Below, in pieces: positions 1 through 36,214 of a stretch of DNA of 36,214 bases. The notes beneath the pieces are model-generated. The model was not told the DNA's origin. It did not search any database and was given only the letters and a program-made list of their open reading frames with translations. Numbering within the stretch: position 1 is the stretch's first letter; each line of letters opens with the position of its first letter. This DNA is from an uncultured Bacteroidales bacterium (GTDB taxonomy: Bacteria > Bacteroidota > Bacteroidia > Bacteroidales > UBA932), in NCBI GenBank assembly GCA_900321655.1, contig ONWU01000033.1:1-36214 (forward strand), given 5' to 3'. The position numbers and the translations under genes were made by a program.

Positions 1-135
1 GAAGCCGTGGACGGCAACCGCGACCGCTTCATCTACGAAGCCTCCGACCTGGTGTACCACCTGCTGGTGCTGATGGAAAGCATGGACGTCTCCCTCTCCG
101 ACCTGGAAAAAGAGCTCTCCTTCCGGCACAAATAG
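1..135 (+). CDS. hisE: Phosphoribosyl-ATP pyrophosphatase, C-terminal end (HisE or HisE part of HisIE), partial
   Basis: The frame is open from base 1 to a TAG at 133-135 and encodes the last 44 residues of a protein cut by the window edge. The pattern EAVDGN, then EASDLVYHLLVLM, then a terminal RHK is characteristic of the HisE (PRA-PH) fold. This enzyme hydrolyses phosphoribosyl-ATP to phosphoribosyl-AMP in histidine synthesis, and the acidic and His residues in the EA-D-H helix belong to the metal-binding region of the family. In this phylum HisE is usually the C-terminal half of a bifunctional HisIE, but the fragment cannot show whether HisI is attached. The next gene on the same strand starts 54 bases later and is unrelated to histidine synthesis. 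Confidence 0.85.
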   Translation, partial: EAVDGNRDRFIYEASDLVYHLLVLMESMDVSLSDLEKELSFRHK

Positions 136-189
136 TCCCTTCGGAATAAGTAACTTTTTCCGTATATTAGCGGAACCAACCCTGACACT

Positions 190-732
190 ATGATGAGCAA
201 TATCGACAACATCCTCGCTTTTAACCGGGAGTATGTGGCTTCCAAAGGGTACGAAAAGCATATTACAGACAAGTACCCGGACAAAAAACTGGCTATTCTC
301 AGCTGTATGGACACGCGTCTGTCTGTCCTGCTACCGGAAGCCCTGGGGCTGCAAAACGGCGATGCAAAGATTATCAAGAACGCCGGAGCCGTGGTGCTTT
401 CACCCTGGGATTCCGTGGTACGGAGCCTGATTGTAGCTGTGTATGAACTGGGCGTGAAAGAGATTATGGTAGTGGCCCACACAACCTGTGGAGCCTGCCA
501 TATGAGCTTTTCCCACTTCCGGGAGGAGATGCTTGAGAGGGGCATTCCGGAGAGCGAACTATCCCGCACCGATGTAGACCTCCACGCATGGCTGGAAGGC
601 TTCAAGGACACGGAGGACTCCGTGCGAAAGACCGTTGATTCCATCGTCCGTCACCCGCTCATCCCCAAGGACATCGTTGTACGGGGATTCATAATTGACT
701 CGGTGACCGGGGCTTTGACGGAAATCCGCTAA
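190..732 (+). CDS. Beta-class carbonic anhydrase (short type)
   Basis: This 180-residue protein carries the complete beta-carbonic anhydrase active site: SCMDTRL gives zinc ligand Cys39 and the catalytic Asp41-Arg43 dyad, and HTTCGAC gives ligands His97 and Cys100. It should interconvert CO2 and bicarbonate in the cytoplasm. It is shorter than the E. coli Can type (about 220 residues) and resembles the compact group with C-D-R and H-x-x-C signatures. ATG 190 is chosen; a second ATG follows directly at 193, and no clear ribosome-binding site distinguishes them. A weak promoter candidate, TAACTTTT at 151-158 (one mismatch to TAnnTTTG), lies in the short gap after hisE. It appears to be a single-gene unit, followed by a convergent gene. 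Confidence 0.93.
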   Translation: MMSNIDNILAFNREYVASKGYEKHITDKYPDKKLAILSCMDTRLSVLLPEALGLQNGDAKIIKNAGAVVLSPWDSVVRSLIVAVYELGVKEIMVVAHTTCGACHMSFSHFREEMLERGIPESELSRTDVDLHAWLEGFKDTEDSVRKTVDSIVRHPLIPKDIVVRGFIIDSVTGALTEIR

Positions 733-743
733 AATCGAAACAC

Positions 744-1568
744 TTATTTGCCCTTCAAAGACTGGCAGATGGCGGCGATGACCTCCTGCTGGGCTTTCGC
801 GCTGAACCCGTGCCCCTCACCGGGCAGGACAGTCAGTGTGGCGTTTCGGTATGCTTCTTTGGCCCTTTCGGAGTATGAGAGGTTCACTACCTGGTCCTTA
901 TCACCGTGATAGATGGAAACGGGGCCTTCGTATTGGCTGATGGTGGGGTAGACATCCAGGTCGTAAAGCCCTTCCAGGTACGCGTGGCTAAGCTTGAGGC
1001 CCCAGAAGTCCAACTCCTTCGGCATATCCGAAAGAGCGGGATACATCCCCACCCAGTCGTCCTTGATACAGAGGGCCGGATAGATAAGAACCAGCCTCTC
1101 GATGGCTGAGCCCCTCTCTGCCGCCACCAGCGAACTCACCATCCCTCCCTGGCTCTCTCCTATGAGGGTGATGTGTTCCTTATCGATATAATCCTCCTTG
1201 GAAAGAGCATCCATAACGGACTTTAGATCCTGTGCCTCCGAAAAGATGGACATCCCGGTGGTTTCCCCGTCCGAGCGGCTGTCGTTGGAACCGCCGCAGA
1301 AATCATAGCAGTACACGGCATATCCCAAGGGCGCGAGCGCCTCGGCGTAGGCTTTTCCCGCCTGATGGGAACCTCCGTAGCCGTGGGATACAATCACCAG
1401 CGGAGCTTTCTTCACGCCTTCCGGCCGATACAGGATGCCGAAGATACGGTTGGAACCATTCCGGAGCCACAGTTCATCCACCGTGTAGGCTCCCTTCCTG
1501 CCTGTGGAGCTGTTCCCGCAGGAGGTTAGAATGATGGCAAGGGCCATTAGAGTAAGCAGTCTTTTCAT
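744..1568 (-). CDS. Alpha/beta-hydrolase lipoprotein (esterase-like)
   Basis: The start is placed at ATG 1568, not at upstream in-frame codons, because it begins a lipoprotein signal peptide (MKRLLTLMALAIILTSC, lipobox Cys17) and lies just 3' of a TATATTTG box. The 274-residue product has the alpha/beta-hydrolase fold: oxyanion region SHGYGG (61-66), nucleophile elbow GESQGG with Ser139, acid Asp225 in HGDKDQVV, and His253 in GEGHGF. It is probably an envelope-anchored serine esterase; the motifs resemble cinnamoyl/feruloyl esterases and acyl-CoA thioesterase-like hydrolases, but the substrate cannot be inferred. It is convergent with the carbonic anhydrase gene and divergent from dnaN. Confidence 0.85.
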   Translation of the reverse strand: MKRLLTLMALAIILTSCGNSSTGRKGAYTVDELWLRNGSNRIFGILYRPEGVKKAPLVIVSHGYGGSHQAGKAYAEALAPLGYAVYCYDFCGGSNDSRSDGETTGMSIFSEAQDLKSVMDALSKEDYIDKEHITLIGESQGGMVSSLVAAERGSAIERLVLIYPALCIKDDWVGMYPALSDMPKELDFWGLKLSHAYLEGLYDLDVYPTISQYEGPVSIYHGDKDQVVNLSYSERAKEAYRNATLTVLPGEGHGFSAKAQQEVIAAICQSLKGK

Positions 1569-1575
1569 TTCTCTG

Positions 1576-1583
1576 CAAATATA
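1576..1583 (-). promoter_or_regulatory. -7 promoter box of the hydrolase gene (TATATTTG)
   Basis: The minus strand reads TATATTTG, an exact match to TAnnTTTG. Only seven bases separate it from ATG 1568, so the transcript would be leaderless or nearly so. No clear TTTG -33 element is visible. Confidence 0.6.
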
Positions 1584-1614
1584 ACTCTTTCTTTCTAATT
1601 CTGCTTCCCGATTC

Positions 1615-1646
1615 TCGTACACGAAAATGCCTGTTTTGGTGTACGA
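1615..1646. repeat. Stem-loop repeat element, copy 1 (intergenic)
   Basis: The left arm TCGTACACGAAAA and right arm TTTTGGTGTACGA form a 13-bp stem with one G-G mismatch around a six-base loop. The inner 12-base arms, including the mismatch, are identical to those at 24197-24226 inside tilS; only the loop differs. It lies between the divergent hydrolase gene and dnaN, about 30 bases upstream of the hydrolase -7 box. Confidence 0.8.
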
Positions 1647-1648
1647 GG

Positions 1649-1736
1649 CCGGGACCGGGGACGGAAAGGACACGGACCTGCGACGGAAAAGGCACGGACC
1701 TGCGACGGAAACCTCGGAGACCGGGGACAGGAAGGA
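1649..1736. repeat. Four tandem 22-bp repeat units upstream of dnaN
   Basis: Four consecutive 22-base units start at 1649, 1671, 1693 and 1715. Units 2 and 3 share their first 19 bases (core CACGGACCTGCGACGGAAA). Units 1 and 4 match each other at 18 of 22 positions and share GACCGGGGAC. The array ends 37 bases before the dnaN -7 box and contains no gene-like reading frame. Its function is unknown; the period is close to two helical turns, as in protein-binding iterons. Confidence 0.75.
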
Positions 1737-1773
1737 TTTTGATGTCGGATTAGGGCTTTTTCAAGAAAATGAT

Positions 1774-1781
1774 TATATTTG
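1774..1781 (+). promoter_or_regulatory. -7 promoter box of dnaN (TATATTTG)
   Basis: This exact TAnnTTTG match lies 27 bases before the dnaN start. A T-rich stretch at 1757-1761 is a loose -33 candidate. The leader between box and start is A-rich, as is usual in this phylum. Confidence 0.7.
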
Positions 1782-1808
1782 TGAACTGAGAACAAAAGTA
1801 CACAAGAT

Positions 1809-2930
1809 ATGAATCTGACCATTTCCAGCACCAATCTCCTGAAGGCCCTGATGGACGTTTCCAAGGCCATCCCGTCCAAGTCTCCGCTTCCCATCCTGGA
1901 GAACTTCCTCTTTGTACTCAAGGACGGCAAGTTGGAAATCACCGCCTCGGACTCCGAGCTCACCCTTCGCACCAGCGTAGAGGCAGAAAGCGCCGAAGAA
2001 GACGGCTCCGTAGCCGTTCCGGCCCGTCATATGACAGACCTTCTGAAGGAACTGCCGGACCAGCCCCTCCGCATCAAGACGGTGTCGGATGCCTCCTTCG
2101 AGTGCAGCTGGGCCAGCGGTAACTCCGTGCTCCCCTACTTCCCGGCAGACGATTACCCGGAGATCAAAACCACGGGGGACGATGCCCTGAAGGTTACCTT
2201 CCCGGCAGAAAGCCTGGTAGACGGCATCCAGAGCACCATCTACGCCGCCGCAGACGACGAGATCCGTCCCGTGATGAACGGTATCTTCTTCGACATAGAT
2301 ATGGAAAGCACCACGCTGGTGGCCTCAGATTCCCACAAGCTCATCTGCTACACCACCAAGGATGTGAAGGCGGAGGAAAAGTCCTCCTTCATCCTGCACA
2401 AGAAGCCGGCCGCCGTACTGCGCTCCATCATCGGCAAGGATGTGGAGAACGTGGAAATTGCCTTTGACAGTTCCACCGCCCAGTTCACCTTCGGCAGCAC
2501 CACCATGGTTTGCCGCCTGGTGGTGGGCAAGTATCCCAAGTACAGGGACGTCATCCCTATGAACAACTCCAACGTGCTGCAGATAGACCGCCAGCTCCTC
2601 CTGAACACGGTAAAGCGTGTGGCCGTGTGTGCCAACAAGGCCTCCAACCACATCAAATTCACCCTCAAGGAAGGCCAGCTGGAAATTTCCGCCCAGGATC
2701 TGGGCTTCGCCCTGGCCGCCTACGAGAAGATCAACTGCAGCTATGCAGGTGACGAACTCACCATCGGCTTCAAGAGCACCTTCCTCACGGAAATCCTGGC
2801 CAATATGAGCTGCGGCGGCCTGGTGATCAAGTTTGCCGATGCCCGCCGCGCCGCCCTCATCCTCCCCGCCGAAGAAGAGGCCGAGGTGGAGAAGGTCTGC
2901 GGTATCTTAATGCCTATTATGATCCAATAA
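1809..2930 (+). CDS. dnaN: DNA polymerase III beta subunit (sliding clamp)
   Basis: This 373-residue protein has normal length and sequence for the bacterial beta clamp: N-terminal MNLTISSTNLLKALMDVSKAIPSKSPLPILENFLF, residues 1-36 in outline, the middle-domain phrase IRPVMNGIFFDI, and a C-terminal PIMIQ ending. The clamp is a ring of three repeated domains per subunit that encircles DNA, tethers polymerase III and recruits repair factors. The start follows its own promoter and is immediately followed in sequence by the conserved first strand. The downstream exonuclease gene begins five bases after the stop, so the two are probably cotranscribed, which fits a joint role in replication. dnaA is not beside it in this window. 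Confidence 0.97.
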   Translation: MNLTISSTNLLKALMDVSKAIPSKSPLPILENFLFVLKDGKLEITASDSELTLRTSVEAESAEEDGSVAVPARHMTDLLKELPDQPLRIKTVSDASFECSWASGNSVLPYFPADDYPEIKTTGDDALKVTFPAESLVDGIQSTIYAAADDEIRPVMNGIFFDIDMESTTLVASDSHKLICYTTKDVKAEEKSSFILHKKPAAVLRSIIGKDVENVEIAFDSSTAQFTFGSTTMVCRLVVGKYPKYRDVIPMNNSNVLQIDRQLLLNTVKRVAVCANKASNHIKFTLKEGQLEISAQDLGFALAAYEKINCSYAGDELTIGFKSTFLTEILANMSCGGLVIKFADARRAALILPAEEEAEVEKVCGILMPIMIQ

Positions 2931-2935
2931 GTTCT

Positions 2936-3826
2936 ATGGAACTCAATCTTCAACGGCCGCTGCTCTTCTTCGATATAGAGAGCACCGGCCTTAATATTGC
3001 CACCGACTGCATCTGTGAGCTTAGTTTTGTGAAAGCGCTGCCCTCCGGGGAGACGCGCATCAAAACCTGGCGCTTCAAGCCCTGGGACTATGTGGCCCAG
3101 CGGCAGTATCCCATCCATCCCCAGGCATCGGCCGTAAACGGCATCAAAGACGAGGACCTGAAAGACTGCCCCCGTTTCTGCGACAGCGTGGACGAAGTAG
3201 TGGAATGGATAGCCGATGCAGACCTCGCCGGCTTCAACAGCGCCAAGTTCGACCTCCCGATGCTGGCGGAGGAAATCGAGAGGGTGCGCCTGTATATGCA
3301 CAAGGACATAGACATAGACCTCCATTCCAAGCTGATGGTGGATGTCCAGAACATCTACCACTATATGGAACCCCGCAACCTGAAGGCGGCGTACCGCTTC
3401 TACTGCGGAGGAGAGGACTTTGAGAACGCTCATACGGCCGAGGCAGATACCGTGGCCACCTATGAGGTGCTCAAGGGTCAGCTGGATATGTATCCGGACA
3501 AGCTGAAGAACGATGTGGGCTTCCTGGCCACCGTGGCCGGCCGGCCCCGCACGGTAGACTATGCCGGGCGCCTTATCCTGGGAGACAACGGAGAGGCCGT
3601 CGTCAGCTTCGGCAAACACAAGGGAAAGACCGCCCGCGAAGTGTGGAACACAGAACCCTCCTACTTCTCCTGGATCGAGGGAGGAGACTTCACTCTGGAC
3701 ACCAAACGCCAGTTCGCCCGGCTCAAGGCCCAGTTCCAGAAAGAGCGCAAGGAGGCATTAAACAGACCAGCCACCACAGACGAGCTGCAGGGGCTGGCCG
3801 ATAAATTCAACGGACGTCTCTTTTAG
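2936..3826 (+). CDS. DnaQ-like DEDDh 3'-5' exonuclease
   Basis: This 296-residue protein has the three exonuclease motifs of the DnaQ superfamily: FDIESTG (Asp13, Glu15), GFNSAKFDLPML (Asp106) and AHTAEADT (His166, Asp171), giving the DEDDh type. The region VSFGKHKGKTAREVWNTEP toward the C terminus resembles the small domain found at the end of exodeoxyribonuclease X-type proteins. It probably removes nucleotides from 3' ends as a proofreading subunit (epsilon-like) or repair exonuclease; which of the two cannot be decided. It lies five bases behind dnaN. Its TAG overlaps by four bases (3823-3826) the stop of the convergent TonB-domain gene. Confidence 0.9.
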   Translation: MELNLQRPLLFFDIESTGLNIATDCICELSFVKALPSGETRIKTWRFKPWDYVAQRQYPIHPQASAVNGIKDEDLKDCPRFCDSVDEVVEWIADADLAGFNSAKFDLPMLAEEIERVRLYMHKDIDIDLHSKLMVDVQNIYHYMEPRNLKAAYRFYCGGEDFENAHTAEADTVATYEVLKGQLDMYPDKLKNDVGFLATVAGRPRTVDYAGRLILGDNGEAVVSFGKHKGKTAREVWNTEPSYFSWIEGGDFTLDTKRQFARLKAQFQKERKEALNRPATTDELQGLADKFNGRLF

Positions 3827-4398
3827 TTGAGGCGGAAGACAACCGGGAAGGTATATCTTACGTTCACGGGGTTGCCGTTCTGGGTGCCGGGCTCCCACTT
3901 GGGAGAAGCGGTGACCACACGCACAGCCTCGTTGTCCAGTGCTTCATTCACGCCACGGACCACCTGAACATCCTCTACCTGGCCTTCCTTGTTCACCGTG
4001 AACTGGAGAACCACTCTGCCCTGGATGTTCTGGTCGATGGCATCCTGGGGATACTGCATCTGCTCGCTCACCCATTTGGAGAACTCGTTGGCGTCGCTGT
4101 CATTGAACGTGGGCTTGTTTTCCACCACGGAGAAAGGAATGGCGGCGTTGGGGTTCTTCTTGAGCATCTCCTCGGGAGTTTCCACCAGACCGGCAGCCTG
4201 GGCGGCGGAGAGTTTCTCCATAGCGGCCTTGGCATCCATTTCCTGATCGGCATCAACGGCCTCGATAGCCGCTTCCATAGCGTTTTCGGCCCTTTCAATA
4301 GCATCTTCCTCAGCGGCCTGGGCCTTCTTGGAACCGTTGTTCTTGCAGCCCACCATCACAATGGCGGCAACTGCCATCAAAAGATAAACTTTGCGCAT
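3823..4398 (-). CDS. Lipoprotein with C-terminal TonB domain
   Basis: This 191-residue protein begins with a lipoprotein signal (MRKVYLLMAVAAIVMVGC, Cys18), followed by an Ala/Glu-rich, probably helical stretch (about 25-75). It ends in a TonB C-terminal domain (about 105-191), recognisable from YPQDAIDQNIQGRVVLQFTV, the GxV motif, and WEPGTQNGNPVNVRYTFPVVF. TonB proteins pass inner-membrane energy to outer-membrane receptors, but they normally have a transmembrane N terminus to contact ExbB/ExbD; here a lipid anchor replaces it. It may therefore be a periplasmic partner or modulator and not an energy transducer. It lies just downstream of the B12 operon but has its own promoter. Confidence 0.85.
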   Translation of the reverse strand: MRKVYLLMAVAAIVMVGCKNNGSKKAQAAEEDAIERAENAMEAAIEAVDADQEMDAKAAMEKLSAAQAAGLVETPEEMLKKNPNAAIPFSVVENKPTFNDSDANEFSKWVSEQMQYPQDAIDQNIQGRVVLQFTVNKEGQVEDVQVVRGVNEALDNEAVRVVTASPKWEPGTQNGNPVNVRYTFPVVFRLN

Positions 4399-4432
4399 AG
4401 TTATAATAGTTTTTGGTTACAGTTTCTGCCCG

Positions 4433-4465
4433 CAAAGATACTTATTTTTCAGGACTTTTTACAAA
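4433..4465 (-). promoter_or_regulatory. Promoter of the TonB-domain lipoprotein gene
   Basis: On the minus strand TTTG (4462-4465) is separated by 21 bases from TATCTTTG (4433-4440), a complete match to the Bacteroidota promoter pattern. The -33 element lies within the end of the upstream permease gene. The leader to ATG 4398 is 34 bases and A/T-rich. Confidence 0.75.
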
Positions 4466-5239
4466 AATCATGGCCATGAGCGGCAAGGCGATGATGGCCA
4501 TCGTGGCGCTGATGGGAAGATAAATGCCGAAATTCACAAACTCCACCACCAGGTAGGTAATCAGCAGCAGGCCCACGCCCATGGCACTGCTGATCCAGTA
4601 GTGCGCCCGGATGTCCTTTTTCTTGCAGATGAGGCGGCTCAGGTTGGGGACACCGAGGGAGATGAAGCCGATGGGGCCGCAGATGCTCACCGCGCTGGTA
4701 ACCAGGCACATAATGGCCAGCAGCAACCAGGCTTTGTCTGCGCTGGGAATCTCTATCTCTTCCTGGAAATGCCGGGTGAGCCTTTTTGCCTGCCAAAGCG
4801 CAACCCCGAAGCCCACGGCAAAGAGCACCAGGGAAAAGAGGATGTCTCCGGTTGTGACCCCTTCCAGGCGAAAGTTGGCGGCACCCCAGAGATAGTACTG
4901 CTTGAGGTGGTCTCCGGTGGGGGCGTTGGTAACCACGATGGTTCCCAGGCTGCCGATGAAGGTGCCGAAGAGGATGCCGAAGGTAATGAGCTGCTGGGTA
5001 TTCACCTTGAGGGTGACAAAGAAGCAGATGATGGTGCAGATAAGCGTGCAGATGAAACTGCCCACCGTGAGGGAGCACCAGCCGCTCATCGTGGCGGCCG
5101 CCGCGCCCAGGCAGGCGGCGCTGCCCAGCCCCAGGCTGTAGACATCTCCCAGCTGGTTGCGCCACAGATACTGCATCTGGATACCGCCCACGGGCAGGGC
5201 GATCCCGGATAACAAAACGTATAAAAGACTCAGTAACAT
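4442..5239 (-). CDS. btuC: FecCD/BtuC-family ABC transporter permease, N-terminally short
   Basis: This 265-residue, highly hydrophobic protein matches the FecCD permease family that imports corrinoids, haem and siderophores through the inner membrane. Family landmarks are LLSGIALPVGGIQMQYLWRNQLGD (positions 9-32), which corresponds to the usual G-A-L-x-x-x-G-x-x-x-Q-x-x-x-R-N-P-L-A motif, and GPIGFISLGVPNLSRLI. Members are usually 320-340 residues; this one starts directly in what is normally the second membrane helix, so roughly 60 N-terminal residues including helix 1 are missing. The btuB stop lies only four bases upstream, so no room exists for the missing part. The operon context points to cobalamin. 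No ATPase or binding-protein gene follows. Confidence 0.8.
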   Translation of the reverse strand: MLLSLLYVLLSGIALPVGGIQMQYLWRNQLGDVYSLGLGSAACLGAAAATMSGWCSLTVGSFICTLICTIICFFVTLKVNTQQLITFGILFGTFIGSLGTIVVTNAPTGDHLKQYYLWGAANFRLEGVTTGDILFSLVLFAVGFGVALWQAKRLTRHFQEEIEIPSADKAWLLLAIMCLVTSAVSICGPIGFISLGVPNLSRLICKKKDIRAHYWISSAMGVGLLLITYLVVEFVNFGIYLPISATMAIIALPLMAMIFVKSPEK

Positions 5240-5243
5240 AAGC

Positions 5244-7160
5244 TTATAAACTATATTCTAAAGATAACATTCCGTTAATTCCCGGCATCGGATAGCCCTG
5301 GACCACCTGGTAGGACCGGTTGAAGATGTTTTTAAGATGAACTCCTGCCGACAGTTTCCTCCAGCGGTAGGAAAGGGAAACGTCGCTGAGACTCCAGGGA
5401 TCCAGATGATAATCGGCCGTATTGGCACTCCGGGCCCACCTTTCTCCATAGAAGCTGGTATTCCAGGCCAGGGTCCAGCCTCTCCAATCGGCCTGCAGGT
5501 CTGCGCTGCCGCTGTGAAGGGGGATGTAGGGAATCTGGTTTCCCCACGTCTGGCCGCCGGGGGTGCTGTGGTCCAGCGCCTGTTGAAAGCTGTAGCGAAG
5601 GGTAAGCGTCACGCTCCAGTCTCCCTGGCGGAAGCGGGCCACTCCCTTCACATCCGCTCCGGCAATATCCACCAGGCCCAGGTTGAGCATAGTCCAGCGG
5701 AACTGGGAAGAGGTGGGGATGGCCACAATCTTGTTGCTCACCCGGTTGTAGTAGGGGCTCAGGTGCAAGGACCAGTTCCAGGCCTGCATTCCAAAGTGCA
5801 GACGAAGGTTCAGCCCCGTCTGAAAGGCCGATTCGGGCTCCAGGCGGGAGTTCCCCATCAGGCTGTAATAGAGGTCGTTGAAGCTGGGGAGCCGATAGCT
5901 CCGCTTCACAAAGGCATCGGCCTCCAGCCAGGGGAAAGGCGCGTAGAAGGCGCTGAGGGAGGGCATCCAGGCATCCCGGTAACGGTTTTCCCGGGTCCAT
6001 CCTCCGGCGTCCTTCCCATCAAACCGGTCCCAGGCCCCCTGGTACACCAGGTGGGCGGCCACCCGGAATGTTTCAAAGGCCAGGCGCGTAGCCAGGGCCA
6101 CCGTGAGCGTACCCCGACGGGGCCGGACAAACTGCCCCACGTCGGAGCCCAGGGCATTGTACTGGAAATCCGTGCTCAGGTCCACCGACCAGGGATCCAG
6201 GATCACATAGGACTGTGCCAGGGACCCATAGGCCGATGACTGACGGTAGTGAAGGTTGTAGGGCAGAGCCATCGGGTTCCTCTCCGGATGGGTGTCGTAG
6301 TGGGTGTAGTTGTTGGCGTATTTGAAGCGGAAAGCCGTGGTATAGCGCGGGTTCCATTCCTGGTTCCAGGAGCCCTGGAGAAAGAGGTCCTGGTCCGCCT
6401 GGCGCTCTGCGCTGAACGGAAAGCCCTGTGCCCGGCGGATGACCGGGCCGGGAAAGCCCCGCTCGGAACCATAAGTATAGAGGTGCAGGCGCCACTCTCC
6501 TCCCCGGGTGTTGCCAAACAGCTGGGTTTCCAGCCGGAGGCTCCGGATATCCCCGTTTTCCCGCACCAGGGTGGTGTCAAAACAGGGGAACTTGTATCGG
6601 CCATTGCTGCCCAAGAATTCGGCGGCGGCGCGCAGCATCACCTTTCCCAGCTTCCGGTCCCAGGTGACGGAGGGATTGATAGTGGCAAAGGAGCCGCCCC
6701 GAAGCCGGAGACGGAGGGCGTTAACCCGCGGAGTGGCAGTTCTCAGGTACACGGCTGCGCCAGTGGCATATTCCTTGGCCGTCTGCAGCCTCAGTGACTT
6801 CTGCCCGCTATAGAGGGAAACGGTTTCCAGTCCGTCCACGGAGAATCGGCCCAGGTCCACCTGCATATTCTGGGCATTGTCTATCTGGATGCCGTCCAGG
6901 AAAACGCCCACGTGCTCGCTACCCAGGCTCCTGACATTCACCGTCTTCAAACCGCCCACCCCGCCGTAGTCCTTCACCTGCACGCCGGTAAAGCGCTGCA
7001 GCACTTCGGCCACCTGGATGGGGGCCGATACCAGCGAATCCACCTGCACCGCCTCCGTGGCCCGCACCACGGGCCGCTCCTTGACGGCGTACACGGCAGC
7101 CGGCGCCAGCGTGTCCGGAGGTGCCTGCAGAAAAAGGGCTATGACCGCAGCAAGAATCAC
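5244..7160 (-). CDS. btuB: TonB-dependent outer-membrane receptor, BtuB-like (vitamin B12)
   Basis: This 638-residue protein has an N-terminal hydrophobic signal, a plug domain (about 40-150, with VQVKDYGGVGGLKTVNVRSLG and VGVFLDGIQID) and a beta-barrel ending in aromatic-terminated strands (SLEYSL). It belongs to the TonB-dependent receptors and is close in length to E. coli BtuB (about 600). The start is GTG 7160, giving a four-base GTGA overlap with the stop of the BtuG-like gene, so translation is probably coupled. A cobalamin riboswitch heads the operon, which supports B12 or another corrinoid as substrate. It lacks the N-terminal carboxypeptidase-like domain of SusC proteins. Confidence 0.9.
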   Translation of the reverse strand: MILAAVIALFLQAPPDTLAPAAVYAVKERPVVRATEAVQVDSLVSAPIQVAEVLQRFTGVQVKDYGGVGGLKTVNVRSLGSEHVGVFLDGIQIDNAQNMQVDLGRFSVDGLETVSLYSGQKSLRLQTAKEYATGAAVYLRTATPRVNALRLRLRGGSFATINPSVTWDRKLGKVMLRAAAEFLGSNGRYKFPCFDTTLVRENGDIRSLRLETQLFGNTRGGEWRLHLYTYGSERGFPGPVIRRAQGFPFSAERQADQDLFLQGSWNQEWNPRYTTAFRFKYANNYTHYDTHPERNPMALPYNLHYRQSSAYGSLAQSYVILDPWSVDLSTDFQYNALGSDVGQFVRPRRGTLTVALATRLAFETFRVAAHLVYQGAWDRFDGKDAGGWTRENRYRDAWMPSLSAFYAPFPWLEADAFVKRSYRLPSFNDLYYSLMGNSRLEPESAFQTGLNLRLHFGMQAWNWSLHLSPYYNRVSNKIVAIPTSSQFRWTMLNLGLVDIAGADVKGVARFRQGDWSVTLTLRYSFQQALDHSTPGGQTWGNQIPYIPLHSGSADLQADWRGWTLAWNTSFYGERWARSANTADYHLDPWSLSDVSLSYRWRKLSAGVHLKNIFNRSYQVVQGYPMPGINGMLSLEYSL

Positions 7161-8338
7161 TTCCAGACGGCGAAATGACCGGGGCAGACGCCCGTCGTCA
7201 CGCTCCAGCGCTTGTCTTGCTCGGACGTGTCATAGAGACTGAGGGTACCAGGATTGAAATAGTCGCCGGCATCGGCTACCAGTAGCAGGTCACCCTCCAG
7301 GGCCAGGACGCCATAGGGCACCCCGGTCAATTGCAAGGGATAAAAGATAACCTTTCCCTGCTGCGCGCTGTAGCTCCAAACCGTATACTCGTGCTTCTCG
7401 CCAAAGGCGAATTCATTCTGCGTACCAATGCAATATACCTCGTCCCCCAGGATACAGGAGCAGCTCACGTGCGTGTGCTTGTAAAGTTCCGACCACACAT
7501 GCCCCACGTTTTCGGGCGCGTTCGCCGGGAATCCGTACAGACCGGAATGGACGTCATAATAATTGCCCATGGAGGTTACATAAATAAATCCCTGGCCGTC
7601 GGAGTACACGTTTTTGAGGTTCACTTCCACTTCCACGGTTTTTGTGACGGCAAAGCTCCGGGTGTCGATGATGCTCACCGTATTGTCATACGAATAGGTG
7701 GGCGGCAACTGGCTGGAAATACCGCCGGAGTTGGCTACGTACAGCTTGCCGTCATAACAGGCGATGCCTTCCGGCTGGTAGCCCACTTCCACGGTACCTT
7801 CCACTTTCTTGGTATTCAGATTGATACGATATACCTGGCCCTTGGGGTTACTGGAATCAGTCACGGAATAATCGGCCCCGTAAGTAACGAAGGCGCCCGC
7901 CCAGGAGGTGACATAGGCATATTTGTCGTCGAAGGCGATGTTGCGGGGAGTGGGAACCGTGACGGTGGCAATTTCCGTCTCATCCACGGCCGATATCACT
8001 TCCACCAGGCCGGAATTGTTGATCACCATCCACACTTCATCTCCGTGGACGGCAATGTCGTTACCCACATCGCCGAGGCCTCCACCCACCGTGGGATTCA
8101 TCTTTTTGAAGGCGCCGGAGATGTATTTCCCGTCCTCAAAGCGGAGAAAATCCAGCGTGGCATTGTTGGAGCCCATCCCGCCCTCATTGAGGACAAAGAT
8201 TTTTCGGGCCGATGTGGAAATGGCGGATACATCTACGGTTACACCGTCAAGAGTAGCATCCTTTGAAGGAACCGGATCCTTCTGGCACGCCGCAAAGAAA
8301 AGCGCACCACAAAGCAAAAGCAGACCTGCTTTTTTCAT
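7157..8338 (-). CDS. btuG: BtuG-like surface lipoprotein, YncE/DUF5074-type beta-propeller
   Basis: This 393-residue protein starts with a lipoprotein signal (FFAAC, Cys18) and continues as repeated beta-propeller blades: FVLNEGG, DIAVHGDEVWMVINNSG, IAFDDKYAYVTSWAG, EGIACYDGKLYVANSGG, NVYSDGQGFIYVTSMG. This is the family of Bacteroides BtuG, a cell-surface lipoprotein that captures B12 with very high affinity and caps BtuB. Position supports this: it is the first gene after a cobalamin riboswitch and overlaps btuB by four bases. The ATG at 8338 is followed by the Lys-rich signal start. Substrate identity is inferred from context and not from residues seen. Confidence 0.88.
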   Translation of the reverse strand: MKKAGLLLLCGALFFAACQKDPVPSKDATLDGVTVDVSAISTSARKIFVLNEGGMGSNNATLDFLRFEDGKYISGAFKKMNPTVGGGLGDVGNDIAVHGDEVWMVINNSGLVEVISAVDETEIATVTVPTPRNIAFDDKYAYVTSWAGAFVTYGADYSVTDSSNPKGQVYRINLNTKKVEGTVEVGYQPEGIACYDGKLYVANSGGISSQLPPTYSYDNTVSIIDTRSFAVTKTVEVEVNLKNVYSDGQGFIYVTSMGNYYDVHSGLYGFPANAPENVGHVWSELYKHTHVSCSCILGDEVYCIGTQNEFAFGEKHEYTVWSYSAQQGKVIFYPLQLTGVPYGVLALEGDLLLVADAGDYFNPGTLSLYDTSEQDKRWSVTTGVCPGHFAVWK

Positions 8339-8391
8339 AAAAAAGAAATCGTTTATACCGAAGCTTGTCCCCGAGCCCCTACGTTAAACTT

Positions 8392-8555
8392 GACAAGGCA
8401 GGTCTTCTGACTGCTCCCGGCGCGGCGCCTTCTCGCACAAGTGCAATGGCATTATACCGGACCGTTAAGGAGTTCACAGCTGCGGGCACAGTTCCGGACT
8501 TCCACCGGCTTCCCTTTTAAGATTCCTTCGGCACGAAGCGAATACACCTTTGTCC
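8392..8555 (-). ncRNA. Cobalamin (AdoCbl) riboswitch
   Basis: The minus strand shows the conserved core of the cobalamin riboswitch in order: GGGAAGCCGGTG, then AGTCCGGAACTG, CCCGCAGCTGTGA, a B12 box ATGCCATTG, the GAGAAGGC segment and the closing GTCAGAAGACCTGCC. The outer helix can be formed by GACAAAGG (8547-8554) and CCTTGTC (8392-8398). A second GACAAG (8364-8369) downstream could compete for the same CTTGTC, a plausible switch. It precedes the BtuG-like gene by about 50 bases and should repress the B12 uptake operon when cobalamin is plentiful. Confidence 0.95.
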
Positions 8556-8560
8556 AAGGA

Positions 8561-8568
8561 CAAAGGTA
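8561..8568 (-). promoter_or_regulatory. -7 promoter box of the B12 operon (TACCTTTG)
   Basis: An exact TAnnTTTG on the minus strand immediately upstream of the riboswitch core. Transcription would begin near 8554, at the 5' strand of the outer riboswitch helix. Confidence 0.7.
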
Positions 8569-8586
8569 TAAAAAATCTTCGATATA

Positions 8587-8606
8587 TTGGGGGACTAATC
8601 CCCCAA
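8587..8606 (-). terminator. Strong hairpin downstream of nadD, probable terminator
   Basis: TTGGGGG and CCCCCAA form a perfect seven-base stem with loop ACTAAT (stem 8587-8606). It lies between the end of nadD and the B12 promoter on the same strand. The following tract on the minus strand is only AT-rich (ATATAT), without a U-run, so termination is inferred. Confidence 0.5.
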
Positions 8607-8650
8607 ACCCCCTGGGTCGCTTCGCTCCGGTCGCAAATGATAACAAAACC

Positions 8651-9208
8651 TTACATCAGCCAGCGGGACATATCGCGGCCGGCGGCGAGGCCTTCGCGGA
8701 TTTCGGTGGAGGAGATGGTGACGAGGGGGGCTTTCAACAGGGTGATCCTGTAGGAAGGATCTTCCTTCATCAGGCGGGCCTTGTCGTGGCCGCGGTGATA
8801 GCCCTTCCGGGGAAACACCACCACACCGTACTCCCTCAGGATGCGCTCATGATAGCGCCAGCCCCCGAAGCAGGCCAGGTTATCGGCCCCTATGACCAGG
8901 GTGAAATCGTTCTCCGGCTCACGGGCGCGGAGAGCGTCCAGCGTACGGATGGTATACTGGGGCGGATTCATTTTCAGTTCGATGTCCTGCAGGGTGACCT
9001 TGAGGTCCGGATGGCGGGCGATGGCCGATTGGGCCGCATCGTAGCGGTCCTGCCCGGCAGGCAGGCTGTGGGCATCCTTGAAGGGATTCTGCGGGGTGAC
9101 CACCAGGTACACCCAGTCAAAACCGGCTTTCTGGGTCAGAAAACGGATGATGGCCTCATGCCCTTTGTGCAAGGGATTGAAGCTGCCGCTATAAACTGCA
9201 ATCTTCAT
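8651..9208 (-). CDS. nadD: Nicotinate-nucleotide adenylyltransferase
   Basis: This 185-residue protein has the nucleotidyltransferase motif GSFNPLHKGH (8-17) and the second signature ISSTEIREGLAAG near the C terminus. It transfers AMP from ATP to nicotinate mononucleotide, the late step of NAD synthesis. Residues VIGADNLACF and the substrate-strand region fit NadD better than the related PPAT (CoaD). The start ATG 9208 is seven bases from a minus-strand -7 box. The length is normal for the Bacteroidales form. It is transcribed divergently from gmk, from a promoter that overlaps gmk's. Confidence 0.93.
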   Translation of the reverse strand: MKIAVYSGSFNPLHKGHEAIIRFLTQKAGFDWVYLVVTPQNPFKDAHSLPAGQDRYDAAQSAIARHPDLKVTLQDIELKMNPPQYTIRTLDALRAREPENDFTLVIGADNLACFGGWRYHERILREYGVVVFPRKGYHRGHDKARLMKEDPSYRITLLKAPLVTISSTEIREGLAAGRDMSRWLM

Positions 9209-9215
9209 TCGGGTA

Positions 9216-9223
9216 CAAAGTTA
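9216..9223 (-). promoter_or_regulatory. -7 promoter box of nadD (TAACTTTG)
   Basis: Exact TAnnTTTG on the minus strand, seven bases before ATG 9208. It lies where the -33 region of the divergent gmk promoter would be. Confidence 0.7.
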
Positions 9224-9236
9224 TAGTTTTTTTGAG

Positions 9237-9244
9237 TATATTTG
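9237..9244 (+). promoter_or_regulatory. -7 promoter box of gmk (TATATTTG)
   Basis: Exact TAnnTTTG, 24 bases before ATG 9269. The nadD and gmk -7 boxes are separated by 13 bases and point away from each other. Confidence 0.7.
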
Positions 9245-9268
9245 TATGATTAGCCAAAACCATTGCCT

Positions 9269-9835
9269 ATGCCCGGTAAAGTTCTCATTTTTTCGGCCCC
9301 CTCCGGTTCTGGAAAAAGTACCATAGTCGGCCACCTTCTAAGCCTCCATCCGGAGATTGAATTCTCCGTTTCCGCCACCTCCCGGCCGCCCCGCGGCACC
9401 GAACAGGACGGCGTGGAATACCTCTTTTATTCGGCCGATACCTTCCGCGCCCTGGTGGCCGAAGGAAAATTCGTGGAATTTGAGGAAGTTTATCCGGACC
9501 GCTTCTACGGCACCCTCAAGAGCGAAGTGAACCGCATCTGGGGGAAGGGCCGCGTAATCATCTTCGACGTGGACGTCAAGGGTGGCGTCTCTCTCAAGAA
9601 GTATTTTGGGGAATCGGCCCTTTCCGTCTTTATCCAGGCGCCCTCCGTGGAAGAGCTCCGGAAACGGCTCATCGCCCGCGGCACAGACCCGATGGACGCC
9701 ATTGAAACCCGCGTAGCCAAGGCGGCCGAAGAAATGACGTACGCTCCCCAGTTTGACAAAGTACTGGTCAACGACGATCTTTCCACCGCCCTCAAAGAGG
9801 CCGAAACCCTGGTAGATAATTTCTTAAACAACTGA
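9269..9835 (+). CDS. gmk: Guanylate kinase
   Basis: ATG 9269 is preferred over the in-frame TTG 9263, giving 188 residues. The P-loop APSGSGKST (10-18) lies at the usual place, followed by the GMP-binding pattern SATSRPPRGTEQDGVEYLF and later FDVDVKGG. The enzyme phosphorylates GMP and dGMP to the diphosphates using ATP. The last codons run into the tricorn homologue with a single base between stop and start (TGA-T-ATG), so the two are translated from one message. Length and motifs are ordinary for the family. Confidence 0.95.
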   Translation: MPGKVLIFSAPSGSGKSTIVGHLLSLHPEIEFSVSATSRPPRGTEQDGVEYLFYSADTFRALVAEGKFVEFEEVYPDRFYGTLKSEVNRIWGKGRVIIFDVDVKGGVSLKKYFGESALSVFIQAPSVEELRKRLIARGTDPMDAIETRVAKAAEEMTYAPQFDKVLVNDDLSTALKEAETLVDNFLNN

Positions 9836-9836
9836 T

Positions 9837-12800
9837 ATGAAACGAATGCTTTTATCCTTGACGCTCCTTTCCGCACTGGTTGGGAGTGCTGCCGCCGCGC
9901 CCAGTGAGGAAGCCCGTCTCCTCCGCTTCCCCGCCACCAACGGCACCGATGTGGTCTTTTCCTACGCCGGAGACCTCTGGACCGTTCCCCTGAAGGGAGG
10001 ACAGGCCCATCGGCTCACCTCACACATCGGCTACGAAATGTTCGGCCGCTTCTCCCCCGATGGCAATACCATCGCTTTCACCGGCGAATACGACGGCAAC
10101 CGGGAGGTCTACTCCATTCCCGCACAGGGCGGAGAACCCGTCCGTCTCACTTACACCGCCACCAACGGCCGTGACGACCTGGGAGACCGGATGGGGCCCA
10201 ACAATATCGTGATGGCCTGGAGCCCGGACGGCAAGAAGATCGTATACCGCAACCGCATAGGAGACGGCTTCGAGGGCCTTCTCTGGACGGTTTCGCCCGA
10301 AGGCGGAATGCCGGTGCAGGTTCCCCTCCCGGAAGGCGGCTGGTGCAGCTACTCCCCCGACGGCACCAAACTGGCTTACAACCGCGTGATGAGAGAATTC
10401 CGCACCTGGAAGTACTACAGGGGCGGTATGGCCGATGACATCTGGATCTACGATGCCAAGGCCGGTAAAGTAACCAATATCACCAACAACATCGCACAGG
10501 ATATCTTCCCGATGTGGGTGGGCGAGGAAATTTATTTCGCCTCCGACCGGGATATGATCATGAACCTGTTTGCGTACAACACCTCCACCGGAGAAACCCG
10601 CAAGGTCACCCGCTTCACGGAATACGACGTGAAGTTCCCCTCCACCGACGGCAAGACCATCGTGTTCGAGAACGGCGGCTGGCTGTACCGCCTGAACCCC
10701 GCCACGGGAGACTACAACAAGATTACCGTCACCCTCGCCGGGGCCGATGACATCTACGGCCGCACAGAGCGCCGTACCCTGGGCAGCGGAGACATCAACG
10801 CCGTGAGCGCCGCTCCCGACGGCTCCCGGATGGTGGTCACCGCCCGCGGCGAAATCTTTGACGTCCCCGTAGGAAAGGGCGTCACCCGCAACCTCACCCG
10901 CAGTTCCGACTCCAACGACCGCGGCGCCGCCTGGAGCCCGGACGGCAAGTGGATTGCCTGGATCGGGGATTCCACCGGAGAAACGGAAATCTACCTGTAT
11001 GACGTAAAGGGCAGCTTTGCCAAAAAACTCACCAGCGGGGCCGACACCTATATCCGCAGCCTTTCCTGGGCTCCGGACAGCAAGCACATCTACTACACGG
11101 ACCGCAAGAACCGCTATGTGGAAGTGAGCCTGGAAGGCAGCAAGCGCACCGTGATGGAGAACCCCGAGGCGGAGTTCCGCGCCGTGGATATCTCCCCGGA
11201 CAGCAAGTGGATCACCTACACCCGTCCGGAAGCCAACGAGATGGCCATCGTCTATCTCCGCAGCCTGGAAAGCGGCACCGAATACCCTGTCACCGAGCGC
11301 TGGTACAACAGCGGCAACCCCCGCTTCAGCGCCGACGGCAAATACCTCATCTTCTCCAGCGACCGGGATCTGAACCCCCAGTACAGCCGCATCGAGTGGA
11401 ACTATTCCTACCAGGATATGAGCGGCACCTACCTGGCTATGCTGGCCCAGGACACGCCCTCTCCCCTGCTGGCTTCCGACAAGGAGGTCTCCCTGGAGAA
11501 ACCCTCCGCTCCTTCGGCCGATAAGGGAGACAAGAAAGCAACCGCCTCTGCCAAGACCACTCGCGTGGATCCCGACGGCATCGGCAGCCGCATCGTGAAG
11601 CTTCCCGTCAAGGGCTTCAACTACTACTGCGACGAAGGAAAGCTCTGGTATATGGGCCGGGGCGGCACCCGCGTGTACGACTTCGCCACCGGCGAGGACA
11701 GCGAATGCGCCGATGCCTCTATGTGGCCCGTTCCCGGAACGAAGAAAGCCGTCTGGAGAAAGGGCGGCAATGTCTTCGTAGCCAACATCGGCCCCAAGGC
11801 CTCCCTCAAGGACAAGGCCGACCTGGGGAACCTGGTTGCCACCATCGACTACTCCCACGAATGGCCCCAGCTGTACGACGAGGTATGGCGCGCCTTCCGC
11901 GACGGATACTACCTGGAAAATATGCACGGAAGGGACTGGAAAGCCGTCAAGGCCAAGTACGAAGTGCTTCTCCCCTACGCCAAGACACGGCTGGACGTGA
12001 ACTACATCATCGGGGAAATGATCAGCGAGGTGGCCTCCGGCCACTGCTATGTGAGTCCCGGAGAGTATCCCAAGCCGGAGCGCATCAAGATGGGCCTGCT
12101 GGGAGCCGAATTCTCCCGCACGGAGGATGGCTACCGCATAGACCGCATCCTGGAGGGCGCCACCTATCGGCCGGAACTCCGCTCCCCCCTTACCGAACCC
12201 GGCCTGGGCGTGAAGGAAGGGGATGTCATCACCGCCATTGACGGAGTGTCCCTGCGGGATGTAGACAATATCTACAAGCTCCTGGTGGGGAAAGCCGGCG
12301 TTTTGACGGAACTCACCGTGGGCGGCCGCAAGGTGGTGGTCAAACCCATCGACGACGAATATCCGCTGTATCACTACGCCTGGGTGATGAAGAACATCCG
12401 CACCGTAGAGAAACTCTCCGGCGGACGGGTAGGATACATCTACATTCCCGATATGGGGGCCGAAGGCCTCAACGAGTGGGCCCGCTACTATTATCCCCAG
12501 CTGGACAAGGAAGCCCTCATCATCGATGACCGCGCCAACGGCGGCGGAAACATCTCCCCGATGATCATCGAGCGCCTCCAGCGCAAGACCTACCGGATGA
12601 CGATGCGCCGCGGTTCCACCCTCACCGGAACCATTCCCGAGGGAACCCACCACGGTCCCAAGGTGCTCCTGATCAACAAGTACTCCGCCTCTGACGGAGA
12701 CCTCTTCCCCTGGAGCTTCAAGGCCAACAACCTGGGCACGGTCATCGGCACCCGCACCTGGGGCGGCATCGTGGGCATCAGCGGTTCCCTGCCCTATGTG

Positions 12801-13052
12801 GACGGAACGGATGTGCGCGTACCGTTCTTCACCAACTACGACGCTGCCACAGGGCAGTGGATTGTGGAGAACCACGGCGTGGATCCGGACATCCTGCTGG
12901 ACAACGACCCTCTGATGGAGTTCTCCGGCATAGACCAGCAGCTGGAAAAAGCCGTGGAAGTGGCCCTCAAGCAGATCCAGGACCGCAAGCCCCTGCCGGG
13001 CGTTCCCGCTCCCCGCACTTTCAAGGACTTAGGCCTGCCGGAAGTATTTTAA
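9837..13052 (+). CDS. Tricorn protease homologue (S41 family), secreted
   Basis: This 1071-residue protein starts with a signal peptide (about 1-21, ending SAAAA). Repeated propeller blades follow, with SPDGNTIAFTGEYDG, SPDGKKIVYRNR, SPDGKWIAWIGD and APDSKHIYY among the WD/TolB-like repeats. A linker rich in Lys/Ala (about 545-580) leads to the C-terminal half with a PDZ-like region (ITAIDGVSLRDVDNIYKLL) and the S41 peptidase domain. Likely active-site parts are ASGH (Ser734, His736), SASDGD (950-955) and ENHGVDPD. Tricorn proteases degrade oligopeptides; the signal peptide suggests a periplasmic role here. It is coupled to gmk (one base apart), with no evident functional link. Confidence 0.9.
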   Translation: MKRMLLSLTLLSALVGSAAAAPSEEARLLRFPATNGTDVVFSYAGDLWTVPLKGGQAHRLTSHIGYEMFGRFSPDGNTIAFTGEYDGNREVYSIPAQGGEPVRLTYTATNGRDDLGDRMGPNNIVMAWSPDGKKIVYRNRIGDGFEGLLWTVSPEGGMPVQVPLPEGGWCSYSPDGTKLAYNRVMREFRTWKYYRGGMADDIWIYDAKAGKVTNITNNIAQDIFPMWVGEEIYFASDRDMIMNLFAYNTSTGETRKVTRFTEYDVKFPSTDGKTIVFENGGWLYRLNPATGDYNKITVTLAGADDIYGRTERRTLGSGDINAVSAAPDGSRMVVTARGEIFDVPVGKGVTRNLTRSSDSNDRGAAWSPDGKWIAWIGDSTGETEIYLYDVKGSFAKKLTSGADTYIRSLSWAPDSKHIYYTDRKNRYVEVSLEGSKRTVMENPEAEFRAVDISPDSKWITYTRPEANEMAIVYLRSLESGTEYPVTERWYNSGNPRFSADGKYLIFSSDRDLNPQYSRIEWNYSYQDMSGTYLAMLAQDTPSPLLASDKEVSLEKPSAPSADKGDKKATASAKTTRVDPDGIGSRIVKLPVKGFNYYCDEGKLWYMGRGGTRVYDFATGEDSECADASMWPVPGTKKAVWRKGGNVFVANIGPKASLKDKADLGNLVATIDYSHEWPQLYDEVWRAFRDGYYLENMHGRDWKAVKAKYEVLLPYAKTRLDVNYIIGEMISEVASGHCYVSPGEYPKPERIKMGLLGAEFSRTEDGYRIDRILEGATYRPELRSPLTEPGLGVKEGDVITAIDGVSLRDVDNIYKLLVGKAGVLTELTVGGRKVVVKPIDDEYPLYHYAWVMKNIRTVEKLSGGRVGYIYIPDMGAEGLNEWARYYYPQLDKEALIIDDRANGGGNISPMIIERLQRKTYRMTMRRGSTLTGTIPEGTHHGPKVLLINKYSASDGDLFPWSFKANNLGTVIGTRTWGGIVGISGSLPYVDGTDVRVPFFTNYDAATGQWIVENHGVDPDILLDNDPLMEFSGIDQQLEKAVEVALKQIQDRKPLPGVPAPRTFKDLGLPEVF

Positions 13053-13069
13053 TATTCACGAAAATTTCG

Positions 13070-13077
13070 TAACTTTG
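13070..13077 (+). promoter_or_regulatory. -7 promoter box of fba (TAACTTTG)
   Basis: Exact TAnnTTTG match 49 bases before ATG 13127. A 13-base palindrome ACGAAAATTTCGT (13058-13070) fills the spacer. A small hairpin (ACCTT, then AAGGT, 13081-13094) would sit at the very 5' end of the message, a common way to stabilise abundant mRNAs. Confidence 0.7.
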
Positions 13078-13126
13078 CACACCTTTCCGAAGGTTCAGAA
13101 AGAAGGTTAATTTATTTTTAATAATT

Positions 13127-14128
13127 ATGGTTTCTTACAAAGAATTGGGTCTTGTGAACACTCGTGAGATGTTCAAGAAGGCCGTCGCCGGCGGTTACGC
13201 CATCCCCGCTTTCAACTTCAACAACATGGAGCAGCTCCAGGCCATCATCCAGGCCAGCGCCGAGACCAAGAGCCCGGTGATCCTCCAGGTTTCCAAGGGT
13301 GCCCGTAACTATGCCAACCAGACCCTCCTCCGCTACATGGCCGAGGGTGCTGTAGAGTATGCCAAGGAACTGGGTTGGGAGCATCCCCAGATTGTCCTCC
13401 ACCTGGACCACGGTGACAGCTTCGAGCTGTGCAAGAGCTGCGTGGACATGGGCTTCAGCTCCGTGATGATCGACGCTTCTTCCCTCCCTTACGAGGAGAA
13501 CATCGCCCTCACCAAGAAGGTGGTGGACTACGCTCACCAGTACGATGTAACCGTAGAGGCCGAACTCGGTGTTCTGGCCGGTGTGGAAGATGAGGTGGCC
13601 GCTGAGGAATCCCACTACACCCGTCCGGAAGAGGTGATCGACTTCGCCACCCGCACCGGTTGCGACTCCCTCGCCATCTCCATCGGCACCAGCCACGGCG
13701 CTTACAAGTTCAAGCCCGAGCAGTGCACCCGTGACCCCAAGACCGGTCGTCTGGTTCCCCCGCCGCTGGCCTTCGACGTGCTCCACGAGATTGAGAAGAA
13801 GCTTCCCGGCTTCCCCATCGTTCTCCACGGCTCCAGCTCCGTTCCTCAGGAGTATGTAGACATCATCAACGCCAACGGTGGCAAACTGCCCGATGCAGTG
13901 GGTATCCCCGAAGAGCAGCTCCGCGAGGCCTCCAAGAGCGCCGTCTGCAAGATCAACATCGACTCCGACAGCCGTCTTGCCATGACCGCCGCCGTCCGCA
14001 AGGTCTTCAACGACAAGCCCGGTGAGTTCGACCCTCGTAAGTACCTGGGTCCCGCCCGTGACGAGATGAAGAAGCTCTATATGCACAAGATCATCAACGT
14101 GCTGGGCTCCAACGGCAAGGCCGAATAA
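13127..14128 (+). CDS. fba: Class II fructose-bisphosphate aldolase
   Basis: This 333-residue protein has the class II aldolase features: AIPAFNFNNMEQLQA near the N terminus, the zinc-site and catalytic block HLDHGDS (Asp94, His95), VEAELGVLAGVED, and the phosphate-binding GTSHGAYK and LHGSSSVP. It splits fructose 1,6-bisphosphate in glycolysis and runs in reverse in gluconeogenesis. Codons such as GGT and CGT are frequent here compared with GGC and CGC in neighbours, which fits high expression. It has its own promoter and a strong terminator, so it is a single-gene unit. Metal ligands are inferred by family comparison. Confidence 0.96.
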   Translation: MVSYKELGLVNTREMFKKAVAGGYAIPAFNFNNMEQLQAIIQASAETKSPVILQVSKGARNYANQTLLRYMAEGAVEYAKELGWEHPQIVLHLDHGDSFELCKSCVDMGFSSVMIDASSLPYEENIALTKKVVDYAHQYDVTVEAELGVLAGVEDEVAAEESHYTRPEEVIDFATRTGCDSLAISIGTSHGAYKFKPEQCTRDPKTGRLVPPPLAFDVLHEIEKKLPGFPIVLHGSSSVPQEYVDIINANGGKLPDAVGIPEEQLREASKSAVCKINIDSDSRLAMTAAVRKVFNDKPGEFDPRKYLGPARDEMKKLYMHKIINVLGSNGKAE

Positions 14129-14147
14129 GCCTGTCTGTCACACAGTT

Positions 14148-14181
14148 AAAAAACCGGCTCTTTTCCGAGTCGGTTTTTTTT
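14148..14181 (+). terminator. Intrinsic terminator of fba
   Basis: AAAAAACCGGCTC (14148-14160) and GAGTCGGTTTTTTT (14167-14180) form a stem with one G-U pair around TTTTCC, ending in a T-run. It follows the fba stop by about 20 bases. Confidence 0.9.
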
Positions 14182-14183
14182 AT

Positions 14184-14191
14184 TAACTTCG
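14184..14191 (+). promoter_or_regulatory. -7 promoter box of the acetyltransferase gene (TAACTTCG)
   Basis: One mismatch to TAnnTTTG, directly after the fba terminator and six bases before ATG 14198, which again suggests a very short leader. Confidence 0.45.
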
Positions 14192-14197
14192 CGGGAT

Positions 14198-14734
14198 ATG
14201 GACCCGTCCATCATCAAAACCCGCAGGCTTTTGTTACGGCCCTGGCAGGAATCCGATGCCGAAATGCTCTTCAAGTACGCATCCGATCCCGACGTGGGGC
14301 CGCGTGCCGGCTGGGAGCCCCACAAAACGGTGGAAGAGAGCGAAAGGATTATCCGCGAGGTATTCACCAATGAACACACCTGGGCCATTGTCCGCAAAAA
14401 GAATGCGGAGGTCATTGGCTGTATGGGCTATTACGACCACTGGAGCAGCAATATCAAGATAGGAGAGGCCGATGTGGAAATAGGCTACTGGATAGCCAAA
14501 CCTTACTGGAACAAAGGTTACTGCACGGAAGCCCTGCGGGCTATGATCCATTACTGCTTCAACACCCTGGGAGCCCCCACCCTCTGGAGTGATTTCTTCA
14601 TAGATAACCCGGCATCCGGCCGCGTTATGCAAAAATGCGGATTCCGGGATACCGGGGAACTGAATCTCTGCAGCCATCTCTACCACGGGGACGAAAGGCC
14701 CGTGAAAGTGATGAGGCTGGACTATGCCTTATAA
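14198..14734 (+). CDS. GNAT-family N-acetyltransferase (RimJ/RimL-like)
   Basis: This 178-residue protein starts [18 protein letters not shown], the usual opening of RimJ/RimL-type GNAT enzymes, and continues with [21 protein letters not shown], where the acetyl-CoA-binding loop sits, and [10 protein letters not shown] near the C terminus. Such enzymes acetylate the amino group of ribosomal proteins, antibiotics, polyamines or small molecules; the substrate here is unknown. The TAA overlaps the stop of the convergent trpS by six bases (14729-14734). It stands alone after the fba terminator. Confidence 0.88.
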
Positions 14735-15847
14735 TTCTCCTTTGTATCTGGCAGCCTGCTGCGCAATGAGGGCGGCGTCATCGAAGTAATTGATCTTCAT
14801 GGCGTCCTTCATTTCGTGGAGCGTCCGGGCAGCCACCTCGCGGGCGGCTTCCGAGCCTTTCTTCAGGATGTTGTACACCTCCGGGATGTCCTGCTCATAA
14901 GTGTGGCGACGGGCCCGGATGGGTTCCAGGCGGTCGTTGAGGACGCTGATGAGGAATTTCTTGCATTTCATATCTCCCAGACCTCCCCTGCGGTAGTGGT
15001 CCTTGAGCTCTTCCAGGGAAGCGTACTCCGGCCAGAACTTGGCAAAGTCATCGGCCTCGCAGAAGGCATCCAGATAAGTGAAGACGGTGTTGCCTTCCAC
15101 CTTGCCGGGGTCTTCCACCCTCAGGTGTCCGGGGTCTGTGAACATTCCCTTCACCTTCTTCTCCATCTCCTTGGGATCTTCGGACAGATAGATGCAGTTG
15201 CCCAGGGACTTGCTCATCTTGGCCTGGCCGTCCGTTCCGGGCAGGCGGCGGCAGGCCAGGTTGGAGGGCAGCAGGATCTCCGGCTCCACCAGTACGTCGC
15301 ACTTGTAGGTACCGTTGAAACTGCGCACAATCTCCCGGCACTGTTCCAGCATAGGTTCCTGGTCTTCTCCGGCAGGAACGGTGGTGGCTTTGCAGAAGCA
15401 GATATCGGCCGCCTGGGAGATGGGGTACGTGAAAAAACCTACGGGAAGGCCTCTGCGGTTGTCATCCTCCCCTTCCGAGTTGAAGCCACGCAGCACCATC
15501 TCGCTCTTGACGGTAGGGTTGCGCTGCAGGCGCTGCACCGTGACCAGGTTGGAGAAGAACTGCGTCATCTCGTGCAGTTCCGGAATCTGGCTCTGGATAA
15601 AGAGGGTTACCTTTTCAGGATCCAGGCCGCAGGAGAGATAGTCCAAAGCTACCTCTATAATATTCTGACGGACCTTCTCCGGATTGTCTGCGTTGTCTGT
15701 GAGGGCCTGCACGTCTGCGATGAACACAAACATACGGTCATAATTGCCTTCGTTCTGCAGCAGCACGCGGTTGCGGAGGCTGCCCACATAATGACCCAGA
15801 TGAAGTTTGCCGGTAGGACGGTCGCCAGTGAGGATGATTCTTCCCAT
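14729..15847 (-). CDS. trpS: Tryptophanyl-tRNA synthetase
   Basis: ATG 15847 is chosen over an in-frame codon eight residues upstream because [22 protein letters not shown] begins at the conserved first strand and because the upstream start would lie within the -7 box. The 372-residue class I enzyme has the HIGH-type HLGH motif and KMSKSLGN (the KMSKS loop). It charges tRNA-Trp. It is separated from dnaK by a strong terminator, and its own promoter begins inside the terminator's T-tract. The stop overlaps the convergent acetyltransferase gene. Confidence 0.95.
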
Positions 15848-15868
15848 AATCTTTCTTGAAATGAGGCA

Positions 15869-15876
15869 CAAAAGTA
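15869..15876 (-). promoter_or_regulatory. -7 promoter box of trpS (TACTTTTG)
   Basis: Exact TAnnTTTG on the minus strand, 21 bases before ATG 15847. The -33 region would fall inside the dnaK terminator stem. Confidence 0.65.
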
Positions 15877-15880
15877 ATCA

Positions 15881-15908
15881 AAAAAAGCGACGCCTGCAAG
15901 CGTCGCTT
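15881..15908 (-). terminator. Intrinsic terminator of dnaK
   Basis: On the minus strand AAGCGACGC and GCGTCGCTT make a perfect nine-base stem around a six-base loop (TTGCAG), followed by a T-run. It lies nine bases after the dnaK stop codon. Confidence 0.93.
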
Positions 15909-15917
15909 CCTTTGTCT

Positions 15918-17738
15918 TTACTGCTCGTCCGGGCCTTCCGGCTGAGGGCCGGGCTGGGGACCCTGAGGGCCACCCTGGAACGGTCCCTGAGGACCACCCT
16001 GGGCCTGCTGGCCGGCCTGGTACATCTTCTCGAAAGCCTTGTTCAGGGCCTCGGAATACTTGTCGATATCCGAGAGGTTCTGGGCCTTCACGGCTTCCTT
16101 CAGGGCGTTGCAATTGGTCTCCACCTCGCTCTTCACGTCGGCAGGCACCTTGTCGCCGTTCTCCTTCAGGAACTTTTCGGCCTGGAAGGTGAGGGCATCG
16201 GCGTTGTTGATCTTGTCGATTCTCTCCTTTTCGGCCTGGTCTGCAGCCTCGTTGGCCTTGGCCTCGTCCCTCATCCGCTGGATTTCGGCGTCGGACAGGC
16301 CGCTGGAAGCCTCGATACGGATGTGCTGCTCCTTGCCCGTTGCCTTGTCCACGGCGCTCACGTTCAGGATACCGTTGGCATCGATATCGAAGGTAACCTC
16401 AATCTGAGGTACTCCACGGGGTGCGGGAGCAATGCCGTCCAAGTGGAAGATGCCAATCTGCTTGTTGTCCTTGGCCATGGGGCGTTCTCCCTGAAGCACG
16501 CGGATTTCCACGCCGGGCTGGTTGTCGGCCGCGGTGGAGAAGATCTGGCTCTTCTTGGCCGGGATGGTGGTGTTGGACTCGATGAGCTTGGTCATCACGC
16601 CGCCGAGGGTTTCGATACCCAGGCTCAGCGGAGTGACATCCAGCACCTCATCGGGGTTCACGCTCTTGTTGGGCTCTTTGCCGAAGAAGTTCTTCACCAG
16701 CTCCTGTACGTAAGGGATACGGGTGGAACCACCGACCAGCAGAACCTCGTCAATGTCGGAGGGGTTCAGGTGAGCATCGGCCAGAGCCTGCTTGCAAGGG
16801 GCGATGCTGCGCTGGAACAGGGCGTCGGAGAGCTGCTCGAACTTGGAACGGGTGAGCGTCTTCGCAAGGTGCTTGGGAACACCGTCTACCGGCATGATGT
16901 ACGGCAGGTTGATTTCTGTGGAAGTCTGGCTGGAAAGCTCGATCTTGGCCTTTTCGGCCGCTTCCTTCAGACGCTGCAGGGCCATGGGATCTTTCTTGAG
17001 GTCCAGACCGCCGTTCTCGGCAGCGAACTCGGAGGCCAGCCAGTCGATGATGACCTGGTCGAAATCGTCACCGCCCAGGTGGGTGTCACCGTTGGTGGAC
17101 AGCACTTCGAAAACGCCGTCTCCCAGCTGGAGGATACTGATATCGAAGGTACCGCCACCGAGGTCGTACACAGCCACCTTCATATCCTTGTCCTTCTTGT
17201 CCAGGCCATAGGCCAGGGCAGCGGCGGTGGGCTCGTTGATGATACGCTTCACATCCAGACCCGCAATGCGGCCGGCCTCCTTGGTGGCCTGACGCTGGGA
17301 ATCTGAGAAGTATGCGGGGACGGTGATCACAGCCTCGGTCACTTCCTGGCGGAGGTATTCCTCCGCCGTCTTCTTCATCTTCTGAAGGATCATGGCCGAA
17401 ATCTCCTGAGGAGTATAGAGTTTACCGCTGATGTCCACGCGGGGGGTGTTGTTCTCTCCACGAACCACCTTGTAGGGAACGCGGGAGACCTCGGTGTTCA
17501 CCTGATCGTACGTCTCACCCATGAAACGCTTGATGGAGAACACGGTGTTGTTGGGGTTGGTGATAGCCTGACGCTTGGCCGGGGAGCCGATCTTACGCTC
17601 ACCGCCGTCGGTGAAGGCCACCACGGAAGGGGTAGTACGCTGCCCCTCGTTGTTGATGATGACAGTAGGCTGATTGCCTTCCATCACAGCGACGCAGGAA
17701 TTAGTAGTTCCCAGGTCGATACCGATAATTTTACCCAT
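15918..17738 (-). CDS. dnaK: Molecular chaperone DnaK (Hsp70)
   Basis: This 606-residue Hsp70 carries the ATPase domain with [33 protein letters not shown] and [14 protein letters not shown], and the substrate-binding domain starting near [19 protein letters not shown]. The C-terminal tail is Gly/Pro/Gln-rich (from about 580) and ends DEQ. The protein is somewhat shorter than E. coli DnaK (638 residues), mostly in the C-terminal lid and tail. It folds and protects proteins with DnaJ and GrpE, whose genes are not in this window. No CIRCE element (TTAGCACTC inverted repeat) is visible upstream, so regulation by HrcA is not supported, and no TAnnTTTG box is evident in the 40-base leader after the preceding terminator. 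Confidence 0.97.
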
Positions 17739-17777
17739 AATATTCTTTCCTTTTAATTATTGTCTTATTCTTATGCC

Positions 17778-17811
17778 AAAAAACTGGCGCCACCCCATCG
17801 GGCGACGCCAG
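17778..17811 (-). terminator. Intrinsic terminator between the OmpP1/FadL-like gene and dnaK
   Basis: On the minus strand CTGGCG-TCGCCC and GGGTGG-CGCCAG make a 12-base stem with two G-U pairs around GATG, followed by six T. It lies 60 bases after the stop of the upstream gene and 40 bases before dnaK. The stretch 17812-17871 holds no gene. Confidence 0.88.
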
Positions 17812-17871
17812 AGTAAATATCGAACTTCGTGCCAGCGGGCTGCGGCTGACAAAATGGCAGGAAATTAGCCG

Positions 17872-19551
17872 TCAGAACCGCCAACCCAGGGTGAGAAGGA
17901 TGTCCACGAACTGGTTTTTGACAACCAGCTCCGGAGTAACGATCTCATCATCCACCACCTTGTTGTAGAACTGGGAAGGATCCGGGGCGTAATAATAGTT
18001 GTACGGGATTACATAGTCCTTGGGAGAAGTGCGGTAACGCACGGCGGCATCCAGGAAGATGCTGCCAAAGCTGTAGCCGACGCCCAGGGAAACAGCATGC
18101 TTCATCTGGGCCACCTTCTCCTGGAAGCTCACGGGAATTACCTTGTTTCCGTCCAGGTAATTGCGCTGGGCTCCGGTGGTAAGGTTGTACCCGGCGCGGA
18201 GGGCCAGTTCGGGAGTGACTTTGAACTCGGTGCCCAGACGTACCTGATGGGCTATGCCCAGAAGGTCCTTGATATCCAGGTTCACATCCGAGAACGTGCC
18301 GCTTCCGTACTCATTGTCTGTAGAACGGCTGCGGAAACGGGCCTGGGAATAATTGGCCATCTCATAGTCTGCACTGATCACTCCCCGGTTTCCCAGGGTG
18401 AAAGCCACGCCGAAATTGGCACGGAAAGGAGAACGGAGGGCATAGATCCACTCATCCTCGGGGCTGGAGGCGTTGCTCAGATAGCGTCCGGTGAGTTTCA
18501 CCTCACCGCTGTATCCGTAGCGCTCCACCAGGTTCAGCAGGGTGGGCGTCTGGATGGCAGCCGCAATGCGCAGGCTGGGGATGGGACGCCACAGGGCACC
18601 CATCTTGAAGTAGACACCCGTACCGCCGAGACGGTACTTGCGGTTCATCCTGAGGGACTCGAACTGGGCCGATGTACCATCGGAATACCGGATGGTGGGG
18701 AAATCTGCGGGATTGTCCGGGGCTTCGGACCAGAACTCCGAAAGGTAATAGTTAAGGGATGTAACGCCCAGGTTGGCGCCCAGATAGAACTTGTCCGAGA
18801 AATTGAGGGCGAAGTTGAGGATGGCGTCCATCTTGTAGCCATAGCTCTGCTGGCCATACTGCTGGTACACGGGAGCGGCCAGGCGGAAGTCTCCCTGCTC
18901 GTCAATCACCTCCGTGAGGGCCACATAGGCTCCGTCACGGCCGCTGACTGCGTTGAACATACCGCTACGGTATCCTGTCATATCTACCCAGGCGGGCATC
19001 CGGGAAGGATTTCCGGAGTAGTACCAGTCTTCCGTGGCCAGGACGTTCTCTGCGAAACCGTCTGCCGAAGAAGCCAGGGAAGCCGCATAGGAATTGTCTC
19101 CGTTCACGCCGGCACTTCTGTACCGTCCGGTGAAGTTGTTGGTGGAATTGACCACCACACCCCAGGCCACATTCTTGAGACCGCTTCTTCTTCCGGTCTT
19201 GATATTCATAATGAAGCCCACGTTGGGCAGCTTCATACGGGCGTAGGTATTGCTGATTGCCTGCCCTTTGAAGGATTCCAGGTTATCGGCCGAGGCAGCG
19301 GTGTTGGCAAAGGAGAGCGTGACGGCCGGAGTAATCACAAACTGGGAGTACGAAGCCGTGGCCGATCCCGCAGGATTGAACACCAGGGAGCCGGCATCTC
19401 CACCTATGGCGGTGAGGGCATTGCCCATACCCACGCCGCGGGCCGTGCCCGAGTAATTGTTCTCTGAAAACAGCAGGGCGTCCTGCCAGGTTTGGGCGGC
19501 GGCGTTAAAAGCCAGCGCGGCGCCCAAAGCAAAGGTTATAATCTTTTTCAT
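17872..19551 (-). CDS. OmpP1/FadL-like outer-membrane protein
   Basis: This 559-residue protein has a cleavable signal peptide (MKKIITFALGAALAFNAAAQ) and the opening ENNYSGTARGVGMGNALTAIGGDAGSL, residues 28-54, followed by VFNPAGSA. This opening, with its NPA motif, is typical of the OMPP1/FadL/TodX family of hydrophobic-compound transporters in Bacteroidota. The rest shows alternating aromatic beta-strands ending ILLTLGWRF, as expected for a barrel. The transported compound is unknown. It starts 12 bases after the stop of the Ser/Arg-rich lipoprotein gene, so the two are likely one operon, and it ends at a strong terminator. It could also be a structural outer-membrane protein without transport function. 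Confidence 0.8.
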   Translation of the reverse strand: MKKIITFALGAALAFNAAAQTWQDALLFSENNYSGTARGVGMGNALTAIGGDAGSLVFNPAGSATASYSQFVITPAVTLSFANTAASADNLESFKGQAISNTYARMKLPNVGFIMNIKTGRRSGLKNVAWGVVVNSTNNFTGRYRSAGVNGDNSYAASLASSADGFAENVLATEDWYYSGNPSRMPAWVDMTGYRSGMFNAVSGRDGAYVALTEVIDEQGDFRLAAPVYQQYGQQSYGYKMDAILNFALNFSDKFYLGANLGVTSLNYYLSEFWSEAPDNPADFPTIRYSDGTSAQFESLRMNRKYRLGGTGVYFKMGALWRPIPSLRIAAAIQTPTLLNLVERYGYSGEVKLTGRYLSNASSPEDEWIYALRSPFRANFGVAFTLGNRGVISADYEMANYSQARFRSRSTDNEYGSGTFSDVNLDIKDLLGIAHQVRLGTEFKVTPELALRAGYNLTTGAQRNYLDGNKVIPVSFQEKVAQMKHAVSLGVGYSFGSIFLDAAVRYRTSPKDYVIPYNYYYAPDPSQFYNKVVDDEIVTPELVVKNQFVDILLTLGWRF

Positions 19552-19563
19552 ACTTGTCTGTTT

Positions 19564-20060
19564 TTATCTGCGGCCACCGCCGGAAGAACGGGAGCTGCCG
19601 CCGCCACCTGAATTGCCACCGCCGGAAGAACGGGAACTGCCACCACCGGAATAGCCTCCGGAAGAGCGGGACGTGGAACCGGAAGAACGGTAGCTGGACG
19701 CGCCGGAAGAGGAACGTACATTGGTGCTGCCGCTGGACCGGTAGCTGGAAGAGCCCGTGGAACGGGTGGTACCGGAAGAACGCACATTGGAACTGCCGCT
19801 GGAGCGATAGCCGGAGGAACGGGAAGTTCCGCTGGAGCGGGTGTTGCCGCCCGTGCTATAGCTGGAAGAGCCCGCGGAACGGGTGGTTCCGGCAGAACGG
19901 GTGACGGAGCTGGAGCGCGTGGCCGAACTGGAACGCGTAGCCGAGCTGGAGCGGGTAACCGAGCTGGAGCGGGAAGCTCCGGAAGCCCTTACCACGGATG
20001 AGCGCGTGGACGCGCCGGAGCGGGACACGGACGAGCCGGCCGACTTGGTGGCGCGGGACA
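19564..20060 (-). repeat. Tandem-degenerate Ser/Arg-coding repeats
   Basis: Short imperfect repeats of units coding Arg-Ser-Ser-Gly or Thr-Arg-Ser-Ser (for example GGAACGGG and GAGCTGGAGCGGGT-type blocks on the plus strand) run through the 3' end of the lipoprotein gene. Near-identical units follow one another around 19900-19970. Length variation by slippage is plausible. Confidence 0.65.
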
Positions 20061-20757
20061 GCGCACTGCTGCGGGCCGATCCTCCCCTCAGGCCGCGGGA
20101 AACCGTGCTGTGGGAAGCGGCGCCACGGGCGCTGAAGTTATCTACCCGGTGACCCATATGGGCGGCCTGACTGCGGTGCGGCCGGATGGGGCCTGTCCAG
20201 TAGTACCCTGCATAATGGCCGGGATAGAAGCGGTTCCAGTACCAGGAATCATAGTAGTGATAGCGGTACCAGGGACTGTAAATGCCGTAGAAGGTGTAAT
20301 TGAAATGAGGTCCATAGTACCAGGAATCGTAGTACCAGGGATCCCAGTACCAGGCAGAGTAGCCGTAACGCCAGGGCCTGTAATACCAGGGATCGTAGAA
20401 ACCCCAGTAGCCATAGTAGAAATCCCTCATATACCACGGCCTGTATGCCCACGAATAATCGTAGAGCCAGGCGGGAGTATCCCAGATGGTAACGACGGTT
20501 TCGCTGTTATCGAAACGGATTTTCTTTCCTTCGGGTACTACGAGGGTGTCCCCGGCGCTGAGGATATAGGCCTGGGAAGAATGGCTGTCTGCGAGCAGAT
20601 TGTCCAGTTCCTCACTGGTGGGAGCCTGCGGCACCACCTCCTTGACGGGACCGGAATAGAGGCCATCGTCGAACACCAGGGTGCTGACACGGCTTGTGGT
20701 AGAGCATGAAACGGCGGCAAGGAGCCCCAAGGCATATGCCAGAAATGTCTTTTTCAT
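19564..20757 (-). CDS. Lipoprotein with Trp/Tyr-rich middle and Ser/Arg-repeat C terminus
   Basis: This 397-residue protein has a lipoprotein signal ([18 protein letters not shown], Cys18). A short region (about 25-95) with [15 protein letters not shown] follows. The middle (about 98-190) is roughly half aromatic residues, with phrases such as [18 protein letters not shown]. The tail (about 205-397) is built of Ser, Arg, Gly and Thr in degenerate repeats such as [13 protein letters not shown] and [12 protein letters not shown]. Such proteins recur in Bacteroidales, sometimes labelled vitellogenin-like; no function is established. It should be exported and lipid-anchored. A full Shine-Dalgarno (AAAGGAGG) eight bases before the ATG is unusual for the phylum and supports strong translation. 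It is probably cotranscribed with the OmpP1-like gene. Confidence 0.75.
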
Positions 20758-20765
20758 AGTTCTTA

Positions 20766-20773
20766 CCTCCTTT
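20766..20773 (-). promoter_or_regulatory. Strong Shine-Dalgarno sequence (AAAGGAGG)
   Basis: The minus strand reads AAAGGAGG eight bases before ATG 20757. It is the only complete Shine-Dalgarno sequence I see at a start in this window. Confidence 0.85.
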
Positions 20774-20790
20774 TATCCAATAAAATTAAG

Positions 20791-20798
20791 TATCTTTG
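20791..20798 (+). promoter_or_regulatory. -7 promoter box of proS (TATCTTTG)
   Basis: Exact TAnnTTTG, 109 bases before ATG 20908. The leader holds a possible 23-codon frame (20831-20902). A weaker TACCTTTA at 20843-20850 could serve as a second start. Confidence 0.6.
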
Positions 20799-20907
20799 TG
20801 CCGACAAAAAATCGACCTTACTCCGGGATAATGCAATTTTTGTACCTTTATCCCTGCGATCGGCCCGCAATTTTAAGCATAATAACAAAAAAAAGCAAAT
20901 AGAAACT

Positions 20908-22386
20908 ATGGCAAAAGAGGTAACCAGCAGACAGGAGAACTACTCCCAGTGGTATAACGACCTGGTTGTTAAAGCAGATTTGGCAGAGCAGTCCGCCGTA
21001 CGCGGATGCATGGTCATCAAACCCTACGGCTATGCCATCTGGGAAAAGATGCAGGGCATCCTGGACGGGATGTTCAAGGAAACCGGCGTCAAGAACGCCT
21101 ACTTCCCCCTGTTCATTCCCAAGTCTTTCTTCAGCCGTGAGGCAGAACACGTGGCCGGCTTCGCCAAGGAGTGCGCCGTAGTCACCCACCACCGTCTGAT
21201 GAACGCCCCCGACGGCAACGGCATCGTGGTGGACCCCGAGGCCAAACTGGAAGAGGAACTCATTGTGCGTCCCACCTCTGAAACCATTATCTGGAACACC
21301 TACAAGAACTGGGTACACTCCTGGAGAGACCTCCCCATCCTGTGCAACCAGTGGTGCAACGTGGTGCGCTGGGAAATGAGAACCCGCCTGTTCCTCAGAA
21401 CGGCAGAGTTCCTGTGGCAGGAGGGCCATACCGCCCACGCCACCGCCCAGGAGGCCGAGGCCCGCAAGGAGCAGATGGTGAACGTCTACGCCAAATTCGC
21501 ACGCGAGGTGATGGCCCTTCCCGTGGTGGTGGGTCACAAGAGCCCGGGAGAGCGCTTTGCCGGTGCCCTAGACACGATGACCATCGAGGCCCTGATGCAG
21601 GACGGAAAGGCCCTGCAGGCCGGCACCTCCCACTTCCTGGGCCAGAACTTCGCCAAGAGCTTCGACGTGCAGTTCACCAACAATGAAGGCAAGCAGGACT
21701 ATGTCTGGGCCACTTCCTGGGGCGTGAGCACCCGTCTGATGGGCGCTCTCATCATGGCCCACGGAGATGACAACGGTCTGGTGCTGCCTCCCGCCCTGGC
21801 TCCCATCCAGGTGGTGATGGTCCCCATCTACAAGAGCGAGGAAGAGCATAGTGCCGTGCTGGACAAGATGCACGAGGTTAAAAAGGCCCTCGAAGCCAAG
21901 GGCCACAGCGTGGAGATTGACGACAGGGACACCCTGCGCCCCGGTTTCAAGTTTGCCGAGTGGGAGCTCAAGGGCGTTCCCGTGCGTCTGGCAATGGGAC
22001 CGAGGGATCTGCAGAACGGCACCGTGGAGGTGGCCCGCCGGGATACCCTGGAAAAGATTTCCGAACCCATCGAAGGCCTGGAAGACCGCATCATCGGCCT
22101 GCTGGATGATATCCAGAAGAGCATTTACAACAAAGCCCTCGCCTTCCGCGACGCTTCCATCCGCAAGGTAGACACCTGGGAGCAGTTCAAGGAAGAGATT
22201 GAAAAGGGCGGTTTCCTCCTTTGCCACTGGGACGGCACGGCCGAAACCGAGGCCAAGATCCAGGAAGAGACCAAGGCTACCATCCGCTGCATCCCCGTGG
22301 ACAGCGCCGTATGCATGGAAGAAGGCAAGTGCATCTACACCGGTAAGCCTTCCCACCAGCGAGTTCTCTTTGCAAGAAGCTATTGA
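20908..22386 (+). CDS. proS: Prolyl-tRNA synthetase, archaeal/eukaryotic type
   Basis: This 492-residue class II synthetase opens with [37 protein letters not shown], residues 11-47, the signature of the shorter archaeal/eukaryotic-type ProS, which lacks the editing insertion of the E. coli type. Motif 2 is seen as [16 protein letters not shown], and anticodon-binding and C-terminal zinc-like domains follow ([10 protein letters not shown], with later Cys residues in [21 protein letters not shown]). It attaches proline to tRNA-Pro. The leader is A-rich with no Shine-Dalgarno. The next gene begins after a single base (TGA-T-ATG), so proS, the DUF3078 gene and tilS form an operon. Confidence 0.96.
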
Positions 22387-22387
22387 T

Positions 22388-23410
22388 ATGAAAAGACTGT
22401 TCACCCTCCTGGCCCTGTTTGCCACGCTGGCGGCATCGGCCCAGAATACCCAGACGGCGGCTGCTGAAGCGGCTGCTGCCCTCTCCGCCTCGGACGACGT
22501 TCCGGAGAAGGTGGTCAAACCCAAGTATTGGACCAATACCCTCAACACCGCCCTCAACTTCGGGCAAACCTGGTTAAGCCAGTGGGTGGCAGGCGGTTAT
22601 AACAATGTCAGCATCACCGCCAACGTAGACGCCACGGCAGATTACGCCAAGGACAAGGCCCTGGGAAAGACGCATCTGCAGCTGGAATACGGCCAGATGT
22701 ATTCGGCCGACAAGCCCATCTTCCAGAAAACCAAGGACCGCATCTACTTTGAAACCAAATGGGGTTATCAGACCTCTCTGAAGAACCTGGCGTATTCCGC
22801 CAGCCTGGATTTCAAGACGCAGTTCGGGAACAACTACGCCTACGGCACCCCCAAGGAGTTTGACGGAGACGAGCCCACCAAGGAGGACTGGCTCATCGCC
22901 CGTACGCTCAAATCCGGTTTCCTGGCTCCGGCATACCTGAATGTGGGTATCGGTGCCCTCTGGACACCGGCCCCCTGGATTTCCCTGAACGTAGCGCCGC
23001 TCTCTGGCGGTGGTGTGCTGGTTACCATTCCGGAGCTCCGCAAAACCTACGGTATGGACCTTCGGGAAGGCAGCCAGACGGAATACACCAACTTCCGCGC
23101 AGAATTCGGTGCCCAGATCAAACTGGATATGGGCTGGGTCATCAACGATGTCTTCAGCTACACCACGCAGGTGACGGCTTTCTACAACTACCTCACCCCC
23201 AAGGTAGAGCCCCGTATCACCTGGGACAACAAGATTTCGTGGAGGATTGCCAAGTTCTTTGCCATCAACGTGAGCACCAACCTCATCTACGATCCCCGCG
23301 TGATGGTACACGATAAAGACAAGGACGGAGCCGTAGACTCCAAGGGAGTGCAGTTCAAGGAGTTTGCCGAATTCGGCTTCACTTACACTTTAACCACCCA
23401 CAAGCACTAG
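22388..23410 (+). CDS. DUF3078 outer-membrane protein
   Basis: ATG 22388 is chosen because it starts a signal peptide (MKRLFTLLALFATLAASAQ); the frame is open further upstream only within proS. The 340-residue product has the DUF3078 pattern FGQTWLSQWVAGGYNNVSITANVD followed by many amphipathic strands (LQLEYGQ, YFETKWGYQTS, FTYTLTTHKH), so it is probably a beta-barrel at the outer membrane. Its function is unknown; the family is almost confined to Bacteroidota. It sits between proS and tilS, one base from each. The N-terminal Ala/Glu/Val region (about 20-45) could be a linker. Confidence 0.82.
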   Translation: MKRLFTLLALFATLAASAQNTQTAAAEAAAALSASDDVPEKVVKPKYWTNTLNTALNFGQTWLSQWVAGGYNNVSITANVDATADYAKDKALGKTHLQLEYGQMYSADKPIFQKTKDRIYFETKWGYQTSLKNLAYSASLDFKTQFGNNYAYGTPKEFDGDEPTKEDWLIARTLKSGFLAPAYLNVGIGALWTPAPWISLNVAPLSGGGVLVTIPELRKTYGMDLREGSQTEYTNFRAEFGAQIKLDMGWVINDVFSYTTQVTAFYNYLTPKVEPRITWDNKISWRIAKFFAINVSTNLIYDPRVMVHDKDKDGAVDSKGVQFKEFAEFGFTYTLTTHKH

Positions 23411-23411
23411 G

Positions 23412-24572
23412 ATGCTGCTGGTCGCCGTCAGTGGAGGCATAGATTCCATGTGCCTGGCAGAAAAGGTCCGTCTGGAAGGCGGGCCTTTCGCCATTGCACA
23501 CTGCAACTTCCACCTGCGGGGAAAGGAGAGCGACGGGGACGAAGCATTTGTGAAGGCCTGGGCCGATGCTAACGGCATACCCTGCCACGTCCGGCACTTT
23601 GAGACATCGGCCTATGCCACGGAGCAAGGGATTTCCGTGGAGATGGCGGCCCGGCGGCTTCGCTATCACTGGTTTGGAGAACTCTGCCGGCAACTCGGCT
23701 ACTCGGGCGTGGCGGTGGCGCACAATGCCAACGACAATGCCGAAACGCTCCTCCTGAACCTCCTTCGCGGCACCGGCATCCGGGGCCTGCTGGGGATGAA
23801 GGCCGAAGGGTTCATCCCGGACCCGGAGTTCAGTGACATCCCCCTTCTTCGGCCTCTTCTGGGAATGACCCGGGTCGAAATCGAGGCCTTCGCCGCAGAG
23901 CACGGTCTGTCCTGGCGGGAAGATGCCACCAACGCCCTCAACGACTTCAAACGCAATAAGATCCGGAACCTGGTCTTCCCCGTCTTCCGGGAAATCAACC
24001 CTTCTTTCGTCCAAACCCTGAACCGGGATATGGAGCGATTCGCAGAGGCCCTTCCTGCGGAAGTACTATCCTCTGAACCTGTGGCCACCCTCGGCCGCAT
24101 CAGAGGGAGGGGCCCGCTGCCCGCAGGGCAGTGGGAGGGACGGAGGGGCGTAGCCCCGGAGGGTTCAGAGGATAGTACTTCCGCAGGAAGGGTCTTCGTA
24201 CACGAAAAGGGCTCTTTTGGTGTACGGGAGATGGAGTTTGAAGTGAAAGAAGAGGTTTGGGACGGGACGAAGGAGGTGAAACAGCCGGCGGGGATGCTGA
24301 TTCTGGATGCGGACAAGGCCGGAGAACTGGTGGAAGGGAGTTGGGAGACGGGAGACTGGATAAGGCCGTTGGGCGCTCCGGGAAAGAAAAAGCTGCAGGA
24401 CTGGTTCACGGACCATCACATCCCGGCCGATGAAAAGCCCTTCGTAAGGCTGTACAAAAGGGCCGATGACCCCCATCACGTGGTGGCCATTGCGGGATGG
24501 TGCATAGACCACAGCGTGCGGGTTACCCAATCCACCCGGCGCATTCTTCGGATTTCCGCAAAAAATGATTAA
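23412..24572 (+). CDS. tilS: tRNA(Ile)-lysidine synthase, with in-frame palindromic insert
   Basis: This 386-residue protein has the ATP-pyrophosphatase loop SGGIDS (7-12), the N-type motif NANDNAETLLLNLLRGTGIRG (105-125), and the C-terminal TilS domain GDWIRPLGAPGKKKLQDWFTD (314-334). TilS joins lysine to cytidine 34 of tRNA-Ile2 so that it reads AUA. ATG 23412 follows the DUF3078 stop by one base and starts directly before the first strand, giving a very short N terminus. The linker between the domains (213-261) is encoded by a 144-base inverted repeat of 48 codons with no stop, and a second stem-loop encodes the next residues, so the two domains remain in frame. This region is rich in Gly, Arg and Pro and unlike ordinary TilS linkers. 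Confidence 0.88.
   Translation: MLLVAVSGGIDSMCLAEKVRLEGGPFAIAHCNFHLRGKESDGDEAFVKAWADANGIPCHVRHFETSAYATEQGISVEMAARRLRYHWFGELCRQLGYSGVAVAHNANDNAETLLLNLLRGTGIRGLLGMKAEGFIPDPEFSDIPLLRPLLGMTRVEIEAFAAEHGLSWREDATNALNDFKRNKIRNLVFPVFREINPSFVQTLNRDMERFAEALPAEVLSSEPVATLGRIRGRGPLPAGQWEGRRGVAPEGSEDSTSAGRVFVHEKGSFGVREMEFEVKEEVWDGTKEVKQPAGMLILDADKAGELVEGSWETGDWIRPLGAPGKKKLQDWFTDHHIPADEKPFVRLYKRADDPHHVVAIAGWCIDHSVRVTQSTRRILRISAKND
24049..24192. repeat. 144-bp palindromic element inside tilS
   Basis: The arms 24049-24079 and 24162-24192 are perfect inverted copies (31 bases each; core GGAAGTACTATCCTCTGAAC). The 82-base centre holds further hairpins: CCCGCTGCCC with GGGCAGTGGG (24113-24135) and GGGGC with GCCCC (24144-24156). 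The length is exactly 48 codons and the reading frame stays open. Both arms and the nested hairpins suggest a REP-like or palindromic mobile element. Confidence 0.88.
24197..24226. repeat. Stem-loop repeat element, copy 2 (inside tilS)
   Basis: CGTACACGAAAA, a six-base loop GGGCTC, then TTTTGGTGTACG. Arms are identical to the copy at 1616-1645, including the single G-G mismatch; the loop there is TGCCTG. It starts four bases after the large palindrome. Confidence 0.85.
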
Positions 24573-24577
24573 CTTTG
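24570..24577 (+). promoter_or_regulatory. -7 promoter box of the gpmI-lpx operon (TAACTTTG)
   Basis: Exact TAnnTTTG; its TAA is also the tilS stop codon (24570-24572). It is 31 bases before ATG 24609. Confidence 0.7.
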
Positions 24578-24608
24578 CAGACTTTATAGATAATAATATA
24601 CATACGAT

Positions 24609-26129
24609 ATGAATAGAAAAGTACTTCTGATGATCCTGGACGGTTGGGGCGAAGGCCGCCACGACTACTCCAACGCAATCTGGACCCAGGGAACCCCCCA
24701 CATTGACGCCCTGAGGGAGAAATATCCCTCCGGTCATCTGCAGGCCTGCGGAGAATTCGTAGGTCTTCCGGACGGCCAGATGGGCAACTCCGAGGTGGGT
24801 CATATGAATCTGGGTGCCGGACGGGTGGTATATCAGGATCTGGTCAAGATCAATATCGCCTGCCGTGAGCACAAACTCCTGGAGAATCCGGAGATCAAAG
24901 CCGCTTATGACTATGTGAAAAAGAGCGGCAAGAAGCTGCACCTGATGGGCCTCACCTCCCACGGCGGCGTGCACAGCTCCCTGGACCACGTGTACGAATT
25001 CCTTCGCGTGGCCAAGGAAGAAGGCCTGGACAAGGTTTACGTCCACGCCTTTATGGACGGCCGTGACACAGACCCCCGCAGCGGCCTGGGCTTCGTGAAG
25101 GAGCTGGAGGAGAAGATGGCCGAAACCACCGGCAAGGTGGCTTCCGTCTGCGGCCGTTTCTATGCCATGGACAGGGACAAGCGCTGGAACCGCGTGAAAG
25201 AAGCCTACGACCTGCTGGTAGAAGGCAAGGGCGCCGCCTTTGAAAGCGCCCAGGCCGGTATCCAGGCCAGCTATGACGCCGAGGTAACGGACGAATTCAT
25301 CAAACCCATCGTGATTACGGAGAACGGCAAACCCGTAGCCACCATCGAGGAAGGAGATGCCATCATCTTCTACAACTTCCGCAACGACCGCGCCCGTGAG
25401 CTCACCGCCGTCCTCACCCAGCAGGATATGCCGGAGGAAGGAATGCACACCCTTCCCCTGTACTACTGCTGCCTCACTCCCTACGACGCTTCCTTCAAGG
25501 GCGTCCACATCCTCTTCGACAAGGAACTGGTCCAGGACACCCTGGGAGAAACCGTTTCCAAGGCCGGCAAGCACCAGCTTCGCATCGCGGAAACGGAGAA
25601 ATACGCCCACGTCACCTTCTTCTTCAACGGCGGCCGTGAGACCGTGTTCGAGAACGAGGAGCGCATCCTGGTGAACAGCCCCAAGGTCCCCACTTACGAC
25701 CTCCTGCCCCAGATGAGCGCCCCCGAGGTGGCCGAAAAACTCATCGCCCAGATCCGCACCGGCAAACAGGATATGATCATCCTCAACTTCGCCAACGGAG
25801 ATATGGTGGGCCACACCGGCATCTACACCTCCATTACCCAGGCCGTCACCTGCATAGACCGGCTGGTGGGCCAGGTGGTGGAAGAGGCCATCGCGAAGGA
25901 CTATGTGGTCCTTCTCACCGCAGACCACGGCAACGCAGACTTCGCCGTCAATCCGGACGGCTCTCCCAACACCGCCCACTCCCTGAACACCGTTCAGTTT
26001 GTGGTGATCAACGCCGGAGAACAGGTGAAGAGTGTGAAGGACGGAGCCCTCTGCAACGTGGCCCCTACCATCCTCAAGCTGATGGGAATTCCCCAGCCTG
26101 CCGCGATGACCGCCGAACCGCTTATCTAA
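24609..26129 (+). CDS. gpmI: 2,3-bisphosphoglycerate-independent phosphoglycerate mutase
   Basis: This 506-residue enzyme has the alkaline-phosphatase-like iPGM layout: metal ligand Asp11 in ILDGWGEG, the phospho-Ser loop [10 protein letters not shown] with Ser61, [10 protein letters not shown], and the C-terminal metal block TADHGNAD with LNTVQF. It converts 3- and 2-phosphoglycerate without a bisphosphoglycerate cofactor in glycolysis and normally uses Mn2+. Length is standard. It heads an operon in which lpxD follows after three bases. The link between a glycolytic enzyme and lipid A genes is positional only. Confidence 0.96.
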
Positions 26130-26132
26130 TCT

Positions 26133-27125
26133 ATGGAATATTCCGCCAAGTTTCTGGCCCAGCTCCTGAAGGGCACCGTAGAGGGTGACGAAAACGCCAA
26201 AGCCACCAAGTTTGCCAAGATTGAACATGGCAAACCGGGAGCGCTCAGTTTTTTCGCCAATCCCAAATACGAAGAATACGTCTATACCAGCCAGGCCAGT
26301 ATCCTGCTGGTAGACAAGACCTTCGTGCCCAAACAGCCCGTGACGCCCACCCTGGTGAGGGTGGACAACGCCTACACCGCTGTCGCAGAGCTCCTCAAGT
26401 ATGCATCGGCCCAGAAAAAGAAGGCGAGAGGATACCGCAGCCTGCTTTCCCGCTGGTTCCCCTTCTCCACGAAATTCGGCAAGAAGGTGTACGTCGGGGC
26501 CTTCAGCTATGTGGGCCGCCGGGTGAAAATTGGAGACAACACGGTCATTCACGAACACGTAACCATAGGAGACGACACCGTCATCGGCCGGGGCTGCATC
26601 CTCTATCCCGGGGTGCACATTTTCCCTGGCATGGTTATTGGTGACAATGTCATCCTGCACGCCGGCTGCATCATCGGAGACGACGGCTTTGGCAACGCGC
26701 CCCAGCCGGACGGCAGTTGGGAAAAGATAGAGCACCTGGGCAACGTGGTCATAGGAAACGACGTAGAGATAGGAAGCAATACCACCGTGGACCGTGCCCA
26801 GATGGAATCCACCATCATCGGCAACGGCGTGCGCATAGACAACCTCTGCATGATAGCCCACAACGTCATCATCGGGGACCATACCGTGATGGCGGCCCAG
26901 ACAGGCATAGCCGGATCCACGGAAATTGGAAAATACTGCATCCTGGCCGGACAGGTGGGAATTGCCGGTCACGTCAAGATAGCAGACCATACCACCATCC
27001 TGGCGCAGGGTGGGGTGAGCGGAAATGTACGCAAGGAAAATCAGGTTCTTCTGGGCTCCCCGGCCATAGATGCCAAACTTTATATGAAGGCTTACGCTTT
27101 GTTCAAGCGGGCCGCAGAACAATAG
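26133..27125 (+). CDS. lpxD: UDP-3-O-(3-hydroxyacyl)glucosamine N-acyltransferase
   Basis: This 330-residue protein has an N-terminal substrate-binding region with PGALSFFANPKYEEYVYTS and a long hexapeptide-repeat left-handed helix from about 120 (IGDNTVIHEHVTIGDDTVIGRG onward). The catalytic-type block is IAHNVIIGDHTVM, whose His is the conserved base. It adds the N-linked 3-hydroxyacyl chain to UDP-3-O-acylglucosamine, the third committed step of lipid A synthesis, at the cytoplasmic face of the inner membrane. lpxC starts one base after its stop. The gene order lpxD-lpxC-lpxA is usual for the phylum. Confidence 0.95.
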   Translation: MEYSAKFLAQLLKGTVEGDENAKATKFAKIEHGKPGALSFFANPKYEEYVYTSQASILLVDKTFVPKQPVTPTLVRVDNAYTAVAELLKYASAQKKKARGYRSLLSRWFPFSTKFGKKVYVGAFSYVGRRVKIGDNTVIHEHVTIGDDTVIGRGCILYPGVHIFPGMVIGDNVILHAGCIIGDDGFGNAPQPDGSWEKIEHLGNVVIGNDVEIGSNTTVDRAQMESTIIGNGVRIDNLCMIAHNVIIGDHTVMAAQTGIAGSTEIGKYCILAGQVGIAGHVKIADHTTILAQGGVSGNVRKENQVLLGSPAIDAKLYMKAYALFKRAAEQ

Positions 27126-27126
27126 G

Positions 27127-28041
27127 ATGAAAAACAACCAGCATACACTCAAGAAGATTTACTACTTCCAGGGCAAGGGACTGCATACGGGAACGTACGC
27201 ACATATGAAACTGATGCCCGCTCCCGTTAACACCGGCATCCGTTTCCGCCGTTCAGACCTCAGAAGCAAGCCCATCATCGAGGCCGTGGCCGATAATGTA
27301 AGCAACACGGCCCGCAGCACCACCATATCGGCCAATGAGGCCGTGGTGGTTACCATTGAGCACCTGCTGAGCGCCCTCACCGGCCTGGGAATAGACAATG
27401 CCTTCATCGAACTGGACAACATCGAGGTCCCTATCCTGGACGGCAGCGCCCGTCCGTATATCGAAGCCATCGTCAAGGACGGCCTGCAGGACCAGGAAGT
27501 TCCCCGTCAGTACCTCACCCTTCCCCAGACCGTGGAAGTGCGCAACGAACGCACCGGCTCCTGGGTGAAGATTGAGCCGGCGGATGCCCCTTCGGCCGAT
27601 ATCACCGTAGACTTCAATTCCAAGATCCTGGGCATCCAGAGCGCCCACTGGGATATGAATGTGGACTATGCACAGGAGATTGGCGTATGCCGCACCTTCG
27701 TCTTCTTCCACGAGATTGAGTACCTGTACCGCAACAACCTCATCAAGGGAGGAGACGTGGACAATGCCATCGTCATCGTGGAGAATCCCGTGAGCGAAGA
27801 GCAGCTGAGTAGCCTGCAGAACCTGTTCAACCTGCCCGACGTGAAGCCCACGGCAGAAGGATACCTCAACAATCTGGAGCTTCATTTCCCGGATGAATGC
27901 GGCCGGCACAAGATGCTGGACCTGCTGGGAGACCTCCGCCTGGCCGGCGGTTTCCTCAACGCCCGCATCACCGCCTACAAGCCCGGTCATTCCATTAACA
28001 CGAAAGCCGCAAGGGCGCTGAGAGCCGCCTTGCAAAAATAA
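27127..28041 (+). CDS. lpxC: UDP-3-O-acyl-N-acetylglucosamine deacetylase, without FabZ domain
   Basis: This 304-residue zinc deacetylase shows IEHLLSAL (Glu78, His79), LDGSARP, HKMLDLLGDL (His261, Asp265) and KPGHSINTKAARAL (His288), covering the known zinc ligands and general acid/base residues. It removes the N-acetyl group, the committed step of lipid A synthesis. In many Bacteroidota LpxC is fused at its C terminus to FabZ (about 460 residues in total); here the protein ends right after the LpxC domain and lpxA begins six bases later. The active site is complete, so the enzyme should work. Confidence 0.95.
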   Translation: MKNNQHTLKKIYYFQGKGLHTGTYAHMKLMPAPVNTGIRFRRSDLRSKPIIEAVADNVSNTARSTTISANEAVVVTIEHLLSALTGLGIDNAFIELDNIEVPILDGSARPYIEAIVKDGLQDQEVPRQYLTLPQTVEVRNERTGSWVKIEPADAPSADITVDFNSKILGIQSAHWDMNVDYAQEIGVCRTFVFFHEIEYLYRNNLIKGGDVDNAIVIVENPVSEEQLSSLQNLFNLPDVKPTAEGYLNNLELHFPDECGRHKMLDLLGDLRLAGGFLNARITAYKPGHSINTKAARALRAALQK

Positions 28042-28047
28042 ACAGCT

Positions 28048-28845
28048 ATGAACAAAATTCACCCCCAAGCCTGTGTAAGTCCCGAGGCCAAACTGGGAGA
28101 CAATATAGAAGTGGGCCCTTTCGCCTTCATTGACGCCAACGTAGAAATCGGAGACGGTTGCCGCATCCTGAACGGAGCCACCATCCTGAACCACGTGAAA
28201 ATGGGCAAGAACTGCACTGTCTTCCCCGGCGCCGTAGTGGGAGGCATTCCCCAGGACCTCAAGTTCGAGGGAGAAGAATCCTGGGTAGAGATAGGAGACC
28301 GCGTGAACATCCGCGAATGCGCCACCATCAACCGCGGCACCAAGGCCAGCGGAAAGCTGGTAACCAAGGTGGGAAGCGACACGCTGATCATGTCCTACGC
28401 CCACATCGCCCACGACTGTAACGTAGGCAATCACTGCATTGTGGTCAGCTATGTGGGCCTGGCCGGTGAAGTGGAAATGGAAGACTGGTCCGTGATGGGT
28501 GGCAATTCCGGCGCCCACCAGTTCTGCCGCCTGGGCACCCACGCCTTTGTAGGTGCGTATTCCAAGGTTTCCAAGGATGTTCCCCCGTACTGCCTGGCCG
28601 GCCGGGATCCGCTGGCCTTCGAGGGCGTGAACCGCGTGGGCCTTCTGCGCCGCGGCTTCACCGAGGAGCAGGTGAACGAGATCAAGGACATTTACGATAT
28701 CATCTACTTCTCGGGCCGTAATACCACGCAGGCCCTGGAGTACATTGAGGCCAATTTCCCTGCCACCGAGCGCCGGGACACCATCCTTGGCTTCATCCGC
28801 AAATCGGCCCGCGGCATCATCCCCAAGCCCCGCACCAACCGCTAG
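28048..28845 (+). CDS. lpxA: Acyl-ACP--UDP-N-acetylglucosamine O-acyltransferase
   Basis: This 265-residue protein consists of hexapeptide repeats (IHPQACVSPEAKLGDNIEVGP, VEIGDGCRILNGATILNHVKMG) followed by a C-terminal helical part. The block MSYAHIAHDCNVGNHC contains the catalytic-type His122, and GGIPQDLKF is the usual substrate-loop phrase. It transfers a 3-hydroxyacyl chain to UDP-GlcNAc, the first step of lipid A synthesis. Its TAG shares one base with the GTG start of the following WbqC gene, so the two are translationally linked. Confidence 0.96.
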   Translation: MNKIHPQACVSPEAKLGDNIEVGPFAFIDANVEIGDGCRILNGATILNHVKMGKNCTVFPGAVVGGIPQDLKFEGEESWVEIGDRVNIRECATINRGTKASGKLVTKVGSDTLIMSYAHIAHDCNVGNHCIVVSYVGLAGEVEMEDWSVMGGNSGAHQFCRLGTHAFVGAYSKVSKDVPPYCLAGRDPLAFEGVNRVGLLRRGFTEEQVNEIKDIYDIIYFSGRNTTQALEYIEANFPATERRDTILGFIRKSARGIIPKPRTNR

Positions 28846-29483
28846 TGTTATTATCCACGGCATACTTCCCGCCGGTGGCCTGGCTGGCCCTTTCGGCAAG
28901 AGAAATGACCCTGTCCCCGGACAGGGTTTTGCCGTCTACGGTACAGTTGGAGGCCTGCGAGAACTACCAGAAGCAGAGTTACCGCAACCGCTGCTACATC
29001 CTGGCCGGAGACGGCGTGCAGATGCTGCAGGTGCCGGTGGTGCACGGGGCCGATATGGCCATCACCCGCGTGCAGGTGGATTATTCCACGCCCTGGGTAG
29101 TGCGCACGCAACGGGCCCTGGACACGGCCTATGAGACATCGGCCTACTATGAATATTACAGGGAGGAACTTTTTTCCCTGCTGGAGGCAAAGCCGCAAAC
29201 CCTCTGGGAACTGAACCTTTCCACCATCCGCTTCCTGCTGGATAAGACAGGCATCGCCTGCCGGCTCTCCCCCACTTCGGCTTTCGCCAGGGAGGAGGCC
29301 GATGACTATCGGACCACCATCCATCCCAAACGGGAGGATAGCGTCCTGACAGACCTGGGGCTGGACAAGGCTTACTACCAGGTTTTCCGGGACCGGATGG
29401 GCGGCTTCACCCCAAAACTAAGCTGTCTGGACCTTCTTTTCAATGAAGGCCCAGACAGCATACTCTGGTTGAAGAAGCTTTAG
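28845..29483 (+). CDS. WbqC-family protein
   Basis: This 212-residue protein starts at GTG 28845, one base inside the lpxA stop. The opening [16 protein letters not shown] and the later [42 protein letters not shown] and SILWLKKL are typical of the WbqC family, named after a gene in O-antigen clusters and present in many Bacteroidota. A biochemical function is not firmly known; its place at the end of the lpx operon is consistent with an envelope-polysaccharide or lipid A role. Its TAG overlaps the infB stop (29480-29483). Confidence 0.8.
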
Positions 29484-32242
29484 AGGCTTCTCTTGATTTC
29501 CACAATCTGGAAGGCTTCGATGATGTCTCCGGGGTGGATGTCGTTGTAGCGCTCCAGGCCGCAACCGCATTCCATTCCTGAAGGCACTTCCTTGGCGTTG
29601 TCCTTGCCACGCTGCAGGGAGGCCAGCTCTCCGGTGTACACTACGATGCCGTCGCGGATGAGACGGACCTGGGCCTTCTGGGTGAGCTTTCCTTCCTTCA
29701 CCAGACAGCCGGCGATGGTACCCACCTTGGAGATCTTGAAGGTCTGCTTCACCTCGGCGGTGGCAGTCACTTCTTCCTTCTTCTCGGGCTCCAGCATACC
29801 CTCGATACCTTCCTTCACTTCGTTGATACAGTCGTAGATCACGGAGTAAAGGCGGATCTCGATGCCTTCCTTCTCGGCGGCACGGCGGGCTTCGGCGCTG
29901 GGACGCACCTGGAAGCCGATGATCACGGCGTCGGAGGCTTCGGCCAGCAGGACATCCGATTCGCTGATGGCACCCACGGCCTTGTGGATCACATTCACGC
30001 GTACCTCCTCGGTGGAGAGCTTGATGAGGGAGTCGGAGAGGGCTTCCACGGAACCGTCCACATCGCCCTTGACGATGACGTTGAGTTCCTTGAAGTTGCC
30101 GATGGCGATGCGGCGGCCGATTTCCTCCAGGGTGAGGTGCTTCTGCGTCTTGATGCCCTGGATACGGATGAGCTGCTCGCGGCGCTGGGCAATGCTCTTG
30201 GCCTCTTTTTCATCGGCCATGATGTTGAACTTCTCACCGGCGGCGGGGGCGCCGTTCAGGCCCAGCAGGGATACCGGCGTGGAAGGACCGGCGCTTTCCA
30301 CCTTCTGTCCACGCTCGTTGTACATAGCCTTCACGCGGCCGTAGTAGCTGCCGGAGATGATGACATCTCCCACGTGCACCGTACCGTCCTGCACCAGCAC
30401 CGTGGCCAGATAGCCGCGGCCCTTGTCCAGGGAGCTTTCGATGACGGCGCCGCTACCCAGCTTGTTGGGATTGGCCTTGAGTTCCAGAAGGTCTGTCTCA
30501 AAGAGCACCTTGTCCAGTAGCTTGTCCACATTGATACCCTTCTTGGCCGATATTTCCTGGCACTGGTACTTGCCGCCCCAGTCTTCCACCAGGATGTTCA
30601 TCTCGGACAGCTGGCGGCGGATGGTGTCGGCATTGGCACCGGGCTTATCAATCTTGTTGATGGCAAAGACCATCGGAACGCCGGCGGCCTGTGCGTGGGC
30701 GATGGCTTCCTTGGTCTGGGGCATCACGGCGTCATCGGCCGCGACGATGATGATGGCGAGGTCTGTCATCTGGGCACCACGGGCACGCATGGCGGTAAAG
30801 GCCTCGTGACCCGGCGTATCCAGGAAAGTGATGTGACGGCCACTGTCCAGCGTGACGCTGTAGGCGCCGATGTGCTGGGTAATGCCGCCGGCCTCACCGG
30901 CAATCACATTGGAATTGCGGATGTTGTCCAGCAGGGACGTCTTACCGTGGTCTACGTGACCCATCACGGTGATCACCGGAGGACGCTCCACCAGGTCTTC
31001 TTCCCGGTCGGGCTCCTGCTGCTGGATCTCTTCCGTGAGTTCGGCCGTTACGAATTCCACCTTGTAGCCGAATTCCTCGGCCACCAGTACCAGGGTTTCG
31101 GCATCCAGACGCTGATTGATGGACACCATCATACCCAGGGACATACAGGCACCGATCACCTTCACCACCGGGGTGTTGTTCATCAGGGTGGCGAGGTCGT
31201 TCACGGTTACGAACTCCGTTACCTTGAGCACCTTGTTCTCTGCAGCCGCGGCCTCCATTTCCTCCTGGGAACGGATGGCGGCAATCTCCCTCTTCTCCTT
31301 GCGATGCTTGGCGCCGAAGTTGTTCTTGCTCTCGTTCATGCGGGCGTAGGTTTCCTTCACCTGCTTCTGGATCTCCTTCTGCAGTTCTTCCTGCTCGGCC
31401 TCGGTCATGGCCGGCTTGAAGCGGTCCCCTTTCTTGCGGCCCTTGCCCTGCTGCTGGTTGTTATTGCCGGCACCGGGCTTGCCATTCTTGTTGTCGTTTT
31501 TCTTGGGGGCCTTCTCGGCCTGCACCTTGGTCACGTCCACCTTCTGGGAGCCGGACGCTTTGATTCTCTCACGCTTTTTGGCCTTCTTAGGGTCGAACTG
31601 GGAGAGGTCTATCTTACCCAGCACCTTGAAGGGAGCGGCGGCAGGAGCGGCCTGGGGAGCCTCGGCGGGAGCTTCTTCCACTGGGGTTAGGGTGGAAGTT
31701 TCCTCCGGCTGGGGTTCTTCAGCAGGTTCGGGTTCCGCTTCGGGTTCGGGCTCTGCCACGGGCTCCGGTTCGGGTTCCGGCTCCGGTTCCGGCTCCGGCT
31801 CGGGTTCCGGTTCCGGTTCCACTACGGGCTCCGGTTCCGGCTCCACCACGGGCTCCGGCTCGGGTTCGGGCTGCGGCTCCGGTTCCACCACGGGCTCCGG
31901 TTCCGGCTGCGGCTCGGGTTCGGGTTCCGCCACGTTCCGGGAGAGATTGTTGCTCTTGATAACCGTCACGCGCTCAGGTTCGAACTCGTCCTCTTCCTCG
32001 TCCTGTTTCTTGGAGGCCTTGTCCAGAATCTCGGTGAGCTTGACGTCCACCTTCTCGGCCTGCTCCTTCAATTCCAGGTCCTTGCCGAATTTCTTGTGCA
32101 GTTCCGGCAGGAACTCGTCCGAGACCTTGAGGTTCGGATTGGCGTCTTCGATGGCGGCGCCTTTGGAATTGAGGAACTCCACCAGGGTGTCAAGCCCGAT
32201 GTTGAATTGTTTGATAAGTTTCGATAGTCTGATTTCTGCCAT
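29480..32242 (-). CDS. infB: Translation initiation factor IF-2 with Pro-Glu repeat
   Basis: This 920-residue factor has an N-terminal IF2_N domain ([21 protein letters not shown]), a long low-complexity linker, and the GTPase domain with GHVDHGKT (428-435), DTPGHEAF and NKIDKP, followed by the usual C-terminal domains. It places initiator tRNA on the 30S subunit and hydrolyses GTP at subunit joining. Residues 106-182 are nearly pure Glu-Pro repeats, followed by a Lys-rich stretch. It begins 27 bases after nusA, with AAGGGG before the ATG. The nusA-infB order and the rimP lead are the classical arrangement. Confidence 0.97.
31697..31927 (-). repeat. Glu-Pro coding repeat in infB
   Basis: The stretch encodes residues 106-182, built from the dipeptide Glu-Pro with interruptions by Val-Val, Ala and Gln (for example [12 protein letters not shown]). 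Codons vary, so the repeat is kept at the protein level, although degenerate GGTTCCGGCTCC-type units are visible on the plus strand. Confidence 0.85.
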
Positions 32243-32269
32243 ATATAACCCCTTTTTTGTTCTAATTAA

Positions 32270-33538
32270 TTAATCCTCAAACTCTTCGTGCAGAATGCGG
32301 AGCACCTCTTCCACGGTCTCGTCCTCCAGGTCTGCCCGGGAGGCGATATCGGCGGGTGCAAGAGCCATGACGCTGCGGGCGGTGTCGCAGCCGATAGACT
32401 GCAGACGCTCGATCACCCAGGGATCGATGACATCGGAGAATTCGGAGAGCAGGACATCGTCCTCTTCCTCCTCGTTCTGCGGAAGCTCACGCCATACCTC
32501 AATCTCACGGCCTACCAGCATACCGGCCAGCTTGATGTTCACGCCGCCCTTGCCGATACCCTTCTTCACCTCATCGGCCTGCATAAAGACCTTGATCTTG
32601 TCCTCGGGGGACGATCCCAGGTCTATGCGGGAGATGCGGGCGGGATTCAGGGCGCGCTGGATCATCAGTTGCGGGTTGGAACTCCACTGAATGACGTCGA
32701 TGTTCTCATTGCGGAGCTCGCGGACGATACCCATAATGCGGGAACCCTTCACGCCGATGCAGGCGCCGATGGGATCGATGCGGTCGTCATAGGACTCTAC
32801 GGCCACTTTGGCACGCTCTCCGGGGATACGGACCACTTTCTTCACAGTGATGAGACCGTCGTAAATCTCGGGGACTTCCATCTCGAAGAGTTTCTCCAGG
32901 AAGCTCTCGGAAGTGCGGGACAGCACGATATAGGGAGTGGTGTTGTTCTTCATCTCCACGCTCTTGATGATGGCGCGGACGGAATCGCTCTTCTTGAAGC
33001 GCTCTCCGGGGATCTGCTCGCTCTTGGGCATCCGGAGCTCGTTGCCTTCCTCGTCCAGGATAAGCACCTCGTTCTTCCAGGTCTGGTACACCTCGCCGGT
33101 GAAGATTTCACCGACACGCTCGGAGTACTTCTTGAACACGTTGGCCTTCTCGATGTCCATAATACGGCCCTGCAGGTTCTGACGGATGTTCAGGATGCCG
33201 CGGCGGCCGAAGGAGGCCAGGGAAAGCTTGCGGGCGAAGGTGTCTCCGATCTCGTAGTCGTCGTCTCCGGTCTCGGCCTTGATCTCGTCCAGGGTGATCT
33301 GGGTCACAGGGTCTTCCACCTGGTCCACCACCTCGAAATTCTGGTAAATTTCGCAGTCTCCCTTGTCCACGTTGATAATGACGTCGAAGTTGTCGGCGCT
33401 GCCGTAGGTCTTGGCCAGCTGGGTGAGGAACACATCCTTCAGAACGCCCAGCATCACCGGACGGTCAATGCTTTTCTCTTCCTTGAAATCCTTGAAAGCG
33501 TCAATCAAGGTGATTTCTTTCTCTTTTTCTTTTGCCAT
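32270..33538 (-). CDS. nusA: Transcription elongation/termination factor NusA
   Basis: This 422-residue protein has the N-terminal RNA-polymerase-binding region (LIDAFKDFKEEKSIDRPVML), an S1 domain (about 130-200), then KH domains with RIDPIGACIGVKGSRIMGIVRELRNENIDVI and IGKGGVNIKLAGMLVG. The C-terminal acidic part (about 355-422) resembles the short helical repeats. NusA modulates pausing, Rho-independent termination and antitermination. It starts 15 bases after rimP. The operon leader carries a terminator hairpin, which may be its own target. Confidence 0.96.
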   Translation of the reverse strand: MAKEKEKEITLIDAFKDFKEEKSIDRPVMLGVLKDVFLTQLAKTYGSADNFDVIINVDKGDCEIYQNFEVVDQVEDPVTQITLDEIKAETGDDDYEIGDTFARKLSLASFGRRGILNIRQNLQGRIMDIEKANVFKKYSERVGEIFTGEVYQTWKNEVLILDEEGNELRMPKSEQIPGERFKKSDSVRAIIKSVEMKNNTTPYIVLSRTSESFLEKLFEMEVPEIYDGLITVKKVVRIPGERAKVAVESYDDRIDPIGACIGVKGSRIMGIVRELRNENIDVIQWSSNPQLMIQRALNPARISRIDLGSSPEDKIKVFMQADEVKKGIGKGGVNIKLAGMLVGREIEVWRELPQNEEEEDDVLLSEFSDVIDPWVIERLQSIGCDTARSVMALAPADIASRADLEDETVEEVLRILHEEFED

Positions 33539-33553
33539 TAGTTTATGATTGTA

Positions 33554-34021
33554 TTATTTAAATTCAATGTAAGGAGTGACGGAGTTGATCTCCGACAGGG
33601 GGAACTTTTCATCGTGCTCCACCTTCTCTTTCTTCTTCTTGCCTTCCACGGCCTCCAGGGCGGTGTATTGCAGGCCGATGCTTTCTTCATCGGCCGATGT
33701 GAGGGTGGCGATGAGCCGCTTTCCTCCCTTGAACTTCACATCCACCGGGGTGCCGATGGCCTTCTGATACTGGCGCAGCACCTTGAAGGGGCGGTCCAGA
33801 CCGGCGGAAGAAACCGTAAGGGCATAGTCCTCCACATCCTGGTCGAAGGCCTCGTGCATCACCTTGTCGATGGCGGCGCAGTCTTCCCAGTCTACAATCC
33901 CCTCTTCCTTCTCGATCACGATTTCGACATCGTTTTCCGCACTGACGGTTACTTCCACAAGGAAGCAACCCCGCTCTTTCACGGCCGTCTCTACGGCCTG
34001 GATGATCTGTTCTTTGTTCAT
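33554..34021 (-). CDS. rimP: Ribosome maturation factor RimP
   Basis: ATG 34021 is chosen, giving 155 residues (MNKEQIIQAVETAVKERGCFLVEV). An in-frame GTG at 34069 would lie four bases from the -7 box and would put the leader hairpin inside the gene. The signature VSSAGLDRPFKVLRQYQKAIG is typical of RimP, which assists late maturation of the 30S subunit. It is the first gene of rimP-nusA-infB. The N-terminal alpha/beta domain and C-terminal SH3-like domain are both present. Confidence 0.93.
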   Translation of the reverse strand: MNKEQIIQAVETAVKERGCFLVEVTVSAENDVEIVIEKEEGIVDWEDCAAIDKVMHEAFDQDVEDYALTVSSAGLDRPFKVLRQYQKAIGTPVDVKFKGGKRLIATLTSADEESIGLQYTALEAVEGKKKKEKVEHDEKFPLSEINSVTPYIEFK

Positions 34022-34030
34022 ACCCTTTAT

Positions 34031-34061
34031 AAAAAAAGATAGGGGACCGGCGTCCTCTATC
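34031..34061 (-). terminator. Terminator hairpin in the rimP-nusA-infB leader (possible attenuator)
   Basis: On the minus strand GATAGAGGAC (34061-34052) pairs with GTCCCCTATC (34047-34038), nine of ten pairs, around the loop GCCG, followed by seven T. It lies between the promoter and the rimP ATG (34021), so it acts on the operon's own message. This is the structure of an intrinsic terminator in a leader. Confidence 0.85.
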
Positions 34062-34073
34062 TCGTTCACAATG

Positions 34074-34105
34074 CAAATATACGAACTATTTTTGGATTAC
34101 GCAAA
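34074..34105 (-). promoter_or_regulatory. Promoter of the rimP-nusA-infB operon
   Basis: On the minus strand TTTG (34102-34105), 20 bases of spacer, then TATATTTG (34074-34081): a full match to the Bacteroidota promoter. Transcription should begin about 34067, leaving a leader of about 45 bases. Confidence 0.85.
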
Positions 34106-34139
34106 TTCCACGGGCTTTGCGCCCTGCCTGGCTTCCGGC

Positions 34140-34280
34140 CCTTGCCGCGTTGCCCGGGAATCGCCGTTCTGCGCCTTGCGGCTGTCAACGCGGCAGGCGA
34201 ATCGGCCCCAGGGCACGTTTTCCTTGCCGCGTTGCCCGAAAATCGCCATTCTGGGCCTTGCGGCTGTCAACGCGGCAGGC
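34140..34280. repeat. Two 59-bp direct repeats with palindromic ends
   Basis: Copies at 34140-34198 and 34222-34280 match at 55 of 59 positions and recur with an 82-base period. Each starts CCTTGCCGCGTTG and ends CAACGCGGCAGGC, so TGCCGCGTTG and CAACGCGGCA pair as a 10-base stem enclosing about 33 bases. The region, 3' of the DoxX-like gene and upstream of the rimP promoter (34106-34322), holds no gene. Confidence 0.85.
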
Positions 34281-34322
34281 AGAGAGGAGAGGGCAGGCTG
34301 GGATGCTACCTGGTGCGAAGGC

Positions 34323-35375
34323 CTACAGCAGCAGGAAGATGGCCAGCAGGGCCACGCAGTAGCCCTGTGCCGTGAGGCGGCGACGGGTAACGTAGCGGGT
34401 GCTCAGGGCCACGGGATCTTCTGCAATGGCTTCCTGAAGATCCTCCGGGAACTGCCCCGGAGCCCATTTGTGTACCAATTCTCCTTGGTAGAAATAGGAG
34501 CCGCCTCCGTTGGCGCGGTTCAGCGTAATCAAGGTCTTGTAGTCCGAGAAATAGGGCTGGATATCCGGCGGAAGGGAGGGCAGTTCCTCCCGGGTGGCCG
34601 ATACCAGCATCAGCGGCCGGGCACCGGCTTCCAGCGCCGTTCTGTAGTGCTGCTGCAGCAGGACCCAGTCTGCCTCCCGGGCGTCGTAGACAGAGAAGAC
34701 AACCACCTTGCCCTGGGCGGCCAGCTCATCATGATAGGTGCCTTCCGCATCGTAGAAACTGAGGATGGGGGCACTGCGGAAATCTGCCTCATCGGCATTC
34801 TCATCCAGCGAAGCGAAGAGCTGGGCGCCCCAGTTGAACGGGGTGAAATCTACAATCGGAAGGTGCGTATGGCTGTAGACGGCGGCCAGGACGATGGCCA
34901 GCGCCGCCACGATGGCGGCCACCCTCCGGTGCCTCTTGGAGATGCCGAATTCCTTGAAAGGAGTGAAGGCGATGACGGCCAGAACCAGCAGGACCACGTT
35001 TTTCCAGAAACTCTGGGCGTGGGTAAGGTGGACAGCCTGGCCGAAGCAGCCGCAGTCCATGGCCGGGTTCTTGATCCAGAGGGCCAGGGTAAGAAGGGTG
35101 AAAAAGCCCAGCATCCCGTAGGTCAGAATGGCCGTCGTTTTGCGAAGCACCCCGGTAATGAGGCCGATGGCCAGGAAGCATTCCAGACTGGCAGAAGCCA
35201 TTCCCACCCATCTGGCGGCGGGAATCAGGGACGGAAGCCCCAGAAACTTGAAATACTCCGTGACGATGAGCATCGTCCCCACCGGGTCCACCAGTTTGAG
35301 GAGGCCCGACAGGAGGAAGACTACCCCCAGGATGACAGCCGTATGGCGGCGGAAACGCTGATAGGAAGGCTTCAT
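34323..35375 (-). CDS. DoxX/MauE-like membrane protein with C-terminal domain
   Basis: This 350-residue protein has four predicted membrane segments in the first 160 residues (AVILGVVFLLSGLLKLVDP, then ASASLECFLAIGLITGV, LTYGMLGFFTLLTLALW, VVLLVLAVIAF) and a CGCFG motif (Cys108, Cys110), as in MauE/DoxX-related redox proteins. A further segment lies near 150-165. The soluble part (about 180-330) has FSVYDAREADWVLL and may be thioredoxin-like, and a final hydrophobic segment ends the protein. Function is uncertain; the Cys pair suggests a link to disulfide or quinone chemistry. It overlaps tmk by four bases, so it is cotranscribed with it. Confidence 0.8.
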   Translation of the reverse strand: MKPSYQRFRRHTAVILGVVFLLSGLLKLVDPVGTMLIVTEYFKFLGLPSLIPAARWVGMASASLECFLAIGLITGVLRKTTAILTYGMLGFFTLLTLALWIKNPAMDCGCFGQAVHLTHAQSFWKNVVLLVLAVIAFTPFKEFGISKRHRRVAAIVAALAIVLAAVYSHTHLPIVDFTPFNWGAQLFASLDENADEADFRSAPILSFYDAEGTYHDELAAQGKVVVFSVYDAREADWVLLQQHYRTALEAGARPLMLVSATREELPSLPPDIQPYFSDYKTLITLNRANGGGSYFYQGELVHKWAPGQFPEDLQEAIAEDPVALSTRYVTRRRLTAQGYCVALLAIFLLL

Positions 35376-36052
35376 ACCAGGAACGGGTCTACGGCGGCTT
35401 TAATTTTATCAAAAATGTCGTCCGGGGGCAGCATTTCACCCCGGGTGCCGGAGCAGTCTATGCGGCGGAACTTGGGATCCCGGGCGGTTTCGGCTACGTA
35501 CATATCCCTTACAGCCTGCTGGAAGGCGATGGAGGCCTCGTGGATGTCCTGGGCACCGGAGAGGTAATTGCGGTCCTGCCCCTCGCGATGATGCGTGAGA
35601 CTCTGCTCCACAAAGCCGATGGGAACGTCCAGGAACAGGTTCAGGTCCGGTTCCGGGAGTTCAAAGTGGCCGTACTCGGTGTTGAAGATCCAGTCCCGGA
35701 GCCGGCGGCGCTCCTGCAGATCCTGCAGCTTGGCGCACTGGTAGGCGATGTTGGAATAGACGTAGCGGTCCAGCAGGACGGTCTTCCCCTGTGCGAGCGC
35801 CTCCCGCATAGCGGGAGCGGCCCCGTGCCGGTCTTCGGCAAACAAAAGCGCCACCAGCTGGGGGTGCACTGCCTCTATGCTGCCGAACTCTCCTTTCAGG
35901 AAACGGGTGATGAGGTCTCCGTAAACGGGGGCCTCGTAGCGCGGAAAATGAATGTATTCCAGCGATCCGCAGCGCTGCTGTAAATATTCTTTGAGCCGCT
36001 TGACCTGGGTGGATTTACCCGCTCCGTCAAGCCCTTCCAAAACAATTAGCAT
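35372..36052 (-). CDS. tmk: Thymidylate kinase
   Basis: This 226-residue protein has the P-loop GLDGAGKST (7-15), the DRYVYSNIAYQ motif that holds the DR-Y dTMP-binding residues, and LDVPIGFVEQSL. It phosphorylates dTMP to dTDP, needed for DNA synthesis. The start at ATG 36052 directly precedes the first beta-strand (MLIVLEGLDG). It overlaps the DoxX-like gene by four bases (ATGA), forming a two-gene operon. Its length is slightly above the common 200-215 residues. Confidence 0.95.
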   Translation of the reverse strand: MLIVLEGLDGAGKSTQVKRLKEYLQQRCGSLEYIHFPRYEAPVYGDLITRFLKGEFGSIEAVHPQLVALLFAEDRHGAAPAMREALAQGKTVLLDRYVYSNIAYQCAKLQDLQERRRLRDWIFNTEYGHFELPEPDLNLFLDVPIGFVEQSLTHHREGQDRNYLSGAQDIHEASIAFQQAVRDMYVAETARDPKFRRIDCSGTRGEMLPPDDIFDKIKAAVDPFLV

Positions 36053-36069
36053 AGACGATTGTAATTGTA

Positions 36070-36077
36070 CAAAGATA
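36070..36077 (-). promoter_or_regulatory. -7 promoter box of tmk (TATCTTTG)
   Basis: Exact TAnnTTTG on the minus strand, 17 bases before ATG 36052; a TTTC (36098-36101) 20 bases upstream is a near -33 match. That element overlaps the -7 box of the divergent plus-strand promoter. Confidence 0.75.
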
Positions 36078-36090
36078 CTAAAAATTGTTG

Positions 36091-36098
36091 TATCTTTG
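36091..36098 (+). promoter_or_regulatory. -7 promoter box of a gene beyond the right edge (TATCTTTG)
   Basis: Exact TAnnTTTG on the plus strand, 13 bases from the oppositely directed tmk box. No open reading frame starts in the remaining 116 bases, so the leader is at least about 110 bases long. Confidence 0.6.
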
Positions 36099-36123
36099 AA
36101 AGTTATTTAAACGGACCATGTGT

Positions 36124-36143
36124 GTCCACTAAAAGTTGTGGAC
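36124..36143. repeat. Inverted repeat in the leader at the right edge
   Basis: GTCCAC, eight bases, then GTGGAC, about 26 bases after the -7 box at 36091-36098. It could be an operator or an RNA hairpin in the leader of the next gene, which is not in the window. Confidence 0.5.
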
Positions 36144-36214
36144 GGTTTATATAAAGTTTAACATTTAAAACAAAGTCGGTTCACTTGAACCATCCAGTTC
36201 ATTGACAATATTGT

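Follow-up and report, generated by a model that had tools for sequence, protein, structure and literature searches.

How does a long, exact palindrome come to lie in frame within the gene for TilS, and what keeps its arms paired? The window analysed here is a stretch of 36,214 nucleotides from an uncultured Bacteroidales bacterium. It contains the gene for tRNA-Ile lysidine synthase (tilS, 386 amino acids) at positions 23412–24572 of the forward strand, and the frame is open over its whole length, palindromic insert included. On the same strand, the left arm (24049–24079) and the right arm (24162–24192) are exact inverted copies of each other over 31 nucleotides, forming the outer helix P1 and enclosing 82 nucleotides. 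With its flanks, the inverted repeat measures 34 nucleotides at 97% identity and ranks first in the window. The first-pass annotation had pointed out these arms from the sequence, and both the inverted-repeat scan and the folds bear it out. The palindrome reaches z = -10.8 as RNA and z = -11.4 as DNA, and 0 of 200 shuffled sequences fold equally well in either calculation. The same annotation described the insert as 144 bp long, in frame, stop-free and situated in the TilS linker, which agrees with the open frame and the Pfam domain limits. The PP-loop domain (PF01171) covers residues 2–186 and a sub-threshold TilS_C match (19.8 bits against a cut-off of 22) covers residues 312–342, so that the insert, residues 213–261, falls in the linker. 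The further hairpins that it had noted within the 82-bp centre are also recovered by folding. An assembly artefact, which it had named as a possible source, is unlikely, since the same core is present in dozens of independent assemblies.

The palindrome belongs to a family. A covariance model (E ≤ 1) detected seven copies in the own genome, in tilS (24056–24185, 85.4 bits), truB, mtaB, yggS, ygiQ, trmB and folP; the six other hosts carry the NCBIfam and Pfam names TruB, MtaB, YggS, YgiQ, TrmB and dihydropteroate synthase. The count is at least seven, with 150 of 695 first-look candidates scored in an assembly that is 82% complete. All seven copies lie within stop-free open frames, in either orientation, which upholds the earlier proposal that a palindromic repeat family enters genes of this genome. 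The accompanying expectation that a BLAST of the tilS region and its arms would retrieve this family held for the copies but only partly for the arms. The centre was matched at six other loci. A 25-nt piece of the left arm was matched in the yggS copy, inside an 82% match (query positions 16–76), the inner 9–10 nt of this arm were matched in two copies, and the remaining matches were 19 nt or shorter. The left-arm sequence is thus largely private to the tilS locus. A BLAST search with the arms alone would mostly fail, because it is the core that repeats and each copy has outer arms that are largely its own. The products of four of the seven host genes (TilS, TruB, MtaB, TrmB) have tRNA as their target, a share that may be due to chance at this sample size; the available text of PMC3733652 mentions REPs in tRNA pseudouridine synthase genes as well.

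The element, arms and core together, is about 105–170 bp long, and its core of about 57–117 nt contains three hairpins, the first pseudoknotted and the second variable. In tilS the core (24080–24161, plus strand, 82 nt) is common to the other copies by BLAST to the six own loci and by the covariance model. Hairpin P2 (TGTGGCC-ACCCTC-GGCCGCA, 24080–24099) is found in the fold and in the covariation of 21 relatives. Its loop sequence CCCTC (24088–24092) is complementary to GAGGG (24103–24107), giving a pseudoknot that spans 24088–24107. The variable hairpin P3 (24113–24135) differs among copies in stem sequence and length while its pairing is kept, and hairpin P4 (GGGGC-GTA-GCCCC, 24145–24157) closes the series in the fold. 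When just CCC and GGG were fixed and orthologous copies were counted separately, the two pseudoknot strands were exactly complementary in 185 of 187 distinct elements, in the versions CCCTC/GAGGG (173), CCCGT/ACGGG (7), CCCCC/GGGGG (4) and CCCGC/GCGGG (1); one of the two exceptions is a G.T pair. Such covariation in the pseudoknot points to recognition of the fold by some molecule.

The arms pair while sharing little sequence. For the covariation analysis, orthologues were excluded and the elements were filtered by arm score, core length and the letters at the junctions; of the 56 that passed, 53 were aligned, and the 21 in one register were used. In these 21 sequences 97.3% of the cells are paired. 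At 23 of the 24 arm pairs at least one sequence differs on both sides; the pseudoknot does not vary within this set. The covariation score is 0.628 versus 0.172 after shuffling, with 0 of 500 shuffles as high and slid versions reaching at most 0.122. Arm statistics were taken from the best inverted repeat around the core in 122 elements from the loci that matched an exact core pattern, of which 95 were kept (score ≥14); because the 27 elements with short or decayed arms were dropped, the pairing figures are biased toward pairing. In these 95 elements the paired fraction is 0.89–1.00 at positions 1–18 and 0.75–0.84 at positions 19–24, then falls to 0.60, 0.58 and 0.43 at positions 25–27 and to 0.21–0.38 from position 28. 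Of the first 24 positions, 16 carry less than 0.3 bit of sequence information, and almost none is left at positions 11, 24 and 25. Information rises to 0.5–0.64 bit at positions 6–8 and 16–17 and is highest, 0.63–1.27 bit, at positions 1–3 on the core side. Arm length is thus nearly fixed, at about 24–28 bp, and arm sequence is nearly free and differs between copies. The element is defined by its fold more than by its sequence.

The exact core pattern has at least 120 matching stretches among GTDB genomes, and among the matches listed all 80 titles are Bacteroidales or Bacteroidia assemblies, many of them named for ruminants. In the genus of the window, which may be Cryptobacteroides of GTDB, it is present in 27 of 61 genomes, and the backward control gave zero. 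The covariance model (E ≤ 1e-4, at most 61 candidates scored per genome) found 1–38 copies in 50 of the 61 genomes, 608 in total, with a median of 11 among the positives. Across the order, two of 149 genomes contained the exact pattern, namely the own genome and a member of another genus in the same family, and the covariance model had matches in 2 of 99, the own and G426 of another family. The G426 copy (L354) carries the second pseudoknot type and has no P4 hairpin, and the family may be wider than the exact core pattern implies. No match was found in phages, nor in viral contigs with three core patterns, and a phage or viral carrier was rejected on this ground. In Rfam 15 the window copy yielded just matches to miRNA models that stay well short of the cut-off, the best scoring 36.8 of 196 bits (E 1e-4), and none of 11 loci had an element match at gathering score; a known RNA family was therefore rejected. 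We did not find the family described in the literature on palindromes in Bacteroidales or Bacteroidetes genes, in a search that covered subscription papers thinly, so that this absence is no proof.

Copies sit in both orientations, within and between genes. By a simple rule, 77 of 122 elements are in an open frame and 45 are not, compared with 526 of 610 draws of random stretches from the same loci; the element is therefore also intergenic, and is found in genes more rarely than by chance. One of the six frames is open over arms and core in 0 of 95 elements, as it always contains a stop, and the remaining five are each open in 49–63 of the 95. All five are used by the 48 long host frames, so that frame-preserving insertion is probably tolerated as a linker or loop peptide. 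The tilS copy would be a passenger, with 48 predicted residues added to the linker, and no benefit to the host need be assumed.

How arms of nearly free sequence remain complementary can be examined in elements that occupy the same site in related genomes. We compared 15 filled pairs, seven of which were scored at 26 positions each (182 arm positions). Twenty-one positions had changed on both arms and 18 on one, whereas about five double changes would be expected if the arms varied independently (27 left and 33 right changes in 182). Three pairs contribute 19 of the 21 double changes: L068/L125 (8), L032/L052 (6) and L083/L093 (5). L056/L143 and L094/L146 have one each, and L048/L118 and L100/L111 have single changes only. 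With zero or one double change in four of the seven scored pairs, in-place correction is not constant. Most of the eight unscored pairs have arms whose shortness or divergence prevents alignment, and the members of L034/L105 are in different genes; in some of these pairs new arms at the same host site may represent a second insertion. Since the arms cannot be aligned at several shared sites, repeated independent insertion and in-place rewriting are not separable there. The available text of PMC8604942 describes template switching between inverted repeats in yeast genes that homogenises the arms and inverts the spacer, and a further precedent for hairpin maintenance is given in the available part of PMC8794818.

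The mismatches that persist between the arms are asymmetric. In element orientation, with 12 orthologous copies left out, G.T and T.G occur 26 times versus 5 for A.C and C.A (binomial p 2e-4), a count weakened by the shared ancestry of copies. The excess is made up almost entirely of G on the left arm opposite T on the right (21 versus 2 A.C), with T.G found 5 times and C.A 3 times. In host-gene sense, the 46 elements in long host frames have 6 GU, 11 AC and 11 other mismatches, without a G.U excess. One reading of the G.T excess is that the folded plus strand would be the form that matters.

These data bear on whether the arms are instead kept paired by selection on RNA structure in each copy, as a regulatory or processed RNA, rather than by template switching. 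The strong helix covariation and the covarying pseudoknot would be expected under such selection, as would the surplus of G.T (26) over A.C (5) in element orientation, as if the plus strand had to fold. However, the coding strand has no G.U excess in the 46 elements, copies occur in both orientations in unrelated genes, and clusters of double changes are found inside loci that are otherwise 82–92% identical. We consider this explanation unlikely, and RNA-level selection in host mRNAs specifically was rejected because the coding strand lacks a GU excess.

A second alternative concerns the enzyme. RAYT-type (Y1) transposases of the genus could mobilise the copies, which would then be large REP-like elements. 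Y1_Tnp matches of RAYT size are present in 46 of the 61 genomes of the genus, and their presence is associated with the element: 43 genomes with and 7 without Y1 among those with copies, versus 3 and 8 among the others (Fisher p 2.5e-4, rank correlation 0.52). By the exact pattern the corresponding counts are 26/1 versus 20/14 (p 7e-4). This co-occurrence is, however, confounded by kinship and genome completeness, and in the 2–3 kb around each of ten Y1 genes, two of them in the own genome, the element core adjoins none. We judge this alternative improbable to the same degree. Several of the ten Y1 genes have other hairpins on both sides; the RAYT-type genes L346, L349, L352 and L353 are flanked by 28–39-nt hairpins of their own, e.g. 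AATCCTCGTTC..GAACGAGGATT. No autonomous partner was recognised by eye in the ORFs of five regions, of which four have two or three closely spaced copies and the fifth has one. Neither the Y1 loci nor these five regions revealed a mobilising enzyme, and no transposition event was observed.

Sites without the element show where its ends are. The 21 locus pairs chosen for this comparison yielded three clean empty sites, which have 2, 3 and 8 nt in place of the 132, 139 and 152 nt of the filled state. One of the empty sites lies in the window itself (2930–2936), after an ORF read as dnaN, where the relative L098 carries a copy. L088, a second relative of the first clean site, has 25 nt there, taken for host sequence. 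A fourth site of the empty type has 51 versus 156 nt at 92% flank identity. Of the other pairs, several have no core but are too divergent around the site to be read, and the rest are filled. In the surroundings of another copy, the element is absent from one site in four relatives and from a second site in two, and two carry there an element with other arms and the opposite core orientation. Neither arm is present at any of the clean empty sites, and no direct target-site duplication is visible at them, with flanks just 71–92% identical. The absence of both arms indicates that they are part of the element and not a target duplication. Similar arms were moreover found in L034 and L105, in two different host genes, which indicates that the arms travel with the core.

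This result decides against an inverted target duplication made at insertion, in which one arm would be host sequence and the other its copy. The arms are indeed locus-specific and perfect in many copies, and the outermost 4–8 nt of one arm resemble host sequence at two sites (L100_7097 and G019 site 2), which may reflect a palindrome growing into its flank. But both arms are missing from the clean empty orthologous sites, a weak arm consensus is held at a fixed distance from the core, and L034 and L105 have similar arms in different genes, so that we regard such a duplication as very improbable. It had first been suggested by the locus-private arms and the half-host look of FolP and TrmB, whose orthologues are too distant from the own copies for arm origin to be judged, and was ruled out by the empty sites.

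The history of tilS itself can be followed among relatives. TilS matches are present in 60 of the 61 genomes of the genus, and 343 of 400 genomes searched match at E ≤ 1e-60. G215 shows the highest identity (87% over residues 1–223), and G122 is 80% identical over 384 residues. In 48 TilS linkers, the own included, the core is found in window orientation in 7, reversed in 11 and not at all in 30, the last as judged by a motif search that may overlook altered cores. Relatives are thus not simply without the insert, whose absence the first-pass annotation had proposed to check by aligning orthologues. The G215 linker retains the left arm of the window at 31 of 32 positions, followed by CTCCGGAAGGGC and no core. 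In G122, a reverse-oriented core lies between two CCCTCCGG repeats, and deletion between such repeats yields the G215 state; the core and most of the right arm of G215 have apparently been lost through deletion between these 8-bp direct repeats.

The right arm of G122, G215 and L245 has a signature of its own. In the window, the right arm carries the left-arm signature instead, and the core points opposite to those of G122 and L245. A single hairpin template switch would explain both the rewriting of the right arm and the inversion of the core. We infer that the tilS right arm was probably rewritten from the left in this way, judging by about four diagnostic positions and among core subfamilies that differ. 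Since the core is found either way round in these linkers (7 and 11 of 48), either orientation may be ancestral.

That the palindrome arose by chance in an ordinary lineage-specific TilS linker has a negligible probability, for all that this linker is highly variable within the genus, given folds below z = -10 and further copies, six in the own genome and hundreds across the genus.

Other insertions are found in the same region. The palindrome is adjoined by a second, unrelated REP-like hairpin repeat of 31–35 nt (TCGTACACGAAAA...TTTTGGTGTACG), in frame in tilS at 24196–24226 on the plus strand. BLAST finds it at nine further places in the genome, including 1615–1645 of the window, and it is also present in the TilS orthologue of G215. 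The TrmB and TilS linkers of the relatives L183, L185, L190 and L154 contain another in-frame palindromic repeat, of the ATTTCGAGCGAAGC...GAGAAATC type, and L185 seems to carry two elements side by side. Low-complexity inserts (VDQVQ repeats and His-rich stretches) occur in the TilS linkers of L257, L260, L262, L304 and L310. Given such varied inserts in relatives, the linker seems to accumulate insertions in general. Elsewhere in the window, a third repeat is present in two copies that are 93% alike (34140–34198 and 34222–34280), with palindromic ends GCCGCGTTG...CAACGCGGC, and a peptide resembling its translation was seen near the start of L012.

The best explanation, which we hold to be likely, is a non-autonomous mobile palindromic element that is defined by its fold and whose arms are re-paired by template switching, with the tilS copy as a passenger. 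A trans-acting activity would recognise and move the folded single strand. After insertion, template switching by a DNA polymerase in the hairpin would copy one arm onto the other and could also invert the centre. Such copying would restore pairing while the sequence drifts, and it may have rewritten the right arm in tilS. It is possible, as a more tentative extension, that the element is inherited as a fold: a pseudoknotted core within a helix of free sequence, one arm being copied from the other in each cycle or replication, with a plus-strand RNA or single-stranded DNA as the moving form and a continuing supply of new in-frame peptides in housekeeping genes as a result. The excess of G.T over A.C in the plus strand is consistent with a folded plus strand, RNA or single-stranded DNA, that moves.

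In-frame selfish palindromes are best known from Rickettsiales. Within a family of Rickettsia palindromic elements the arm sequence is conserved, in contrast to the arms described here, which have less than 0.3 bit of information at 16 of 24 positions. RPE-1 to RPE-3 and the Wolbachia palindromic elements are interspersed, about 100–150 bp long and repeatedly in frame at tolerant positions of housekeeping genes, according to the available parts of PMC10969869, PMC3767692 and PMC3733652, and RPEs are reported to lose arm identity over time in the portion available of PMC6649704, with reference to Claverie and Ogata 2003. The present family is alike in being a palindrome of ~100–150 bp with many copies (7 in the own genome and 608 in 61 genomes), inserted in frame in unrelated genes. 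It differs from those descriptions in the unrelated organism, the covarying pseudoknot core and the little arm sequence common to the family. It works like the Rickettsia palindromic elements but is distinguished from them, as described, by the pseudoknot and by arms with almost no fixed sequence.

REPs of the GTAG/CGTC type are 20–40 bp long and carry a tetranucleotide tag. Like these REPs and their RAYTs, the element is a small palindrome that is sometimes intragenic (as REPs are in the available text of PMC3733652). At about 105–170 bp it is several times longer, and unlike RAYT-linked REPs it flanks no RAYT among the ten Y1 loci. MITEs have conserved ends that match a transposon, and they generate a direct target duplication. 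The element resembles them in being short and non-autonomous, with inverted-repeat ends and no conserved ORF of its own, but its ends are hardly conserved and no autonomous partner was seen in the five regions. Retron ncRNAs have a structured core between sequence-variable complementary arms; this architecture is shared, whereas the copies described here lie within unrelated genes. Long perfect palindromes in coding genes are also known from nematomorph mitochondria, where they are proposed to be kept by template switching in the available text of PMC6649704. There both arms are host sequence, in contrast to the inserted element family found here.

This large gut-associated genus, whose genomes carry up to dozens of copies each, offers natural insertions, empty sites and orthologous pairs by the hundred. 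With these one can study how inserted peptides are accommodated by proteins and what keeps palindromes perfect. Since the arms are weakly constrained in sequence and yet paired, the family is a natural experiment on selection for structure as opposed to mutation by template switching, the separation of which is a long-standing problem in reading covariation. The fold recognition suggested by the pseudoknot makes the mobilising activity a concrete target.
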